Of a stretch of 64,000 nt of DNA, positions 1 through 64,000 are shown one piece after another (within the stretch, counting starts at the first letter, position 1; each line of letters opens with the position of its first letter). Source of the stretch: an uncultured Gemmatimonadota bacterium (GTDB lineage: Bacteria > Gemmatimonadota > Gemmatimonadetes > Gemmatimonadales > Gemmatimonadaceae); the NCBI GenBank assembly GCA_903882745.1, contig CAIRYG010000011.1, positions 124,001 through 188,000 on the forward strand. Direction: 5' to 3'. The position numbers and the translations under genes are program-made. The notes beneath the pieces were generated by a model. It was not told the DNA's origin. It saw nothing but the letters and a program-made list of their open reading frames with translations, and ran no database searches.

Positions 1-604
1 TTTTGATGACCACCGTGTGGGGACCGCGGTCGAGAATCCAGCGCGCAGCCTGCACGAGGTTCGACTGCTCGGTGAGCTGGCGGGCCTCGCCGTCGTTGAG
101 CGTGATCAGATCCACATGCTTCAGGAGCGTCAGCAAGTCCTCGCGGCGGCTCTCAATCCAGAAGTTCATCGTGTCGCAGGCAACAAGCTTGGGCTTCTCG
201 ACCTGCTTGAGAACCTCCAGCTGCAACCGCGGATCGATGTTACCTAAGAAGACATACTTGGCCGAACGGAACTGTGTCGGAATCTTCGGACGGAAATGCG
301 AGAACACGCCGAGGCGCGTCTCGAGCGTCTCCGCCGAGTTCAGGTCATGCCGATAGCGTCCGCGCCACCGGAACGATTCACCATCCGCGTGCTCGAGCCC
401 CGCCAGATCCACCCCACGATCGGCGAGCGGCTGCAGCTTCTCCGTCGGATAATCCGCGCCGACAATCCCGACGAGCTGCACCGGGGTCTGATGGCTCGCG
501 CTGGCCGAGAAGTAGGTGGCAGAACCACCGATGACGTCATCCGCCTTACCGAACGGAGTCTCCACTGAGTCGAGGGCAACACTGCCCACTACGAGAACGC
601 TCAT
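1..604 (-). CDS. PfkB-family carbohydrate/nucleoside kinase, 3' end beyond window
   Basis: The first 201 residues of a ribokinase-fold (PfkB) sugar or nucleoside kinase are visible; the rest runs off the left edge. The start is ATG at 604. The N-terminus MSVLVVGSVALDSVETP, the glycine pair in DVIGGSATYF (substrate-binding region) and VQLVGIVGADYP are typical of the family. The catalytic GAGD segment would lie outside the window, so activity and substrate cannot be judged. It is the gene after argS, 62 nt downstream, on the same strand. Substrate could be ribose, fructose or adenosine; the sequence does not decide. Confidence 0.85.
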   Translation of the reverse strand, partial: MSVLVVGSVALDSVETPFGKADDVIGGSATYFSASASHQTPVQLVGIVGADYPTEKLQPLADRGVDLAGLEHADGESFRWRGRYRHDLNSAETLETRLGVFSHFRPKIPTQFRSAKYVFLGNIDPRLQLEVLKQVEKPKLVACDTMNFWIESRREDLLTLLKHVDLITLNDGEARQLTEQSNLVQAARWILDRGPHTVVIK

Positions 605-666
605 AAAATCGGAACCGTGTCCACGCGGGAGGTGACGGGGCGTTGGCGCATGCCCCAAAAGTGCAG

Positions 667-2310
667 CTACATGCGGTCAGGCGCTGTGATGCCGAGCACA
701 GCCAACCCGTTCTTCAACACCTGACGCGCGGCCTTGCCCAGCGCGAGTCGCGCCTGCATGACCGGCTCGGGCTCGCCGAGTACGTGATGCTTGTGATACC
801 AGGTATGGACGAGGCGAGCGGTCTCGAGCAGATAGTTCGCCACACGATGCGGCTCGGTCGATTCCGCCGCGCCCGCCAGGAGGCGTGGCCAGTCGAGCAG
901 CGTCTTCACCAACTCGCGCTCTTCCAGACTGTCGAGCACGTCCCAGTGCACGCCTGCGCCAGTGACGGACTCTAGCGCGATCTCGCCCACGCGGAAAATT
1001 CCCGAAACGCGCGCGTGCGCCATCTGGATGTAATAGACGGGGTTGTCCTCGGACTGCGACCGCGCGAGATCCACATCGAACACGAGCTGTGAGTCACCCT
1101 TCCGCATCAGCAGGAAGTAGCGCACCGCATCGCGGCCCACTTCGTCAATCAGATCGCGAACGGTGACATAGCTCCCGGCGCGCTTGGAGATCTTCATCTC
1201 CTCGCCCCCCTTCATGACCGTCACCATCTGGTGCAGCACGTATTCCGGATACCCCTGCGGGATCCCGACGCCCAACGCCTGCAGCCCGGCGCGCACGCGC
1301 GTCACGGTGCTGTGGTGGTCCGCCCCCTGCACATTGATGGCGCGCGTGAAGCCGCGCCCCCACTTGTTCACATGATAGGCGACATCGGGCACAAAGTACG
1401 TGTAGGTCCCGTCGCGCTTGCGCATGACGCGATCTTTGTCGTCGCCATAGTCGGTCGTGCGCAGCCAGAGCGCATCCCCTTCCTCAAAAGTGGCACCGGC
1501 CTTCTGCAGTGCACCGACCGTGCGCTCCACCTGACCGTCGCTGTAGAGCGACGACTCCAGGAAGTACACGTCGAACTGCACCCCGAACGCCTTGAGGTCG
1601 AGATCCTGCTCCTGGCGTAGCGCCTTCACCGCGTGAACGCGCACCGCTTCCAAGTCGTCGCCACGCCTGTCGTGCGGATGTTCGGCCGCGTACTGCTGCG
1701 CGATATCCACGATATAGGCGCCGTGGTATCCGCCCTCAGGAATCTCGAGCGCATCACCCGCGAGTTCGCGCAACCGCGCCTGCGTCGAGAGCGCGAGATT
1801 CGCGATCTGTACGCCGGCGTCGTTGTAGTAGAACTCGCGCGACACATTCCAGCCCGTGCGCGACAACATCGTCGAGATGGCGTCACCCAGCGCAGCCTGA
1901 CGGCCATGGCCCACATGCAACGGACCGGTCGGATTCGCACTCACGAACTCCACGACGACGGGCTTGCCGGCCCCACCGTCTGTCTCGCCATAGGCGTCGC
2001 CCTGATCGAGCACGCGCTGTAGCTGCGACGCCAGCGCGCCAGCACCGATGCGGAAGTTGATGAACCCAGGCCCCGCGATCGTGGCCTCACTCACCCCAGC
2101 GGCTGCAAGATCCATCCCGGCAATCAGCTCACGCGCGATCTCCGCAGGCTTCTTGCCGAGGGCCTTGGCGAGGGTCATCGCAAGGTTCGAGGCCCAGTCG
2201 CCATGCGACGGATCGCGCGGACGCTCCAGCACGGGAGCAACGCCCTCGGGCGCCCCCAGCGCACGCGCCGACCGGACAAGCTCGGCGCGCAACTGATCAA
2301 CGCCGCTCAT
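667..2310 (-). CDS. argS: Arginyl-tRNA synthetase
   Basis: Class I aminoacyl-tRNA synthetase (547 aa) charging tRNA-Arg in the cytoplasm. The N-terminal additive domain contains GDWASNLAMTLAK (about residues 37-49). The HIGH signature follows in ANPTGPLHVGHGRQAALGD (near 130), and the KMSKS equivalent is MKISKRAGSYV (near 375). The C-terminal anticodon-binding domain ends VLKNGLAVLGITAPDRM. Length is close to the usual 550-590. The ATG overlaps the fmdB stop by 4 nt (ATGA), so the two genes are probably coupled. Confidence 0.97.
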   Translation of the reverse strand: MSGVDQLRAELVRSARALGAPEGVAPVLERPRDPSHGDWASNLAMTLAKALGKKPAEIARELIAGMDLAAAGVSEATIAGPGFINFRIGAGALASQLQRVLDQGDAYGETDGGAGKPVVVEFVSANPTGPLHVGHGRQAALGDAISTMLSRTGWNVSREFYYNDAGVQIANLALSTQARLRELAGDALEIPEGGYHGAYIVDIAQQYAAEHPHDRRGDDLEAVRVHAVKALRQEQDLDLKAFGVQFDVYFLESSLYSDGQVERTVGALQKAGATFEEGDALWLRTTDYGDDKDRVMRKRDGTYTYFVPDVAYHVNKWGRGFTRAINVQGADHHSTVTRVRAGLQALGVGIPQGYPEYVLHQMVTVMKGGEEMKISKRAGSYVTVRDLIDEVGRDAVRYFLLMRKGDSQLVFDVDLARSQSEDNPVYYIQMAHARVSGIFRVGEIALESVTGAGVHWDVLDSLEERELVKTLLDWPRLLAGAAESTEPHRVANYLLETARLVHTWYHKHHVLGEPEPVMQARLALGKAARQVLKNGLAVLGITAPDRM

Positions 2311-2651
2311 TCGCTGCTGCTCTTGGGTGCGGGGCTCGACGGCGCGGCCGGCGCACTCGACGGTGCGCTGGATGCTCCCGCGTCACCGGACGCGGCACTG
2401 CTCCCCGAGGAGCTCGGCTCGACCTTCGTCGTGGAGCCTGGCTTGGGACGCTGGTCCTTCTTGCCGTCCTTGCCGTAGTCGGTGATGTAAAACCCCGACC
2501 CCTTGAACAGCAGGCCACCACCAGCAGAAATGCAACGCTCCGCAGGCTTTCCGCATGTCGGACACGGAAGCTCGGCAACAGCGTTGCTGATTTTCATAAC
2601 GAATTTTTCGAAATCGTGCCCGTCAGGGCAGCGGTATTCGTAAGTCGGCAT
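2307..2651 (-). CDS. FmdB-family zinc-ribbon protein
   Basis: Small protein (114 aa) with an N-terminal FmdB-type putative zinc ribbon: MPTYEYRCPDGHDFEKF supplies one CxxGH knuckle and LPCPTCGKPAERC the other. FKGSGFYITDY is the family's conserved tail. From about residue 70 the protein is a low-complexity Ser/Ala/Pro/Lys extension, probably disordered. Family members are common in bacteria but the role is poorly defined; regulation of amide or formamide metabolism was inferred from the founding member only. It is the first gene of a pair with argS (4-nt overlap). Confidence 0.85.
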   Translation of the reverse strand: MPTYEYRCPDGHDFEKFVMKISNAVAELPCPTCGKPAERCISAGGGLLFKGSGFYITDYGKDGKKDQRPKPGSTTKVEPSSSGSSAASGDAGASSAPSSAPAAPSSPAPKSSSE

Positions 2652-2692
2652 ATGCGGGCTAAGTAGATGCAGCCTTTGAATATAGCCGATTT

Positions 2693-2710
2693 CCCTCCCG
2701 AGCGGGAGGG
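2693..2710 (-). terminator. GC hairpin downstream of the mutase gene
   Basis: A perfect 7-bp stem with a 4-nt GAGC loop lies 31 nt after the methylmalonyl-CoA mutase stop. On the minus strand it is followed by AAATC, not a T-run, so an intrinsic terminator is only possible. Confidence 0.35.
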
Positions 2711-2741
2711 CTCAGCGGCTCTAGCGGAGGACGTGCTCGGC

Positions 2742-4325
2742 TCAGTTCGGCCGGTAACGCCCCCACACGGACTCCAAGGTGTCACTAATCTCTCCAACCG
2801 TCGCACGGGCTCGGACCGCGTCAATCACTCGCGCCATCACCCCACCCTCGGCGGTCCCCACCTGCGGCGCCGCAGCCTTGAGCGCGTCCAGTGCTGCCGT
2901 CACCGCCTTGGCGTCGCGCGCGGCGCGCACGCCCCGTACGCGCGCCACCTGCTCCGTTTCGAGCTGGGAGAAGTTGGGCTTTGGAATGATCGGCGGTTCC
3001 TGGCCGTCGGCGAATTTATTGACGCCGACGATGACCGTGGCACCGCTCTCGATGCCCAGTTGGTACTCGTAGGCGCTGCGGCCGATCTCGTCTTGGAAGA
3101 ACATGGCCTCGATCGCCTTGGCGCTTCCCCCCTTCGCCTCGACCTCCGCGAGCAACGCCAGCGTCTGTGCCTCAAGCGCGTCGGTGAGCGACTCCACGTA
3201 GTACGAACCGGCGAACGGATCGGCGGTCGCCGCAACCCCACTCTCGTAGGCGACAATCTGCTGGGTGCGGAGCGCGAGCGTCGCCGCTTCCGCGGTTGGC
3301 AACGCGAGCGCCTCGTCATAGCCGTTGGTGTGCAACGACTGCGTGCCGCCAAGTGTGGCGGCCAGCGTCTGCACGGCCACACGCACCACGTTGTTCAGCG
3401 GCTGCTGCGCGGTGAGGGTGACGCCACCCGTCTGGGTGTGAAAACGCAACTTGCAGCTGGCATCGTTTGCGCCGTAGCGGTCGCGCATGAGGCGCGCCCA
3501 AATGCGACGCGCGGCACGGAATTTCGCGACCTCTTCGAACAAGTCGTTGTGGCAGGCAAAGAAAAAGGACAACCGCGGCGCAAAGGCGTCGACGTTGAGT
3601 CCAGCGGCGATCGCTCCCTCGACGTATGCGAGCCCGTTCGCGAAGGTGAAGGCCAGCTCCTGAACCGCTGTCGCCCCCGCCTCGCGGATGTGATAGCCAC
3701 TGATCGAGATTGGATTCCAGTTCGGCACTTCCTCGGCGCAAAACCGGAACGTGTCGGAGATCAGCGCGAGCGAGGGCTCGGGCGGATACACGTACGTCCC
3801 GCGCGCGATGTACTCCTTGAGAATGTCATTCTGGATGGTGCCGCTCAGTTTCTCGCGCGAGATGCCGCGCTCCTCCGCCACGACCACGTACATCGCGAGC
3901 AAGGTGCTCGCGGTGGCATTGATGGTCATCGAGGTCGAGACTTTGTCCAGCGGAATCCCGTCGAGCAGAATCGCCAGATCATCGACGGAATCGATCGCGA
4001 CTCCAACACGTCCCACTTCGCCGAGCGCGCGTGGAGAATCGGAATCGATGCCCATCTGCGTGGGAAGATCGAAGGCGACCGAGAGGCCGGTCTGGCCCGC
4101 CGCTAACAAATGCTTGAAGCGCGTATTGGTGTCCTGCGCCGTACCAAAGCCGGCATACTGGCGCATGGTCCAAAAGCGCCCCCGGTACATGGTCGGCTGA
4201 ACGCCGCGCGTAAAGGGAAACACGCCAGGGTCGGCGAGATCGCGATCGTAGTTCACGACCGTATTGCCCGGACGGTACACGGGCGATACGGGAATACCAG
4301 CGGGGGAAAGGCGCTCGTCAGCCAT
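2742..4325 (-). CDS. Methylmalonyl-CoA mutase family, large (catalytic) subunit
   Basis: Coenzyme-B12-dependent acyl-CoA mutase catalytic subunit (527 aa), interconverting branched and linear acyl-CoAs such as methylmalonyl- and succinyl-CoA. [14 protein letters not shown] and [18 protein letters not shown] are the substrate-binding motifs of the TIM barrel; [10 protein letters not shown] is also conserved. The tyrosine in YAGF favours methylmalonyl-CoA over isobutyryl-CoA mutase. No C-terminal B12-binding domain (DxHxxG) is present, so a separate small subunit must exist elsewhere. The ATG at 4325 was chosen because the open frame upstream reads into fbp with no family similarity. It lies 11 nt after the fbp stop. 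Confidence 0.88.
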
Positions 4326-4336
4326 CCCGAAATCTA

Positions 4337-5344
4337 CTATCTGGCGAGCATCTCCTGCGCGATAGCCACATCGCCACGGCTTCCGATAAAAACCGGGGTC
4401 CGCTGGTGCAGCTCCGTGGGCTGCACGTCGAGAATGCGCTGGGTCCCGTCTGTGGCAGCGCCCCCAGCCTGCTCGCAAATGAAGGCGAGCGGGTTGCACT
4501 CGTACATGAGCCGAAGCTTACCAAGAGGGTTCTTGGCGTTGGCGGGGTAGGCAAAGAGGCCGCCGCCGAGCAGGTTGCGGTGAAAATCCGAAACCATGGA
4601 CCCCACATATCGGACGTTCATCGCGTCGCGCTTGCCGTCGAGCCCTCGGTACCGACGCATGAGGGCGCGCACGGGCTCTTCCCAGTGCTGCTCGTAGGCA
4701 TCGTTGACCGAGAGATAGCGCCCATGCTCCGGCGTCTTGATGTTCGGATGCGAGAGCAAGAACTCTCCGATCGACGGATCGAGGGTGAAGCCGTGCGCGC
4801 CCTGCCCGGTGGTGTACACCATCATGGTGCTGGAACCGTAGATGACGTACCCCGCGGCAACCTGCCGATGTCCGGCCTGCAGCATGTCGCGCGTGGTGCC
4901 TGGGCCCGGCTCCCCCTCTTTCTTGAGCACGGAAAAAATCGTCCCCACTGGCACATTTACGTCTATGTTCGACGAGCCGTCGAGCGGATCGAACAGCAGC
5001 AGATATTTGCCGTGCTTGAATCCCTGGGGGATCGGGATAATGTCCGCTTCTTCTTCCGACGCCATCGCGCAAAGCCGACCACCATGGTCCATCGCCTTGA
5101 CGATAGTGTCGTTGGCGAACAGATCGAGCTTCTGTTGCACCTCGCCTTGGATATTCTCAGTCCCGGCGGCGCCAATAATATCGGCTAGGCCAGCCGAGCG
5201 GACTTTGTTCGAAATCATCTTTGCCGCAACGACCAGATCGTACAAGATGCCCGACAGCTCACCCGAAGCCTTGGGCTGACGGCTCTCTTGATCGATGATA
5301 AAACGGTCAATCGTGACGACGGATGTCGCAGTGTGACGGACCAC
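4337..5344 (-). CDS. fbp: Fructose-1,6-bisphosphatase, class I
   Basis: Gluconeogenic class I FBPase (335 aa), hydrolysing fructose-1,6-bisphosphate to fructose-6-phosphate. Metal and substrate motifs are [29 protein letters not shown] and the C-terminal [15 protein letters not shown]. The frame stays open to 5485, but the added 47 residues are low-complexity and unlike the family. GTG at 5344 is preferred: GAGGA sits about 7 nt upstream and the length then matches the usual 330-340. The neighbour on the 3' side is the mutase gene, 11 nt away, suggesting a central-carbon operon. Confidence 0.93.
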
Positions 5345-5506
5345 GAGCGATTCCTCAGCGCGGGGGGTGATAACAGCAGGTGGCTCTGGTGGAATAGTGC
5401 CGACCTGCGTGCACCCGGGGCAAGGGAGGAACCTCGCGGGGGAAAAACGAAACGCGAAGGGCGAGAGGCCCCCCGGCCCCCCCATCCCTCCGCGCTCGTT
5501 CTACGA

Positions 5507-7612
5507 TTACCTGTACGTCAATGCTTCTAAAACCGTTGACGGGCGCCGGGCAGGGATCGTCCATCGCTCGCCCGAGGCCTCTGCCGTCAATGAGACGCCG
5601 TCAGTGCGCAACACGATCACCCCCAGTTGATCGGTGCGAAGCACGGTCGTACCACGCGACCGCAGCGCGGCCATCACATCGGACGACGGATGGCCGTAAC
5701 TATTTGCAAATCCAACAGATACAAGCGCGACCCGGGGATTTACCTGCTCGACAAACGCGGCGGTTGAGCTCGTGGCACTGCCGTGATGGGCCACCTTCAA
5801 CACATCGGCCTCCAACGAGACACCTCGCGATAGCAGCCACTGCTCTTCCGCAGCCTCCGCGTCACCGGTCAACAGGACACGAATGCGGCCAAACGTCGCC
5901 ATGACAATCGTGCTCGCGAGATTCGGATCGCTGAGCGATGCCGTCCACGCGGAGTCGGGGGCGAGGGTGAGCAGCTCGACGCCATCCACGACCACACGCT
6001 CTCCAGGTCGAGCGCGGTGCCAGGTCGTGCCAAGCTGCGCGGCGGTATGCAATGCCGCGCGATAGGGAGCACTGGTTCCGGCAAAGGCGGCGTCGAGCAG
6101 ATGAGGTGGATGGAGCGTGCGCAACACACTGGCCGCGCCGCCCACGTGATCCGCGTGCGGATGTGAGAGCACGAGCCATTCGACCTCACCCCCGAAGCGT
6201 CGCAGGTAGGGAATCACCGTAGACCGCCCGGCATCGCCGCCTCGCCACGATCTGCCAGCGTCCATGAGAATCCAGTGGCCGTGCGGGGTGCGCAGCGCGA
6301 TCGCATCTCCCTGCCCCACGTCGAGCATGTGAATCTCCAACTCACCGCTCCCCGTCGGGAGAAAGGGCCACCAGACTACGGCGGCCGCCGCGAGCGCGCC
6401 CGCGGAGAGCGCACGCCCCGCGTGGCGGCTCGACACGGCAACGATCAGTGCCACGGAGGCGATCCCCGCACCGATCGCGACCGCGAGTGTCGGCGCGACG
6501 CTGATCGAGGCGTACGGAACCGCAGCCCCGCTGCTCGCCACACGATCCAACGCCGCGATCATGGGGTGCGCTGCCGCGGCGACATGCTGCGCCGCCCCCG
6601 CCCAGCCGCACATCGCAAATGTGAGCGAGAGAAAAAGCGTTGGCTGCATGACCGCTACGACCGGCGCAGCCAGCAGATTTGTGACCGGCGCAATCACACT
6701 CACTCGGCCGAACGTCCAGGCCACCAGCGGCGCCGTGACAACTGTTGCGATCACCGAAATTATGAGGTCGCGCGCCAAGCTGCGCCGCCATCCGCGCCAT
6801 CGCCGCGGGATACTCCGCGTGGCCAGTGTGCCCCCAGCAATCAGCGCGGCGAAGCCGGCAACGCTGAGTTGCCAGCCGAGGTCGGTGGCGACGCGTGGAT
6901 CGACAAGCGGAGCCGCGGCGCCGAGCGCGAGCGCAGCCCAGGGCGACACGGGGCGTTGCAGTGCGCGCGTGACCACCGTGACGGCGAGCATGGCCGCACT
7001 GCGCACCGCAGGCGGCGGTGCGCCGATCATCGCCACGTAGACGGCAATCAGCAATATGGTCAGCGCTGGCGCGAGCCGTGGCCCCGCGCGCAGCGCTCCC
7101 AGCAGCAAGGCCACCGCTTCGGCGATGATCGCGACATGCAAGCCGGAAATGCTCAGAATGTGGACCAGCCCTGCCGACGCGAAGCGGTCGCGCAGGTCCA
7201 GCGGCAACGCCTGGGTATCCGCAATCAGGAGCGCGCGGACGATCGGCGCGTCGGCCCCGAAGTCGCGATCAATCACCGCGCCGGCGCGCTCGCGTTGCGC
7301 GAGGAGGGCGTCAGCCATGGCTCCGTGGCCTGCCCCACAGGGCTCTCGCCCCCGCGCGCGCACAAAATCCGTGTCGGCGACGGCCGCACTCCGACAGCGC
7401 GCGTCACGTTGGACCGCCACACGTGCCGATATCACCGAGGTCGCGGCGAGCAAGAGGAACGCGGCCGCGAGCACCGCCCCCGCGCGCTCGGTCAGCAACA
7501 ACGCGACCGCCATCACGGCCGCGGCAAGAAGCACAGGTGCCGCGGCCACGTCGGCGGCACCGATCAACAATCCCGTGACCCAGACGGCAACGGCCCATGC
7601 GATGAGCGGCAT
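5507..7612 (-). CDS. comEC: ComEC/Rec2 DNA-uptake channel with metallo-beta-lactamase domain
   Basis: Inner-membrane competence protein (701 aa) that forms the channel carrying single-stranded DNA into the cytoplasm during natural transformation. Two or three N-terminal helices (residues 1-75) precede the competence domain, recognised by ALLIADTQALP and ILSISGLHVAII, with about eight more helices. The C-terminal metallo-beta-lactamase domain has LDVGQGDAIAL, LSHPHADHVGGA (metal ligands) and VAHHGSATSS. The usual extracytoplasmic OB-fold (DUF4131) between the first helices and the competence domain seems missing: only about 40-50 residues separate them. ATG 7612 is preferred over the adjacent GTG 7615. 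No other competence genes are nearby. Confidence 0.9.
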   Translation of the reverse strand: MPLIAWAVAVWVTGLLIGAADVAAAPVLLAAAVMAVALLLTERAGAVLAAAFLLLAATSVISARVAVQRDARCRSAAVADTDFVRARGREPCGAGHGAMADALLAQRERAGAVIDRDFGADAPIVRALLIADTQALPLDLRDRFASAGLVHILSISGLHVAIIAEAVALLLGALRAGPRLAPALTILLIAVYVAMIGAPPPAVRSAAMLAVTVVTRALQRPVSPWAALALGAAAPLVDPRVATDLGWQLSVAGFAALIAGGTLATRSIPRRWRGWRRSLARDLIISVIATVVTAPLVAWTFGRVSVIAPVTNLLAAPVVAVMQPTLFLSLTFAMCGWAGAAQHVAAAAHPMIAALDRVASSGAAVPYASISVAPTLAVAIGAGIASVALIVAVSSRHAGRALSAGALAAAAVVWWPFLPTGSGELEIHMLDVGQGDAIALRTPHGHWILMDAGRSWRGGDAGRSTVIPYLRRFGGEVEWLVLSHPHADHVGGAASVLRTLHPPHLLDAAFAGTSAPYRAALHTAAQLGTTWHRARPGERVVVDGVELLTLAPDSAWTASLSDPNLASTIVMATFGRIRVLLTGDAEAAEEQWLLSRGVSLEADVLKVAHHGSATSSTAAFVEQVNPRVALVSVGFANSYGHPSSDVMAALRSRGTTVLRTDQLGVIVLRTDGVSLTAEASGERWTIPARRPSTVLEALTYR

Positions 7613-7640
7613 CACTGAATGGTGCCTGCTCCACGCAACA

Positions 7641-7665
7641 ACGGCGCATCAGATCGATGCGCCGT
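7641..7665 (-). terminator. Perfect 10-bp inverted repeat after miaB
   Basis: ACGGCGCATC and GATGCGCCGT flank a 5-nt AGATC loop in the 90-nt gap between the miaB stop and the comEC start. The tract after it on the minus strand (TGTTGCG) is only weakly T-rich. It could end the long alr-to-miaB transcript; a protein-binding palindrome is the alternative. Confidence 0.45.
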
Positions 7666-7705
7666 GTGTCAAAATCCCGCAGGCAGCCGCCTCGCGCCTT
7701 CCCCG

Positions 7706-9031
7706 CTACGCCATGGGCAGCGCCGCGCGCTCTGCAACCGGCGCACCGGTGAATGTGGACCCTGTCGTCCCCGTCAGTTCGACGTGGAGATAGGTGCCAA
7801 TCATCGACAGATCGCCAGGAACAATCACCGTCTTGAAGTCGCGCGACCGCGCCTGCAACAACCCGTCGCCCTTGCGGGCTTCCTTTTCGATCAGCACTTC
7901 ACGGCGCTCGCCCAAGCGGCGCATGTTCTTGTCGCGAGCGATGCCGCGCACGAGATCTTTCAGACGTTCGAATCGTTCGTCCACGACCGCATCCGGAACC
8001 GTCAGCTCGGCCGGAAGGCGCTGCGCAGGGGTGCCATCACGCATCGAGAACTTGAACATAAAGGCGTCATCGAAGCCTACCTCGCGAACAGCAGACAGCG
8101 TTTCCTCGAACTCGTCGTCCGTCTCACCGGGGAATCCGACGATGATATCGGTCGTGATCGTCAGTCCGGGAATCGCCGCGCGCAGGCGATCGACGCAGGC
8201 GAGATAATCCTCGCGGCTGTAGCGACGCAGCATGCGCTTCAGCGTACGGCTCGATCCACTCTGCATCGGGAGATGGACATGCTCGCACACCGTGGGCACT
8301 TCGGCCATCGCCCGAATCACCGAATCCGAGAAATCGTTCGGGTGCGGACTCGTATACCGCACGCGGCGAATCCCTGGCACCGCGCCGACCGCGCGCAGCA
8401 ACGCGCCAAAATCCGAGGTGCCGTCGTTGTACGAATTCACGGTCTGCCCGAGCAACACAACCTCAGTGAGCCCCTGCGCCACGACTTCCTCGGTCTCCCG
8501 CACCACATCCGCGAGCTGACGCGACCGCTCCGATCCACGCGTGTAGGGCACGATGCAGTAAGTACACCGGTAATCGCACCCGCGCTGCACGGGGATCCAC
8601 GCCTTTACGCCGTCAAAGCGGCGGGCTTGGAAATCTTCGTAGTGCTCTTCGAGATCAAAGTCGGTGGCCGTGAACCGTTCGCCGTTCCGGGCGCCATCGA
8701 TCAACTGCGGCAGCGCACGGTATGCATCGGGACCGACCACAAGCGAGACACGGGAATCGGTCTCCAGCAACTTCGGCCCGAGCCGCTGCGCCATGCAGCC
8801 GGTGACGCCGAGAATCGTGTCGCGGCCCATAAAACGGCGCAACTCCCCGAGTCGGCCAATTACGCGCTGTTCCGCGTTGTCGCGAATCGCGCAGGTGTTC
8901 ACGAGAATCACGTCTGCCCCCTCGGGGCCGTCCACGGCATCATAGCCACTCGCCGTGAGCTTTCCGAGCATCAGCTCGGAGTCGCTCACGTTCATTTGGC
9001 AGCCGTAGGTTTCGATGTAAACGGAAGGCAC
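7706..9031 (-). CDS. miaB: tRNA-2-methylthio-N6-dimethylallyladenosine synthase
   Basis: Radical-SAM methylthiotransferase (441 aa) that adds the 2-methylthio group to i6A37 of tRNAs reading UNN codons. The N-terminal UPF0004 domain has the three cluster cysteines in IETYGCQMN, VNTCAIRDN and VTGCMAQR. The radical-SAM CxxxCxxC is CDYRCTYC in VQRGCDYRCTYCIVP, followed by YTRGSERSR. A TRAM domain closes the protein. The start codon is GTG at 9031. It sits 34 nt after mtaB, so the two tRNA A37 methylthiotransferases are adjacent and probably co-transcribed. Confidence 0.96.
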   Translation of the reverse strand: MPSVYIETYGCQMNVSDSELMLGKLTASGYDAVDGPEGADVILVNTCAIRDNAEQRVIGRLGELRRFMGRDTILGVTGCMAQRLGPKLLETDSRVSLVVGPDAYRALPQLIDGARNGERFTATDFDLEEHYEDFQARRFDGVKAWIPVQRGCDYRCTYCIVPYTRGSERSRQLADVVRETEEVVAQGLTEVVLLGQTVNSYNDGTSDFGALLRAVGAVPGIRRVRYTSPHPNDFSDSVIRAMAEVPTVCEHVHLPMQSGSSRTLKRMLRRYSREDYLACVDRLRAAIPGLTITTDIIVGFPGETDDEFEETLSAVREVGFDDAFMFKFSMRDGTPAQRLPAELTVPDAVVDERFERLKDLVRGIARDKNMRRLGERREVLIEKEARKGDGLLQARSRDFKTVIVPGDLSMIGTYLHVELTGTTGSTFTGAPVAERAALPMA

Positions 9032-9064
9032 GTGATCAGCCGGGGTCAGAGCAAAGAAAAATAT

Positions 9065-10312
9065 TCACCGCGTGATAGCGCGAAGACCGCTCGCATCAGC
9101 GACCAAACGCGCGTCGAACCGTGCGCCGCGCGGCGGCATCGGCTCCGAAAGCGTCACGGAAAGATAGTCCTCGGTCAAGCCGTGGCGAGACGGCCCCGGC
9201 CCGATGACCACCACATCCGCATGCCCACCAGCACGCTGGGCGGCGTATGCCGCCGTCTTGCCAGCCACGAGCGTCCGCAGCTCTGAGGCACGCTCGCGCG
9301 CCAGAGGCCCTGGCACCGCGCCCCCCAAGCGCTCGGCGGCCGTGCCCGGGCGCGCCGAATAGGGAAACACATGCAGCGCCGTGAACGGGAGGTCCCGGAC
9401 GAGCGCCACCGTCTGCGCGTGGTCGTCCGCCGTCTCTCCCGGAAATCCCGTGATGACATCACCGCTCAACGCGAACACCGACCGATCGGCCACCAGCTGC
9501 TCAATCGCCGTTCGGTATGTCGCCGCCGTGTACCAGTGGCGCCCCATCCGACGGAGCACCGCATCGGCCCCACTCTGGAGCGGCGCGTGAAGGTGGGGTG
9601 CCACGCGGCGACCACCGTCGCGAAAATGCTCTGCGAGCTCGGCGTCCACCTCCGTGGCCTCGATCGACGTCAACCGAAAGCGAACGTCGGGCACACGATC
9701 AACGAGCAAGGTCACCAGCGCGCCGAGGGATGTCCCGAGGTCAATCCCATAGGTCCCGATGTGCACCCCCGTGAGGACAATCTCCGGGTGCGACTCGGCC
9801 AGCCGGAGCGCCTCGCTCACCAGCGACTCCGCCGCGCGCGAGCGGTTTGCGCCACGGGCGAGGGTCGTCGCGCAGAAGGTGCAATGTTCGTCGCAGCCAT
9901 CCTGCACGCGGAGCAAGGCGCGCGATCCGCTCTGCGTACCCATTGGGGTTAGCGCGGCGGTGCGGTCCAGTCCCAACGCTTCGGCCACGGCTTCCATGTC
10001 GGCGCCGGAGACAAGAGCCTGCACGCCGGGAATCGCGCGCAGGCGACCATCGTCGCGCGCCGAGGCGCACCCCATCACAATCGCGGGAGTGGGCGCGCGA
10101 CCGTCCGCTGTGGACTCACTCGCGGATCGCCGCAACGCCTGTCGCAGATCTGCCTCGGCCTCGGCGGTCACCGCACAGGAGTTCATGACGATCACGTCGG
10201 CATCGCGCGCATCGTCAACGCACTCGCCGCCCGCGGCAAGGACCATCGCGCGAACCGCTTCTGTGTCGTACTGATTGGCGCGGCATCCGAAGGTGCGCAG
10301 GTATGCTTTCAC
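9065..10312 (-). CDS. mtaB: tRNA t6A37 methylthiotransferase, MtaB type
   Basis: Radical-SAM methylthiotransferase (415 aa), converting t6A37 to ms2t6A37 in tRNAs decoding ANN codons. The N-terminal cluster cysteines lie in LRTFGCRANQYDTE, MNSCAVTAEAE and MGCASARD. The SAM-cluster motif is CDEHCTFC in LRVQDGCDEHCTFC. FGCRANQ and the QDGCxxxC context separate MtaB from MiaB and RimO. The C-terminal TRAM domain looks short. The start is GTG at 10312, 7 nt after the histidine-kinase stop, consistent with one transcript. Confidence 0.9.
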   Translation of the reverse strand: MKAYLRTFGCRANQYDTEAVRAMVLAAGGECVDDARDADVIVMNSCAVTAEAEADLRQALRRSASESTADGRAPTPAIVMGCASARDDGRLRAIPGVQALVSGADMEAVAEALGLDRTAALTPMGTQSGSRALLRVQDGCDEHCTFCATTLARGANRSRAAESLVSEALRLAESHPEIVLTGVHIGTYGIDLGTSLGALVTLLVDRVPDVRFRLTSIEATEVDAELAEHFRDGGRRVAPHLHAPLQSGADAVLRRMGRHWYTAATYRTAIEQLVADRSVFALSGDVITGFPGETADDHAQTVALVRDLPFTALHVFPYSARPGTAAERLGGAVPGPLARERASELRTLVAGKTAAYAAQRAGGHADVVVIGPGPSRHGLTEDYLSVTLSEPMPPRGARFDARLVADASGLRAITR

Positions 10313-10319
10313 GCGTCGC

Positions 10320-11507
10320 TCACAAGGGCTTGGATCCCTTTGCGCCGGCTACGGGTTCGAGTGGCAACTGCACAAAGAAGGTACTCCCTTCCCCTTCGGT
10401 GCTTTTCACCCAAATGCGCCCACCGTGTGCTTCGACCGCGAGACGACAAAAGGTGAGGCCGAGCCCTGAACTGCGCACGCGGGGGGCGTTCGGCGACCGC
10501 ACACGCTCGAACTTTCGGAAAATCAGGTCCTGATATTCGTCGGGAATGCCTGGGCCGTTGTCGGTCACGGTGATCAAAATGCCGTTGGTATCCGGACGTG
10601 CCTTGAGCGCGATGGCGACCGGCCCCGCGGAATGCGTGATCGCGTTCTGCACCAAATTCGAGAAGACGCGCTTGATCAGCATCTTGTCGGCGCGGATGAC
10701 CGGTGCGTCGTCGGTGACGTCGGTGGTTGCCGTGGCTCCCTCCTGACGAAACCGGAGCCCCCAATCATAGACAATCTCGGCGAGCAACGCGGCCGGCGCG
10801 ATCGGCTCAGGATTCAGCGTAATCGACTGCTCCTCGATCTTCGCCACTTCCAGCAGATCCTCGATGAGGGTCAGCAAGTCCTCCGCCTTCGCCTCGGCGT
10901 CGGACAGCGCGCGCCCCTGCCGCTCATTCATCTCGCCGAAGTCACCGTCGCGCATCATCTCGAGTGTGGCAAGCACGGAGGTGAGCGGCGTTTTGAGGTC
11001 GTGCACGATCATCTTCATCAGATCGTCGCGCACGCGGGTAAGTTCGCGGAGGCGCTTGAGACTTTCCTCAAGCGCGTCGGTCGCTCCCTTGAGCTTTAGC
11101 AGGGAGCGGACGCGGGCATTGAGCACCAAGCGATGGTGCGGCTTTGTCAGAAAATCATCGGCGCCCGCCTCAATCGCCTTGACCCGATCGGCCGTGTCGT
11201 TGGTGGCGGTGACGAAGATGATCGGAATTCGCGAGGTGCGCGGATCTTTTTTGAGCCGACGACACACCTCGTAGCCGGCGTCACGATCCGGGACGCCGAG
11301 GTCGAGGGCCGGCATCGAGACGTCGAGAATCGCGAGTTCCGGACGGTGCTCAAAGCAGGCGGCAATAGCGCTCGGCCCGTCACTCGCCACAACGGTGCGA
11401 AACCCCAGGGTGGCGAGCTGGTCCACGAGCAACTCGACGTTGGCCTCCACGTCGTCGGCAACCAGAATCAACGGCGAGGAGCCGGCGTCCCTGCTAATGG
11501 CGGCCAT
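10320..11507 (-). CDS. Hybrid receiver-histidine kinase
   Basis: Cytoplasmic two-component protein (395 aa) with the receiver domain first. The receiver (about 10-135) has the acidic pair in LVADDVEAN, the phospho-acceptor aspartate in AILDVSMPALD and a lysine in FLTKPHH. A short coiled coil leads to HisKA with the H-box IVHDLKTPL (near 175). The ATPase domain has N-box NLVQNAITHS, G1 TDNGPGIPDEY and G2 GLGLTFCRLAVEAHGG. No membrane segment or other sensor domain is present, so an upstream kinase may signal through the receiver. ATG 11507 is chosen: earlier starts would overlap the preceding gene and add unrelated residues, but no clear ribosome-binding site is seen. Partner and output are unknown. 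Confidence 0.88.
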   Translation of the reverse strand: MAAISRDAGSSPLILVADDVEANVELLVDQLATLGFRTVVASDGPSAIAACFEHRPELAILDVSMPALDLGVPDRDAGYEVCRRLKKDPRTSRIPIIFVTATNDTADRVKAIEAGADDFLTKPHHRLVLNARVRSLLKLKGATDALEESLKRLRELTRVRDDLMKMIVHDLKTPLTSVLATLEMMRDGDFGEMNERQGRALSDAEAKAEDLLTLIEDLLEVAKIEEQSITLNPEPIAPAALLAEIVYDWGLRFRQEGATATTDVTDDAPVIRADKMLIKRVFSNLVQNAITHSAGPVAIALKARPDTNGILITVTDNGPGIPDEYQDLIFRKFERVRSPNAPRVRSSGLGLTFCRLAVEAHGGRIWVKSTEGEGSTFFVQLPLEPVAGAKGSKPL

Positions 11508-11547
11508 GGGCTCGGCGGTCGCTATGCTCGGGACGCGAAGGAGAAAA

Positions 11548-12681
11548 TCAGGGCCGGATGGCCAGCCCAACACTCAACGTCGTGGCCTTTTCGGTCAGTC
11601 CGCTTGCCGTGCGCGTCGCGAACAACGCGCCGATATCGAGGGCGAACCGCCCCTGCGCGAACGCCAGCCCCACACCGCTCGAGAGACCACTCTCCTTGAC
11701 GGCGTCGGCGGTCGAGGAGAATGGGAGTGTGCGACTCAGCGCGCCGACGCGAAGGGCGATGGGCAAGCCCCCAAGCTTCGGCCCAGCAAACTCGACACCC
11801 GCACTCAGCGTCGTGGCGTCGTGCAAGTTGACCGCAGCACTGCCGAGTCCCTTGAGTGAGCTCCAGCGCTCCGTGTCGTAGCGAACAACAATCGCCGAGC
11901 CGGCAAAGCCTTCGTACGCAGCCGAGACGCCGAGACGCATCGGGACGCGCCCTTCGCCGACGAGCGTGCTGTCGCCGGCGCGCACCTGCATCGGACCACC
12001 GAGGCGAATAGACCCGGCCACATTGAGGTGCTCGACCGGTGTCCCGGTGATCCCGAGGGACAGGGCTTGTCCGAAGTAGGTAATCGTGCTGGCGTTGGTG
12101 TAGCTGCCGATTTTCAGCGTGTCGTCAAAGTCCCGGGCCAAGAGCACCTTGTTCTGGCCGGGAAGCACGTGCAGGCCAAGTCCGATGGACAGCTTGGGAT
12201 TAATGGCCCACGCCAGGGCGAGCCGCGCGTCATTGATACCACCCGTGCTCTGAGCGGTGGCGTGCGACGGCGTGCGAACACCACCGAGCATCAACGTGTC
12301 GTCGTAGGAGTTCGTCCACGTACGATCGAGATAGCTCGTAAACGACATACCAACGGTAAAATCCTCGTACTTGGCGGTTACGCCAAAGAGGGGGAATCGC
12401 GCCGTGGTGTTGGTAAAGGTGCCGTTCCCAGCATTCAACGAGCGGAACTCCGGCGAATACTGCACCCACGCGCCGGACCGGATGCCAATGCCGAGTGCTG
12501 CGGGGTTGATCGGGCTCTGCAGGTCGAACTCGCCAACCGCGCCGCCGAGCGAGAGCGCTCGGGTGCTGAGTTCACCGAACGGATAGCCGAAGCCCTGGGT
12601 GCTCAGTGCACCCTGTGCCGTGAGCGACGACACGCACAGGACGCCAGCGGCCGCGACTGCGACAATGCGACGGATGGACAT
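11548..12681 (-). CDS. Predicted outer-membrane beta-barrel protein
   Basis: Secreted protein (377 aa) with a signal peptide (IVAVAAAGVLCVSSLTAQG, likely cleaved after about residue 22). The rest is amphipathic, glycine-rich strands with many aromatic ends, as in FadL/PorV-type outer-membrane proteins. STRALSLGGAVGEFD and SPINPAALG resemble the start of PorV/PorQ-like barrels. It ends TTLSVGLAIRP, without a C-terminal phenylalanine. ATG 12681 overlaps the stop of the lipoprotein gene by 1 nt (TGATG), so lipoprotein and barrel are likely coupled and may act together at the outer membrane. The ligand is unknown. Confidence 0.75.
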   Translation of the reverse strand: MSIRRIVAVAAAGVLCVSSLTAQGALSTQGFGYPFGELSTRALSLGGAVGEFDLQSPINPAALGIGIRSGAWVQYSPEFRSLNAGNGTFTNTTARFPLFGVTAKYEDFTVGMSFTSYLDRTWTNSYDDTLMLGGVRTPSHATAQSTGGINDARLALAWAINPKLSIGLGLHVLPGQNKVLLARDFDDTLKIGSYTNASTITYFGQALSLGITGTPVEHLNVAGSIRLGGPMQVRAGDSTLVGEGRVPMRLGVSAAYEGFAGSAIVVRYDTERWSSLKGLGSAAVNLHDATTLSAGVEFAGPKLGGLPIALRVGALSRTLPFSSTADAVKESGLSSGVGLAFAQGRFALDIGALFATRTASGLTEKATTLSVGLAIRP

Positions 12682-14012
12682 CACGGCACTCCGTAAGTGG
12701 ACTTTGGCACGTACGTGATTCGCATCGAGGGGCGCGTCGCGAGCGGACCACTCGTCGAGAAGAAGCGCGCTTCCATGGGCGTTAAGAACTCATCCCGCGC
12801 CTTCAAGATCACCGCGCGGGGCGGTTGATTGATGAGCGACGTTTGCGCGCCCCACGCCCGGACGAGCGTGTACATCTCGAGGGTCTTGAGCCCTGAGTCG
12901 GCCGGCGACACAATGAGCGAGTCGAGGACCAAGAGCCCCGCCGCAGAAATAATGTCGGAGGCGCGGTAGAGATCCGTGACCGCCGGCCCGGCGAGCCCAA
13001 CATGCGCATGCACCACCATGGAATCCCGAAGGCTTCCGAGCTTCACGGGTCGTTGCGTCAGCAGGAGCGTGGCGCGGATGATCGTGGTCGAGTCGCTGAT
13101 GTACCGCGGAATGTTGAACCGCAGATAGGCTCGGCGACCCGGCGTGCCGCCCACCGCAAAGGTCCCCGTGGTGGCCGCCACGTTGTACTTGGCGACCAAC
13201 GTGTAGTCCTGCAGGTCGCGCTTCACTTCGGCCGGATCAATCGGCACCGACGAAATCGGATAGACCACCAACGCCTTCACCAGCGTGTCCTCTGACGGCT
13301 TATAGCTCACCGTGGCCGGCGTCCCTGTTTCCATCGAACCCGCGCGGAGCCAGACAGAGCCCGTGCCAGAAATCTTGATGCCGACGCGGAGATGCTTGGC
13401 GTTGACGATCTTGTCGAGCACTGCCGAATCCGCGAGCGGGATATAGGTGGTGTCGGTGAACGCCGAGCTGTCGATCGTCTTTCCGCCAATCCACCGACTC
13501 GCGATAAAGTTGGCCAGCACCGCCGCAGAGTTTGTATCCGAGGGCTCATCAACATCGTAGATGTCGAAGGTGACCTTGGACGGCAAATGACGACCCGCGG
13601 TACTGAAGACCAACTTGAGCATGCTCGAGTCGACGCGGACCACTTTCTGAATCGTGTCATTCGGCGGCGAGAACGCCGTCAGCAATGAGTCGAACCGCAC
13701 GATGCCGCGCGTGTCGATCGTGTCGCCGCGCATGGCAAGGAGCAGGCCGGAGTCTGCGCCGCGCTGCGGATACCCAAAGTACGTCGAGTCAAAGGCGAGC
13801 ACTGGGGTGATGACGGTGTCGCGCACCGTGATCGATTGGCCCGCGCAGAGCACGGGACAGCCCTTCCCCGTGTCGATGTTCTCGGCACACGCACCGACAA
13901 TGCCGACCAGGAGGATGAGGAGCAGCGCCGACACTCGGCGCCAATGGCGCGGAGGGAGGGCGGAGGTCCGCAGCGGAGCGGCCACTGAGGCCGACGTCGC
14001 GGCTGATTTCAT
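12681..14012 (-). CDS. Predicted outer-membrane-type lipoprotein of unknown function
   Basis: Lipoprotein (443 aa). After a basic N-region and a hydrophobic stretch (SALLLILLVGIVGAC) comes a lipobox VGAC at about residue 45; the next residue is Ala rather than Asp, which favours outer-membrane sorting. The mature protein is beta-rich. RRAYLRFNIPRY followed by TTIIRATLLLTQRPV resembles DNRLRE/disaggregatase-repeat surface domains, but this is only a pattern match. ATG 14012 overlaps the cdd stop by 4 nt (ATGA); longer starts add a frame antisense-like to cdd and were rejected. The adjacent barrel protein is the likely partner. Confidence 0.72.
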   Translation of the reverse strand: MKSAATSASVAAPLRTSALPPRHWRRVSALLLILLVGIVGACAENIDTGKGCPVLCAGQSITVRDTVITPVLAFDSTYFGYPQRGADSGLLLAMRGDTIDTRGIVRFDSLLTAFSPPNDTIQKVVRVDSSMLKLVFSTAGRHLPSKVTFDIYDVDEPSDTNSAAVLANFIASRWIGGKTIDSSAFTDTTYIPLADSAVLDKIVNAKHLRVGIKISGTGSVWLRAGSMETGTPATVSYKPSEDTLVKALVVYPISSVPIDPAEVKRDLQDYTLVAKYNVAATTGTFAVGGTPGRRAYLRFNIPRYISDSTTIIRATLLLTQRPVKLGSLRDSMVVHAHVGLAGPAVTDLYRASDIISAAGLLVLDSLIVSPADSGLKTLEMYTLVRAWGAQTSLINQPPRAVILKARDEFLTPMEARFFSTSGPLATRPSMRITYVPKSTYGVP

Positions 14013-14419
14013 AGGTGGGGCAAGGACTGAGGCGTGAACGGAGACGGCAAAAGGTCGGCCAGCGACCAAATCGTCTCCGCACCCGCGGTGGTCACGCTGA
14101 TAATCTCGAGCTGCGAGGAAAACTCCACCAACGCTTGACGGCAGACGCCGCACGGCGGGGTGGGATGTTCGGCTTCGGTGATAATGACGACGTGAGAGAA
14201 CACACGGTGCCCCGCGGCAACGGCCGCGGCGAGCGCCCCACGTTCGGCGCAGATGCCCGCCGGATACGAAGAATTCTCGACGTTGCATCCCGGGAAAATG
14301 GTACCATCGGCCGAGAGCAATGCCGCACCGACCTGAAACCGCGAGTAGGGCGCGTAGGCGCGCGCACGCGCCTGCACTGCCGCGTCACGCAACGCCTGAA
14401 GGTGCGGCGTGGCGATCAC
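14009..14419 (-). CDS. cdd: Cytidine deaminase
   Basis: Zinc-dependent homotetrameric cytidine deaminase (136 aa) for pyrimidine salvage. Zinc ligands are the cysteine of NSSYPAGICAERGALAAA (C-A-E, with the catalytic glutamate) and the PPCGVCRQ pair; FQVGAALLSADG forms the substrate-binding strand. GTG at 14419 overlaps the deoB stop by 4 nt (GTGA) and gives the family's normal length. The frame is open to 14482, but that would overlap deoB by more than 60 nt. It works beside phosphopentomutase in nucleoside catabolism. Confidence 0.94.
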   Translation of the reverse strand: MIATPHLQALRDAAVQARARAYAPYSRFQVGAALLSADGTIFPGCNVENSSYPAGICAERGALAAAVAAGHRVFSHVVIITEAEHPTPPCGVCRQALVEFSSQLEIISVTTAGAETIWSLADLLPSPFTPQSLPHL

Positions 14420-15597
14420 GACCCCACCGCCATGGTACCCAAAAAGGAACTTCCCTTCCCGCGGAACTGCAGACCGAACCACTCAGCCACCGTCGCCCCC
14501 ACATCGGAGAAGGTCTGACGATCGCCGAGCGCGACGGGGCAAACACGCGCGCCGGCGGCCAGCACGGGGACATTCTCCCGGGCGTGGTCGGACGAGGGCG
14601 TGGTCGGATCGTTCCCGTGGTCGGCGGTAATCAGTAGCAAATCATCCTCGTGAAGGGCGGACACCAGCGCGGGCAGCGCCGCGTCAAATGCCTGCAATGC
14701 TGTATAGAACCCCGAAACATCGTTTCGGTGCCCGTATAGTTGATCGAAATCTACTAGGTTGGCGAACAGGAACCCACTTCCGGAGGCCATCCAGTCCCCA
14801 ATTCGGGCAATTCCGTCCGGATTTCCGGTCGTATGCCCCCCCTCGAGCCCCCGTTTCGCAAAAAGATCGTCCACCTTCCCGACCCCAGTCCTCGGGATCC
14901 CAGCCGCCGCCAGCGCGTCGAGCAACGTCTCGCCAACCGGATCAATCGAGTAGTCGCGCCGATTCGTCGTGCGCTGCCAGTTTCCGCTGGTCCCGGAAAA
15001 CGGGCGCGCAATGACCCGGGAGCAGTTGTGCGGTGCCACGAGCATCGCACGAGCGATCTCGCAGGCCGCATACAACTCCGCAAGTGGAATCACCGATTCA
15101 TGCGCCGCAATCTGGAACACCGAGTCGGCCGAGGTATACACGATCCACGAGCCGGTGCGCGCATGCTCGTCGCCCCATCGATCCAGCATCGCGGTGCCGC
15201 TTCCGACCTCGTTGGCAATGACCTCGCGTCCGGTGCGCGCGGCAAACTCCGCGATCACCTCAGCGGGAAAGCCGCGCGGATAGGTGGGAAACGGCTCAGC
15301 CAGATGCAGCCCCGCGAGTTCCCAGTGCCCCGTGGTGCTGTCCTTGCCCTTGGACTGCGGCTGCAGCGCGCCGTAGGCCATAGTGGGGGCCGACACCGCT
15401 CGCATGCCGTGCAACGGCCGAATCAGCCCAAGGCCGGCCGCCTCGAGGTTTGGGAGGTGGAGTCCGCCAACCGCACGCGCAATGTTGCCGAGCGTGTCGC
15501 TGCCAAGGTCACCGTAGGCTGCGGCATCGCGTGCCGCGCCGATGCCGACACCGTCGAGCACAATGATCGCCGCGCGACGCACGTTCATATCAGCCAT
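14416..15597 (-). CDS. deoB: Phosphopentomutase
   Basis: Alkaline-phosphatase-superfamily phosphopentomutase (393 aa), interconverting ribose- or deoxyribose-1-phosphate and the 5-phosphate, so nucleoside sugars can enter the pentose pathway. Metal-binding segments are IIVLDGVGIGAARD near the N-terminus, KGKDSTTGHWELAG with the phosphorylated threonine, and LLITADHGNDPTTPSSDH near the C-terminus. ATG 15597 overlaps the alr stop by 8 nt; ATG 15588 is a possible alternative. It joins cdd here and purine nucleoside phosphorylase at 57-58 kb in one salvage pathway. Confidence 0.96.
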   Translation of the reverse strand: MADMNVRRAAIIVLDGVGIGAARDAAAYGDLGSDTLGNIARAVGGLHLPNLEAAGLGLIRPLHGMRAVSAPTMAYGALQPQSKGKDSTTGHWELAGLHLAEPFPTYPRGFPAEVIAEFAARTGREVIANEVGSGTAMLDRWGDEHARTGSWIVYTSADSVFQIAAHESVIPLAELYAACEIARAMLVAPHNCSRVIARPFSGTSGNWQRTTNRRDYSIDPVGETLLDALAAAGIPRTGVGKVDDLFAKRGLEGGHTTGNPDGIARIGDWMASGSGFLFANLVDFDQLYGHRNDVSGFYTALQAFDAALPALVSALHEDDLLLITADHGNDPTTPSSDHARENVPVLAAGARVCPVALGDRQTFSDVGATVAEWFGLQFRGKGSSFLGTMAVGS

Positions 15598-16669
15598 AGA
15601 TCCTCGGCAGCCGCTGACGTAGCCCGGTCAGCAACTCGTACGGACTCAACCCACAGGCCGCCCCGACCTGTTCGGCCGTGATGAGGTGATCACCCGCGCG
15701 CCCCATCACCGTCACGATGTCGCCAACGGCGCAGGGCACGTCGGTGACATCGAGCATCGTCATGTCCATGGTGACGTTCCCAGCGACCGGCACCTCGCCG
15801 CCGTTCAACAGCACGCGCCCCACATTGCTCAGCGATCGGCGATACCCGTCGGCATAGCCTAGCGGAATCGTTGCAACCGTCGATTCGCGCGTCGCACGCC
15901 AGGTGGCGTCGTAGCTCACCGACTCCCCGGGCCGCACGGTTCGCAGTTCCACCACGCGTGCGCGAACGTGAGCCACCGGCTCCGGCTGCAGCGCGGCGCC
16001 AGACCCCACGCCGTACAGGAACACCCCGGGGCGGACGAACGACCAGGCACTCGGCGACCGGCGCACTGTCGCCGCGCTATTGTCGGCGTGCACGAGAGCC
16101 GGGCGCGCGGGCAGCGCAGCCAGGGCATCACGGAACCGCTGCTCTTGCAGCTCCATCGACCCGTCGTCGAGCTCGGATGAATGGAAGTGCGTGAATGCGC
16201 CAACCGGTGGCGCCGCACGGAGCAACTCGGCCAGATCACCGACCGTGTCCCAGCGCGCACCCGCGCGGTGCATCCCGGTATCGATCGCGAGATGCCAGTC
16301 ACCGCCCCCCTGCTCGCGCCAGGAGGCGATCGCGGCAGCACTTCCGAGGGTCGGCGTAAGTCCAGCCGCACGTGCCGCCATGAGGTCAGCGGGCGTGAGC
16401 GGCGAGAAGACCAGCACAGGGCGCACCACACCCAGCGCGCGGAGCTCCTCGCCCTCGCGCACGGTGGCAACACCGAACCCCACAAGCTCGAGCGGCTCGA
16501 GGGCACGCGCCGCCTGAGCCGCGCCCAAACCGTAGGCATCGGCCTTGATCATGGGTAGCAGTGGCACGCCAGCGTGGCGGGCCACCATCTCCCCATTGCG
16601 ACGCAGCGCGCTGAGATCGACATCGACCCAAGCGCGCAAGCGAGAGGACTCTATAGATTGCACGGTCAT
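15590..16669 (-). CDS. alr: Alanine racemase
   Basis: PLP-dependent alanine racemase (359 aa), supplying D-alanine for peptidoglycan. The PLP lysine is in LLPMIKADAYGLGA (near residue 43) and the opposing catalytic tyrosine in ESVSYDATW (near 255). DTGMHRAGA and GNVTMDMTMLDVTD are further family motifs. It is the first gene of the long alr-deoB-cdd-lipoprotein-barrel-kinase-mtaB-miaB run and is divergent from mazG, with only 30 nt between the two starts, so the promoters must overlap or lie inside the opposite gene. Confidence 0.95.
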   Translation of the reverse strand: MTVQSIESSRLRAWVDVDLSALRRNGEMVARHAGVPLLPMIKADAYGLGAAQAARALEPLELVGFGVATVREGEELRALGVVRPVLVFSPLTPADLMAARAAGLTPTLGSAAAIASWREQGGGDWHLAIDTGMHRAGARWDTVGDLAELLRAAPPVGAFTHFHSSELDDGSMELQEQRFRDALAALPARPALVHADNSAATVRRSPSAWSFVRPGVFLYGVGSGAALQPEPVAHVRARVVELRTVRPGESVSYDATWRATRESTVATIPLGYADGYRRSLSNVGRVLLNGGEVPVAGNVTMDMTMLDVTDVPCAVGDIVTVMGRAGDHLITAEQVGAACGLSPYELLTGLRQRLPRIYG

Positions 16670-16699
16670 TCCCAGAACTCGGAAGCTAGGGAGCGCTCA

Positions 16700-17503
16700 A
16701 TGGCCATGCAAGACGACCAGTCGAAAAAATCGCTCGACGATGCCCTCGCCATCATGCGTGATTTACGCACGCGTGATGCCTGGGATCGCGCCCAAACCCA
16801 CGACTCGCTCCGCCCGTACCTGAGCGAAGAGGCCCACGAACTCGACGACGCCATACGTGCCGGCAACGACGCCGAGTTGCGGAGCGAGCTCGGCGATGTA
16901 CTCCTGCAGGTGCTCTTTCACGCGATTATCGCGGAAGAGCGTGGCGCGTTTGATATCCACGACGTCGCGGGCTCGCTCGTCCATAAAATGGTGTCGCGGC
17001 ACCCCTGGCTCTACGGCGACTCGCCGGAGCGCGAGCCCTGGGAGCAAATGAAATCCAAAACGCGGAAGTCGCTCGCCGAGGGGCTTCCGGCGGGGCTTCC
17101 TTCACTGCACCGCGCGCATCGGCTGCAGGAACGGGCCGCCGGCGTGGGCTTCGATTGGCCGGACGTGCGCGGCCCGATCGACAAAGTGCGCGAGGAGCTC
17201 GTGGAAGTCGAAGAGGTCATCGCCGAGCATGGGGCGCAGTTCGACACGCATGGCGTGCCGAGTGGTGATCCCCGCCACGAGCAGCTCGAAGGGGAGCTGG
17301 GCGACCTCCTGTTTGCCGTGGTGAATCTCTGCCGAAAGGCAGGGACGCATCCCGCGCTCGCACTCGACAAGGCGAACGCGAAATTCCAGCGGCGCTTCGA
17401 AGCGGTGGAACGGATCGCGCGCGCACGCGGCGTTGACGTGAAGACCGCCGGCCTTGAGGTCCTCGATACGATCTGGGACGAGGTCAAGGCCGAGGAGAAG
17501 TAG
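16700..17503 (+). CDS. mazG: Nucleoside triphosphate pyrophosphohydrolase
   Basis: Two-domain MazG (267 aa), hydrolysing NTPs and dNTPs to monophosphates plus pyrophosphate; it is thought to clear aberrant nucleotides. Both alpha-helical MazG domains carry the magnesium-binding pattern: EEAHELDDAI with ELGDVLLQVLFHA in the first, and EELVEVEEVI with ELGDLLFAVVNLCRK in the second. DPxWD-like RTRDAWDRAQTHDSL marks the N-terminus. ATG 16700 has GGGAG 7 nt upstream; a second ATG lies 6 nt downstream. It is one of only two plus-strand genes in the window and converges on asnS. Confidence 0.95.
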   Translation: MAMQDDQSKKSLDDALAIMRDLRTRDAWDRAQTHDSLRPYLSEEAHELDDAIRAGNDAELRSELGDVLLQVLFHAIIAEERGAFDIHDVAGSLVHKMVSRHPWLYGDSPEREPWEQMKSKTRKSLAEGLPAGLPSLHRAHRLQERAAGVGFDWPDVRGPIDKVREELVEVEEVIAEHGAQFDTHGVPSGDPRHEQLEGELGDLLFAVVNLCRKAGTHPALALDKANAKFQRRFEAVERIARARGVDVKTAGLEVLDTIWDEVKAEEK

Positions 17504-17509
17504 GTCGAG

Positions 17510-17534
17510 CGGCTGCACCCTATGGGCGCAGCCG
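17510..17534. terminator. Hairpin between convergent mazG and asnS
   Basis: CGGCTGC and GCAGCCG form a 7-bp stem with an inner CCC/GGG pair and TAT loop, symmetrical for both strands and overlapping the asnS stop. No T-run follows on either strand, so its role as a bidirectional terminator is tentative. Confidence 0.35.
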
Positions 17535-18818
17535 ATGCATCATACGCGGGAACGGAATGCACTCGCGGATGTGCTGGACTCCGCAGATCCACGCCACGGT
17601 ACGCTCGAGCCCAAGCCCAAACCCGGAGTGCGGGAAGGTGCCGTACTTGCGGAGGTCCAAGTACCAATCGTACGCGTCCTCGGGGAGTTTTTCCTCGCGG
17701 ATGCGCTGCAGGATCTTGTCGTAATCGTCCTCGCGCTGCGACCCGCCGATGATCTCGCCGTAGCCTTCCGGGGCGAGACAATCGTCGCAGAGCACGGTGC
17801 GCGGATCGTCCGGGTTCTCCTTCATGTAGAAGGCTTTCGCCTCCTTGGGGTAGTTCATGATGAAGATCGGGCGGTCATAGTCTTCCACCAGCAACGCCTC
17901 GTCTTCGGCGCCGAGGTCGTCGCCCCACTGGACGCTGCTGCCTTTCTTTTGGAGCGTGGCCACGGCATCGGTGTAGTCAATGCGCGGGAACGGCGCGCTG
18001 ATGTGCTCGAGCTTGGTGATGTCGCGCTCGAGTTCCTTGAGTTCATCCTTTCGACGCTCGACGACACGCTGCACCAAGAAGGAGACGAAGTCCTCCTGCA
18101 GCCGCATATTGTCGTGCGTGTCGGCAAAGGCCACCTCGGGTTCGATCATCCAGAACTCGGTGAGGTGGCGACGCGTCTTACTCTTTTCCGCGCGGAAGGT
18201 CGGGCCAAAGGTGTAGATCTTGCCGAATGCGGCCGCGGCGGCCTCGCCGTAGAGCTGGCCCGTCTGCGCGAGGTAGGCGTTCCCTTCTTCGAAATACTCC
18301 GTGGAGAAGAGCCCAGCACGCTCGCCGATGGCGGCGGTGAGAATCGGCGTATCGACGCGGAGGAACCCGCGCTGATAGAAGAAATCGTGAATCGCCATCT
18401 CGATTTCGTTCCGGATGCGCATGATCGCCACCTGACGGGGCGTGCGCAGCCAGAAGTGCCGGTTGTCGAGGAGGAAGTCGACGCCGTGCTCCTTGGGCTG
18501 GATCGGATAGTCGAGTGGGCTCGACCCGATGATCTCGACGTTGGTAAGTCCGAGCTCGTATCCTCCCGGCGCCCGCGCGTCGGCCTTCACCTCACCGGTC
18601 ACGGCGAGGGAGGTCTCCTGCGTGAGTTCGGCGAACCGCTCCCACACCTCGGGCGGCACCTGATTTTTCACGAGGACCGTCTGTAGGATTCCCGTGCCAT
18701 CGCGCAGGACGATGAACGCCACCTTGCCAGAGGAGCGCAGGTGCGTCACCCACCCGCGGACGGTGACCGATGCGCCCGCGTGGGCGCCGAGTTCGATGAT
18801 GCGAGCCGTGTCGGACAT
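17520..18818 (-). CDS. asnS: Asparaginyl-tRNA synthetase
   Basis: Class IIb aminoacyl-tRNA synthetase (432 aa). The N-terminal OB fold binds the anticodon (VTVRGWVTHLRSSGKVAF). Class II motif 2 is FGPTFRAEKSKTRRHLTEFW and motif 3 is GFGLGLERTVAWICG. Asparagine rather than aspartate specificity is supported by FRAEKSKTRRHLTEFW and the close fit to bacterial AsnRS overall. ATG 18818 overlaps the dehydrogenase stop by 1 nt (TAATG). It is unusual to find it coupled to a periplasmic sugar dehydrogenase. Confidence 0.95.
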   Translation of the reverse strand: MSDTARIIELGAHAGASVTVRGWVTHLRSSGKVAFIVLRDGTGILQTVLVKNQVPPEVWERFAELTQETSLAVTGEVKADARAPGGYELGLTNVEIIGSSPLDYPIQPKEHGVDFLLDNRHFWLRTPRQVAIMRIRNEIEMAIHDFFYQRGFLRVDTPILTAAIGERAGLFSTEYFEEGNAYLAQTGQLYGEAAAAAFGKIYTFGPTFRAEKSKTRRHLTEFWMIEPEVAFADTHDNMRLQEDFVSFLVQRVVERRKDELKELERDITKLEHISAPFPRIDYTDAVATLQKKGSSVQWGDDLGAEDEALLVEDYDRPIFIMNYPKEAKAFYMKENPDDPRTVLCDDCLAPEGYGEIIGGSQREDDYDKILQRIREEKLPEDAYDWYLDLRKYGTFPHSGFGLGLERTVAWICGVQHIRECIPFPRMMHRLRP

Positions 18819-20152
18819 TACTTCCCCTTGTAGCTGACCTTGTAGATGAGGCCGCCGACATCATCGGCGATGTAGAGCGAGCCATCGGTGCCCTGCGCGA
18901 GTCCGGTCGGGCGATGCAACTTGCCGTCCTTGCCCGGGCCGCCGTTGTTGCTGAAGTCGATCGCGAAATCCTCGTGCTTCGTTCCCTGGTTGTTCTTCAG
19001 CGGAAGGAAGACGACGCGGAATCCCTGCTGCGGGAGCGGCGCGCGGTTCCACGAGCCGTGGAAGGCAATGAACGCACCGTTCTTGTACGTCGCGGGGAAT
19101 GCGCTGCCCGTGTAGAACATCATGTCGTTCGGCGCCCAGTGTGCGGGAAAGACGTACGCCGGCTGCGACTTGCCACCGCAACGCGAGGACTCCTTCCCGT
19201 CGCCGCCGTACTCGGGCGCGGTGACGTACTTCTTTTCTTCGGTCGAGTAGTAGCAGTATGGCCAGGCGAAGTCCGCCCCCTGCACAATGTGGTTCACCTG
19301 CTCGGCAGGATTCTCCGCGCCGTACTCGTTGGTGCGGGTCCACTGCCCCACGGGCGGCGCCTGCAAGCCGTCGCGTCCGTGCATGGTGGCCCAGAGCGAC
19401 TTGTCGGCGGGGTTCACGGTGAGCGACACCGAGTTGCGCATACCGGTCGCGTAGCGCACGCCGTCGGTGATCTTCTGTCCGATCTTGTTGGCGTCGTAGC
19501 TCCAGACGCCGGCGCGGGTCTCGAGCTCGACGCAGGGATCAACGCCCTTTGACAGCGGCTTCCGGTCGTTCTCCTGACAGGAGTTCGTCCCAGACCCGAT
19601 GTTCAGATAGAGCGTCGAGCCGATGATGACGAAGTTGTTGGCCGTGTGACCGCCGGCGTACAGGCCTTCGATCACGACCTCTGTCGGGCCGACGATCGTG
19701 TCGCCCACCGTGTACTTCTCGCGTACGACGGTGCGGGCGTTCGAGTGATAGATGTAGCCGTTGGCGAGCGCGATGCCCGAGCCGCTTCCCGTGGCGAGCT
19801 TCTTCACCAGCTCCGCCTTCCCGTCCTTGTTGGCATCACGCAACAAGTACAACCCGGACCCGACCATTCCGCCGCCGGATTCCGCGTTCGCGCGCACGCT
19901 GTTACCGATCAGCAGGACATCGCCATTCGATGCGACGACCATGTGGCGCGGGGCAACGACGGACGACGCGAAGATCGTCGCACAAAACCCGGCTGGCAGC
20001 GTCAGGTTTGCGTTGTCGGCATCACACGGGACGGCGCGCGACCTGGCGGCACCGGGCGCCATCTGCGCCGCGTCGGCGGGGCGAGCGAGGTTGCTGGAGA
20101 CGACCGCCGCGAGGGCGACGGACACGCCGGCGAGAACGAACACTTTGCGCAT
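18818..20152 (-). CDS. Periplasmic PQQ-dependent sugar dehydrogenase-like beta-propeller
   Basis: Secreted protein (444 aa) of the glucose/sorbosone dehydrogenase superfamily. The signal peptide is MRKVFVLAGVSVALAAVVSSN with cleavage near ADAAQ. Propeller motifs typical of soluble PQQ dehydrogenases follow: LPAGFCATIFASSVVAPRHM, LYLNIGSGTNSCQEND, YATGMRNSVSLTVNP and GADFAWPYCYY, with RPTGLAQGTDGSLYIADD at the end. It probably oxidises a sugar or aldehyde in the periplasm, but the substrate cannot be read. ATG 20152 is chosen over GTG 20164; no strong ribosome-binding site is seen for either. The alternative is a non-catalytic NHL-like propeller. Confidence 0.78.
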   Translation of the reverse strand: MRKVFVLAGVSVALAAVVSSNLARPADAAQMAPGAARSRAVPCDADNANLTLPAGFCATIFASSVVAPRHMVVASNGDVLLIGNSVRANAESGGGMVGSGLYLLRDANKDGKAELVKKLATGSGSGIALANGYIYHSNARTVVREKYTVGDTIVGPTEVVIEGLYAGGHTANNFVIIGSTLYLNIGSGTNSCQENDRKPLSKGVDPCVELETRAGVWSYDANKIGQKITDGVRYATGMRNSVSLTVNPADKSLWATMHGRDGLQAPPVGQWTRTNEYGAENPAEQVNHIVQGADFAWPYCYYSTEEKKYVTAPEYGGDGKESSRCGGKSQPAYVFPAHWAPNDMMFYTGSAFPATYKNGAFIAFHGSWNRAPLPQQGFRVVFLPLKNNQGTKHEDFAIDFSNNGGPGKDGKLHRPTGLAQGTDGSLYIADDVGGLIYKVSYKGK

Positions 20153-20238
20153 GAATGAGACCACAGGCTAAGGGAGCTTCGAGTGGGAACCTGTGGAATC
20201 TAAGCAGTTCCCGAGAGGGGCGAAGCCCGTACGCGGGG

Positions 20239-22332
20239 TCAGCCGACCCGGAAGCGCTCCAGCGCCTTGGAATAGCTCTTTTTGAGCACGGTATTCAGCG
20301 CCTTGTGCTCCGGCTTGGACAGGTCGGGATCCTTGGCCAGCAACTGCTCCGCCCCGGCACGCGCGAGGTCACCCAGCGCCACATCGCGGAGGGGGTCGGC
20401 AATCCGGAACATCGCCTCGCCGTGCTGTCGCTCGCCGAACAGATCCCCCATGCCGCGGATGCGGAGATCCTCGCGCGCGATCTCAAAGCCGTCTTCCGTG
20501 CCCACAAAAATGTCGAGCCGTTCTGCCGCCTCCGGACTCACGTCACCGAGCAGAATGCAGAACGACTCCGCGGCCCCGCGCCCAACCCGCCCGCGCAACT
20601 GATGCAACTGCGACAGCCCGAACCGCTCGGGATGCTCAATGAGCATCACCGTCGCATTGGCGACATCGATCCCCACCTCGATCACGGTCGTCGAGACAAG
20701 GACGTCAATCTCACCATCCCGGAAAGCGCGCATGGTGGCGTCCTTTTCCTCCGACGGCTGCCGGCCGTGCAACAGCGCCAGTCGCCGATGGGCGAAGTGC
20801 CCCGTGCGGAGCTCCTCAAAGGCTTGCGTCGCCGCGCGCAGCTCAACTTTCTCGCTCTCGTCGATCAACGGGAGGACGATGTACACTTGCCGCCCGAGCT
20901 CCACTTGCGCCTCAACAAACTGCAGCACTTTCTCGCGCGACTTCTCCGCACGCCGCGCCGTTGTCACGGGCTGTCGCCCAGGGGGGCGTTCGTCGAGGAT
21001 GCTCACATCGAGGTCACCATACAGCGTGAGGGCGAGCGATCGCGGAATCGGCGTCGCCGACATCAACAGCGTGTCGGGGCGCGCCCCTTTCTTACCCAGG
21101 GCATTGCGCTGCTCGACACCAAAGCGATGCTGTTCGTCGACCACCACAAGCCCGAGCTTGGCGAACTCTGTGGAGTCCTGCACCAGCGCATGCGTGCCGA
21201 CAACCAGCACCGGCTCGGTACTTGCGAGCTGCGTGGCTGCCGCACGACGCGCCTTCGCGCCGAGCGATCCCGTGATGAGCACCGGTAGGATTCCCAACGG
21301 GGCCAGCAACTTCTCAAAGGTGCGCGCGTGCTGTTCGGCCAACAGTTCGGTGGGGGCCATGACTGCGACCTGAAAACCATTCTCGATCGCGAGCATCGCC
21401 GCGAACAGCGCGACGACGGTCTTGCCGCTGCCGACGTCCCCTTGCAACAAGCGGTGCATGCGGCGGTCACTGCACATATCCGCCACGATCTCACGCACGG
21501 CGCGCATCTGCGCACCGGTGAGTTCGAACGGCAGCACTTGTTTGAGCTTGGAGGTGAGCTCTCGACGATTGGTCATCGCGGTGCCGCGTCGCTGCTCGCG
21601 CGCGAGCGACTTGGCGCGCGCCTGCAGGATGTGCACCGAGAGCAGCTCTTCGAATGCCAATCGCGCGCGTCCACGCTCCGCCTCGGCGATCGAGGTGGGG
21701 CGATGCACCAGCCGCAGCGCCTCCGGGAGCGATGGCACCCCCGCCAGCTGCAACAGCCAGTCGGGGAGATGCTCCACATACAGCGGCAGATACTCCTCGA
21801 GATGTTTATCGATGAGCTGCCGAATAATTTTGAACGAGAGCCCCTCGGTCGCCGGATACACCGACAGGACGCGCCCACCGGATGTCCCCGATTCTTCGGT
21901 CCCGAGATTGACGAACTCGCGAGGGACGAGCTGGCGCCCGTGAAAGAAGCGCACCGGCCCCGTGAGGAGCAACATGTCGCCCTTCTTGATCGTGCGGTCG
22001 AGAAACGGCTGCCCGGGCCAGGAGGCCTCAATCAGTCCGCTGGCGTCCTGCACCACAGCCTGAAACACGCGCAGCCCTCTGCGCGTGGGCAGCACCCCTT
22101 TCGACACGACGGTGCCAATGATCGTGGCATCGTCACCGATGCGCAGCTTGGCAATCGGCGCGACCGTGCTGGCATCCTCGTACCGGTGCGGGATGTGCAG
22201 GAACAGTTCGCGTGCGGTAAAAATGCCAAGCTTCCGGAGGGCGTCGGCTCGCGCCGGCCCGACCCCCGCCAGATAGGTCACGTTGGTGTCGAGCGATTTC
22301 TGCGCGACGCGCGCGACCTGTTGCCGCCTCAC
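20239..22332 (-). CDS. recG: ATP-dependent DNA helicase RecG
   Basis: Superfamily-2 helicase (697 aa) that remodels stalled replication forks and branched recombination intermediates. The N-terminal wedge (OB) domain spans about 60-180. The motor has Walker A GDVGSGKTVVALFA, the Walker B variant VVDEQHRFGVEQR (DEQH) and motif III LLMSATPIPRSLALT. The C-terminal motor has VSTTVIEVGIDVANATVM and HQLRGRVGRG. GTG 22332 overlaps the ftsY stop by 4 nt (GTGA). Length matches the family's 680-720. Confidence 0.97.
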   Translation of the reverse strand: MRRQQVARVAQKSLDTNVTYLAGVGPARADALRKLGIFTARELFLHIPHRYEDASTVAPIAKLRIGDDATIIGTVVSKGVLPTRRGLRVFQAVVQDASGLIEASWPGQPFLDRTIKKGDMLLLTGPVRFFHGRQLVPREFVNLGTEESGTSGGRVLSVYPATEGLSFKIIRQLIDKHLEEYLPLYVEHLPDWLLQLAGVPSLPEALRLVHRPTSIAEAERGRARLAFEELLSVHILQARAKSLAREQRRGTAMTNRRELTSKLKQVLPFELTGAQMRAVREIVADMCSDRRMHRLLQGDVGSGKTVVALFAAMLAIENGFQVAVMAPTELLAEQHARTFEKLLAPLGILPVLITGSLGAKARRAAATQLASTEPVLVVGTHALVQDSTEFAKLGLVVVDEQHRFGVEQRNALGKKGARPDTLLMSATPIPRSLALTLYGDLDVSILDERPPGRQPVTTARRAEKSREKVLQFVEAQVELGRQVYIVLPLIDESEKVELRAATQAFEELRTGHFAHRRLALLHGRQPSEEKDATMRAFRDGEIDVLVSTTVIEVGIDVANATVMLIEHPERFGLSQLHQLRGRVGRGAAESFCILLGDVSPEAAERLDIFVGTEDGFEIAREDLRIRGMGDLFGERQHGEAMFRIADPLRDVALGDLARAGAEQLLAKDPDLSKPEHKALNTVLKKSYSKALERFRVG

Positions 22333-23267
22333 TCGTGCAGCAACTCCGCCGCAAACCGGTCGGGGTCGAAGGGCGCCAGGTCGCCAACGCTCTCCCCCGT
22401 CCCCACAAACTTGATGGGCACGTCGAGCGCCTCGTGCACCGCCAGCACCACCCCACCCTTGGCGGTGCCATCGAGCTTCGTGACCACCACGCCGGAGAGC
22501 GGCACCGATGCGCTGAAGACTTTGGCCTGCATCACCGCGTTCTGGCCGATGGTTCCGTCGAGCACCAACAGCGATTCGTGCGGCGCACCTGGCAGACGCT
22601 TGGCGATCACGCGCGCGACCTTGCGGAGCTCTTCCATGAGTCCGTCACTCGTGTGCAAACGTCCTGCGGTATCAATCAGCAGCACGTCGCAGCCGCGAGT
22701 GATCCCCGCTTCGATGGCGTTGTACGCCACAGACGCAGGATCGCCGCCGGGCGCACCCGCCACAAACTCTGCCCCGGTGCGCTCTGCCCACACGCGCAAC
22801 TGATCAATAGCACCCGCGCGGAACGTATCCCCAGCGGCGACGAGCACCTTTTTCCCCTGCTGCTGGAGCCGACCGGCGAGCTTGCCGATGAACGTGGTCT
22901 TCCCCGCCCCGTTCACGCCGAGCACCAAAATTACCGTGGGCCCGTCGGCGGCGAAGTGGAGCGCTGGGTCACTGCGTCCCGCGCGTAGCGCCGCGCTGAC
23001 ACCGGCGCGAAGCGCGTTCGCAAAATCGTCGCTCGATTTCACCTCGCCTTTCGCCGCGCGGCGTTCGATCTCCGCGACCAAGCGCAGTGTGACCGGAACA
23101 CCGAAGTCCGACTCCAGCAGCAACGTCTCCAGTTGCTCGAGCGATCCCGCATCCACACCACCGCGCGCGAGCACTGCGACGTCGGTGAGTGCGACATCCT
23201 TAATGCGCTGCCAGAGCGAGCGCTTTGGCGCGAGCCCAGAGGACGACGACCGACCAAAAATTGCCAT
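22329..23267 (-). CDS. ftsY: Signal recognition particle receptor FtsY
   Basis: SRP-receptor GTPase (312 aa) that docks SRP-ribosome complexes at the inner membrane. It is almost only the NG domain: N domain about 15-95, P-loop GVNGAGKTTFIGKLAG, G3 LLIDTAGRLHT, G4 TKLDGTAKGG and the closing GTGESVGDLAPFD. The long acidic A domain of E. coli FtsY is absent, as in many phyla. ATG 23267 is preferred: the open frame to 23453 reads through the end of the upstream gene and is dissimilar to FtsY. It is coupled to recG. Confidence 0.96.
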   Translation of the reverse strand: MAIFGRSSSSGLAPKRSLWQRIKDVALTDVAVLARGGVDAGSLEQLETLLLESDFGVPVTLRLVAEIERRAAKGEVKSSDDFANALRAGVSAALRAGRSDPALHFAADGPTVILVLGVNGAGKTTFIGKLAGRLQQQGKKVLVAAGDTFRAGAIDQLRVWAERTGAEFVAGAPGGDPASVAYNAIEAGITRGCDVLLIDTAGRLHTSDGLMEELRKVARVIAKRLPGAPHESLLVLDGTIGQNAVMQAKVFSASVPLSGVVVTKLDGTAKGGVVLAVHEALDVPIKFVGTGESVGDLAPFDPDRFAAELLHE

Positions 23268-23293
23268 GATGAAATCTGGTACCGCGGAGCGCC

Positions 23294-25117
23294 CTAGCGA
23301 AGCCCAATCTTGCGTCGCAGCACCCATTCTCCGCAGAGGGCCCCCAGCAGGACCGCGTACAGCCACCAGGCCATCCGCGCGCGCGGTGCCCGATCCGAGG
23401 GTGCGCCGCCACCGATCGCCCCCGACACCACGCTGGGCTTCCGGGGGAGCCACTCGGCCGACGCATTCACCACCAGCAACCCGTCGCCGGAGGCACTGCG
23501 CAGGTCGTACACCCCTGGGGCCAGCGGGGCGGTTTCGGCGATTCCCGTCGCTCCCGCGAAGTGCAGCGTCAGCGTCTCCGCCTGCGGATTGGCGCTGCCA
23601 GGGGCTGCATTGCTCGGAGCTGCGCTTCTCGGCCGCAGGACCACGGTCGCGGTCGTGTCGCGCGGGCTACCGCGACGCCACCGGACCGGCTCGCCAGCGC
23701 GCACCCACGGGGAGGCCGGGCGCGCGGCGCGGTTGTCCGTGGCGTCGCCTGTCATCCAGTCAAACACGGAGCCCCAAATGGCCGTAAAGGCCTCGGCGCT
23801 TCGCCCACCACGCAGGCGCCAGCGGTACATCCCCGAGGCATGAATCACCACAATCCGGCGCGGAGACGACACCCCGGAGATCATGGGTCGCTCGTCAAAC
23901 CGACGGGCGCGACGCACCGTGACGGCGGTCCATTCGGCGTCCTTTGACGGGTCGCCGACTTCAACAGGTGGAAGCGAATCCCACGGCAGTGCACCAAGCG
24001 CGGCCGCGAGCGGCGACGGCGGCGCAGACATCGCGTAGTACTCCTCGCTGCGGCCGCTGGGTGCCATCAGGGCGAGCGCCCCATGGGTCAGGGCTCTGGG
24101 TGCCCCGAAGATCGCCGTATCGCCGTGCAGGAAGGCCAGCGGAGCCTCCGAGAGGGTCCGACGAACCTCCGCCTCGGTGACCGACGCCAAACTGCCCTCC
24201 ACGCGCCACTGCCCCGGTGCCACCCGCAGATAGCCGCGGGTCGGCACGGCCAGTGTGCCACGAAGTACCGCAAGCGCCTCGCGTGCATCCACGTCGGGGG
24301 CGGTCGAGACGAACACCGCGGAGGCCCCGCGCGCGATTTCCAGAGACGCCGTGAGGGTGTCGTTGCGCGCGATCGCGTCGCCGGCGCTGGTCACGACAGC
24401 CCGCAGCAGCCGGAAGCCGGGTTCGCCCCCGATGGCACTCCGGAGTTTGACTTCCCGCTCAGCATAGGGCGCGAGCGAATCAATCGCGGCACCGCCAATC
24501 GACAGGCCGGCAAGGGTCAACTCGACCCGTCCCGCCGCAGCCCCCGCAGCACCGCCACTGACCACAATCGCAAACTCCGCCGTATCGCCAGCCACCACCG
24601 CCGCCGGGCCATCAATCGACACGAGCGCCGCGTCGCGCGCGCCGGCACCGTCCAGCGCGATCACCCGCGAGCCCCCGGGCAACTCCGCGAGTCGCGCCGC
24701 GTCGTCGATGCGCCCGTCGGTCACGAGCACAACAGGTCGGCCGGCACCGAGCACACGTTCCACGAGTGGCGCCACACGCGACGCGCCGTCCATAGGTGCG
24801 ACTGGGGCCACGCCAACTCTGAGCGAATCCCCAAGGAGCAAGAGGGTGTCGCCCCCCGCACTCTCCGCAGCGGTGCGTGCCTTGGCCCAGAGCGCCGCGT
24901 TGCCTGCCACCTGCCAGCTCGCTGAGGCGTCGAGCGCGACGTAGTGCCCAACGGACGAGGCCGGCCCAATGGGCGCGTCGAACAGGAGCGCCAGCGCGAT
25001 CGTGTACACCGAGGCGCGCAATGCCAGCGGAAGAGGAGCATTCGCCCGAACGCCAAACCGATACTGCGCGACCGCCGCGGCGGACCCCGCCAACACGGCG
25101 AGCAACCAAAGCATCAT
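23294..25117 (-). CDS. Membrane protein with vWA-like region, BatA/aerotolerance-like, function unknown
   Basis: Large protein (607 aa) anchored at both ends: hydrophobic segments at 1-20 and 35-55, and MAWWLYAVLLGALCGEWVL near the C-terminus followed by RRKIGLR. Between them, YVALDASASWQ resembles the DxSxS of a vWA fold and VVLVTDGRID the next vWA strand, with beta-rich regions afterwards. Topology and these motifs recall BatA-type proteins with an N-terminal double-TM and central vWA region, but a full metal-ion site is not evident. It is third in a run with the Sel1-repeat protein and a 283-aa secreted protein (16 nt gap), and precedes ftsY. ATG 25114 is an equal start. Confidence 0.65.
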   Translation of the reverse strand: MMLWLLAVLAGSAAAVAQYRFGVRANAPLPLALRASVYTIALALLFDAPIGPASSVGHYVALDASASWQVAGNAALWAKARTAAESAGGDTLLLLGDSLRVGVAPVAPMDGASRVAPLVERVLGAGRPVVLVTDGRIDDAARLAELPGGSRVIALDGAGARDAALVSIDGPAAVVAGDTAEFAIVVSGGAAGAAAGRVELTLAGLSIGGAAIDSLAPYAEREVKLRSAIGGEPGFRLLRAVVTSAGDAIARNDTLTASLEIARGASAVFVSTAPDVDAREALAVLRGTLAVPTRGYLRVAPGQWRVEGSLASVTEAEVRRTLSEAPLAFLHGDTAIFGAPRALTHGALALMAPSGRSEEYYAMSAPPSPLAAALGALPWDSLPPVEVGDPSKDAEWTAVTVRRARRFDERPMISGVSSPRRIVVIHASGMYRWRLRGGRSAEAFTAIWGSVFDWMTGDATDNRAARPASPWVRAGEPVRWRRGSPRDTTATVVLRPRSAAPSNAAPGSANPQAETLTLHFAGATGIAETAPLAPGVYDLRSASGDGLLVVNASAEWLPRKPSVVSGAIGGGAPSDRAPRARMAWWLYAVLLGALCGEWVLRRKIGLR

Positions 25118-25132
25118 CGCGTCACGCGCGCA

Positions 25133-25984
25133 TCACGGGCATTTGACCGCCGGTGCGTTGCGGGACTTGGCAAACGCTTGCTCAGCGGCACAGGCCGTCT
25201 TGAGCGTCAGCAGTTCTTCGCGCCCTTCTCGCATCAGATCGGGGAGCAGCGCGGTCGGGGACGCCTGCGTCCAGCCTGCGGCGAGTTCGGCGACCGCGTC
25301 GGAAATCAACTCGGCCGCATCGAGAAACAGCCCTTTCCGGCTGCTGAGCGTCGCAAGTTCCAGTTTCTCGTGGACGCTCTTCTCAATGGTGGCGCGTTGC
25401 GACACACCGGCGGCGCGCTGGGCGGCCAAGCGCTCCTCCGCCTCACGCAGCCGGCGGATTCGCTCCAACAGCGGAATGGTTTCGAGGGTGGTATCGAATG
25501 GGACGGCCGGCGCGGGACAGGGCCAGAGCTTGGTTGCCGCTCCGCCGTCACCAGCCCCAGTATCGCGCGGCTTGTTGCACAACGCCGAGGCATTCTCGAG
25601 AGAGAAACGGACCAACTCCCCCTGCCATTTTGCTGCATCGCGGTCGCCCGCGAGTGCAAACGACTCCGCCGTCCAGGCGCGCATCACCGCCTCGAGGACG
25701 TACATGTCGCGCAGGCTTGGCTTCTCGATCGCGATTTGCGGGGTCGTGCCGTCAGAGCAGTCCTTGCAACTCGGTCGCTCCCATCCTGGAATCTTGCCGA
25801 GCAGGTAGCGCGACTGCGCCGCTCCGGTGGCCCCGTAATACCACTCGCTCTGCGCACGCGCAGCACGTGGCGCCACAAGGCAGGCGACGAGCGAGGCCAC
25901 GACAACGCCCAGCGCTCCACCAGCACGCAGTGCCGGAAGAACGCGACCAGCCCGACCGATCAGCGCGATCCCGCGTGCGCTCAC
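25133..25984 (-). CDS. Secreted protein of unknown function
   Basis: Unrecognised protein (283 aa). A basic N-terminus and the hydrophobic stretch GGALGVVVASLVACLVAP end in ARAQSEWYY, a probable signal peptidase I site. SCKDCSDG and NASALCNKP put cysteine pairs in the mature, hence oxidising-compartment, part. About 150-200 is a helical, probably coiled-coil segment (LLERIRRLREAEERLAAQRA). GTG 25984 overlaps the stop of the Sel1 gene by 4 nt (GTGA); the frame is open to 26014 but that would overlap more. Co-translation with the Sel1-repeat protein suggests a shared periplasmic role. Confidence 0.65.
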   Translation of the reverse strand: MSARGIALIGRAGRVLPALRAGGALGVVVASLVACLVAPRAARAQSEWYYGATGAAQSRYLLGKIPGWERPSCKDCSDGTTPQIAIEKPSLRDMYVLEAVMRAWTAESFALAGDRDAAKWQGELVRFSLENASALCNKPRDTGAGDGGAATKLWPCPAPAVPFDTTLETIPLLERIRRLREAEERLAAQRAAGVSQRATIEKSVHEKLELATLSSRKGLFLDAAELISDAVAELAAGWTQASPTALLPDLMREGREELLTLKTACAAEQAFAKSRNAPAVKCP

Positions 25985-28152
25985 TTCTTGTCGCGGCAAC
26001 GGCGGTCGTCCCACCCCAGCGTACAGGCGCGATCAAACCACTTATTCGCCTCGTCGCGGTCCTTCGTCACCTGATCACCACGATCGTACATCTCGGCGAA
26101 GCTCACACAGCCGGCGGAATCGTCATCCGCGCACGCGTTCTTGAAGAGCTCGAGCGCCTTGGCCCCGTCTTTGGTGATATCGTCGTCGCCCTTGAGCACC
26201 AGCTTCCCAAGATTCCAGCAACCGTGCGGGTTTGAGCCCGCACAGGATTTCTCGAACAAGGACGCGCCCTTCGCCCGGTCCTTGCTCACCCCGGCGCCGC
26301 GAACGAACGCTTCCCCCAGGTTGCTACAGGACTCGGCGTAGCCTTTGTCACAGGCGGTCGTGAGGAGTGCGACGGCGCGCTTTTCATCACGCGCGATTCC
26401 ATCACCGCGCATGAGCATGTCGGCCGCAAAATCGCACCCCGCGAGCTCGCCATTCTTGCACGCCTCGTCGAACTGCGTCAGGAACGACGCGCCGTCCTTC
26501 CCAGTGCGTGTAACAAACTTCACGTGCGCCGACTGCACGCAGCCACGCGTCGCGCGCGCGCCACAGGCCTTCTCAAACAACACGCCCGCAGCCGCGACAT
26601 CACGCGCGCCGCCACGTCCGGTCGCAATGAGCACGCCGAGATCCACGCAGCTGTTCATGACCGACGCATCGCAGGCCACCAGATAATGTGCCCGCGCCTC
26701 GACCAAGCTGCGATCTGCTCGTCGCCCGATCCGTTTGAGATCGCCCAGCACACTGCAGCCGATTCCGTCCTTCTTGTCGCAGGCGATTTTGAAGCTGGCG
26801 ATCGCGCGCGCCGAATCCGGCTTGCCTTCCGCGTGTAAGAACAACGCGCCGAGCTGACGGCAGCTGACCCCACGTCCTGCATCGCAGGCGCCGGGCAGAT
26901 GCGTGGCCGCCGCGGTAAAGTTCCTGAGCGCGTAGTCGATATCGCCAGCGCGTTCGCAGCCCACAATATTTTTCGCATCGCAGCCCGCGCCAAAGCGCTT
27001 CGCTGCCGCCGCGCTGTCCACCGGGACCGCGCCGCCCTCGATCAGCAAGGTGCCGGCAAGGACACAATCAGCGGCGGTGCCGCTCTCGCAGGTCTTGCCC
27101 AGCACCCCAACCGCCCAGGCCGCGTCCTTCTTCGTGTAGTCCTTCTTCACGACCATGTTGGCCATGGTGGAGCAGCTTTTGAGGTCGTTCAGATCGCAGG
27201 CGCGCACCAGCGCGTCGCCGCCCCGGACCATGTCCTTGGGTAACCGTTTATCGTTGGTCAGCGCCTCGCCCAGCTTGCTGCAACTTTCCGCGTGGCCGTC
27301 TTTGCAGGCCTTCTCGCGCATCGTGGTCCAGCGATCGATGTCGGCGGCGGTGAGTTCGCTTTTCTCGATCGCGTCGGCAGCCTTTGCACAGCCGGCCATC
27401 GCGCCAAAATCACAGGCCTGCGCGTACATCTTGCCCGCGCGCACCGGATCACCGGGCACGCCACGGCCGGCCTCGAATCCCTTCCCCAAGCGCAAGCAGA
27501 ACTTGGCGATATTGCGCTCGCACTGTACGGCCATGAGGCGCGCGGCATTCACGATGTCGACGGTGTCCTTGCTCGCATCGTAGAGATCAATGCTCTTATC
27601 GCATGCGCCTTCGATTCCACTCGAGCAGGCCATCAGATAGAGCTCGGCGGAGCGATGCTTGTCCTGCGGCGCGTAGATGCCTTCCTCGTACTTTGCCGCG
27701 GCGCTGTCGCAGGCCGCTGCTGCACCGGCGGTGCAGGCCTGCTCCAACTCGCGCACCTTTGGCGTCACCTTGCTGTCGTCCAGCAGGCTCACGAGCGTCG
27801 TGGTCTTGAGCTTCTCGACGCACGAGCCCTTGATCTTGGCGATCAGGTCATCCTTTGCGCCTGCGGCGCTCAGGGTTTTTTCATCGGCCGGCGTCAGCGC
27901 GGCTGCGAGACAGTTCTGTTCAACTTTGTCGAGAATCAGGACGGCAGCCTGCTTGCCGCGCACCAATGCCTCGATCTCGGCGACCGTCATAGCCTTCTTG
28001 GCCGCGCCTGCAGGGTTCGCGCCGGCTGCGCCGCCGGCTCCCTGCGCGACGAGCTGCGTTGTCGAAGCGCTTGTCGCGAATACAATCGCCGTGAGGGCGA
28101 TGCGACGCAGTACAGTGAAAGAACATTGCATCGGATTTATACGGCTCAACAT
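25981..28152 (-). CDS. Secreted cysteine-rich Sel1-repeat (HcpA-like) protein
   Basis: Large secreted solenoid (723 aa). The signal peptide (about 16-37) has VLRRIALTAIVFATSAS. The remainder is Sel1-like alpha/alpha repeats of about 36 residues. Most repeats carry a C-x7-C pair, for example ACDFGAMAGC, ACKDGHAESC, ACDKKDGIGC, ACDKGYAESC and ACADDDSAGC; I count 17 such pairs. In Helicobacter cysteine-rich proteins this pair forms one disulfide per repeat, which fits a periplasmic or surface location. ATG 28152 has GGGGTG about 6 nt upstream; a later ATG at 28131 is possible. Such solenoids bind proteins or peptidoglycan; the partner here is unknown. Confidence 0.85.
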   Translation of the reverse strand: MLSRINPMQCSFTVLRRIALTAIVFATSASTTQLVAQGAGGAAGANPAGAAKKAMTVAEIEALVRGKQAAVLILDKVEQNCLAAALTPADEKTLSAAGAKDDLIAKIKGSCVEKLKTTTLVSLLDDSKVTPKVRELEQACTAGAAAACDSAAAKYEEGIYAPQDKHRSAELYLMACSSGIEGACDKSIDLYDASKDTVDIVNAARLMAVQCERNIAKFCLRLGKGFEAGRGVPGDPVRAGKMYAQACDFGAMAGCAKAADAIEKSELTAADIDRWTTMREKACKDGHAESCSKLGEALTNDKRLPKDMVRGGDALVRACDLNDLKSCSTMANMVVKKDYTKKDAAWAVGVLGKTCESGTAADCVLAGTLLIEGGAVPVDSAAAAKRFGAGCDAKNIVGCERAGDIDYALRNFTAAATHLPGACDAGRGVSCRQLGALFLHAEGKPDSARAIASFKIACDKKDGIGCSVLGDLKRIGRRADRSLVEARAHYLVACDASVMNSCVDLGVLIATGRGGARDVAAAGVLFEKACGARATRGCVQSAHVKFVTRTGKDGASFLTQFDEACKNGELAGCDFAADMLMRGDGIARDEKRAVALLTTACDKGYAESCSNLGEAFVRGAGVSKDRAKGASLFEKSCAGSNPHGCWNLGKLVLKGDDDITKDGAKALELFKNACADDDSAGCVSFAEMYDRGDQVTKDRDEANKWFDRACTLGWDDRRCRDKK

Positions 28153-28241
28153 GGTTTCACCCCGACAGCTTTCAATGGACCGCTGCGGATTGCTAGCGCG
28201 GGGCAATCGCCAGAACGCGCTAACCTGTTCCTGCTCAATGG

Positions 28242-28270
28242 ATTGTAGCGCGACTAAGACCGCCGTGCAA
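28242..28270 (-). promoter_or_regulatory. Candidate sigma-70-type promoter for the Sel1 gene
   Basis: TTGCAC and TACAAT are separated by 17 nt on the minus strand, giving a start near 28235 and a leader of about 80 nt. The -10 matches consensus at 5 of 6, the -35 at 3 of 6. Confidence 0.45.
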
Positions 28271-28290
28271 GCACCCGCGGGTTCCAGTGC

Positions 28291-29565
28291 TTAGTGGCCG
28301 CTCGCTGGGGCCGATCGCGGTCCGCTCGGGCGCTCGAGCTCAGCCTGCGCCAGACGCTGCACGCGCTGGAACGGATCGAGGTCGGCTCGCGCCAACGGAA
28401 CCCCCGCCGCGCGGCTCAGCGCCCCGCGCGGATCGCGCTGCACCCCACCAACGAGCACCTCGAAATGCAGGTGCGGGGCGGTCGCGAGTCCCGTCATGCC
28501 GACGTACCCGATTGTGCTCCCCATGGAGACACGGCTCCCCGCTCGTACCCCACTGGCAAAGCCCCGTAAATGCCCATACCGCGTCACAAACCCGTTCGGG
28601 TGGCGGACGTCCAGCACGTTGCCGTAGCCGCTCTTGGTGCCCGAAAAGATGACCACGCCGTCGCCAATCGAGCGTACGGGGGTGCCTGAGGCGGCGGAGT
28701 AGTCGGTGCCCTTATGGGCCCGCCACTCGCCGAGGATCGGATGCTTTCGCATGCCAAAGACGCTGGAGATCCGACGAAAGCTCAGCGGGGCGCGCAAGAA
28801 CTGCGCGCGGAGTGAGCGCCCGTCTTGATCAAAGTATTCGGGCTTGGCGGCGCTCCGGGGTTTGAAGCGCACGGCTTGCAGCTCGCGTCCGCTCCGTTCC
28901 ACGCCAGCGGCAATGATGGTGCCGACTTTTGTTCTGCCCGAGGGGAGGCGCGAGCGCTCGACCACAACGCGTACGCGATCGCCGTCTTGCAGTTCGCGGC
29001 TCATATCGAGCCGGTACTCGTAGATATCGGCGATGGTCCAGGCCAGCTCCGCACGGGCGCCTTTGGAGAGGAGCGCACTGGCCCCCTCATCGAGCGCGTC
29101 GTAGAGCGTGCGGTGGATGACCGCGTGGACGATAATCGTATCCGTCGCCCAGGGGGTCTTCTCTTCCTTCGCAACCCATCGCTCGCCATCGCGCGTCAGA
29201 TGCAGCGCATTGTCGGGCGAGAGTTGGAAGACAATATCCGTGGGCGGGCCCTCGGTGCGTCCACTGTCGCCGTCCACGCGAACTTCCATGCCCGCAGGCG
29301 CTCGGCGGTCGTTCAGCCGACCCGCGGCGCGGAGTGCGCTGGTCACTTCGTCGGGATCGAGCCCAGCGCGCGCCAGGAGTGTCGCGAGCGATTCGCCGCG
29401 GGCCAGCGTGTCCTTGCGGCTCCACAGCTTGGGGATCCGAATGTTCCCGAGACGTTCGCCAGGGGCGCGGAGCTCCGGCGGATTAAGACGAAGCGCGGCG
29501 GCAGCCCCGAGGGCCACCGCCGCCACGATGCCAAGCGCGATTACCTGCGCACGGCGATTGGTCAA
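28291..29565 (-). CDS. M23-family (LytM) peptidoglycan endopeptidase or activator
   Basis: Membrane-anchored or secreted metallopeptidase-fold protein (424 aa). One N-terminal helix ([18 protein letters not shown]) is followed by an opioid-growth-factor/LysM-like region (residues 50-250). The M23 domain (about 265-370) keeps zinc ligands: [14 protein letters not shown] (H..D) and [13 protein letters not shown] (HxH). [11 protein letters not shown] and RYGHLRGFA are also conserved, so it is probably active, cutting peptide cross-links. The start TTG at 29565 overlaps the ftsZ stop by 4 nt (TTGA), coupling a cell-wall hydrolase directly to the division tubulin. Confidence 0.9.
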
Positions 29566-30797
29566 TCCATCTGCCGCCGGATAAAGGTCGGGATCTCGAG
29601 ATCGTCGAGGTCCGCGGACTGACGCGGCGCTGGCATTGGCGTGGGGCGGCGTGCCGGCATCGCGTTCCCCGGTGCGGGAGCGCTCGCAGTACCCGACGAC
29701 TGTGCGCCGGCCGTGTACGCGCCACCAATCACCACCGGACGGGAGCGTGGACCATCGATCGGAATCACGGGGGTGCCAACCGGCCCGACGTGACGGCCAG
29801 TGCCAGAGGCACCCGAGCTGCCGATAACGCCGTTCACGGCTTTGCCGAAACCCGTCGCGACAACTGTGACGCGAATCTCACCCGTCATCGACGGTTCCTT
29901 GACCGAGCCGAAGATCATTTCGGCGTCTTCACCCACGGCATCGTGAATGATCTCCGCGACCTGGGTAACGTCACCCAAGGTGAGATCATCGCCGCCAGTA
30001 ACATTGATCAGCACGCCGCGCGCACCGGCGATCGAGACATTGTCGAGGAGCGGGCTGCTGATCGCCATCTGGGCGGCATCCATCGCGCGGTTCTCACCGC
30101 GACCAATGCCCGTGCCCATGAGTGCGGCGCCGCCGTCCTTCATCACCGTCTTCACGTCGGCAAAGTCGACGTTGATCTGTCCGATGCCCGAAATGATCGC
30201 GGAAATTCCACTCGTCGCGTGCAGCAACACTTCGTCGGCCTTTTTGAGTGCGTCCTGGAAGGGGATCCCCTTCCCGACGACGGCCAAGAGACGTTCGTTG
30301 GGCACCACGATCATGGTGTCGACATACTTCGCCATTTCGGCGATCCCTTCGTCGGCCTGCCGCATGCGCTTGCGACCTTCAAACAAGAAGGGCTTGGTGA
30401 CGATGCCTACCGTCAGTGCGCCCGACTCACGCGCCAGCTCACACACCACGGGAGCGGCGCCCGTTCCTGTGCCACCACCCATGCCGCAGGTGACGAACAC
30501 GAGATCGGCGTTGCCAATCACGCGGGCCACTTCATCACGATTTTCTTCGATCGCTTGCCGACCGATCTCGGGACGCGCACCAGCGCCGAGCCCTCGGGTC
30601 AGCTTCTTGCCGATCTGGATTTTGACGTCGCTCTTCGCGGAGATCAGGGCCTGCGCGTCGGTGTTCACCGAAATGAACTCCACACCCGCGAGGCATTCCT
30701 CGATCATTCGGTTGACAGCGTTGCCACCACCACCGCCGACCCCGATGACCTTCATCTTGGCGGCTTGCGGGGCGTCCTCGAATTCGAAGGTGCTCAT
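29562..30797 (-). CDS. ftsZ: Cell division protein FtsZ
   Basis: Tubulin-like GTPase (411 aa) forming the division ring. [16 protein letters not shown] opens the nucleotide-binding domain, the tubulin signature is [14 protein letters not shown], and the T7 loop holds [12 protein letters not shown] flexible Pro/Ala linker (about 325-395) leads to the canonical C-terminal peptide [13 protein letters not shown] that binds FtsA. ATG 30797 is chosen over GTG 30821, which adds eight unconserved residues. An intrinsic terminator lies between ftsA and ftsZ, so ftsZ probably has its own promoter in the 110 nt upstream; TATATT at 30867-30872 is a possible -10. Confidence 0.98.
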
Positions 30798-30909
30798 ACG
30801 CGTCGGGGCTCCGAGTGTCACGATTTGATTCGGTTCGATCAGTCCGGTGACTGACCATCAGGCGGAAATATATGCGCGCGATGTTTGTGCGCTACAGGTA
30901 ATAGACGAG

Positions 30910-30946
30910 CCAAATGCAAAAGCGGCACAGTCTTAGACTGTGCCGC
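30910..30946 (-). terminator. Intrinsic terminator between ftsA and ftsZ
   Basis: A perfect 11-bp stem (GCGGCACAGTC, loop TAA on the minus strand) is followed on that strand by TTTTGCATTTG. It lies 61 nt after the ftsA stop and 113 nt before the ftsZ start. The plus strand has no T-run after the hairpin, so it acts in the ftsA-to-ftsZ direction. Confidence 0.8.
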
Positions 30947-31007
30947 GTTGTCCACATTTACACGGGAATAGCAACTCTGTGATGCATACTTTCGATTCAG
31001 TTGTGAC

Positions 31008-32273
31008 CTAAAAGAAATCTTGCAGCCAGACCTTCAGCTTTTGCCCGATCCCATCCATGCTCGGGACGGCGCCCGACATGCTGAGGCGCTTGCCCTTCCC
31101 GCCGGCTCCGCTCATCGCCATGCGATGCGCGCCGTACTCGACGAGCCCGACTGCTGTGGAGAAGCGCGGCGCGTGGACCTTGTCGGCTAGGCCGCCCAAG
31201 AACTCCCCTGGTGCACCGAGCCGCGCACCGGTTCCAAAAATGTCCGACGCGAGCTCTGAGGTGCCTGGCTGGCCTGCAGCGCCACCGGTGACCACGACGC
31301 CCGCCGCCAACTTCTTGATAAAGCCAGCCTGCTCCACGTCGCGCACCACGAGCTCAAAGATCTCCGCGGTCCGCTGATGAATGATGTGCGCCATCAGCTC
31401 ACGTGGGATCTGCCGGTCGCCCTGCGCAACCGTGCTTGGCAACTTGATCACTTCGCTGTGGTCCACCATCGGCTCATAGGCGCAGCCGTACAGCTCCTTC
31501 AACCGCTCGGCATCGGCCTGCGTGACCCCAAGGCCGTGGACGATGTCGCTGGTGACGTTATTTCCGCCGTAGTTGATCGTGCCGAGGTGACGAATCTTCC
31601 CCTCGTGGAACACGGCCACGTCGGTGGTGCCAGCCCCCATCTCGACCAGGCAGACGCCAAGCTCTTTCTCGTCTTCGGTGAGAACACTGAGTGCGGCCGC
31701 CAGCGGCTCGAGCACGAGTTCGCCGACCTTGTATCCGCTCTTCTCCACCGCTTTGCGCAGGTTCATGGCCGGGCTGCTGCCGATCGTGACCAGGTACATC
31801 TCGGTCTCGAGGCGCGTGCCGATCATGCCTAAGGGATCGCGGATGCCGACGTTCTTGTCGACAGTGTATTCCTGCGGGATTGCGTGGATCAGCTCGCGGT
31901 CCTGCGGAATAGCCTGGGCACGAGCGACGGCGTTGGCGCGCTCGATGTCCGCTTTGCTGATCTCGCTTCCCGTGACGCTCGCGATCCCCTTGGAGGTCAT
32001 GGCCTGCACATGCTCACCGGCGATTCCGGCGTACAGCGTCTGCACCTTCGCCCCCGCCATCTGCTCGGCTTCTTGCAGCGCCTTGGTAATGGAGCGGGTG
32101 GTCTCGTCGATATCGGCAACGACGCCACGGCGAAGGCCGGTGGTGCGTGCTTGACCGATGCCGAGGATGTTGATGGTCGGATGCTTTGGGAAATCGCCAA
32201 CGACCTCCGCGATGATCGCGGTGGTCTTGGCACTTCCGATGTCGAGGCCGGCTACGAGTCGCTCTACATTCAT
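31008..32273 (-). CDS. ftsA: Cell division protein FtsA
   Basis: Actin-like ATPase (421 aa) that tethers FtsZ to the membrane. VAGLDIGSAKTTAIIAEV is phosphate-1, VEMGAGTTDVAVF phosphate-2, and VVTGGAAGQPG the adenosine motif. The SHS2 (1C) domain occupies about 90-170. The C-terminus KLKVWLQDFF is the amphipathic membrane-targeting helix. ATG 32273 overlaps the ftsQ stop by 4 nt (ATGA). A terminator follows before ftsZ. Confidence 0.97.
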   Translation of the reverse strand: MNVERLVAGLDIGSAKTTAIIAEVVGDFPKHPTINILGIGQARTTGLRRGVVADIDETTRSITKALQEAEQMAGAKVQTLYAGIAGEHVQAMTSKGIASVTGSEISKADIERANAVARAQAIPQDRELIHAIPQEYTVDKNVGIRDPLGMIGTRLETEMYLVTIGSSPAMNLRKAVEKSGYKVGELVLEPLAAALSVLTEDEKELGVCLVEMGAGTTDVAVFHEGKIRHLGTINYGGNNVTSDIVHGLGVTQADAERLKELYGCAYEPMVDHSEVIKLPSTVAQGDRQIPRELMAHIIHQRTAEIFELVVRDVEQAGFIKKLAAGVVVTGGAAGQPGTSELASDIFGTGARLGAPGEFLGGLADKVHAPRFSTAVGLVEYGAHRMAMSGAGGKGKRLSMSGAVPSMDGIGQKLKVWLQDFF

Positions 32274-33094
32274 GGCAGTCTTGCGATCACTTGGTCGCGA
32301 TAACGCAGGTCGAGTTCTGTGGCACGTTGATTTCGATTGATCAGGTCCTGCTCCACCGGGATCACATCTGTGAGACGCTGGGCCGTCACGCCAGAAGCCG
32401 CAAGGATTGCAAAGGTGCCGCTCTCGTTCAGCCGAACCAGCAGATCGCCCCGCGGCAAACGACGAATCTCTCCGACTCTCGCATAGAACCCCGGCGCGAG
32501 GTCGCGCAAATCACCGAGTAACGCGAGCGCGGCAAAGTCGCGAGACGCAAGCACCGGCAAATCCATGTCAGCGGTGGCGGGGTCTACGGGGAGCGAGCGC
32601 CCCGCCGCATCGACCGGCACCAACCCCGACGCTGCCGGCACAAGGGCCACCGGCAAGTTCTCGGTAATCCGAACAACGAACGTTCCCGGCAGCCGCCGTG
32701 TGATGTGCACCTCGCGCACCGACGGATGGAGCCGAACCCGTTTTTCAAAGAGTTCCACGTCGTCAAACACCGACGCGGTGCTGTCCACCCTCAATCGCGA
32801 AACGATTTGGTCGGGACTGACGTAACGAGTCCCCTCGATCTCCACACGCCGCACGCGGAAGAAGTCGAGACGACGCAAGCCGGCCCGTCCCCACCAGGGG
32901 GCACTGCCGAGCGCGATGACGCCACACAGGATCAGCACGGCCCTGAGGCGCCGCTTCCACCGCGGGCGCTCTGAAGCACCGCTTGGCCGATTGCCCGCCG
33001 TGGGGCCAGTGCCCGCCGTCGCGCGGCCGCGGCCGCGGCCCGTCGGCGCCGGCTCTGGCAGTGTGTCGAAGTCGTCGAACGCGTCGTCGGCCAT
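32270..33094 (-). CDS. ftsQ: Cell division protein FtsQ/DivIB
   Basis: Bitopic division protein (274 aa). The disordered acidic/Pro-Gly cytoplasmic tail (1-45) leads to one transmembrane segment (RAVLILCGVIALGSAPWW). The periplasmic POTRA domain begins at FFRVRRVEIEGTRYVSPDQI, with FVVRITENLPVALVP and the FtsQ beta domain after it. It scaffolds FtsL and FtsB for septal synthesis. ATG 33094 lies 7 nt after the murC stop; the open frame to 33226 overlaps murC and is rejected. Confidence 0.93.
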   Translation of the reverse strand: MADDAFDDFDTLPEPAPTGRGRGRATAGTGPTAGNRPSGASERPRWKRRLRAVLILCGVIALGSAPWWGRAGLRRLDFFRVRRVEIEGTRYVSPDQIVSRLRVDSTASVFDDVELFEKRVRLHPSVREVHITRRLPGTFVVRITENLPVALVPAASGLVPVDAAGRSLPVDPATADMDLPVLASRDFAALALLGDLRDLAPGFYARVGEIRRLPRGDLLVRLNESGTFAILAASGVTAQRLTDVIPVEQDLINRNQRATELDLRYRDQVIARLP

Positions 33095-33101
33095 TGCCGA
33101 A

Positions 33102-34487
33102 TCAGGTGGCGCGAAGGAGGGCCAGCAGCGCGGGCCCCGCTTTTGTGATGTCGCCGGCTCCGATCGTGATGATGACATCACCCGCACGCGCGTCGGCAGC
33201 GACGGCCGCGGGAACGTCAGCACCACTCCCCTGCCAGTACGGCGCTCGACCGGCGCGCGTCATGGCGTCGGCAATGAGTGCGCTCGTCACGCCCTCAATG
33301 GGCTGTTCGCGGGCGGGATAGATCGCGGTCAGGTACGTGGCATCCGCCTCAGCGAGCGCCGCGCCAAACTCGGCGGCGAAATCGCGCGTGCGGCTGAACA
33401 GGTGCGGCTGGAACGCCGCAACGAGCCGGCGCCCTGGGAAGCTGGCCCGAGCGGCACTCAAGGTGGCCGCAATCTCGGTTGGATGGTGGGCGTAGTCGTC
33501 CACGACCGTCACGCCATTCGCCTCACCCAGGCGCTGGAAGCGGCGTTCCGCCCCGACCACCCGCTCGAGTCCACGCGCCATCTGCTCGACTTTCATCCCC
33601 CAAGTGCCCAACCCCACCGCGATCGCCGCGAGCGAGTTCCGCACATTGTGGAGGCCCGGCACGAGGAGGGTCACCGGCCCCAGTGGCTTGCCGTCATAGA
33701 CGACGTCGTATGTGGTGGTGCGCTCTGTCATCCGAATATTACGCGCCACGAGTCGCGCGTCGGCGCTCACGCCGTCAATGCCGTACCGCACGACTTCCGA
33801 CGAGGACGGCGTACGGAGCGCGTTCGCGTTGGCATCGTCGGCGCAGAGGACAATCCAGCGCGCGCCGCGCGTGAACTGCGTAAAGGCGCCGCGGATATCA
33901 TCGAGATCTTTGTAGATATCGAGGTGGTCGGCTTCGAGGTTCGTGACCACCGCGACGTCGCAGTCGAGGGCGAGGAACGATCGGTCGTACTCGTCTGCTT
34001 CCACGACGAACACCGCGTCGGCCCCCTCGGAGAGGTTGCCGTTCCAGGCGGCAACACGGGCGCCGACCACGCCAGTCGCATCGAGCCCTGCCCCCTTGAG
34101 TGCTTCGGTGGTCATCACCGTCGTCGTGGTCTTGCCGTGCGTTCCGGCAATCCCCACGAGCTGTCCACCAGCGGTCGCCTCTGCCAGTGCCTCCGCGCGA
34201 CGAATCACCGGGACCCCTGCGGCGCGCGCGGCTTCAACCTCTGGGTGCGTCTTGGGGATAGCGCTCGACACAACCAGGGCGCGATGCGTTCCGATGTGCG
34301 CCGCATCGTGCCCGCTTGTCACGGCAATGCCGAGGCGCTCGAGATCGCCGACACCGTCGGCGCGCTGATCGCAGCCGGTGACCGTCGCGCCGCGGCGGGC
34401 GCACAGTTCAGCGAGCGCGCTCATACCAGCGCCAGCGATTCCCATGAAGTGAATGGGACGCGAATCAGCAGAATCGAGCAATGGCAT
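33102..34487 (-). CDS. murC: UDP-N-acetylmuramate--L-alanine ligase
   Basis: Mur ligase (461 aa) adding L-alanine to UDP-MurNAc. The N-terminal Rossmann fold begins IHFMGIAGAGMSALA, the ATP loop is IAGTHGKTTTTVM and the central domain has EADEYDRSFL, with DDYAHHPTEIAATL in the C-terminal domain. GMSALAE and the THGKT variant mark MurC rather than MurD-F. It lies 2 nt after murG and 7 nt before ftsQ. No fused or adjacent D-Ala ligase or MurB is seen. Confidence 0.97.
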   Translation of the reverse strand: MPLLDSADSRPIHFMGIAGAGMSALAELCARRGATVTGCDQRADGVGDLERLGIAVTSGHDAAHIGTHRALVVSSAIPKTHPEVEAARAAGVPVIRRAEALAEATAGGQLVGIAGTHGKTTTTVMTTEALKGAGLDATGVVGARVAAWNGNLSEGADAVFVVEADEYDRSFLALDCDVAVVTNLEADHLDIYKDLDDIRGAFTQFTRGARWIVLCADDANANALRTPSSSEVVRYGIDGVSADARLVARNIRMTERTTTYDVVYDGKPLGPVTLLVPGLHNVRNSLAAIAVGLGTWGMKVEQMARGLERVVGAERRFQRLGEANGVTVVDDYAHHPTEIAATLSAARASFPGRRLVAAFQPHLFSRTRDFAAEFGAALAEADATYLTAIYPAREQPIEGVTSALIADAMTRAGRAPYWQGSGADVPAAVAADARAGDVIITIGAGDITKAGPALLALLRAT

Positions 34488-34489
34488 GG

Positions 34490-35611
34490 TCAGCGGGTCG
34501 GTGTGCGGACGGGGCGTTCGAGCAGGCGCAACAGATGCTGCGCAATTTCATCCGCTGCATGCGGGCGCGCGCGCGTCAGCGCACCGGCAGTCAGGGCCGA
34601 GAGTCTCGCCGCGTCGCCGAAGAGTTGGCGCATCACGGCGTCGAGTCGCTCGGCGCTCAGTTCGCGCTGCGGCAGATGGATCGCGGCCCCTGCACTCTCG
34701 AGCGCCAGGGCATTGGACGTTTGGTGATCGTTGGCGGCCGTGGGAAGGGGGCAGATTACCATTGGGAGGCCCCAGGCGCAGAGCTCTGAGGTCCCCATCA
34801 TACCGCCTCGCACAAAGGCGACGTCGCTCGCCGCGTACGCATCGCCGATTGGCGAGAGATACGGCACGACACGTACATCTGCTCGGTCGTACTGTTTGAA
34901 CGCATCGTACTGCCCCTTGCCCGTTGCCCAGAGCACGCACAGATCGCGCGGCAGCCCGCGGTCAATCCAGGCCGCCACCGTCTGGTTGATTGCGCGTGCG
35001 CCCTGACTTCCGCCGAAGACGAGCAGCACACGACTCGACGCTGGAAATCCCCATCGCGCCTTCGCGGCCGTTTTGTCTGGTCGAATATCCGGCGGCGGTT
35101 CAATTGGATTCCCGGTCACATGGAACCGCGTCCCGACGTGCGGGAGATACGCCTCGGCCTCGGGGAAGCCGAGGTACGCTTCTCTCGACATCCTGGTAAA
35201 CCAGCGAGCGGTCATCCCCGGATGGCTGTCGCCGATGTGCTGCGCGATGGGCACGCGTTGCACAAAGGCCCATGCGAGCGCCATGCCGCTGGCATAGCCG
35301 CCGGTGCCAACGACGAGCGGAGGCTGCAGCCGAGCGCCGAGCTTGGTCATGGAGATCCACGCCGACGCAGCACCGCGAAGCGTCTTCCAGTTTTCCCAAA
35401 CATTGGGGCGGTACAGCGGATGCAGATCGAGAAGGGTGTGCTCAAACTCCGTGTGCGGGAGCACATCGCGCTCGATGCCACGGCGTGCCCCGACAAAGTA
35501 CGGCGTGACGGAGGGGTCGCGCCGGACGAGCGCACGCGCGATGGCGAGCCCCGGGTAGAGGTGCCCCCCGGTCCCGCCGCCGGCGAAGATGACGTGCAGC
35601 GTGTCGGTCAC
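34490..35611 (-). CDS. murG: Undecaprenyl-PP-MurNAc-pentapeptide GlcNAc transferase
   Basis: GT28 glycosyltransferase (373 aa) making lipid II from lipid I at the inner face of the membrane. FAGGGTGGHLYPGLAIA is the first glycine loop and LLVFGGSQGARAINQTV the second. The usual HEQN is replaced by QHIGDSHPG, and the UDP-GlcNAc loop reads FVRGGMMGTSELCAWGLP, keeping the conserved glutamate but not the usual (S/T)RxGA. The tail NDHQTSNALALE is normal. Position in the cluster leaves little doubt about function. The start is GTG at 35611. Confidence 0.93.
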   Translation of the reverse strand: MTDTLHVIFAGGGTGGHLYPGLAIARALVRRDPSVTPYFVGARRGIERDVLPHTEFEHTLLDLHPLYRPNVWENWKTLRGAASAWISMTKLGARLQPPLVVGTGGYASGMALAWAFVQRVPIAQHIGDSHPGMTARWFTRMSREAYLGFPEAEAYLPHVGTRFHVTGNPIEPPPDIRPDKTAAKARWGFPASSRVLLVFGGSQGARAINQTVAAWIDRGLPRDLCVLWATGKGQYDAFKQYDRADVRVVPYLSPIGDAYAASDVAFVRGGMMGTSELCAWGLPMVICPLPTAANDHQTSNALALESAGAAIHLPQRELSAERLDAVMRQLFGDAARLSALTAGALTRARPHAADEIAQHLLRLLERPVRTPTR

Positions 35612-35617
35612 GCGCGG

Positions 35618-36829
35618 TCAGGCGCCTGCGCGCGCGAACGAACCGCCACGCGCCGCCGGGGCCATCGGGTCGGTCGCGCGGTCACCAATCACCTTCTCGC
35701 GCGTGCTCCCGATATTCACCAGGATTCCCGTCATCAAGAACGACAGGATCAGATTCGACCGGCCGTACGAGATGAACGGCAGGGTGAGCCCCGTGGTCGG
35801 GAGGAGCCCAATCACGACGCCGATGTGCAGATAGGCGGTAATGAGCATCGTACTGGTGATGCCCATCGCCACGAGTTGTTGGAACTTGGTTCGCGCCTGA
35901 GCGGCAATCCGGAAGCCCAGCCACCCCCACACGGCAAAGGTGGCGATCAGCATGGTGAGGCCCACGAAGCCCCACTCTTCACCGATGGTTCCACCGATAA
36001 AGTCGTCGTACGAGAGCGGGAGAAAGCCCAACGCTTGGCGTCCTTCGCCAAATCCGGTTCCGAACCACCCGCCAGAGCCCACGGCAATGAGCGATTGATC
36101 GAGCTGGTAGTTCACCTTTTGATGCGCCGCGCCCGCCATATCGGCGAAGCCCAAAATGCGTTCGAGCACATATTGCAGGCGCTGCACTTCGCTCCAGAGC
36201 ACCGGCACGCCGGCCACGCCAAGAAACACGAAGTGCCCGATACGCGCGCCGGCGGCAATGAGGATAATTCCCGCCTGCAGGATGAAGAACAGCACGGTCG
36301 AGAGGTCCGGCTCAAGCGCCGCGGTCAGGCACAGCACGCCAAGCACGACGCCAATCGGGAGCAGCCCCTTAGACAGCCGCTGCATCTGATCGGCCTTCTT
36401 CACCGCCATCATTGCTGTCCAGAGAATGACCGCGATCTTTGCGAACTCGGAGGGCTGGATTGAACCGCCGTAGAGGTATCGCCGAGCGCCGAGAATCGGG
36501 GGCGCGATCTTGATGGTAAACGGAAGGACCGTGACGAGCATCGCCGCGATGGCGATCCCCATCACCCACCAGGAGAGCTTGCTCCAGCGCTCGGCATCCA
36601 TCTTGGCCGCGATGGCAAAGAACACCGAACCGATCGCCACGCCGGACAGTTGCTTGAAGAGGAACATTGCGCTGTTCCGGCCATCATGGGACGCCTCAAA
36701 GGCGCTCGCGCTGTAGAGCGCGGCAAGCCCAAAGGCGAGGAGCGTAGCCGTGGCGATGACCAACGCCCGCGCCTCGATCCCCATCCGCCACCGCTCACGC
36801 ACGGCAGTTGCCGTGGTGGCCACACTCAC
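35618..36829 (-). CDS. ftsW: Division peptidoglycan glycosyltransferase FtsW (SEDS)
   Basis: Polytopic SEDS-family septal glycan polymerase (403 aa) with about ten membrane helices. Conserved loops are GARRYLYGGSIQPSEFAKI (helix 3-4), ALEPDLSTVLFF with the catalytic-region aspartate, and TGLTLPFISYGRSNLI near the C-terminus. It acts with the PASTA-bearing PBP of this cluster. GTG 36829 overlaps the murD stop by 4 nt (GTGA); a much longer open frame to 37201 is the shadow of murD. RodA is the alternative family member, but location in the cluster favours FtsW. Confidence 0.94.
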   Translation of the reverse strand: MSVATTATAVRERWRMGIEARALVIATATLLAFGLAALYSASAFEASHDGRNSAMFLFKQLSGVAIGSVFFAIAAKMDAERWSKLSWWVMGIAIAAMLVTVLPFTIKIAPPILGARRYLYGGSIQPSEFAKIAVILWTAMMAVKKADQMQRLSKGLLPIGVVLGVLCLTAALEPDLSTVLFFILQAGIILIAAGARIGHFVFLGVAGVPVLWSEVQRLQYVLERILGFADMAGAAHQKVNYQLDQSLIAVGSGGWFGTGFGEGRQALGFLPLSYDDFIGGTIGEEWGFVGLTMLIATFAVWGWLGFRIAAQARTKFQQLVAMGITSTMLITAYLHIGVVIGLLPTTGLTLPFISYGRSNLILSFLMTGILVNIGSTREKVIGDRATDPMAPAARGGSFARAGA

Positions 36830-38229
36830 GCGTCCACCGCCAATCGCTGGAAGGTCGCGCCTCGTGCTTCGTAGTTGCTGAACATGTCGAAACTGGAGCA
36901 GGCCGGAGAGAGCAACACGGCGTCCCCAGGCTGGGCTACAGCGCGGGCACGCGAGATGACTTCCTCGAATGACGATCCGAGGCGCTCCAGCGGCACGTGC
37001 CCGTTCAAGTCCGCCTCGATCCGGTCCGCAGCCTCGCCGTAAGCAATAACGAGCCGCGCGTGCCGTTGCAGCAGCGGGATGAGTGCGCTGTAGGGCTCTC
37101 CCTTGTGTCGTCCACCCAGGAGGACGATTGCTGGGCGGGTCATGCCGGCCACCGCCACGCGGGTAGAGCTCACATTGGTGGCTTTGGAGTCGTTGATCCA
37201 CTGCACCCCGTCGACCTCACCCACGACCTGCAGCCGATGCGGCATCCCGCCGAATGTGGCAACGGCGGCGGCCATGCGAGCCCGCGCCTCGGGCGTCCGA
37301 TGGGAGGGATCGGACATCGCTACCGCTAACACGGCCGCCAACACGTTCGCCACATTGTGATCCCCGAGCAGCGGAATATCGGCGCGGCGCATAAACGTGG
37401 CGCCAAACATCGTCACCTCCCCCCGCGCGAGATCGGCCACCGCCTCGCAGGACGGATGCTCACCCGTCACCGACCGGTCGGTGCTTGCTTCGACGGTGAA
37501 TCGGTGGTGCGTTCCAAGAATCCCACGCACTAGTCGCTGCACTTCAGGATCATCGGCGTTGGTCACCCAGTGCGCGCGCGCCGCGGCGTTCGCAAAGAGT
37601 CGCATCTTGTCGCCGTAGTACTCGTCGAGCGAGGCGTACCGGTCGAGATGGTCCGGCGCGAGGTTCGTGAGCACGCCGACCACCGGGGCGATACTCGGCG
37701 TGTCGTGCAGCTGAAAACTCGACATCTCCAGCGCGATCCACTCCGGCGGGGTCCCCAGCATAGCCAGCTCACTCACCGGCGTTCCGATATTCCCCGCCGC
37801 CACCGCACGGGCGCCGAGCGCGGTGAGCAGGTGGTGAATGAGTGCGGTGACGGTGGTCTTGCCGTTCGTTCCCGTGACGGCGATGTATCGAGTCGTACTC
37901 GGCAGAAAGGCGAGCGCCGCCTCGACTTCGCTCAGAATCGGGATGCCGACTTGGGCCGCGACCAGCAGCGGTGGAGCCGTCGGCGGCACGCCCGGACTGG
38001 CCACGATCGCAACGGCGCGTGCAATGCGCTCGAGATCGTGATGCCCGACGTCCACCGCGATTCCCTTGCCTGCCAACTCGCCAGCTGCCGCGCGAACACC
38101 ATCGCCGGCGGCAGCGTCGGAGACGTAGGCGCGCCCACCATTCCGCGCGATGAGCTCGGCCACCGCGCGGCCGCTGCGCCCCAATCCGATGACCGCGATC
38201 TCTCCGCGGCCCATCAGGGAGCGGATCAC
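36826..38229 (-). CDS. murD: UDP-N-acetylmuramoylalanine--D-glutamate ligase
   Basis: Mur ligase (467 aa) adding D-glutamate. GEIAVIGLGRSGRAVAELI starts the UDP-binding domain, AVTGTNGKTTVTALIHHLL is the ATP loop, LEMSSFQLHDT the substrate loop, and WINDSKATNVSSTRVAV the C-terminal-domain signature. GTG 38229 overlaps the mraY stop by 4 nt (GTGA); ATG 38214 is an alternative start five codons later. It is coupled to mraY upstream and ftsW downstream. Confidence 0.96.
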   Translation of the reverse strand: MIRSLMGRGEIAVIGLGRSGRAVAELIARNGGRAYVSDAAAGDGVRAAAGELAGKGIAVDVGHHDLERIARAVAIVASPGVPPTAPPLLVAAQVGIPILSEVEAALAFLPSTTRYIAVTGTNGKTTVTALIHHLLTALGARAVAAGNIGTPVSELAMLGTPPEWIALEMSSFQLHDTPSIAPVVGVLTNLAPDHLDRYASLDEYYGDKMRLFANAAARAHWVTNADDPEVQRLVRGILGTHHRFTVEASTDRSVTGEHPSCEAVADLARGEVTMFGATFMRRADIPLLGDHNVANVLAAVLAVAMSDPSHRTPEARARMAAAVATFGGMPHRLQVVGEVDGVQWINDSKATNVSSTRVAVAGMTRPAIVLLGGRHKGEPYSALIPLLQRHARLVIAYGEAADRIEADLNGHVPLERLGSSFEEVISRARAVAQPGDAVLLSPACSSFDMFSNYEARGATFQRLAVDA

Positions 38230-39368
38230 CGCAGTTTTAGCGTGGTGAGTGCCACGAAGGCACACAGGATGCCGATAATCCAGAAGCGCACCACGACTTG
38301 GGTCTCAGGCCATCCCTTGAGTTCGTAGTGATGATGCAACGGCGCCCGCAAAAAGACGCGGTGCTTCTGTGCGTATTCGAGGCCGTGCCGCTTGCGTCGC
38401 ATCTTGAAGGCCGTACGCTGAATGACGACCGAAATCGTCTCGGCGACAAACACACCACCGATAAACACCACGAGAAACTCAGACTTGAGGAGGATTGCCA
38501 CGGCACCGAGCGCGCCACCCAACGCGAGGGAGCCCGTATCACCCATGAAGACCTGCGCCGGATGCGAGTTGTACCAGAGAAAACCGAGGCAGGCCCCGAA
38601 CGTCGCGGTGCAGAAGATTGTCAGCTCGCCCGCCCCACGCAGATAAAACAGCTGCAGGTAGCTTGCGGCATTGAAGTTGCCCATCGAGTAGGCAAACAGT
38701 GCGAGCGTTGCCATCGCGATCGCCATGAGCCCTGCGGCAAGCCCATCGAGTCCGTCGGTCAGATTCACCGCGTTGCTGGTGCCCGTAATGACGAACGTGA
38801 CGAACGGCACGTAGAGCCACGCCATCCCAATGGTGGCCGGGACAACCAAGACGTACTTCATGAAGGGAAGTGTCGTCGACGCTCCCGGAAGTGGATTGAG
38901 CGGGACCTGCCAGAGATACACCGCCATCGCCAATCCGATGGCGATCTGTCCTGCGAGCTTGTAGCGCTCCACTAACCCGTGGTTCTCCTTCCCTTCGCGC
39001 TTCTGTTTGAGCTTTAGGTAATCGTCGAGGAACCCGATGGCGCCCATCCACAGCATCACGAGCATCGCAATCCAGACATACCGATTGTCGAGCCGCATCC
39101 AGAGCAGGGTGGGAATAAAGGTCGCGGCCAGAATAATCAGGCCGCCCATCGTCGGGGTCTTCCCTTTGCCAGCGTGCGTCGCGGGAGTGCCCTCGCGCAC
39201 CACTTGATGAATCATCATCGACTGGAGCCGACGCAGAATCATGGGGCCAATAACAAAGGCCACGAGCAGCGCCGTCACGGCAGCACCGGCCGCCCGGAAC
39301 GAGATGTACCGGAAGACGTTGAAAATCGAATGCTGCTTCGCGAGCGGGAACAGAAAGTAATAGAGCAT
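38226..39368 (-). CDS. mraY: Phospho-N-acetylmuramoyl-pentapeptide transferase
   Basis: Ten-helix membrane transferase (380 aa) linking UDP-MurNAc-pentapeptide to undecaprenyl phosphate to form lipid I. GKGKTPTMGGLIILAA, AIGFLDDYLKL (acidic DD), NAVNLTDGLDGLA and MGDTGSLALGGALG are the active-site loops; FLRAPLHHHYEL is the HHH motif. ATG 39368 gives MLYYFLFPL, the usual beginning, 7 nt after murF. Confidence 0.97.
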   Translation of the reverse strand: MLYYFLFPLAKQHSIFNVFRYISFRAAGAAVTALLVAFVIGPMILRRLQSMMIHQVVREGTPATHAGKGKTPTMGGLIILAATFIPTLLWMRLDNRYVWIAMLVMLWMGAIGFLDDYLKLKQKREGKENHGLVERYKLAGQIAIGLAMAVYLWQVPLNPLPGASTTLPFMKYVLVVPATIGMAWLYVPFVTFVITGTSNAVNLTDGLDGLAAGLMAIAMATLALFAYSMGNFNAASYLQLFYLRGAGELTIFCTATFGACLGFLWYNSHPAQVFMGDTGSLALGGALGAVAILLKSEFLVVFIGGVFVAETISVVIQRTAFKMRRKRHGLEYAQKHRVFLRAPLHHHYELKGWPETQVVVRFWIIGILCAFVALTTLKLR

Positions 39369-39375
39369 CGCGTGG

Positions 39376-40758
39376 TTACCGGATTCCGGGGGAAGCGGAC
39401 CAATCCGTAAGGTACGGCACAAGGCGCTCAAGGCGAACCCCTCGCGAGGCCTTCAGCAAAATCGCGGCATGTGACGGGAGCAGGGGCTGCAGCAACGGCC
39501 ACAGCTCGTCGACGTCTGGAGCGGTCACCACGGTCGTCGCACCGTGCGACACCGTGCCGAGCGCTGCCACGAACTCTCCGATGCCGGCCACCACCCCTGC
39601 ACCGCTCGCGAGTGCCGCCGCAGCGATTTCTCGATGCGAGCGCTCCGAGGCGGCGCCCAGTTCGCGCATGGTCCCCAACACGATCACGCGCGGCCGCGAG
39701 CCGGCGACATCGCCGAGTAGGGCAATCGCCGCCCGTGCCGAACCGGGATTAGCGTTATACGCATCATTGATGAGGAGCGCGCTCCCGAGTGGCGCGACCG
39801 ACGAGCGCATGGCGGGCACGCTCCCGACATCGATTCCTGCGATGCCCTGCGCCGCGTCCGCCACCGAGAGTCCGCATTCGGAAGCCACTGCGAGCGCGAG
39901 CATCGCGTTGCGCAGGTTGTGCGCCCCGCGGAGCGGAACCTCAACACGCGTCCCGCTGACGTCCATCCAGCCGCGGCCGTCCTCGTGCAGGCCGTGGGCC
40001 GTCGCGGCGAGCATGCCGTCACCGAGCCCCACGGACACGACGCTGCCCGTTCGCGCCACGCGCGCCGTTGCCTCACGCAGCAGATCAGCCTCCACCGCAG
40101 GAATAATCACGGTCGCAATGCCGTCACACAGCGAGGCCTCCTCGGCGAGCACACCGGCGAGATCGCCGAACCCTTCGAGATGTTCTTCTTGGATTGCGGT
40201 GACGACGGCAATATTCGGCTCGGTGATGGCGCGCAGGATCGCGATTTCGCCCGGCTCGTTCGTTCCGACTTCGATCACGGCGACGTCGGTGTTGTCAGGA
40301 AGTGCGAGCAGTGTGAGCGGTACGCCGATCTGGTTGTTGAGATTGCCCGTCGTCGCGTGCACGTTGAGCCGCGCGCTGAGCGCGCCGCGAATCAACTCTT
40401 TGGTGCTCGTCTTGCCATTTGAGCCACCCACGGCGACCACCGGACCGCCCCATGCACGGCGCTTGTAGCGTCCCAGTGCGCCGAGCGCGTGCAGGGTATT
40501 CTCGACCACGAGTGCCGGTACGCCCAGCCCCGCCGCACGAACTCCTGAGTTCACAATCACCGCCGCGGCGCCCTTCGCGACGGCCTCGGCCAGGAAATCG
40601 TGCGCGTCAAAGGTCTCGCCGACCAACGCAAGGAAACAGTCCCCGGGCTGCACGGCGCGGGTGTCGGTGCAGATCGCGCGGATTGGGCGATCGTCCGCGA
40701 CGCCGAGTTCCAGCGCGGCGTGCAGGCGGCGGAGCGTCCAGAATGGGGCCGCGCTCAC
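39376..40758 (-). CDS. murF: UDP-MurNAc-tripeptide--D-Ala-D-Ala ligase
   Basis: Mur ligase (460 aa) completing the pentapeptide with D-Ala-D-Ala. Motifs are DTRAVQPGDCFLAL in the UDP-binding domain, VAVGGSNGKTSTKELI as the ATP loop (the NGKTSTKE form is MurF-specific), EVGTNEPGEI, and LLINDAYNANPGSA in the C-terminal region. GTG 40758 overlaps the murE stop by 4 nt (GTGA). The D-Ala-D-Ala ligase that feeds it is not in this window; alr at 15.6-16.7 kb supplies D-alanine. Confidence 0.96.
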   Translation of the reverse strand: MSAAPFWTLRRLHAALELGVADDRPIRAICTDTRAVQPGDCFLALVGETFDAHDFLAEAVAKGAAAVIVNSGVRAAGLGVPALVVENTLHALGALGRYKRRAWGGPVVAVGGSNGKTSTKELIRGALSARLNVHATTGNLNNQIGVPLTLLALPDNTDVAVIEVGTNEPGEIAILRAITEPNIAVVTAIQEEHLEGFGDLAGVLAEEASLCDGIATVIIPAVEADLLREATARVARTGSVVSVGLGDGMLAATAHGLHEDGRGWMDVSGTRVEVPLRGAHNLRNAMLALAVASECGLSVADAAQGIAGIDVGSVPAMRSSVAPLGSALLINDAYNANPGSARAAIALLGDVAGSRPRVIVLGTMRELGAASERSHREIAAAALASGAGVVAGIGEFVAALGTVSHGATTVVTAPDVDELWPLLQPLLPSHAAILLKASRGVRLERLVPYLTDWSASPGIR

Positions 40759-42272
40759 AATGCGCCTCCCGCGGAGTTGGCGATAATGTCTCGCACGATG
40801 TCGCGCTCGTCGAATGGGTATTTGGTCGTGCCGCGAATTTGGTATGTCTCATGGCCCTTGCCCGCGAGCAGCACCACGTCGGTCGCAGGGTCGGCCAGTG
40901 CGATAGCGCGTGCGATGGCCTCACGGCGGTCTACGATGCGCTCCGACGTTCCGCCAACCATTCCGGCTGCGATGTCGTCGAGGATTTGCGTCGGATCTTC
41001 GGTGCGCGGGTTGTCGCTGGTGGCGATGGCGATATCAGCGCTCCGTTCAGCGATCGCCCCCATCTCTGGACGCTTGCCACGATCGCGGTCGCCGCCGGCG
41101 CCGAAGACAACAATCAACCGCCCCGGGGTGAAGGGGCGCAGGGCGTCGAGCGCGCGTTGCAGCGCGTCGGGCGTGTGTGCGTAGTCGCGCAATACGGTCG
41201 GGTGTTCGCTCAGGATTTCGAGTCGACCAGGCACCTGCGGCAGCGTGGCGAGCCGAGCGGCAATCTGGTCGTGCGTCATCCCCAACGCGTAGGCAGCCGC
41301 GGCCGCGCCAAGAGCGTTTGAGATGTTGAAATCGCCAATGAGCGGCAGGTGAACCGCCGAAGCGCCCGACGGCGTGACCAGTCGCCAGCGACTCCCGCGT
41401 GGTTCGAAGCGAACGTCTTCTGCTCGTACATCAGCCGGCGCGCCGGTGCACCCGAACCGGAGCCGCTGCGGCATCTCGCGAAGCGCGCGCCAGGCTCCGT
41501 CGTCGGCGTTGATGACCGCGCAGCCGTCGGCGGCAAGTGACTCCAGGAGCAATGCCTTGGCGGCGAAGTACTGCTCCATCGTGCCGTGATAATCGAGATG
41601 GTCGCGGGTGAAGTTCGTGAACACCCCAGCCGCGAACTCGAGCCCCTCGACGCGATGCTGGTGCAGTGAATGGGACGACACTTCCATCGCCACGCGCGTG
41701 ACTCCCGCATCGACAAGCGCACGCAAGACCCGCTGCAGCTCAATCGGCCCCGGGGTGGTGAGTCCACTCCCGCCGTCGAGCTCGCCCCCCGTGCTGCCAA
41801 TGAGAACGCCGAGCGTTCCGATGGATGCCGCGCGATGTTCCGGTGCGTCGAGGAGGTGGCGGAGCATGCCCACGGTGGTCGTCTTACCGTTCGTTCCAGT
41901 CACAGCCACCAGTGACAACGCACGCGCAGGCTGGCCATAAAAGGCGGCTGCCGCAACCGCTGCGGCTCGACGCGCGTCGTGTACCACGATGGACGGAAGG
42001 TCCGTGGCTGCGGAATCCTCGACAATCGCCACCGACGCACCGGCCTGATCGGCCACACCGAGGAACTCATGCCCGTCGCGCGCACTCCCCCGCACCGCCA
42101 CAAACACGCCACCCGCTACGACGGCGCGGCTATCGTCGGTGATGCCGGCAACCGTCAGGGGAAGCTCGCCGCGCACGGAACGGACGAGCGTGGCGCGCTC
42201 CAATGCCCGCAGCATGACATCCGTGCTGACCCGCACGTGCACCCGCTTGCCCTGCGCGCGCCCGGGGCTCAC
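40755..42272 (-). CDS. murE: UDP-MurNAc-L-Ala-D-Glu--meso-diaminopimelate ligase
   Basis: Mur ligase (505 aa). DDSRAVVAGGVFVAV is the uridine-binding segment, VAVTGTNGKTTTVGML the ATP loop, VAMEVSSHSLHQHRV the lysine-region helix. DNPRTEDP is the amino-acid-specificity motif: DNPR denotes meso-diaminopimelate, whereas lysine enzymes differ there. VFGAGGDRDRGKRPEMG is also typical. This identifies the organism's stem peptide as DAP type. GTG 42272 overlaps the PBP stop by 4 nt (GTGA). Confidence 0.97.
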   Translation of the reverse strand: MSPGRAQGKRVHVRVSTDVMLRALERATLVRSVRGELPLTVAGITDDSRAVVAGGVFVAVRGSARDGHEFLGVADQAGASVAIVEDSAATDLPSIVVHDARRAAAVAAAAFYGQPARALSLVAVTGTNGKTTTVGMLRHLLDAPEHRAASIGTLGVLIGSTGGELDGGSGLTTPGPIELQRVLRALVDAGVTRVAMEVSSHSLHQHRVEGLEFAAGVFTNFTRDHLDYHGTMEQYFAAKALLLESLAADGCAVINADDGAWRALREMPQRLRFGCTGAPADVRAEDVRFEPRGSRWRLVTPSGASAVHLPLIGDFNISNALGAAAAAYALGMTHDQIAARLATLPQVPGRLEILSEHPTVLRDYAHTPDALQRALDALRPFTPGRLIVVFGAGGDRDRGKRPEMGAIAERSADIAIATSDNPRTEDPTQILDDIAAGMVGGTSERIVDRREAIARAIALADPATDVVLLAGKGHETYQIRGTTKYPFDERDIVRDIIANSAGGAL

Positions 42273-44353
42273 GGCGCACGCTCGATGCGGACCATAGCTC
42301 CGGCCGGGAGCATTGCCCCTGCGGCCGGCGATGTCCCGCGGACCGGTCCGGGGGCATCGTTGCCCAGCGTCACTCGGAACCCCGCACGATGCAACGTGTG
42401 CACCGCGTCGCGAATGCTCGCCCCCGACACATCGGGCACGCCGCGCTCGGCCACCACACGTATCTCGTCGCTGCGCTTTTGTCCGAGCTCAAAGACAATG
42501 GGCACGCTCCCCGACGCCGTCGCGCGCACGGTGGAATCGACGCGCTGCACACTATCAACGTTTGCGGGCTTGCCTGTGGCGCGAGTCGGAGCGGCCGCGA
42601 GTGCGCCGCGATCCAGCGACACATCGCGCGCCGCGATTGCCGCTTGGAGCACGGCCTTTGAGACTGGGGCGGCAGCCTTGCCGCCGTAAATCGTCGTCGT
42701 CGGGTTATCGATCTTCACGAGGATCACCACCTGCGGCTTGTCGGCAGGAAAGATCCCGACGAAACTCGCCGTGTACTTCCCCTTCACATAGCGTCCGTGC
42801 TCCGTGCGCTTTGCCGTGCCGGTCTTGCCCGCCACGTCAAATGTCGCGAGGTTCGCCTGATCACCCGTGCCGCCGGTGACCACGCTGCGCAGCATCGCGA
42901 GTGCAGCTTCGGATGTTTCGGGACTCATCACCCGTCGGACGACCTTCCGCGTGTGCGTGTACCGCACCGTGCCATCGACCGCGCGAATTTCCTTGACCAG
43001 CGCCGGCTCCAGCAACTCGCCGCCATTCGCGATGGCTGCGTAGGCCGTTGCCAACTGGAGCGGTGTCACGGTGAGCGCATAGCCCATCGCCAATGACGCC
43101 GGGGTCTGCTTGTCCCAGTTGCGCGGAGCGCGCAACGTACCGGGCTGTTCGCCTGGGTAGGGCAATCCGGTCTGTGCTCCGAACCCGAGATCCCGCAACA
43201 GCTCAAACTGCTCCCCAGGATTCAGTCGCTGGGCGAACTGGACGATGCCAATATTGCTCGAATACTGAATGACCTGCGCGAGTGTGAACTCGGCGGCCGG
43301 GTGGTCATCTTCGAGCTTGCGGCCATTCAACTCCCACTTGCCGCCGTGGACGTTCATCACCTCGTCCACACGCGCCCGCTTGAGATCGAGAAGACGCGCG
43401 GCCACAAAGGGCTTCAGCGTCGAGCCAGGCTCGTACGGTTCCAGCAGTGCGGTCGCGCCCGACGACAACGGATTAGTCCGGCGGCTAGCCATCGCTCGCA
43501 CTTCACCGCTGCGCGGGTCGAGCACCACGATGTCGCCGCCCTCAGCCCCGTACTGCTTGACCGCATCGGCGAGCGCTCGCTCGGTAATATCCTGCAGCGC
43601 CTGATTGATCGTGAGCGTCACCGTGTTGCCCGGTGTCGGGGCCGTGCCGTTGAGCACCGGTGAGTCAAAGCTCGCCCCACTGCCGTCTCGGAGTAGCGCC
43701 GCACGGCCGGGCGTCCCGCGCAACTGTGTGTCGAGCGCCTTCTCCACCCCGTCGATCGGGTTACCGCTCTCATCGGCGTGGCCGATCAAGCGCCGGAGTC
43801 CGTCGGTCGCCGCAGGCACGCGCTCAAGCACCGTCGTCGAGTGCACCCCGCGGACCGTGCGAATACTCTGCACATCGCTCGCGAGGAATCGACCAGGTAT
43901 CACCGAATACGCGCGACTGGTGTCTGTTGCCTTTGCCACCCAGTCTGCCGCAACGCCCGCGCGCGCGAGCACATGCCGCACGCTGTCGAGACGTTCCATT
44001 CCGGTGATTCCACGCTTTCGTCCCACCGCCTTCACCTTGTCGGTCAGGCTTTCCTTCTTCTTGCCTTTCTTGGTGGTGTCAGGGAGGGTGCCGAGCTTCG
44101 GCAGGCCCGCGACTTCGCGGGGTGCGACCTCGAGGCGAACCTGCTCTCGGCTCTCCACAAGCAACGAGCCGGTCGCATCGAGAATCATCCCGCGCGGGGC
44201 TTGCACCGGTGTGCCGGATTCGTGCAACCGACGCGCCTTGGCGCGCCACTCCGCGCCGTGCAGCAATTGTACATAGGCCGCGCGCCCAACTAGCGCCACG
44301 GCGAAGGCCGTGAAGCACCCGTGAATGAAGCCCGTGCGACTGATCGAAATCAC
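42269..44353 (-). CDS. ftsI: Division class B penicillin-binding protein with C-terminal PASTA domain
   Basis: Septal transpeptidase (694 aa). One N-terminal membrane helix is followed by a dimerisation domain with an unusual Lys-rich insert (PDTTKKGKKKESLTDKVK). The active-site motifs are S311-T-L-K314 (EPGSTLKPF), S365-S-N367 (QYSSNIGI) and K510-T-G512 (VAGKTGTAKR). Residues from about 630 form one PASTA domain: GVPDVSGASIRDAVHTLHRA then TSPAAGAMLPAGAMV. PASTA-bearing division PBPs are best known in Gram-positives. GTG 44353 overlaps the ftsL stop by 4 nt. It pairs with FtsW. Confidence 0.94.
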   Translation of the reverse strand: MISISRTGFIHGCFTAFAVALVGRAAYVQLLHGAEWRAKARRLHESGTPVQAPRGMILDATGSLLVESREQVRLEVAPREVAGLPKLGTLPDTTKKGKKKESLTDKVKAVGRKRGITGMERLDSVRHVLARAGVAADWVAKATDTSRAYSVIPGRFLASDVQSIRTVRGVHSTTVLERVPAATDGLRRLIGHADESGNPIDGVEKALDTQLRGTPGRAALLRDGSGASFDSPVLNGTAPTPGNTVTLTINQALQDITERALADAVKQYGAEGGDIVVLDPRSGEVRAMASRRTNPLSSGATALLEPYEPGSTLKPFVAARLLDLKRARVDEVMNVHGGKWELNGRKLEDDHPAAEFTLAQVIQYSSNIGIVQFAQRLNPGEQFELLRDLGFGAQTGLPYPGEQPGTLRAPRNWDKQTPASLAMGYALTVTPLQLATAYAAIANGGELLEPALVKEIRAVDGTVRYTHTRKVVRRVMSPETSEAALAMLRSVVTGGTGDQANLATFDVAGKTGTAKRTEHGRYVKGKYTASFVGIFPADKPQVVILVKIDNPTTTIYGGKAAAPVSKAVLQAAIAARDVSLDRGALAAAPTRATGKPANVDSVQRVDSTVRATASGSVPIVFELGQKRSDEIRVVAERGVPDVSGASIRDAVHTLHRAGFRVTLGNDAPGPVRGTSPAAGAMLPAGAMVRIERAP

Positions 44354-44643
44354 GGCTTCCCTCGCGGCGTTGCAACGGCGCGCTCGACGTAGCGCACCAT
44401 GCTGTCACTCGGATCACGCATGTCGAGTCGCTGGCTCACAATGCCGGCGAGACGCGACCGGCTCGACGCATCACGAATATCGCCCTTCAGCTTGGCGCGC
44501 TCGGCGCCGAGTGCCGCGCGAAGATCCTCCAGCTTGTGCTGCTCGCGAGCCAGAATCGACCCGTAGCTCCGCCGCCAGATCACGCCAGCGGCCACGAGTA
44601 CGAACCCCACGAGCAGGAGCGCAAGAATCGAGCGCCCTCTCAC
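44350..44643 (-). CDS. ftsL: FtsL-like division protein
   Basis: Small bitopic protein (97 aa): a short basic tail, one membrane segment (ILALLLVGFVLVAAGVIW) and a periplasmic coiled coil (ILAREQHKLEDLRAALGAERAK) followed by a short conserved-type tail. FtsL forms a complex with FtsB and FtsQ that activates FtsWI. Sequence conservation in FtsL is poor; the assignment rests on size, topology and position between rsmH and the PBP. The start GTG 44643 lies in the last of three 14-nt repeats; the preceding copy supplies GAGAGG 6 nt upstream. Confidence 0.85.
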   Translation of the reverse strand: MRGRSILALLLVGFVLVAAGVIWRRSYGSILAREQHKLEDLRAALGAERAKLKGDIRDASSRSRLAGIVSQRLDMRDPSDSMVRYVERAVATPRGKP

Positions 44644-44678
44644 GAGCGGCCTCTCACGAGCGGCCTCTCACGAGCGGC
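44637..44678. repeat. Three tandem 14-bp repeats carrying the ftsL start
   Basis: CTCTCACGAGCGGC (plus strand) occurs three times head to tail with no mismatch, filling the 38-nt rsmH-ftsL gap and entering the first codons of ftsL. On the minus strand each copy supplies an SD-like GAGAGG and a GTG start, so the array is the translation-initiation region of ftsL. Confidence 0.9.
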
Positions 44679-44681
44679 CGC

Positions 44682-45623
44682 CTACTGGGCTTTTCGCCAG
44701 CAGCGCAGGTGCGCGCTCCGGGCGCGCGTATTCCGAGCCGTCTCCGCGGAAGTTGCGGAGAGAGCCTTCTTGGTGAGCGGCAAGCCGAGTGGACGTCCGC
44801 GACAGGTACACTGGAGCTGCTTGGGGGGACAGATGCACGAGGAGCTCCACTCGCGGAAGGCGTGCTTGGCCAGCCGGTCCTCCCCCGAGTGGTAGGCGAT
44901 CACTGCAAGGACTCCTCCAGGGGTCAATCTGTCACGGAGCGCAGGGAGGGCGCGGGCCAGTCCGTCGAGCTCGTCATTGACGGCAATCCGGACCGACTGA
45001 AAGAGCCGCGCAAACTCCGGCGCGCCAGACCTCGGCCCCAGCACCTTTCGGATCGCACCGACCAGGTCGTCGGAGACTTCGAGGGAGCGATTCTCGCGAC
45101 GGTGAATCACCTCACGGGCGATCCTGCCGCCCTTGGGCTCATCCCCGAAGTCCTTGAACGCGTGCGTGAGCTCTTCCGCGCTCGCGGAGTTCAGCCACTC
45201 GGCGGCGCTCAGCCCCCCGGCGGAGCCTTCCATCCGCATGTCCAGCGGCGCCCCCTCGCGGAAGGAGAATCCGCGTGTGGCGTCGTCGAACTGATGGCTG
45301 GAGACGCCGAGGTCGAGCAGAATGCCGTCGAATGTCTTGCCGATGAGTTCGGGGGCGAGGTCGGTGTCCGCATAGTTGGTGAGGACAGTCCGGAATCGCC
45401 CGTTGCCTTCGTACTCCGCGAGTCGCGCGCGCGCGGTCGCGATGGCGTTGGGGTCTCGGTCGATCCCGGTCACGTCCATCCCCGCTTCGAGAAAGGCGAG
45501 CGAGTGTCCCCCGCCGCCGAGGGTGCCGTCGAGCACCCGCTGCGCCCCGGTGAAGGCGTCGAGAATCTCCGCCACCATGACGGGGGCGTGATACGTGGAG
45601 TCGAAGCGTGCGGCGTCAGTCAC
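44682..45623 (-). CDS. rsmH: 16S rRNA (cytosine-1402-N4)-methyltransferase
   Basis: SAM-dependent methyltransferase (313 aa, also called MraW) modifying C1402 in the ribosomal P site. STYHAPVMVAEILDAF opens the protein, VLDGTLGGGGHSLAFLEAG is the SAM loop, DGILLDLGVSSHQFDDA and RGFSFREGAPLDMRM are the substrate-channel motifs, and VIAYHSGEDRLAKHAF the C-terminal signature. GTG 45623 gives a normal length but has no ribosome-binding site; ATG 45686 is in frame but would translate through a 17-bp terminator hairpin. First gene of the dcw cluster here; mraZ is not upstream. Confidence 0.94.
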   Translation of the reverse strand: MTDAARFDSTYHAPVMVAEILDAFTGAQRVLDGTLGGGGHSLAFLEAGMDVTGIDRDPNAIATARARLAEYEGNGRFRTVLTNYADTDLAPELIGKTFDGILLDLGVSSHQFDDATRGFSFREGAPLDMRMEGSAGGLSAAEWLNSASAEELTHAFKDFGDEPKGGRIAREVIHRRENRSLEVSDDLVGAIRKVLGPRSGAPEFARLFQSVRIAVNDELDGLARALPALRDRLTPGGVLAVIAYHSGEDRLAKHAFREWSSSCICPPKQLQCTCRGRPLGLPLTKKALSATSAETARNTRARSAHLRCWRKAQ

Positions 45624-45629
45624 AGAAGA

Positions 45630-45681
45630 AAGATAACGAAACGCAGACGCCCGCCGGTCAACGAGACCGGCGGGCGTCTGC
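45630..45681 (-). terminator. Strong intrinsic terminator of the secreted TPR gene
   Basis: A perfect 17-bp stem (45643-45659 with 45665-45681) and 5-nt loop begins 16 nt after the TPR stop and is followed on the minus strand by a T-rich tract (GTTTCGTTATCTTTC). It abuts the rsmH start, so the dcw cluster must be transcribed by read-through or from a promoter within a very short space. Confidence 0.82.
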
Positions 45682-45697
45682 AACATCGAGCGACGGG

Positions 45698-47407
45698 CTA
45701 CTTACAGAGGCCCTTGACTGCTTGGTCGGCGGCCGGCGAGTACTGCGCCAGGTTACCGAGCAACTGCTTGATGACTTCGGCGTTGGTCGCGCCACCCGCC
45801 GGCAGATTGATCTGCGCGCTGGTGAAGGCATCCTGCGCGGCCTTCGCATCGGAGCACTGCTTGCTCTTGGTCAGGTCGCCGTAGTGAATCGTGCCGAGGA
45901 AGAAGTACGCCACACCGGAGACGAACTTGCCGCTGTTCTTCATCGCCTTGTCGGTGAGCGTGCTGTCGGCGTAGGCCACCCACGTCAGCACCTTCTCAAA
46001 GTCCGCGATGGTCTTCGGATCTGCCTTCTGGGCGGCGGAGAGCAACTTGCTCGAGGCACTCACCGCGAACTGCCCCACGGTGCCGGCATCCTCGCCGGCC
46101 TTGATGGCGTCATGCATCGCCGTGAACAGCGTGTCCCACTGTCCTGCATCGTGGTACGACTTCAGGATGATGAGGCGAGCGCCCGGCGTCTTCGGGTTGA
46201 TCTCGAGCGCGCGGCGGAGCGAGGTGATCGCCTGCGCCGTCTGCCCACCCTTCAACTCGAACTGACCGCGCTTGGCCCAGAAATCATCACGCTTCGGGAA
46301 CTTTGCGGTTGCCTTGGACGCCGTCGACGCGGCCTTCGCCGTGTTGCTGTCGGACGAGTACGCCGAGATCATGCGGTCGAAGTAATCGGCATCGGCGAGC
46401 GACGTATCCATCTGCACCATCTCTTCGCCGACCTTGACGAACTTCTTCAGGTCGTCGGTGGCGCCCAAAATCAGCCAGTACAGCTTGGCAAGGCCGGCGT
46501 CGCCCGGGTTCTCGGCGACCGACTTCTCGATCATCGGCTTGGCCAGGTCAAACTTCTTGGCCGCGGCCAGCTCGTTCACGACGGTCAGCTGCAGGCGGCT
46601 GTTGCTCGGATCGGCCTGATAGAGCTTCATCAGGGCGTCGATCTTCTTGTCGGTCTGTCCGGCGGCTTCGTACTGATTGACCGCTTCGGCAAGCGCAGGC
46701 TTGCTCTTGGGGTCGAGCTTGAGGATGTCTTCGACAACCGGAAGAATCTCAGTGGCCGGCTTCTTCTGGGTGGTCAGCGCCTGCATCTGGCAGAAGCGAA
46801 TCCAGGTGCTGCCCGGAAAGCTCTTCACGCCCTCGGCGACTTCCTTGGAAACTTCGGTCCACTTGGACTCACGCACGGCCAGACGGCAACGCTTCTCGCC
46901 ATCGAACACGCTATGCGCCTTCTGGTACGCCTTGGAGACCTGCGCGGCGACGTTGTCGAGCTTCGGGCCCGAGAAGCTGCCGAGCGGCTGCACGAGCGAC
47001 GCATCGCGCGCGAGCACGACGTTTGCCTCAATCGTGAAGCCCGTGGCCGTCTTCAGCACGCTGCCCTCGATGTACTCATCGGCGCGCAGCATCTTCGCGA
47101 GCTGCACGGCATCCGACGGCGAGAGCGCCTCGGTCACCGAGTACCCCGACTGCTCGAGGTTGTTGTTGATGTCGTTCTTGGGGAACACGTACAGTTCGCG
47201 CACCGACACGTCGCCAGCGATCCGATCGCGGAGTGATTCCGCGGCATCGGGTCCGAGCTTCTTGTCGTCGCTCTTCAGCGTCCCGATCATCAATCGGGGT
47301 GCATTGGGATTCGCGCCGCGCGAGTACTGCGCGCCAGCCGTGGACGCCATTCCTGCAAAAAGCGCCGTCGCAATCGCCGCGAACGCGCGAGCCTGATGCC
47401 GAGCCAT
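45698..47407 (-). CDS. Secreted tetratricopeptide-repeat protein
   Basis: Protein of 570 aa with a signal peptide (AFAAIATALFAGMASTAGAQ, cleavage near residue 28). Residues 35-150 contain APRLMIGTLKSDDKKLG and VSVRELYVFPKNDINNNLEQSGY, resembling a domain that senses or counts, but I do not recognise it. From about 190 to the end it is TPR-like helices (ADPSNSRLQLTVVNELAAAK, QAITSLRRALEINPKTPGAR). ATG 47407 has GGAGGA about 9 nt upstream, the best ribosome-binding site seen here. A terminator follows. Periplasmic scaffold is the safest description. Confidence 0.8.
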   Translation of the reverse strand: MARHQARAFAAIATALFAGMASTAGAQYSRGANPNAPRLMIGTLKSDDKKLGPDAAESLRDRIAGDVSVRELYVFPKNDINNNLEQSGYSVTEALSPSDAVQLAKMLRADEYIEGSVLKTATGFTIEANVVLARDASLVQPLGSFSGPKLDNVAAQVSKAYQKAHSVFDGEKRCRLAVRESKWTEVSKEVAEGVKSFPGSTWIRFCQMQALTTQKKPATEILPVVEDILKLDPKSKPALAEAVNQYEAAGQTDKKIDALMKLYQADPSNSRLQLTVVNELAAAKKFDLAKPMIEKSVAENPGDAGLAKLYWLILGATDDLKKFVKVGEEMVQMDTSLADADYFDRMISAYSSDSNTAKAASTASKATAKFPKRDDFWAKRGQFELKGGQTAQAITSLRRALEINPKTPGARLIILKSYHDAGQWDTLFTAMHDAIKAGEDAGTVGQFAVSASSKLLSAAQKADPKTIADFEKVLTWVAYADSTLTDKAMKNSGKFVSGVAYFFLGTIHYGDLTKSKQCSDAKAAQDAFTSAQINLPAGGATNAEVIKQLLGNLAQYSPAADQAVKGLCK

Positions 47408-47459
47408 CACTGTGAATCCTCCAGAACGATGATCGAGCCAGCCTACTGAGTTATACCCC

Positions 47460-47480
47460 GGCACTCCACCATGGAGTGCC
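47460..47480. other. 9-bp hairpin downstream of tRNA-Val
   Basis: GGCACTCCA and TGGAGTGCC surround a 3-nt loop 24 nt beyond the tRNA 3' end, before the TPR gene. No T-run follows; it may protect or process the tRNA transcript. TATAAC at 47450-47455 (minus) is a possible -10 for the TPR gene. Confidence 0.3.
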
Positions 47481-47503
47481 CACATCAAGCAACAGTCCTG
47501 CAA

Positions 47504-47577
47504 TGGGCGAAGAGGGATTCGAACCCCCGACACCCTGCGTGTAAGGCAGGTGCTCTAACCAGCTGAGCTATTCGCCC
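47504..47577 (-). tRNA. tRNA-Val (anticodon TAC)
   Basis: A complete cloverleaf (74 nt). The acceptor GGGCGAA pairs with TTCGCCC, plus discriminator A; the D arm is GCTCAGCTGGTTAGAGC. Anticodon stem CCTGC/GCAGG holds loop CTTACAC with anticodon TAC, reading GUA/GUG valine codons. The T arm is GTCGGGGGTTCGAATCCC-like. CCA is not encoded. The 5' end lies 6 nt after the stop of the 56-aa gene, so both are probably on one transcript. Confidence 0.97.
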
Positions 47578-47583
47578 TGAAAG

Positions 47584-47754
47584 CTACGAGAGAATCGCCA
47601 CCGGCACGAGCACCGCATACCCGACGACCAGAAAGATAGGGGCCAACGTCATCCCACCGCGTGCAAGGTCGGCATATCCAATGGCCAAAACCGCAGCCGC
47701 GACCCCCCACTTCAAGGCGGACTTGCCGCCCCCTACTCGCCCGTGTTCGGTCAT
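47584..47754 (-). CDS. Small two-helix membrane protein, unknown
   Basis: A 56-codon frame starting MTEHGRVGGGKSALKW and ending VLVPVAILS. Two hydrophobic segments (WGVAAAVLAIGYADLA and PIFLVVGYAVLVPVAIL) are separated by ARGGMTLA, giving a helical hairpin. A near-consensus promoter lies just upstream, placing the predicted transcript start about 3 nt before the ATG, and there is no ribosome-binding site. It could be a leaderless small gene or a chance frame in a tRNA leader; the membrane-like composition favours a gene. I do not recognise the family. Confidence 0.6.
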   Translation of the reverse strand: MTEHGRVGGGKSALKWGVAAAVLAIGYADLARGGMTLAPIFLVVGYAVLVPVAILS

Positions 47755-47763
47755 AGTCGGCTG

Positions 47764-47792
47764 AGTCTACGCCCCTATATAGATAGTGTCAA
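47764..47792 (-). promoter_or_regulatory. Near-consensus sigma-70 promoter for the small protein and tRNA-Val
   Basis: On the minus strand a perfect TTGACA is followed after 17 nt by TAGACT (4 of 6). Predicted start is near 47757, just before the 56-aa frame. It is the best promoter in the window. Confidence 0.75.
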
Positions 47793-47830
47793 GGAAAAAC
47801 TAACTTGTTGACCCTGACTTAATGAACTCG

Positions 47831-48955
47831 TCATTCATTCTGTTTCCTTCCCGACGCGTCCTGAGGCCTGTCCCGAGGCGCGTCCTCCCCACCATCCGCG
47901 GGGCTTCCCCCCGTCCCCGGCAGCTCGGCCAGCAACTCGGCCAGCAGGCTCTCCTGCTCCTGCCGCGCCTGCTCCTGCTCCCGACGCTCCTGCTCCGCAT
48001 CCGCACGCCGCAATCGCTCCATCCGCTCCCGATCCCGCACCCGGCGCTGCCACCAGAGCGGCCCCAGGAGCAACAACAGAACAACTGACCCCAGCGTGGC
48101 ATCGGTCAGCATGGCGAGCGCCCCATAGCGCACCCGCGTCCGCGATCGCCACCGCGCTTCCAGCGCCTCTGATGTTTCCCCGTACGCCCGACGTAATCCT
48201 CGGTCGAACGAGCCGGTCTCCTTCCAATACCCGAAAAATAGCGACAAACCCCGCTCGGGGTCGCCTCGGGCGATTTCCTCGACCGCCCGAACCGACAGCG
48301 CATAGGCCGCGTGCGCTCTTCCCTCTCCATCTACGAACAACTCGTCCAACTCGCTCAGACGGGGGAGGCCTCGAAGCGCCAACGCCAAATTGACGGTAAG
48401 AATCCCGTCCCCCTGCTCCTCCCCGGCCACCAGTGTCGCGTACCCCTCGTCGAACCACCGTGGCGGGAGGTCCCCGAGCAGCTCATGGAGGGCGAGATGG
48501 GCCAATTCGTGCCGCAACACGCGCACAGGGTCCCCTGCCGTGGACGGGGCCAACCGCCCCTGCATGACAATCCGTCCAAGCCCCGGATATGCCAGCGCGG
48601 CCCCCCATTCCGGGGCGCCGGTACCGTTCCAGCTCCGGAACGTCCGAGTATCCGGCGCCAGAAATATCTGCACCCGTTGGCGTGGCCGCGGCAGCCCGGG
48701 AAACGAATCCTGCGCCACGGCGGCCATCAGGAGCGACTCGGCGAGCGTTGCATCGCCCGGCGTCGCGACCACCGAGACGCGGCCGCGCTCGCGAACCTCG
48801 TACCCGGTGAGGCTCGCCGGGCCCTGCGCAGCCGCCACCGACGGGGCGACCGTTCCCAACAGGCCGGCCCAGAGCACACCGACGGCAACCACCCGGGCGA
48901 TCAGGCGCGTACGGGCTCCCCGCCGTCGGCGACCACCTGCAACAGCTCGGCGCAC
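47831..48955 (-). CDS. Membrane-anchored gluzincin metallopeptidase (peptidase MA-like)
   Basis: Predicted zinc protease (about 374 aa). A basic N-terminus and hydrophobic segment (VVAVGVLWAGLLGTVAPSVAAAQ) send the middle domain across the membrane. RHELAHLALHELLG is the HExxH zinc motif and WFDEGYATLVAGEE about 20 residues later supplies the third ligand, as in peptidase MA-like gluzincins. A second membrane helix (LGSVVLLLLLGPLWW) precedes a charged, Glu/Gln/Arg-rich coiled-coil tail, probably cytoplasmic. GTG 48955 is chosen for its GGGG upstream and basic signal; it overlaps the TPR gene by 55 nt. GTG 48892 is the alternative. The substrate is unknown. Confidence 0.78.
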   Translation of the reverse strand: MRRAVAGGRRRRGARTRLIARVVAVGVLWAGLLGTVAPSVAAAQGPASLTGYEVRERGRVSVVATPGDATLAESLLMAAVAQDSFPGLPRPRQRVQIFLAPDTRTFRSWNGTGAPEWGAALAYPGLGRIVMQGRLAPSTAGDPVRVLRHELAHLALHELLGDLPPRWFDEGYATLVAGEEQGDGILTVNLALALRGLPRLSELDELFVDGEGRAHAAYALSVRAVEEIARGDPERGLSLFFGYWKETGSFDRGLRRAYGETSEALEARWRSRTRVRYGALAMLTDATLGSVVLLLLLGPLWWQRRVRDRERMERLRRADAEQERREQEQARQEQESLLAELLAELPGTGGSPADGGEDAPRDRPQDASGRKQNE

Positions 48956-49764
48956 CGCGTGCCCCACGGATTGAATTTGTTGGTCGTGAACCCGCGCGAC
49001 CACGCCTCCGTGGCCTGCTCGCGCTGCGCATTCAGCCAGTAGGCCCAGCCGAGTTGGTAGTAGGCCTCAATCAGATTGGGCCCGAGGAGCAGCGAACGCA
49101 GGAAAAAAGTCTCCGCCTCCGCAAACTGCGCGCACTCCAAGTAGACCAACCCGATATAAAAATGCGCGTACAACGACGCTTTCTTATCGCTGTCGAGCCG
49201 GATCACCGTGGACAGATGCTCCATCGCCTCGGCGAACGCGCGGCGCTTGAGACAGATGTAGCCGACATTCACGCGCGCCAGCGCATTCTCCGGCTCCCGC
49301 GTCAACACCCGCTCGAAGTGCGCCAAGGCCGGCTCGAATTTCTCCTGCAGCATTTGCGCCCATCCGAGCAAGGACTCGCTCGTTGGATCATCGGGCGCGA
49401 GTTCCAACGCACGGAGCAACGACGCTTCGGCTGCCTCGAAATCCCCGAGCGACAGTTGACTCCATCCCTTCTCTGCAAAGGTCGATGCGCCAAGGTGATC
49501 GGCCTGAGTCACCGGCTGTGCCACACTGAACCGCGGCGCATGCGACGTCGTCGCGGCCACCTGTTGTGCCTTCCACTTCTCGACGAGCCGCCTGATGTCG
49601 CTCTTGAGCAGCGTACGCTCCGCGAGTTCCTGCTCGACCTGGCGGAAGAGCTGTGCGATCTCCAGCTTGACGGCCGGCCGCTCGCCCTCGCTCAGCCCGG
49701 CATCGAGCCGCTGTTCGAGAGCACTGCAGCGGGCCTGAAGCGCCGAAAGGGGTTCGTCAGCCAT
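48901..49764 (-). CDS. Cytoplasmic TPR protein
   Basis: Soluble protein (287 aa) without signal or membrane segment. The first 70 residues are a coiled coil (ALQARCSALEQRLDAGLSEG, TLLKSDIRRLVEKWKAQQ). Then come about five tetratricopeptide repeats: FAEKGWSQLSLGDFEAAEAS, LAHFERVLTREPENALARVN, AYYQLGWAYWLNAQREQATE. ATG 49764 overlaps the stop of the DUF4388-TPR gene by 8 nt. It sits between that gene and the membrane protease and probably acts as an adaptor for one of them. Confidence 0.8.
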   Translation of the reverse strand: MADEPLSALQARCSALEQRLDAGLSEGERPAVKLEIAQLFRQVEQELAERTLLKSDIRRLVEKWKAQQVAATTSHAPRFSVAQPVTQADHLGASTFAEKGWSQLSLGDFEAAEASLLRALELAPDDPTSESLLGWAQMLQEKFEPALAHFERVLTREPENALARVNVGYICLKRRAFAEAMEHLSTVIRLDSDKKASLYAHFYIGLVYLECAQFAEAETFFLRSLLLGPNLIEAYYQLGWAYWLNAQREQATEAWSRGFTTNKFNPWGTRCAELLQVVADGGEPVRA

Positions 49765-51385
49765 GGGTGGGATTGTTGGACAGCGCCGCGAGATGCGCAG
49801 TCGTCGATGGATTTCCGGGATCGAGCATCAGGGTACGTTCCCAGCAGCGCTGGGCATCGGCGAGCTGATGCCGCGCGGCGGCAATCTCGCCCAGTTTGAT
49901 CCAGACATCGGGACCGAGCGTCTCATCGATCGTCACGGCGCGCTGGTAGGCGCGATGCGCGTCGTCGAGTGCCCCGAGGCGAAACTGCTCATCCCCGATA
50001 TTCTTGGAGAGCTGCGCGATTCCCGGATCGATTTTGGCGCCGGCGCTGGCCTGCGCTAAGGCGTCGGCATACGCGCCCGTGCGCTCGAGCGCGACGGACA
50101 GATTGTTGTGGAGCCGAGCCGCACGCGGGTGCGCCGCCACGCCTTCGCGTAACGTCGAGACCGCCGCCGATGCGCGCCCCGCAAGCGCAGCGACGAGCCC
50201 CGCGTAGTGAAACCACACGGCGGGGACGGTGCCCTGCCCATAGGCCAGTCGAGCCTCCTCACAATGCGTCGACGCGGCGGCCAGATCTCCCTCACGGAGC
50301 GCGATGACCCCGAAGGACAACAGCAGACGCGAATCGCCCGCGCCCCCAAGCGCGGCGGCCTCGACCAACGCCTCGCGCGCCTGCGCGAGCTGCCCCAACC
50401 GCTCGTACGCAAGCGCGAGGTGATGGAACACCTGCCACGCGACAGGGCGCGTGCGAGAGGCTTCCTCGAAGTGCGCAGCAGCCGCGGTCCAACGACCGGC
50501 CCGGAGCTGCAGCAAGCCCAAGTAGCTGCGGGCACGCGGATCGCGCGGGCGCTGGTCGAGCACGCGACGGAACTCCTCTTCCGCGTCGCCATACATCCCC
50601 GCACGGTACAGCGCGGCCCCAAGCGCGACCTGCTCCTCCGCGAGCGAATCCACGACGCGCACGACACTTTCGAGACGCTTTGGCACCGCCGTGAGATAGC
50701 CAGCCATCGCGAGCCCATACAGCGCCTTCCCAACCTCGAACTCGCCAATCCCGCACTCCTCGGCGAGCGCCGAAACGTCGCGACGCCCGTCGATGATTGG
50801 CAGCAGCCGTTCCTGCTCGCGGGAGAGCTCCGGCGACATCAACTCAACCTTGCGGTGATCCAGCTGAAACACGACACCGAATGATGGGATTTTCTTCTCA
50901 ATCAACGACCATTCGTCCACGCGACGTGCGCCCTCGAGGAGCATCGACTCTGCGTGCATTGCCACCAGGAACGCTTGCTCCTGCGGCATGACGTCCGGCT
51001 CGAAATTGAAGGTGCCGGTGGTCCAGCTGAAGAGAAAGAACACGATCTGCTCAATCTGCCCGCGCACGGCGCTCTCGAGATCCTCCGCGGAAATCGCGCC
51101 CATCGCCACCAGCACTTCGCCCAACTTTTGGCCACGACGTGCGCCCTGCGCGTCGAGTGCCCGTTGCAGTTCCTCGGCGCTGATAACCCCACTCCGCACG
51201 AGGACGTCCCCTAGTCGGTCGCGGCGATTCGCGAGCGCGGCATAGGAGATCCGTCCGTGATCAAAGTAGATCGCACCCACGTTTTCGCGATCCGTAACCG
51301 ACAAGCAGCCGGTTTTCTGTCCCATCGCGAGGAGCTGGAGTACGTCGGCCAAGCTTGCTTCGCGCAAACTACCTTTGATCGCCAT
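49757..51385 (-). CDS. DUF4388 (PATAN)-TPR protein
   Basis: Protein of 542 aa, cytoplasmic. Residues 1-170 are a DUF4388/PATAN-type domain: MAIKGSLREASLADVLQLL, KTGCLSVTDRENVGAIYFDH and the later FLFSWTTGTFNFEPD are its hallmarks. Within it, RLGDVLVRSGVISAEELQRA and KLGEVLVAMGAISAEDLESA are two copies of the T2SS GspE/PilB N-terminal motif. Residues 250-540 are about eight TPRs (VALGAALYRAGMYGDAEEEF onward). PATAN domains occur in regulators of motility and polarity in other phyla; that role here is inference. ATG 51385 overlaps the ATPase stop by 1 nt (TAATG). Confidence 0.85.
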   Translation of the reverse strand: MAIKGSLREASLADVLQLLAMGQKTGCLSVTDRENVGAIYFDHGRISYAALANRRDRLGDVLVRSGVISAEELQRALDAQGARRGQKLGEVLVAMGAISAEDLESAVRGQIEQIVFFLFSWTTGTFNFEPDVMPQEQAFLVAMHAESMLLEGARRVDEWSLIEKKIPSFGVVFQLDHRKVELMSPELSREQERLLPIIDGRRDVSALAEECGIGEFEVGKALYGLAMAGYLTAVPKRLESVVRVVDSLAEEQVALGAALYRAGMYGDAEEEFRRVLDQRPRDPRARSYLGLLQLRAGRWTAAAAHFEEASRTRPVAWQVFHHLALAYERLGQLAQAREALVEAAALGGAGDSRLLLSFGVIALREGDLAAASTHCEEARLAYGQGTVPAVWFHYAGLVAALAGRASAAVSTLREGVAAHPRAARLHNNLSVALERTGAYADALAQASAGAKIDPGIAQLSKNIGDEQFRLGALDDAHRAYQRAVTIDETLGPDVWIKLGEIAAARHQLADAQRCWERTLMLDPGNPSTTAHLAALSNNPTHG

Positions 51386-52182
51386 TAGTCGAGATCCTCG
51401 ACGAGACGCGCCGACATCTCCGGCCAGTCCCACACGATCTTCTCGGGGTCGGCAAACACGAGCAAGTCCTCGAACCCTTCGCTCGCACGCTCCAGATGCT
51501 CGGTGCGTCGCGTCGGCTCCACCATCACTTGGAAACGCTGCGAAGTGACCAAGCGTCGCACGTAGCCAAAGAGTTGACGCACGTCGGTGATCGCGAAGCG
51601 CGCAATCTCGTCCATGGCCGCGTCAGTCAGCGTGGCGCCGTACTCGATCGCCGCGGCGCGCACGAGCGCGGCGCGCAATTGGAGATCCGGTGGGTCCATG
51701 GCCACCTCCACGCCCGCCGCGAGCCGACTCAGGACGGAGGCCCCAAGCCCCGTGAGCTGCTGGACCGGTCGATCCGCGGTGAGCACAATCTGCGATAACT
51801 CCCCCGCGTCGAGCACGCGCGCGAGCAGCCGATTCGCGGCAGACTTGCCCTCAATGAGCGACAGGTCGTCGAGCGTGATCAAGAACGCACGCTGGGCCTG
51901 CTGCAGCAGATCGGCACGCCCCGCGGGAGACGCCGCGATGGCCTCGAGCGTGAGCGGATCGAGCACCAGATGCGGGCGCCCGGGAAAGCGCCCCGCCACG
52001 AAGTGACGGAGCGCCCGCAGGAGATGCGTCTTCCCTGTTCCGATGCTGCCGGTGATGACCAACGGGCTATCGGATCGCCCCACATGCTCCGCGACCGAGG
52101 TGACCGCCAGCACGGCAGCGCGGTTGCCCGCGCCGACGACAAAGGTCTCGAAGCGAAGACGCTCCTCAGCCTTCGACGGCAT
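51385..52182 (-). CDS. DnaA/Hda-like AAA+ ATPase lacking a DNA-binding domain
   Basis: P-loop ATPase (265 aa). LRFETFVVGAGNRAAVLAV resembles the DnaA domain III entry (FxxFVxGxxN). Walker A is GSIGTGKTHLLRAL (residues 45-58), Walker B FLITLDDLSLI, and sensor/box VII appears as GASVLSRLAAGVEVAM; DVRQLFGYVRRLV matches the DnaA lid helix (E/DxRxLxG). The DnaA domain IV signature is absent; instead comes an unrelated tail with VFADPEKIVWDWPEM. It is therefore not an initiator; Hda-like regulation or a loader for the adjacent DUF4388/TPR proteins is possible. ATG 52182 overlaps rluD by 17 nt. Confidence 0.8.
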   Translation of the reverse strand: MPSKAEERLRFETFVVGAGNRAAVLAVTSVAEHVGRSDSPLVITGSIGTGKTHLLRALRHFVAGRFPGRPHLVLDPLTLEAIAASPAGRADLLQQAQRAFLITLDDLSLIEGKSAANRLLARVLDAGELSQIVLTADRPVQQLTGLGASVLSRLAAGVEVAMDPPDLQLRAALVRAAAIEYGATLTDAAMDEIARFAITDVRQLFGYVRRLVTSQRFQVMVEPTRRTEHLERASEGFEDLLVFADPEKIVWDWPEMSARLVEDLD

Positions 52183-53146
52183 AGAAGCCAAGGAAATCGA
52201 GCGGATCGACCACCGTCTCCAGCTCCGGCATCCCACTCACCGCAACCAGCGAGGTCCGAAGATCCATCGGCAGCACCGATCGGAAGTCGAGCAACTCGCC
52301 GCTCACCGGATGCTTGAGTACCAACCACGCCGCATGCAGAAAGTGACGCTTTGGCGGAAGCGCAACAATACGGCGCGCCCCACCACCGCCGTAGGTGTCA
52401 TCACCAACCACCGGATGCCCCACCGACGCGAGATGCACGCGAATCTGATGCGTGCGCCCCGTGTGCAGATGCGCACGCAAGAGCTCCACCGAGTCAAAGC
52501 GCGCGAGTTTCACAAAATCGGTCTTCGCCGGACGCCCGTTCACCAGCACCGCCATCTTCTTCCGGTCGTTCGGGTCGCGGCCAATGGCTTTGTCGACCGT
52601 GAGCGCCGGCGCATCGATGTGTCCCCACGACAGCACGGCATAGCGCCGCGAGACCCGACGCTCCGCCATCGCCTTGCTCAACACGCGATGCGCCACCTCG
52701 GACTTGGCCACCACAATCAGCCCAGAGGTGTCCTTGTCGAGGCGATGCACGAGTCCCGCACGATCCTCATCGCCCGAATCAGCCAACGCCTGCCCACGCC
52801 CCTTGAGCGCGTTCACCAGCGTGCCGCTCCAATGACCGGGCGCGGGGTGCACCACCATGCCGGCCGCCTTGTCGACGACCATCATGTGATCGTCTTCGTA
52901 GACGACGTTGATCTCGATGTCTTCGGCCAGCACCGGATGCGCCGCCGGCTCCGGCGACGTCACCGAAATGGCGCTCCCCGCCTCGGCGCGGAACGAGGCT
53001 TTTTCCGCCGCGCCATTGACCGTCACCGCACCGTTGGCAATCAGGGTCGCACTCAAGGTGCGGGACATATCGAGACGGCGTGCCACGAGCACATCCAGTC
53101 GCTCGTCGTCCCCGTCCTCAACTGTGAATCGCTGCGTCCGTTCCAT
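52166..53146 (-). CDS. rluD: 23S rRNA pseudouridine synthase, RluD family
   Basis: Pseudouridine synthase (326 aa). An S4 domain (RLDVLVARRLDMSRTLSATLI) precedes the catalytic domain, where the nucleophilic aspartate lies in AGLVHRLDKDTSGLIVVAK; LHTGRTHQIRVHLAS and HPVVGDDTYGGG are the other signatures. The S4-HRLDKDTSG arrangement fits RluD, which modifies helix 69 of 23S rRNA. ATG 53146 has GAGGGAG about 5 nt upstream and is preferred to TTG 53161. It overlaps lspA by 29 nt and the ATPase gene by 17 nt. Confidence 0.94.
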   Translation of the reverse strand: MERTQRFTVEDGDDERLDVLVARRLDMSRTLSATLIANGAVTVNGAAEKASFRAEAGSAISVTSPEPAAHPVLAEDIEINVVYEDDHMMVVDKAAGMVVHPAPGHWSGTLVNALKGRGQALADSGDEDRAGLVHRLDKDTSGLIVVAKSEVAHRVLSKAMAERRVSRRYAVLSWGHIDAPALTVDKAIGRDPNDRKKMAVLVNGRPAKTDFVKLARFDSVELLRAHLHTGRTHQIRVHLASVGHPVVGDDTYGGGGARRIVALPPKRHFLHAAWLVLKHPVSGELLDFRSVLPMDLRTSLVAVSGMPELETVVDPLDFLGFYAVEG

Positions 53147-53726
53147 GGGCTCCCTCGGCAATTGCCTCGAGCGCTGCTGGCGCCGGGAGGTCAGCCGCCG
53201 ACGAGGGCACAGACTGCGCCGCTTCGCTCCGGTCCCGCATATCTTCTTGCCACAACACGATCGCCAGCAACACTGCCCCGCAGGTCACGGCAATATCCGC
53301 CACGTTGAACGTGGGCCACCGTGCACTACCAATCCCGACGTCGATAAAATCGACGACGCCACGGGACGACTTCAGTCGGTCCAGCAAATTCCCGACGGCA
53401 CCACCACAGACAAGCGCCACCGCAACCGTCCGCAGCCAATCGCCCGCACGAGACGCGCGATGCAGCTGCCAGAGCACGACGAGCGCGATGACCGTGAGCA
53501 CCATAAAAATCCCACGCGACCACGGCCCAAGATGCAGGCCAAAGGCCGCGCCCGGATTGTACACCAGCGTCAACCGCAATGTCTCGCCGATCACCCGGCG
53601 CGGCAGATATACGGGCGACAGGGCGTCAACAGCCACAACCTTCGTGAACGCGTCGGTGAGCACCACCACCGCCCCGATCGTCCAGAACGCTCGGCCTTGC
53701 GCCTCCGTCGGCTCACTTCTTTGCAT
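53118..53726 (-). CDS. lspA: Lipoprotein signal peptidase
   Basis: Inner-membrane aspartic signal peptidase II (202 aa) that cleaves prolipoproteins ahead of the lipid-modified cysteine. Four helices are visible; AVGNLLDRLKSSRGVVDFID and PTFNVADIAVTCGAV hold the catalytic aspartate pair, and LVYNPGAAFGLHLG is also conserved. A C-terminal Ala/Ser-rich extension of about 35 residues is beyond the usual 160-170. ATG 53726 overlaps the DksA-like gene by 14 nt. A substrate is the VGAC lipoprotein at 12.7-14.0 kb. Confidence 0.95.
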   Translation of the reverse strand: MQRSEPTEAQGRAFWTIGAVVVLTDAFTKVVAVDALSPVYLPRRVIGETLRLTLVYNPGAAFGLHLGPWSRGIFMVLTVIALVVLWQLHRASRAGDWLRTVAVALVCGGAVGNLLDRLKSSRGVVDFIDVGIGSARWPTFNVADIAVTCGAVLLAIVLWQEDMRDRSEAAQSVPSSAADLPAPAALEAIAEGAHGTDAAIHS

Positions 53727-54138
53727 CTTCCTCCCGCTGCTTGCAATCAATACAGAACCGCGCATGCGGCAGCGCATCCAGGCGATCGAAATGAATCTCG
53801 CCCTTGCACTGATGGCACATGCCGTACGTGTCGGGCGACCGATACAACCGCCGAAGCGCCTGATCAATGTGCCAGAGGAACCGCCCTTCCTGGCTCGCGA
53901 AGAGCGCCGCTTTTTCACGCTCCATCGCATCCGTGCCCTGATCGGCCATGTGGAAGGAGTAGGACGACAGATCGCCGTCGGCCCCCTGTGGCGACGAGCC
54001 AAACGTCTCGTCGTAGTGACCGAGTTCCTTCACGACGCGACGGCGCTCTTCGAGCAATCGCTTCTCGAAGTAGGCAATCTGCTTCTTTCCCATGGGCTTA
54101 AACTTCTTCTCGCCGGTCGTGGGGCCAGTACCAGGCAT
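53713..54138 (-). CDS. DksA/TraR-family zinc-finger protein
   Basis: Protein of 141 aa with an N-terminal coiled coil (KKQIAYFEKRLLEERRRVVK) and C-terminal C4 zinc finger (GMCHQCKGEIHFDRLDAL then ARFCIDCKQ). DksA-type proteins bind RNA polymerase through the secondary channel, often with ppGpp. The acidic tip residues of classic DksA are hard to identify here (FGSSPQGADGDLSSY), so it may be a general TraR/DksA-like factor. It starts 2 nt after ileS and overlaps lspA, the common ileS-(dksA-like)-lspA arrangement. Confidence 0.88.
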   Translation of the reverse strand: MPGTGPTTGEKKFKPMGKKQIAYFEKRLLEERRRVVKELGHYDETFGSSPQGADGDLSSYSFHMADQGTDAMEREKAALFASQEGRFLWHIDQALRRLYRSPDTYGMCHQCKGEIHFDRLDALPHARFCIDCKQREEDAKK

Positions 54139-54140
54139 CG

Positions 54141-57100
54141 TCAGCGGTCCTTGGTGAGAGCGATGTGTGCCGTGATACCGTCGAGATCGACAGCCACGGC
54201 GCTAGGAGCTACCTCGGTCGTGTCCTTCGTGACGAGCGACTCGGCGAGCACTTCGCCCGCAATCCACTCACGATGCGCGTCGACCGCGTCGCGCACTTCC
54301 TCTGGCCCGCTAATCTCGAGCCGAATCCGATCACTGACATGCAGCCCAGTTTCCTTGCGCATGCGCTGCACACGACTCACCACCTCGCGCGCGAGTCCTT
54401 CCTGGCGCAACTCCGGCGAGATCGCCGGATCAAGAGCGGCGAACCGCGTGCCATCCTCTTGTACCACCAAGGCGCCGCTCGCACGCCGCTGAATGCTGAC
54501 TTCGTCGGCGAGGAGGTCGTGGTCCGTCCCATCCACACTGATGACGACCGGGGTCCCATGCTCAAAGGCACGCAACGTCTCGCTGTCGAGCGCGGCAACC
54601 GCAGCAGCCGCACGCGGGGTCTCCTTCCCCCACCGCTTGCCGAGCGTGCGGAAGTTGGGCTTGGCCTCGAGCGACACGAGCGAATCAGCACTGGTGGCGA
54701 ACTCGATCTTCTTCAGGTTGAGCTCGAGCATCAGCAGCGGCGCTAATCCACTGACATACGCGGTGGCGTCGGCCGACAGTCGTCCCGTGACGCAGATCAT
54801 GGCACCGAGCGGTTGACGCACCTTCACACTGGCAGACTCACGCGCGGCACGCCCGAGCGTCGCCAGGGCGCGGATCTCCACCATGGCGGCCTCAAGCTCC
54901 GGCTTCACGGCGAACGGCGTTGCCCGTGCGTACGGCGCGAGATGCACCGACGTACCCGTGAGCTCGCGGTGCATCCAATCCGGAAGGAACGGCGCCAGCG
55001 GCGCGAGCAAGCGACACACCACGACCAAGCATTCCTGTAAGGTCGCAAAGGCCGCGCGATTGTCCGGCGCCGACACGTCGTAAAAGCGATCGCGCGAAAG
55101 TCGCACGTACCACTTGGACAAATCTTCGTCCACAAACTCCATCACGACGCGCGCGGCACTCGTCGCATCAAATGCCTCGAGGAGTCGGTTCGCCTCGGCC
55201 TCGGTCGCCGTGAGTCGCGACAGAATCCATTGATCCAGCAACGCCCGCTGCTCCGGCAGCGGATCCTGCGCACTCGGCGTCCATCCAAAATTCGCGAGCT
55301 CGGCGAAGAACTTGTACACGTTCTTCAGCGTGAGGAGGAAACGACCCGCGGTATCGCGGATCACCGCCTCGTCAAAGCTGCGCGGCTTCCAGATTTGGCT
55401 CGCGCTAACCAAGAACAAGCGCACGGCGTCGGCACCGTGGCGCTCAAGCACTGCGGCAGGAGCCACCGTGTTTCCACGGGACTTGGACATTTTCTGCCCT
55501 GCCGCGTCGAGTACGAGATCGTTGACGACCACGTTCTTGTAGGGCGCCGTGGCGTTCGCTTCGGCACCGGGATGCAGATCGTCGCCGAGCCCGGTGGCGA
55601 TCGCGAGGAGCGAGTAGAACCACCCGCGCGTCTGGTCCACTCCCTCGGCAATGAAGTCGCCAGGATAGTTCGCGCGGAACTTCTCGGCGTTTTCAAACGG
55701 ATAATGCCACTGGGCAAATGGCATCGACCCCGAGTCAAACCAGGTGTCGATGACTTCCGGCACGCGACGCATGGTGCCGGTGCCCGAGGGCGCAGGCCAG
55801 GTGTACGCGTCGATATACGGCTTATGCGGATCGAAATCCGCGGGGAGTTCACGCCCAGAGAACGCCGCGAGGTCGGCGTAGCTGCCGACCACCTGCCGCT
55901 CGGTGGGATCCGCGTCGTTGACCCACACTGGGAGCGGTGTGCCCCAATAGCGGTCGCGCGAAATCGCCCAATCGATGTTGTTCTCCAGCCACTGCCCAAA
56001 ACGTCCAGCCCCGACTTCGGGCGGATTCCAGTTGACGGCGTTGTTGGCCGCCATCATCCGATCCTTGAACGCCGTCGTCTTGATAAACCAGGATGTCCGC
56101 GCGTAGTACAGCAGCGGCGTCCGGCAGCGCCAGCAGTGCGGATACGGGTGCATAAGCGTTCCCGCCTTCCACAGCACGTCGCGCTTCTTGAGTTCTTCAA
56201 TGATCAGGGGATCAGCCTTCTTCACGAAGAGCCCACCCACCACTGGCATGTCCGCGGGGAACTCGCCGCGCGCATTCACGGGCTGGAGGAAGCTCAGTCC
56301 ATGACGCTGCCCTGCGGCGTAGTCGTCGGCGCCAAAGGCCGGCGACATATGCACCACACCAGATCCATCATCGGCCGACACGAAATCTTCGGCCACGATG
56401 ATCTGGTTGTTGCCTTCCGGATATTCCGCCCAATCGAGCGGACGCGTATACCGTTGCCCCGCGAGCGAGCGCCCCGTGTGCGTCGCGAGCAACTCCCAGC
56501 GCTCTTCCCAGCCCTGCCCCAGCACGGCGCCCGCGCGCGACTCCGCGAGCACCAGCGACCAATCGTCACGCCCGTTCTTGCGAACCTCGACGTAGTTGAG
56601 GTCTGGGTTCACGGCGAGGGCGGCATTCGACACGAGCGTCCACGGCGTCGTGGTCCACACCACAATGCGACGACGCTTGACCCGTCCATCGCCGGCATCG
56701 GCGAGGTCGAGGGCGAGATACACCGAGGGATCTTCGACGTCCTCGTATCCCTGCGCCACTTCGTGGCTCGAGAGTGCGGTGCCGCAGCGTGGGCAATACG
56801 GAAGGATCTTATGCCCTTGAAAGAGCAGCTCCTTCTTGTAGAGCGTCGCCAAGGCCCACCACACCGACTCGACATAGTCGTTGGTGTACGTGACGTACGG
56901 ATGCTCGTAGTCGAGCCAGTAGCCAATACGACCACTGATCTGCTCCCACTCCTGCCGATACGTCCAGACGCTCTCGCGGCAGCGCGCATTGAAGTTCTCG
57001 ATCCCGAACTTCTCGATATCCTGCTTGCCGCTAATGCCCAGCGCCTTCTCGACTTCGATCTCGACGGGCAGCCCGTGCGTGTCCCACCCGGCTTTGCGAC

Positions 57101-57356
57101 TCACGGCGTGGCCGGTCATCGAACGATGGCGGCAGAACAAATCCTTGAGCGTGCGCGAAAACACATGGTGGATCCCAGGACGGCCGTTCGCCGTCGGGGG
57201 ACCTTCCAAGAATACCCAGCGCGGCTTGTCGGCATGCTGCGCAAGCGTCTGTTCGAACAGACGCTCCTCGCGCCACCGTTCGAGGAGGGCTTCCTCCATC
57301 TCGCGGGCGGGCTGCTCTGGGGGCAAGACGGAATAGTGCGGCTGCTTGTCGGTCAC
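54141..57356 (-). CDS. ileS: Isoleucyl-tRNA synthetase, IleRS2 type with GxHH signature
   Basis: Class I synthetase (1071 aa) charging tRNA-Ile. The first signature reads NGRPGIHHVFSR, i.e. G61-I-H-H64 in place of HxGH. KMSKS is present as GQKMSKSRGN. The editing domain (about 190-400) contains VVWTTTPWTLVSNAAL and ADDGSGVVHMSPAFGADDY. A long C-terminal domain without an obvious zinc finger matches the IleRS2 (eukaryote-like) branch, associated with natural mupirocin resistance. GTG 57356 overlaps the phosphorylase stop by 4 nt (GTGA). No second ileS is in the window. Confidence 0.97.
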   Translation of the reverse strand: MTDKQPHYSVLPPEQPAREMEEALLERWREERLFEQTLAQHADKPRWVFLEGPPTANGRPGIHHVFSRTLKDLFCRHRSMTGHAVSRKAGWDTHGLPVEIEVEKALGISGKQDIEKFGIENFNARCRESVWTYRQEWEQISGRIGYWLDYEHPYVTYTNDYVESVWWALATLYKKELLFQGHKILPYCPRCGTALSSHEVAQGYEDVEDPSVYLALDLADAGDGRVKRRRIVVWTTTPWTLVSNAALAVNPDLNYVEVRKNGRDDWSLVLAESRAGAVLGQGWEERWELLATHTGRSLAGQRYTRPLDWAEYPEGNNQIIVAEDFVSADDGSGVVHMSPAFGADDYAAGQRHGLSFLQPVNARGEFPADMPVVGGLFVKKADPLIIEELKKRDVLWKAGTLMHPYPHCWRCRTPLLYYARTSWFIKTTAFKDRMMAANNAVNWNPPEVGAGRFGQWLENNIDWAISRDRYWGTPLPVWVNDADPTERQVVGSYADLAAFSGRELPADFDPHKPYIDAYTWPAPSGTGTMRRVPEVIDTWFDSGSMPFAQWHYPFENAEKFRANYPGDFIAEGVDQTRGWFYSLLAIATGLGDDLHPGAEANATAPYKNVVVNDLVLDAAGQKMSKSRGNTVAPAAVLERHGADAVRLFLVSASQIWKPRSFDEAVIRDTAGRFLLTLKNVYKFFAELANFGWTPSAQDPLPEQRALLDQWILSRLTATEAEANRLLEAFDATSAARVVMEFVDEDLSKWYVRLSRDRFYDVSAPDNRAAFATLQECLVVVCRLLAPLAPFLPDWMHRELTGTSVHLAPYARATPFAVKPELEAAMVEIRALATLGRAARESASVKVRQPLGAMICVTGRLSADATAYVSGLAPLLMLELNLKKIEFATSADSLVSLEAKPNFRTLGKRWGKETPRAAAAVAALDSETLRAFEHGTPVVISVDGTDHDLLADEVSIQRRASGALVVQEDGTRFAALDPAISPELRQEGLAREVVSRVQRMRKETGLHVSDRIRLEISGPEEVRDAVDAHREWIAGEVLAESLVTKDTTEVAPSAVAVDLDGITAHIALTKDR

Positions 57357-58237
57357 GCGGGGAGCTTCTCCAGCACGCCCGTCACGAGCGTGGTCAGTAC
57401 GGGTTCGGCTTTGGCAGCCACGGCGAGAATATGTTCGAGCGTGGCCGGTACGAGCGCGTCAGGCAGACATTGGTCCGTAATAATCGACAGGCCGAGCACG
57501 CGCATGCCGCCGTGTACCGCGACAATCACTTCGGGCACGGTACTCATCCCCACCACGTCGGCGCCAAGCTGTCGCAGCATGCGATACTCCGCGCGTGTTT
57601 CAAGATTGGGCCCCTGCACCGCGACATAGGTCCCTTCGCGCAACGTCACCCGATGCGCGACGGCCACCTCGCGTGCCACGGCACGCAACGACGCATCGTA
57701 GCACGCACTGAGATCGGGGAACCGCGGCCCAAAGCTCTCGTCGTTCGCGCCAATCAACGGGCTATCGCCGAGCAAGTTGATGTGATCGGCAATCAGCATG
57801 ATGTCGCCGGGCGCCCACAACGGATGCATGCCGCCGCACGCGTTGCTCACGACCAGCGTGTTGGCGCCGAGCGCCTGCATCACGCGGACCGGGAAGGTCA
57901 CCTGCTGCAGCGAGTATCCCTCATAGCGATGAAACCGCCCCTGCATGGCCACCACGTGTTTCCCACCCAACGTTCCAAACAGCAACCGACCGTGATGCGA
58001 TTCAACGGTTGAGAGTGGGAAGCCGGGGATCTCGTCGTACGGAATCGTGTGCGACACCGTGATGGCGGCGGCGAGCGCGCCGAGTCCCGTGCCGAGAATG
58101 ATGGCGACCTCAGGAACGATCGGCGCGCGCGAGCGAATGAGGCGCGCAGCAGCGTCGACCGCCGCGCGGGTGTGCGCGTGCGCAGCCCCAAACATGCGGC
58201 CGTCCGTGTTCTCGTTCGACGGGTGTTCCTGACTCAC
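57353..58237 (-). CDS. Purine nucleoside phosphorylase, class I trimeric type
   Basis: Phosphorolytic enzyme (294 aa as called) releasing purine base and (deoxy)ribose-1-phosphate. EVAIILGTGLGALAAAI is the phosphate loop, ESHHGRLLFG and QGRFHRYEGYS the phosphate/ribose-binding histidines, VQGPNLETRAEYRMLRQLGA and VGMSTVPEVIVA the base pocket. Together with deoB it completes purine-nucleoside salvage, and hpt re-uses the base. Two starts are possible: GTG 58237, 5 nt after divIVA, and ATG 58195, which gives the usual 280 aa. Some related enzymes act on methylthioadenosine; that cannot be excluded. Confidence 0.92.
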   Translation of the reverse strand: MSQEHPSNENTDGRMFGAAHAHTRAAVDAAARLIRSRAPIVPEVAIILGTGLGALAAAITVSHTIPYDEIPGFPLSTVESHHGRLLFGTLGGKHVVAMQGRFHRYEGYSLQQVTFPVRVMQALGANTLVVSNACGGMHPLWAPGDIMLIADHINLLGDSPLIGANDESFGPRFPDLSACYDASLRAVAREVAVAHRVTLREGTYVAVQGPNLETRAEYRMLRQLGADVVGMSTVPEVIVAVHGGMRVLGLSIITDQCLPDALVPATLEHILAVAAKAEPVLTTLVTGVLEKLPA

Positions 58238-58241
58238 GCGC

Positions 58242-58793
58242 TCACTCGCCGTCCACAACCTTGGCATCCATCCACGAACTCCGCTTGCCGCTGTCGAGCG
58301 CATCGCTCGCCGGTAACGACACCGGCGACGGCGCCTGTTCGGCAGCCTGCAACTCGGCGAGCTGGCGTTCGGTCATCGTGCGCATCTGCGCGAGGAATCC
58401 GCGGCGTGCACGATCGAGGGCGTCGATCTCCGCGCGCAAACGCGCCGTGGATTCGCGCGCCTCGGTGACAATCCGATCGGCGTCGGCCTGCGCCTCGCGC
58501 ACGATCAGTTCAGCCTCACGCGTGGCCTGCTCCTTGGTGTCGGCGCGCATCTGCTGCGCCGAGATGAGCGCCTCATTCAGCGCCTTGTCCCGCTCACGGA
58601 AGGCCCGTAACTGCTCGTGGAAACTGCGCGCCTTGGCTTCGAGCTCACCGTTCACGCGCGCGAGTCGCTCGAGCTCTTCCGCGACCTGGTCACGGAACTG
58701 CTCAACACGCGACTTGTCATATCCGCGCAACGCCGACCCAAAGTCAAAGCGGCGCGCGTCCATCGACGTCAGGTAGAAGGCTTCATCGGTCAT
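58242..58793 (-). CDS. DivIVA-domain coiled-coil protein
   Basis: Protein of 183 aa. LTSMDARRFDFGSALRGYDKSRVEQF corresponds to the DivIVA/GpsB N-terminal lipid-binding region and GYDxxxVxxF turn, in pattern only (the turn here is RGYDKSRVEQF). The rest is a continuous coiled coil to about residue 160, ending VVDGE. DivIVA proteins mark curved membrane and recruit division or growth factors. ATG 58793 starts 2 nt after the yggS stop; the longer open frame to 59144 is a shadow of yggS. yggS-divIVA-ileS order is also seen in other bacteria. Confidence 0.88.
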   Translation of the reverse strand: MTDEAFYLTSMDARRFDFGSALRGYDKSRVEQFRDQVAEELERLARVNGELEAKARSFHEQLRAFRERDKALNEALISAQQMRADTKEQATREAELIVREAQADADRIVTEARESTARLRAEIDALDRARRGFLAQMRTMTERQLAELQAAEQAPSPVSLPASDALDSGKRSSWMDAKVVDGE

Positions 58794-58795
58794 GG

Positions 58796-59482
58796 TTATC
58801 TCGCTCCGAAAAGGATCGATCCCAGGCGCAGCATCGTTGCGCCCTCCTCGACGGCGATCTCGTAATCGCCGGACATTCCCATTGACAGCTCCTCGGCCTC
58901 GTGGCCGGCCGCCCGCAGAATTTCGCGCGTGGCGTGCGCGCCTTGGAACACCGTGCGCAACACCGATTCGGTGGCGTCGAGCGGTGCCATGGCCATCACG
59001 CCGCGCACCTTGAGCCCCGTCAGCGTGTGGAGGCGCGCCGCTTCGGCTTCGATCATGGCCGGTGCGTAGCCGCCCTTGCTCCACTCGCCCACCACGTTGA
59101 CCTGCACCAGCACGTCGATGGGTGTACCGCGCTTCACCCCCCAAGTGCTGATGGTATCCGCGAGCGAGGTCCGATCCACCGAATGCACGAGATGGAATCC
59201 ATCCAGAAAGCGCACCTTGTTGCTCTGCAGATGCCCGATCATGTGCCAGCGCGCGGAGACACCAGCGCCCGTGACACGCGTGCGCTTATCGAGGGCCTCC
59301 TGCACCTTGTTCTCACCGACGTCGTGGATTCCCGCCTCGTAAGCGGCCTCCACAGCGTCCGAGCCATGCGTCTTTGTCACGGCGATCAGGCGCACCGATT
59401 GTCCGTGTCCGCCGCGCTGTACGGCAGCGGCGACACGGCCCCGAACATCGGCCAGTCGGTCTGGGAGTCCTAGAAATGGCAT
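58796..59482 (-). CDS. yggS: PLP-binding homeostasis protein (YggS/PROSC family)
   Basis: Single-domain TIM-barrel PLP protein (228 aa), fold type III without catalytic partner domain; it buffers pyridoxal phosphate. The PLP lysine is in RLIAVTKTHGSDAV, and phosphate contacts are in SMGMSGDYEIAVEEGATMLR. HDVGENKVQEALDK and WHMIGHLQSNKVRFL are family hallmarks. A candidate promoter lies immediately upstream and no ribosome-binding site is visible. It heads the series yggS-divIVA-punA-ileS-dksA-like-lspA-rluD. Confidence 0.95.
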   Translation of the reverse strand: MPFLGLPDRLADVRGRVAAAVQRGGHGQSVRLIAVTKTHGSDAVEAAYEAGIHDVGENKVQEALDKRTRVTGAGVSARWHMIGHLQSNKVRFLDGFHLVHSVDRTSLADTISTWGVKRGTPIDVLVQVNVVGEWSKGGYAPAMIEAEAARLHTLTGLKVRGVMAMAPLDATESVLRTVFQGAHATREILRAAGHEAEELSMGMSGDYEIAVEEGATMLRLGSILFGAR

Positions 59483-59490
59483 AACAGTAT

Positions 59491-59520
59491 AATTTAGCCG
59501 TGGTTCAGGGGGCTGGGCAA
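59491..59520 (-). promoter_or_regulatory. Candidate promoter of the yggS operon
   Basis: TTGCCC and TAAATT (minus strand, 18-nt spacing) predict a start near 59484, 2 nt before the yggS ATG. An overlapping TATACT (59486-59491) is a better -10 but lies too close. Both are in an AT-rich pocket. Confidence 0.4.
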
Positions 59521-59586
59521 GTGACCGAAATCACGCCGCGACAACGGTTTACCGCTCCGTGACGGCGGCCGTTGCCCCCCAAGACA

Positions 59587-59622
59587 GGAACGAGGGGAGC
59601 GGTCCTCCGCTCCCCTCGTTCC
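59587..59622 (-). terminator. 16-bp hairpin after ftsH
   Basis: GGAACGAGGGGAGCGG and its perfect complement enclose TCCT, 27 nt after the ftsH stop. The following minus-strand sequence is CTGTCTTGGGG, so a T-run is lacking, but size and position suggest the end of the tilS-hpt-ftsH transcript. Confidence 0.55.
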
Positions 59623-59648
59623 CCGCATCAGTTCCTCTTCCTACCGGC

Positions 59649-61622
59649 TCACGCCGGGCTGGGTTCCGGGCCGCCGAGCAGCCCGAGCTCCGAGCGCCGC
59701 GGCTCAGGCATCGGAGCGGCCGGCGGGATGGTCGGTGGGTTGGTCGGGATCTCGACGCGAGCGGCAAGGGGCTCGCCCTTGAGCAGGCGGTCGAAATCAT
59801 CGCGAACCAGCGTCTCGCGCTCTAAGAGCGCCGCGGCAATCGCGTCGAGCAGCGCGCGGTTGGCCGTGAGCACATCCTTGGCGCGGTTGTAGGCCTGCTG
59901 GATCACGCGCGACACCTCGTCGTCCACCGCCTGTGCGGTCCGTTCCGACACGGTGCGACGGCTCGTGAGCTGCTGGCCGAGGAAGACTTCCTGCTCGTTG
60001 TCGCCGACGAGGATCGGTCCGATCGAATCGGAGAGTCCCCACTGCGACACATAGCGACGCGCGATGCTGGTGGCCTGCTGAATGTCGCCGCTGGCCCCCG
60101 TGGTCACACGATCGTGGCCGAACACCAGCTCTTCGGCCACGCGGCCGCCGTACGCCATTACGAGGCGCGCTTCGAGCTGCTCGCGCGTCACGCTCACACG
60201 ATCATCGTCAGGCAACGTGAAGGCGAGTCCGAGCGAACGGCCGCGCGGCACGATCGTGACCTTATGCAGCGTATCGTTGCCCTTCACCATCATCGCGCAC
60301 ACGGCATGACCACCTTCGTGGTATGCGGTCAGGCGACGCTCTTCGTCCTTCATCACGAGCGACTTGCGCTCGGTTCCGAGCATGACTTTGTCCTTGGCGT
60401 CCTCGAAATCCACCATGTAGATCTTGTCGTGATTGCGGCGCGCCGCGAGCAGGGCGCCTTCATTGACGAGGTTCGCCAAGTCGGCACCAGCCATGCCGGG
60501 CGTTCCCTTCGCCAGCGCAATCACGTTGACATCTTCGGCAATCGGCTTGTTGCGGAGATGGACCTTGAGGATCCCTTCGCGACCGCGGAAATCCGGAGCG
60601 TCAACGACGATCTGACGGTCGAAACGACCCGGGCGCAGCAGGGCCGGATCCAGCACGTCCGGACGGTTCGTGGCCGCAATGAGGATCACGCCGTCATTGG
60701 ACTCAAAGCCGTCCATCTCCACGAGCAGCTGGTTGAGCGTTTGCTCGCGTTCGTCATGCCCGCCACCCAATCCGGCGCCGCGATGACGACCGACCGCGTC
60801 GATTTCGTCAATGAAGATGATGCACGGGGCACTCGCCTTTCCCTGCTCGAAGAGATCGCGCACACGGCTTGCACCGACGCCCACGAACATCTCCACAAAG
60901 TCAGAGCCCGACATCGAGAAGAACGGACGACCCGCCTCGCCGGCGACGGCCTTGGCGAGCAACGTCTTTCCCGTGCCTGGAGGACCGACCAAGAGCGCAC
61001 CCTTCGGCAGACGCCCCCCAAGCTTGGTGAACTTCTGTGGATCCTTGAGGAACTCGATGATCTCCTGCAAATCAATCTTCGCTTCATCGCAACCGGCGAC
61101 GTCGGCAAAGGTGATCTTCGGCGTGTCACCGGAGAGGAGCTTGGCCTTCGACTTGCCGAACGAGAAGGCCTTGTTGCCGCCGGCCTGCATCTGTCGGAAG
61201 AAGAAAATCCAGATCGCGACGATCATGAGCACCGGCAGCCAAGCGAGGAGCAATGAGCCAAAGCTCTGCCCCGCTTCGCTCGACGACACCACGACTTTGT
61301 TGGTGCGCAGCTGATCACGTTCACGCTCGGTGAGCGGTCCCGGCAGCAGCACGTGGAACTTTTTGCCCGAGTGTCCGTCGACCGCCACTTTCTGACGGAA
61401 GTCGCCATTCACATGGCGGTCCGACGAAATATTGACCGCCGACACATTGTTGGCGTCGAGCTGTTGCTCGTACTGGGAGACGTTGAGTTCGACGCGCGCA
61501 TCGCTGCGGGCGTTGGAGAACTGAAAGAATGCCACCGGCACGAGGAGCACGAGCACCCAGAACGCAAGCGTTTTGGAAGTGCTGCCCAGGTTGCGCGGCG
61601 GTTTCTGCGGAGTGTTGGACAT
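59649..61622 (-). CDS. ftsH: ATP-dependent zinc metalloprotease FtsH
   Basis: Membrane AAA+ protease (657 aa) degrading misfolded membrane proteins and short-lived regulators. Helices at 18-37 and 122-142 flank a small periplasmic domain. Walker A is GPPGTGKT (213-220), Walker [12 protein letters not shown], and the second region of homology [15 protein letters not shown]. The protease motif HEGGH is at 435-439. It is downstream of hpt (16 nt), giving tilS-hpt-ftsH, the same order as in Bacillus subtilis. Confidence 0.98.
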
Positions 61623-61638
61623 GTATCCCTATCCAGCC

Positions 61639-62226
61639 TTATTGAAGGCTGGCAACATACGGCAGGTGTCGGAAGTTTTCCGCATGGTCGAGGCCGTACC
61701 CGACCAAAAACTCGTTGGGAGCGTCGAACCCGATGAACTTCGTCGGATGGTGCAACTCGGTGGCAATGTGCTTGTGCAGCAGCGCGCAGATCTCGATCGA
61801 TGCCGGGTTCCGAGCGGAGAGCAACTCGATGAGTGTGCTCAGGGTCCGGCCGGTATCGACGATATCCTCAACTAATAGAATGTGTTTCCCCTCCAGTTTT
61901 GTTTCCGGATCGTACACCAAGCGTACGTTCCCACTGGAGACGGTGCCCGCGCCGTAGCTTGAGGCAACCAAGAAATCGACGTGGAGGGGGCGCTGGATCT
62001 CACGGACCAGGTCGGCCAGAAAGATAAAACTCCCCTTCAGGAGCCCGAGTACGAGCAGGTCCCCGTCGGGATACGCGGCGGTGATTTCGGCGCCCATCTC
62101 GCGCACGCGACGCGCAATCGTCTCACGGTCGTAGGCGATGCGCTTCACCGCCCGACCGAGCAGTCGAGAATCGAGGGGGTCAGCCGGCGCGAGCGACGAT
62201 GCGTCGGCCCGTTGGTCAGCAGTCAT
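61639..62226 (-). CDS. hpt: Hypoxanthine phosphoribosyltransferase
   Basis: Type I phosphoribosyltransferase (195 aa) converting hypoxanthine or guanine plus PRPP to IMP or GMP. ILLVEDIVDTGRTLSTLIEL is the PRPP loop, LVLGLLKGSFIFLADLVR the pyrophosphate loop (LKG), DFLVASSYGAGTVSSGNVRL the flexible loop, and FIGFDAPNEFLVGYGLD the base-binding end. It recycles bases made by purine nucleoside phosphorylase. Begins 5 nt after tilS. Confidence 0.96.
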   Translation of the reverse strand: MTADQRADASSLAPADPLDSRLLGRAVKRIAYDRETIARRVREMGAEITAAYPDGDLLVLGLLKGSFIFLADLVREIQRPLHVDFLVASSYGAGTVSSGNVRLVYDPETKLEGKHILLVEDIVDTGRTLSTLIELLSARNPASIEICALLHKHIATELHHPTKFIGFDAPNEFLVGYGLDHAENFRHLPYVASLQ

Positions 62227-62231
62227 TGGGT

Positions 62232-63218
62232 CTAATATAGTAGCGTGACGGGTTGGGGAGGGCGCATCACGAAGCTGGTGGCGGTGCGTTCCACTGTCAC
62301 CCCGCCGGAGAGCGGAATACTCCCCCCGCTCCCCTTTGCCATGGTAAACTTCGCGAGCCGTTCGGTTCCCCGGCGGTCAAAGGTCACCCCGACGCGAGCC
62401 CCCAGCGCGGGCCAGATCAACGAGAGGCCGTCGCGATCAAAATGGGCGAGGGCGCTCCGCCGGACCACGAGGGTTCCGTTGCCGATCACCGGCTGCAGCC
62501 CGTCGACCATCGCCTCCACCTCTCGACGCCACGCCCCCGCGGCGCGCCCAACCTCGGCGAGCTCGTCGCGAAAGCCAGGGTGGACCGCTTCGAAGGCCGG
62601 CAGCAGGTCGTGCCGGACACGGTTTCGGAGGAATCCTCGGCCCGCATTACTCGGGTCTTCGACCCACTGGACCCGGAAAACGTCCGCGTAGGAGGCGATT
62701 TGCGGCCTCGAAACGCCGAGTAAGGGGCGCAGTGGCCCGGAATCGACGTCCATGGCGGCAAGGCCTCTGACGCCCGATCCCCGAAGAATCCGGATGGCCA
62801 CGGTCTCAATTTGGTCGTCGCGCGTGTGCGCGGTGACGATTCGTGCCCTGTATTCCGTGGCCCAGCCCCTGAGAAAGGCGCGCCGCGCCGAGCGCCAGGT
62901 GGCCTCGCTTTCGCCCGGGGCGGAGGTTCGGCGTCCGGTGAGCGAGGAGAGGCCAAGCCGTTCGGCTGTCTGTTCCACCAAGGTTGCGGCCTCCGTGGCA
63001 GCCGCGCCGGTGCCGTGATCGTAGGTGGCGACCGCCGCAATTGGTGCCCCCGCGCGGACCGCGGCGTCGAGCAGCACCATGGAATCGCGCCCTCCCGAGA
63101 CCGCGAGGAGCCACCGCTCGGGGCCCCGAACGGACGGATGCCTGAGGGCAGCAACGGCCTGGGCCACCGCTTGCCCGACCGGGTCCTGTTGGAACAACGC
63201 TTCCATATCACGAGGCAT
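62232..63218 (-). CDS. tilS: tRNA(Ile)-lysidine synthase
   Basis: N-type ATP pyrophosphatase (328 aa) changing C34 of tRNA-Ile(CAU) to lysidine so that it reads AUA. The PP-loop is LLAVSGGRDSMVLLDAAV, and GWATEYRARIVTAHTRDDQ and VEDPSNAGRGFLRNRVRHDL are family motifs. The C-terminal domain is short. ATG 63218 has TATCTT placed so that its +1 would be the A of the ATG, suggesting a leaderless transcript; ATG 63206 is the alternative. Divergent from the 59-aa gene. Confidence 0.94.
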   Translation of the reverse strand: MPRDMEALFQQDPVGQAVAQAVAALRHPSVRGPERWLLAVSGGRDSMVLLDAAVRAGAPIAAVATYDHGTGAAATEAATLVEQTAERLGLSSLTGRRTSAPGESEATWRSARRAFLRGWATEYRARIVTAHTRDDQIETVAIRILRGSGVRGLAAMDVDSGPLRPLLGVSRPQIASYADVFRVQWVEDPSNAGRGFLRNRVRHDLLPAFEAVHPGFRDELAEVGRAAGAWRREVEAMVDGLQPVIGNGTLVVRRSALAHFDRDGLSLIWPALGARVGVTFDRRGTERLAKFTMAKGSGGSIPLSGGVTVERTATSFVMRPPQPVTLLY

Positions 63219-63262
63219 TGTGCTAAGATAGTATCCGCACCGTTCATCATAGAGGACGAATC

Positions 63263-63442
63263 GTGGAACACAGCTTTGGCGGACCGTTGGGCACCCTGAT
63301 CGCGGGACTCGGAATGGGGGCTTTTTACACGGCCCTTATCTGGATCAACATGTTGCTCGGCATCTTTTTGACCCCGCTGTTCCTGATCCCGTTGACCTGG
63401 ATCCAGGACGCGCTGGCGGCCAAGAAGGAAGCGAAGGCGTAG
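63263..63442 (+). CDS. Small membrane protein, unknown
   Basis: A 59-aa frame beginning MEHSFGGPLGTLIAGLGMGA, with a GTG start and AGAGGA 6 nt upstream. GTLIAGLGMGAFYTALIWI and MLLGIFLTPLFLIPLTWI form one long or two short membrane helices; the tail DALAAKKEAKA is basic, so it is probably cytoplasmic. A strong terminator follows 56 nt after the stop, so this is an independent plus-strand transcription unit. I do not recognise the family. Confidence 0.75.
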   Translation: MEHSFGGPLGTLIAGLGMGAFYTALIWINMLLGIFLTPLFLIPLTWIQDALAAKKEAKA

Positions 63443-63497
63443 GGTCTGACGGTTGGTCCGATGATATTTTTGATCGGACGGTGACTGGAAGTTCTGA

Positions 63498-63526
63498 GGG
63501 GCCGGCTCTTGAGCCGGCCCCTTTTT
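63498..63526 (+). terminator. Intrinsic terminator of the 59-aa gene
   Basis: GGGGCCGGCT and AGCCGGCCCC enclose CTTG and are followed directly by TTTTT on the plus strand. It is the most canonical terminator in the window. Confidence 0.92.
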
Positions 63527-63627
63527 GCGTCCCCCTGTGGCCGCGTGACCAAACGCCCTATTGGCAGTCATAGCTTTGACGGACGCGCTGCGGGGTTGGG
63601 TATTCCCCTTGATCGACTGCTGCCGAA

Positions 63628-63636
63628 TGTGGATAA
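63628..63636 (-). promoter_or_regulatory. Perfect DnaA box (TTATCCACA)
   Basis: TGTGGATAA on the plus strand equals TTATCCACA on the minus strand. A 7-of-9 match, ATTTCCACA, is at 63894-63902. One box alone does not make an origin. Confidence 0.35.
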
Positions 63637-63763
63637 GTACGGCATCCTGATCGATCACAGCGCCCTGGGATCAGCATACCCCAGCGAGGTTGCTCGGCGC
63701 TTCTACGCATTGTTGAGAGTATTTTTTGTGACTCTCCAAGCCCAAGCAGCCGTATGCAACACG

Positions 63764-63786
63764 ATATGCAGTCCATTCCTGCATAT
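63764..63786. promoter_or_regulatory. Operator-like dyad ATATGCAG-7-CTGCATAT
   Basis: A perfect 8-bp inverted repeat with a 7-nt spacer. Additional TATGCA (63753) and TGCATA (63820, 63881) half sites and TGCATT (63891) lie nearby, as at an operator bound by a dimeric regulator. The target gene would lie beyond the window. Confidence 0.4.
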
Positions 63787-63937
63787 ACACACAGCAAAAT
63801 CACGCGAGAAACTACTTCTTGCATATCTTGTAAATAGGCTATGTGAATAAGTTTAGGATACGTAATCTAAACCATTTTGTTGCATATGAATGCATTTCCA
63901 CATATACAGCCTGAAAAGTGCGTCGCTGCCATATTGT

Positions 63938-64000
63938 TCAGCACTCGCCTGCCCATCGGTCGGAGATGAGCCGGGCAAACAGGGCCTTATTTGGGCAATC
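63938..64000 (-). CDS. Possible 3' end of a minus-strand gene entering from the right
   Basis: About 20 codons are open on the minus strand to the window edge, reading NKALFARLISDRWAGEC before TGA at 63938. GC content recovers to the genomic level here, which is consistent with coding, but the piece is too short to identify. Confidence 0.25.
   Translation of the reverse strand, partial: DCPNKALFARLISDRWAGEC

Follow-up and report, generated by a model that had tools for sequence, protein, structure and literature searches.

A DnaA-type ATPase and its DUF4388 partner in a probable remnant of a chemosensory and MglBA locus of Gemmatimonadota

The window, a stretch of 64,000 nucleotides from an uncultured member of the Gemmatimonadota, holds a run of four genes for a DnaA-type AAA+ ATPase, a DUF4388 protein, a TPR protein and a membrane-anchored peptidase. 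These four genes are very probably the surviving part of a chemosensory and MglBA polarity locus that spans the phylum. An obligate pair, translationally coupled, is formed by just two of them, the DnaA-type ATPase and its DUF4388 partner, and their coupling exceeds chance. The two appear, from comparison of their sequences, to have evolved jointly, and this suggests an ATP-driven switch of an undescribed kind. Taken as a whole, the explanation we prefer, a reduced Che/MglBA locus together with a switch in which ATPase and hub are coupled, stands at about even chances.

The four genes and the locus they come from

All four genes lie on the minus strand and all are open and intact when their reading frames are checked in the window (Table 1). 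The first-pass annotation had described them as coupled by overlaps and so they are. The end of rluD lies inside the ATPase gene, with 17 nt in common (52166-52182); the start of the DUF4388 gene falls within the ATPase stop codon (TAATG at 51385), an overlap of 1 nt; the DUF4388 and TPR genes share 8 nt (49757-49764); and the TPR and peptidase genes share about 58 nt, a figure that rests on an inferred GTG start at 48958. Family scans also agreed with the domain content first described: a DnaA-type AAA+ protein with no DNA-binding domain, a DUF4388 protein with an MshE-type motif and TPRs, a TPR protein and an HExxH peptidase. A 56-aa membrane protein at 47584-47754, overlooked in that annotation, is conserved at the same place in relatives.

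Table 1. Features of the locus, in the order in which the minus strand is read; positions are those of the window.
Feature	Position	Strand	Basis and remarks
rluD, pseudouridine synthase	52166..53161	-	PF00849 and S4; fixed upstream neighbour, same position in relatives
DnaA-type AAA+ ATPase, 265 aa	51385..52182	-	Profile scans, alignment; single-domain form (domain 1 and C-terminal tail)
Walker A GSIGTGKT, residues 45-52	52027..52050	-	Sequence, alignment
Walker B LITLDD, residues 101-106	51865..51882	-	Sequence, alignment
GFEDLL, residues 236-241	51460..51477	-	Alignment; remnant of conserved linker helix motif (EFxxFLxD in relatives)
C-terminal tail EKIVWDWPEMSARLVEDLD, residues 247-265	51388..51444	-	Alignment; conserved, kept in tandem ATPases and mini-proteins
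DUF4388 protein, 542 aa	49757..51385	-	PATAN with MshEN insert, winged-helix-like region, TPRs
MshEN insert within PATAN, residues 55-107 (53 residues)	51065..51223	-	RLGDVLVRSGVISAEELQRALDAQ + KLGEVLVAMGAISAEDLESAVRGQ; missing in ATPase-less clade
TPR region of DUF4388 protein, about residues 250-537	49775..50638	-	Domain scan
TPR protein, 287 aa	48901..49764	-	TPR matches; belongs to larger Che/Mgl cluster of relatives
HExxH peptidase of Peptidase MA-like type, membrane-anchored, 375 aa	about 47831..48958	-	HELAH at 48497-48511
Small membrane protein, 56 aa	47584..47754	-	Conserved neighbour between peptidase and tRNA
tRNA-Val	47504..47577	-	Downstream landmark of locus
TPR611 (TPR protein)	45698..47407	-	Putative start; constant neighbour downstream, preceding rsmH

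To place the locus we surveyed 121 genomes of the phylum and retrieved 20 regions, then 13 more, for comparison of gene order. The retrieved regions share fixed landmarks, ileS-dksA-lspA-rluD upstream and peptidase-tRNA-TPR611-rsmH-ftsI downstream, and gene order is kept across families and orders of the phylum, the fixed locus and a larger cluster being present in six families. The cluster is at its fullest in four loci (L034, L041, L163, L166), where it runs CheA - CheC/X - TPR (905 aa) - PATAN (383 aa) - TPR/roadblock - roadblock - MglB-like - MglA and continues with the tandem ATPase - DUF4388/MshEN/TPR - CheR - CheD - CheB - CheW - TPR (287 aa) - peptidase. Most relatives embed the ATPase/DUF4388 pair in such a setting of Che, MglB-like roadblock, MglA and TPR genes, with an ATPase of two domains; CheA, CheR, CheB and CheW are found in the cluster of many of them, and Pfam confirmed the roadblock and CheC/X domains. 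At the other extreme, one family (f5: L040, L044, L050-L052) has only rluD - ATPase - DUF4388 - peptidase.

The GTPase of the cluster is, by sequence, a true MglA relative. It scores about 230-254 bits against Myxococcus xanthus MglA (the query being a 100% match to a Myxococcus record) and its relatives, and the MglB-like protein, RB158, matches the gene directly before mglA in Myxococcota, Geobacter and Nitrospirota, the order seen in the cluster as well. Among 25 genomes of Myxococcota, Geobacter and Nitrospirota that carry MglA, none showed a tandem ATPase. Nor did one appear in 189 genomes of Myxococcota searched with a strict threshold, a search run without a positive control and so of little weight.

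The four genes had been put down as lacking an assignable pathway, a view that gives way here to that of a reduced chemosensory/MglBA locus. It had also been proposed that all four make up one ATP-driven assembly or polarity machine ending in a periplasmic protease. Polarity was a good guess, because relatives carry an MglB-MglA and Che system inside the same cluster; the protease ending falls away, the peptidase being independent of the rest. For a single machine one can cite the contiguity and overlaps of the four genes in the window, and the contiguous ATPase, DUF4388 and peptidase genes of family f5. The peptidase has HELAH at residue 150 and DEG at residue 170 as the downstream Glu, and with 30.6 bits (E 3.7e-7) for Pfam PF13485 (Peptidase_MA_2) it falls slightly short of the cut-off of 32.4. 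It occurs, though, in 97 of the 121 genomes, many without the pair, where it is left directly after rluD (L184-L186, L188), and two ATPase-bearing genomes of family f3 (G038, G043) gave no peptidase match. We accordingly rejected it as an obligate member; it is an ancient neighbour, outside the ATPase/DUF4388 pair. The 287-aa TPR protein, a member of the Che/Mgl cluster, likewise persists without the ATPase (L157, L189, L190). A single four-gene machine is thus very improbable.

The ATPase and its reduction in the window

Within the ATPase, Bac_DnaA (PF00308) scores 76 bits over a cut-off of 23, and both the box-VII arginine (Arg153) and the sensor-2 arginine (Arg202) are present. A DnaA-family fold invites the thought of a replication regulator of the Hda or DnaA type that lies here by chance. 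The curated models speak against it, giving 60.9 bits with a cut-off of 194.8 for Hda (TIGR03420) and 119.3 with a cut-off of 343.9 for DnaA (TIGR00362), and a domain scan found no match to a DNA-binding domain or domain IV helix-turn-helix beyond the AAA+ region. Hda carries an N-terminal sliding-clamp motif, QLxLPL-like; the ATPase begins MPSKAEERLRFETFVVG, which is not a motif of that type. The first-pass annotation had itself asked whether the protein is simply Hda in its usual context, and by the curated cut-offs it is not. The true DnaA of the genome is encoded elsewhere (C3:258022). The tandem AAA+ domains of relatives, the lineage-specific loss to a mini-protein and the strict pairing with PATAN, described below, argue the same way, and we give the replication reading almost no credence. 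An anti-phage defence system was also considered and rejected, PADLOC giving just a weak AAA match of 20 bits and no matching operon. Single-sequence structure predictions, with a mean pLDDT of 52 for the ATPase and 45 for the DUF4388 protein, were too poor for fold searches.

What the ATPase query recovered from the 121 genomes, besides DnaA, is an extra ATPase, usually of 590-850 residues with two DnaA-type domains (Bac_DnaA is found twice by Pfam). When the window ATPase is scored against each, domain 1 gives the better match at 19 of the 20 loci (238-323, vs 38-217 for domain 2), the exception being L043 (263 for domain 1, 272 for domain 2), and in the alignment the window protein runs straight from domain 1 into the C-terminal tail of the tandem proteins. 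The best fit to domain 1 and this direct run into the tail tell us that the linker and domain 2 have been deleted and that the cluster has been reduced.

Other deletions accompany this one, taking the Che and Mgl genes. No CheR is found anywhere in the window genome, the Che genes are gone from its cluster, and so are the cluster MglA and MglB; only a second MglA is kept elsewhere, the copy found in nearly all genomes checked. Some members of the genus have gone further, losing both the ATPase and the DUF4388 genes, and one of these shows the emptied locus (L184). CheR and the DUF4388 gene are both missing from five genus-mates (G027, G121, G123, G127, G132), the locus of G027 reading rluD - peptidase - TPR611.

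Losses on this scale raise the prospect that the four genes of the window are a decaying, functionless remnant of the Che/MglBA locus. The missing CheR and cluster MglA, the deleted second AAA+ domain and the gene losses within the genus all lend themselves to that account, as does the strong divergence of the ATPase (37% identity to genus-mates, next to 57-58% for the DUF4388 protein), which is unusual and could signal decay. Yet every frame is intact, the AAA+ motifs, the 1-nt and 8-nt overlaps and the MshEN residues have all been kept, and the DUF4388 and TPR proteins are 57-62% identical to those of genus-mates. A functionless relict seems unlikely to us.

An obligate pair and the loss of its parts

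The extra ATPase is present in 70 of the 121 genomes. A full-length DUF4388 protein accompanies it in 69 of the 70 carriers and in none of the 51 non-carriers, and the one carrier without it, G090, is a fragmented assembly. We applied Fisher's test to this co-occurrence, but its p-value is only nominal because the genomes are related. The genes are also physically close: in 28 of 34 loci a distance of 0-1 nt separates the ATPase stop from the start of the DUF4388 gene, and in the other six the gap is 1-45 nt.

The DUF4388 protein brings together PATAN, an MshEN insert and TPRs. PF14332 (DUF4388/PATAN) matches with 118.5 bits, far over its cut-off of 25, and NF053729, the NCBIfam model of the MshE-type c-di-GMP motif, with 58.0 bits (cut-off 38) at residues 58-109; the second MshEN motif extends to residue 110. 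The MshEN domain has 53 residues, with two 24-residue motifs that bear Arg, Gly, Leu and Gln and are joined by a 5-residue spacer (PMC5013675). In the window the first motif is perfect; in the second, Lys replaces Arg and two of the hydrophobic positions are taken by Ala/Val, and the spacer, at 6, exceeds that of MshE by one residue. Across 21 sequences, the c-di-GMP residues of motif 1 are kept as Arg in 21 and Gln in 19, and those of motif 2 as Arg or Lys in 18 and Gln in 19. Going by the motif, the insert likely binds c-di-GMP.

It is in the genera that have lost the ATPase that the pair becomes most informative. Three genera (g3, g5, g13) have no ATPase and keep a shorter DUF4388 protein. 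That this protein had lost its N-terminal half was a possibility we rejected, since in the alignment PATAN is intact on either side and exactly residues 55-107 are missing; this stretch of 53 residues equals in length the MshEN domain of the published crystal structure (PMC5013675). Directly upstream of the shorter gene, overlapping it by 0-1 nt in all 19 readable genomes, sits a gene for a mini-protein of 60-94 aa. Both AAA+ domains are gone from this clade, and what the mini-protein retains are two pieces of the ATPase, the linker helix motif (EFxxFLxDI...) and the C-terminal tail (...WPxxxxRxIEELR). The loss of MshEN is specific to the DUF4388 protein, since in two genomes of the same clade (G010, G061) a paralogous PATAN protein of 383 aa still has an MshEN insert. 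All rows that lack MshEN fall in one clade (support 99/99), so the co-loss is one event, suggestive rather than a statistical law. The window genome, with AAA+ domain 1 and the MshEN insert both kept, fits the rule that where one AAA+ domain is kept MshEN is kept. The mini-protein clade has lost other genes in varied ways: MglA is gone and Che kept in G023 and G021, Che is gone and MglA kept in G047 and G112. These varied losses of Che, MglA and AAA+ with the peptide retained suggest that the PATAN-TPR protein acts as a hub with removable plug-ins.

From this we would sketch a mechanism, one to which we give somewhat less than even chances as regards hub, docking tail and AAA+/MshEN switch. 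The PATAN-TPR protein would be a hub whose target is a machine for surface motility, most likely the motor of type IV pili. The ATPase would use the helix motif and the C-terminal WP tail to dock on this hub, and its AAA+ domain would act on, or be controlled by, the c-di-GMP-type MshEN insert; both the docking and the joint action with MshEN are inferred from the co-loss. Nucleotide state and c-di-GMP would then jointly set the hub, which in relatives MglA and the Che pathway would steer as well, the peptidase and possibly the TPR protein being neighbours and no parts of the switch. In its most general form the proposal, which we advance tentatively, is that a DnaA-family AAA+ protein was recruited as an in-trans switch on MshEN in a PATAN-TPR hub that integrates ATP state, c-di-GMP, a Ras-like GTPase and Che signals, the catalytic domains and MshEN together forming a removable plug-in whose loss leaves a docking peptide of 60-94 aa.

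The literature bears on which machine is controlled. Genes for PATAN proteins occur close to those for MglA/MglB (PMC4316618), cyanobacterial PATAN proteins bind PilB1, the motor of the pilus (PMC7690835, PMC9090330), and in M. xanthus PATAN proteins were among the candidates considered alongside SgmX (PMC11580455). Reports of type IV pilus genes extend across Gemmatimonadota (PMC10581226). Of the 70 ATPase carriers 69 have PilT, but so do 43 of the 51 non-carriers, and PilT so does not single out pili. Flagella, or flagellar chemotaxis, might be controlled instead: in relatives the cluster includes Che genes, flagellins are encoded in the window genome, and flagellin is somewhat enriched in carriers (29 of 70, vs 8 of 51 non-carriers). 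That same count leaves 41 of 70 carriers with no flagellin, the window genome has its flagellins and no CheR, and in the bacteria studied the link of PATAN and MglA is with pili and gliding. On the PATAN/MglA literature and the PilT and flagellin counts together we favour type IV pili, at a little under even chances, and regard flagella as an improbable target.

Relation to known systems

The wiring that links chemosensory pathways, c-di-GMP and MglA-type GTPases to surface motility has been studied in few models. In the relatives a single operon unites Che, a c-di-GMP motif and MglA with a component of a new kind, the tandem DnaA-type AAA+ ATPase; if the proposal is true, a close relative of DnaA would have a non-replicative role. 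Nature has also supplied deletion variants, the single-domain ATPase of the window, the AAA-less mini-protein and the MshEN-less hub, that are ready tests of partner contacts. Our literature search found no publication on a DnaA-like protein with MglA/PATAN, nor on the pair, and met the term DUF4388 in a single unrelated paper.

One likeness is to the MglA/MglB network of M. xanthus, which with SgmX, FrzS and SopA controls type IV pili. In relatives of the window MglA is clearly recognisable and has an MglB-like roadblock protein encoded immediately in front of it, large TPR proteins and Che are there as well, and PATAN proteins are linked to the M. xanthus network too (PMC11580455, PMC4316618). 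However, no DnaA-type AAA+ protein is described there, whereas the relatives have one, with all components gathered in a single cluster, and the window genome itself is without cluster MglA, MglB and Che. The cyanobacterial PATAN-REC regulators PixE, PixG and LsiR, which act on PilB1 and are reported to bind this extension ATPase, share PATAN in a chemosensory and pilus context (PMC7690835, PMC9090330); here PATAN is instead fused to TPRs, carries an MshEN insert and no receiver domain, and has an AAA+ partner in the same operon. With MshE- and PilB-type ATPases the locus shares the two 24-residue c-di-GMP receptor motifs, the lost insert having the same 53-residue length (PMC5013675), but here MshEN sits in PATAN with a spacer of 6 rather than 5 and, to go by the co-loss, works with a separate DnaA-type AAA+ protein, with no fusion to a GspE-type ATPase. 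DnaA and Hda, finally, have in common with the ATPase the AAA+ core and the Walker, sensor and arginine-finger residues, domain 1 aligning best with DnaA and the second domain of relatives with Hda. They differ in that here there is no domain IV, scores lie below the cut-offs, the context is non-replicative, and the tandem domains of relatives are joined by a helical linker and end in a unique C-terminal WP tail. Control of polarity by MglA and PATAN is already known. What is new is a DnaA-type ATPase paired with a PATAN-MshEN hub and, in one clade, the loss of both AAA+ domains together with the exact 53-residue MshEN insert, the mini-protein being kept.

MglA and MglB variants

The GTPase of the cluster is strongly diverged in genus g20, where one copy (L047) has no listed match and the other (L164) scores 150 bits, against about 300 at other loci, and this divergence suggests a GTPase that may be degenerate or retuned. 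The cluster of genome G016 (L191) carries MglB-like and roadblock genes, and the interval from the MglB-like gene to the mini-protein and DUF4388 genes is too small for the cluster MglA; here MglB is retained and its GTPase partner is absent. Outside the cluster lies a second MglA-type GTPase. Among the members of the genus and the family that we checked, almost every one retains it, even when the whole locus has gone.

Coordinates of the features discussed
Feature	Position	Strand	Remark
Cluster MglA, g20 (G012)	L047:7370-7981		strongly diverged
Cluster MglA, g20 (G044)	L164:6739-7338		strongly diverged
MglB-like and roadblock genes (G016)	L191:1-3000		in cluster
Second MglA-type GTPase	G000:C11:419334-419780		frame about 230 aa
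Two flagellin genes, window genome	C11:582411-584520		
56-aa membrane protein	47584-47754	-	between peptidase and tRNA-Val

Tandem ATPases

Walker A of the second AAA+ domain is lost or altered in families f4 and f5 (L037, L038, L040, L044, L050-L052), the first domain being intact at the same loci. Judged by its motifs, the second domain is a predicted pseudo-ATPase in most of them.

The window genome and its small membrane protein

Despite its two flagellin genes, the window genome has no CheR, and its flagella would appear to do without the standard adaptation methyltransferase. The small membrane protein holds its position in most of the loci that we examined, with matches in 33 of them, and loci that lack the ATPase/DUF4388 pair are among these.
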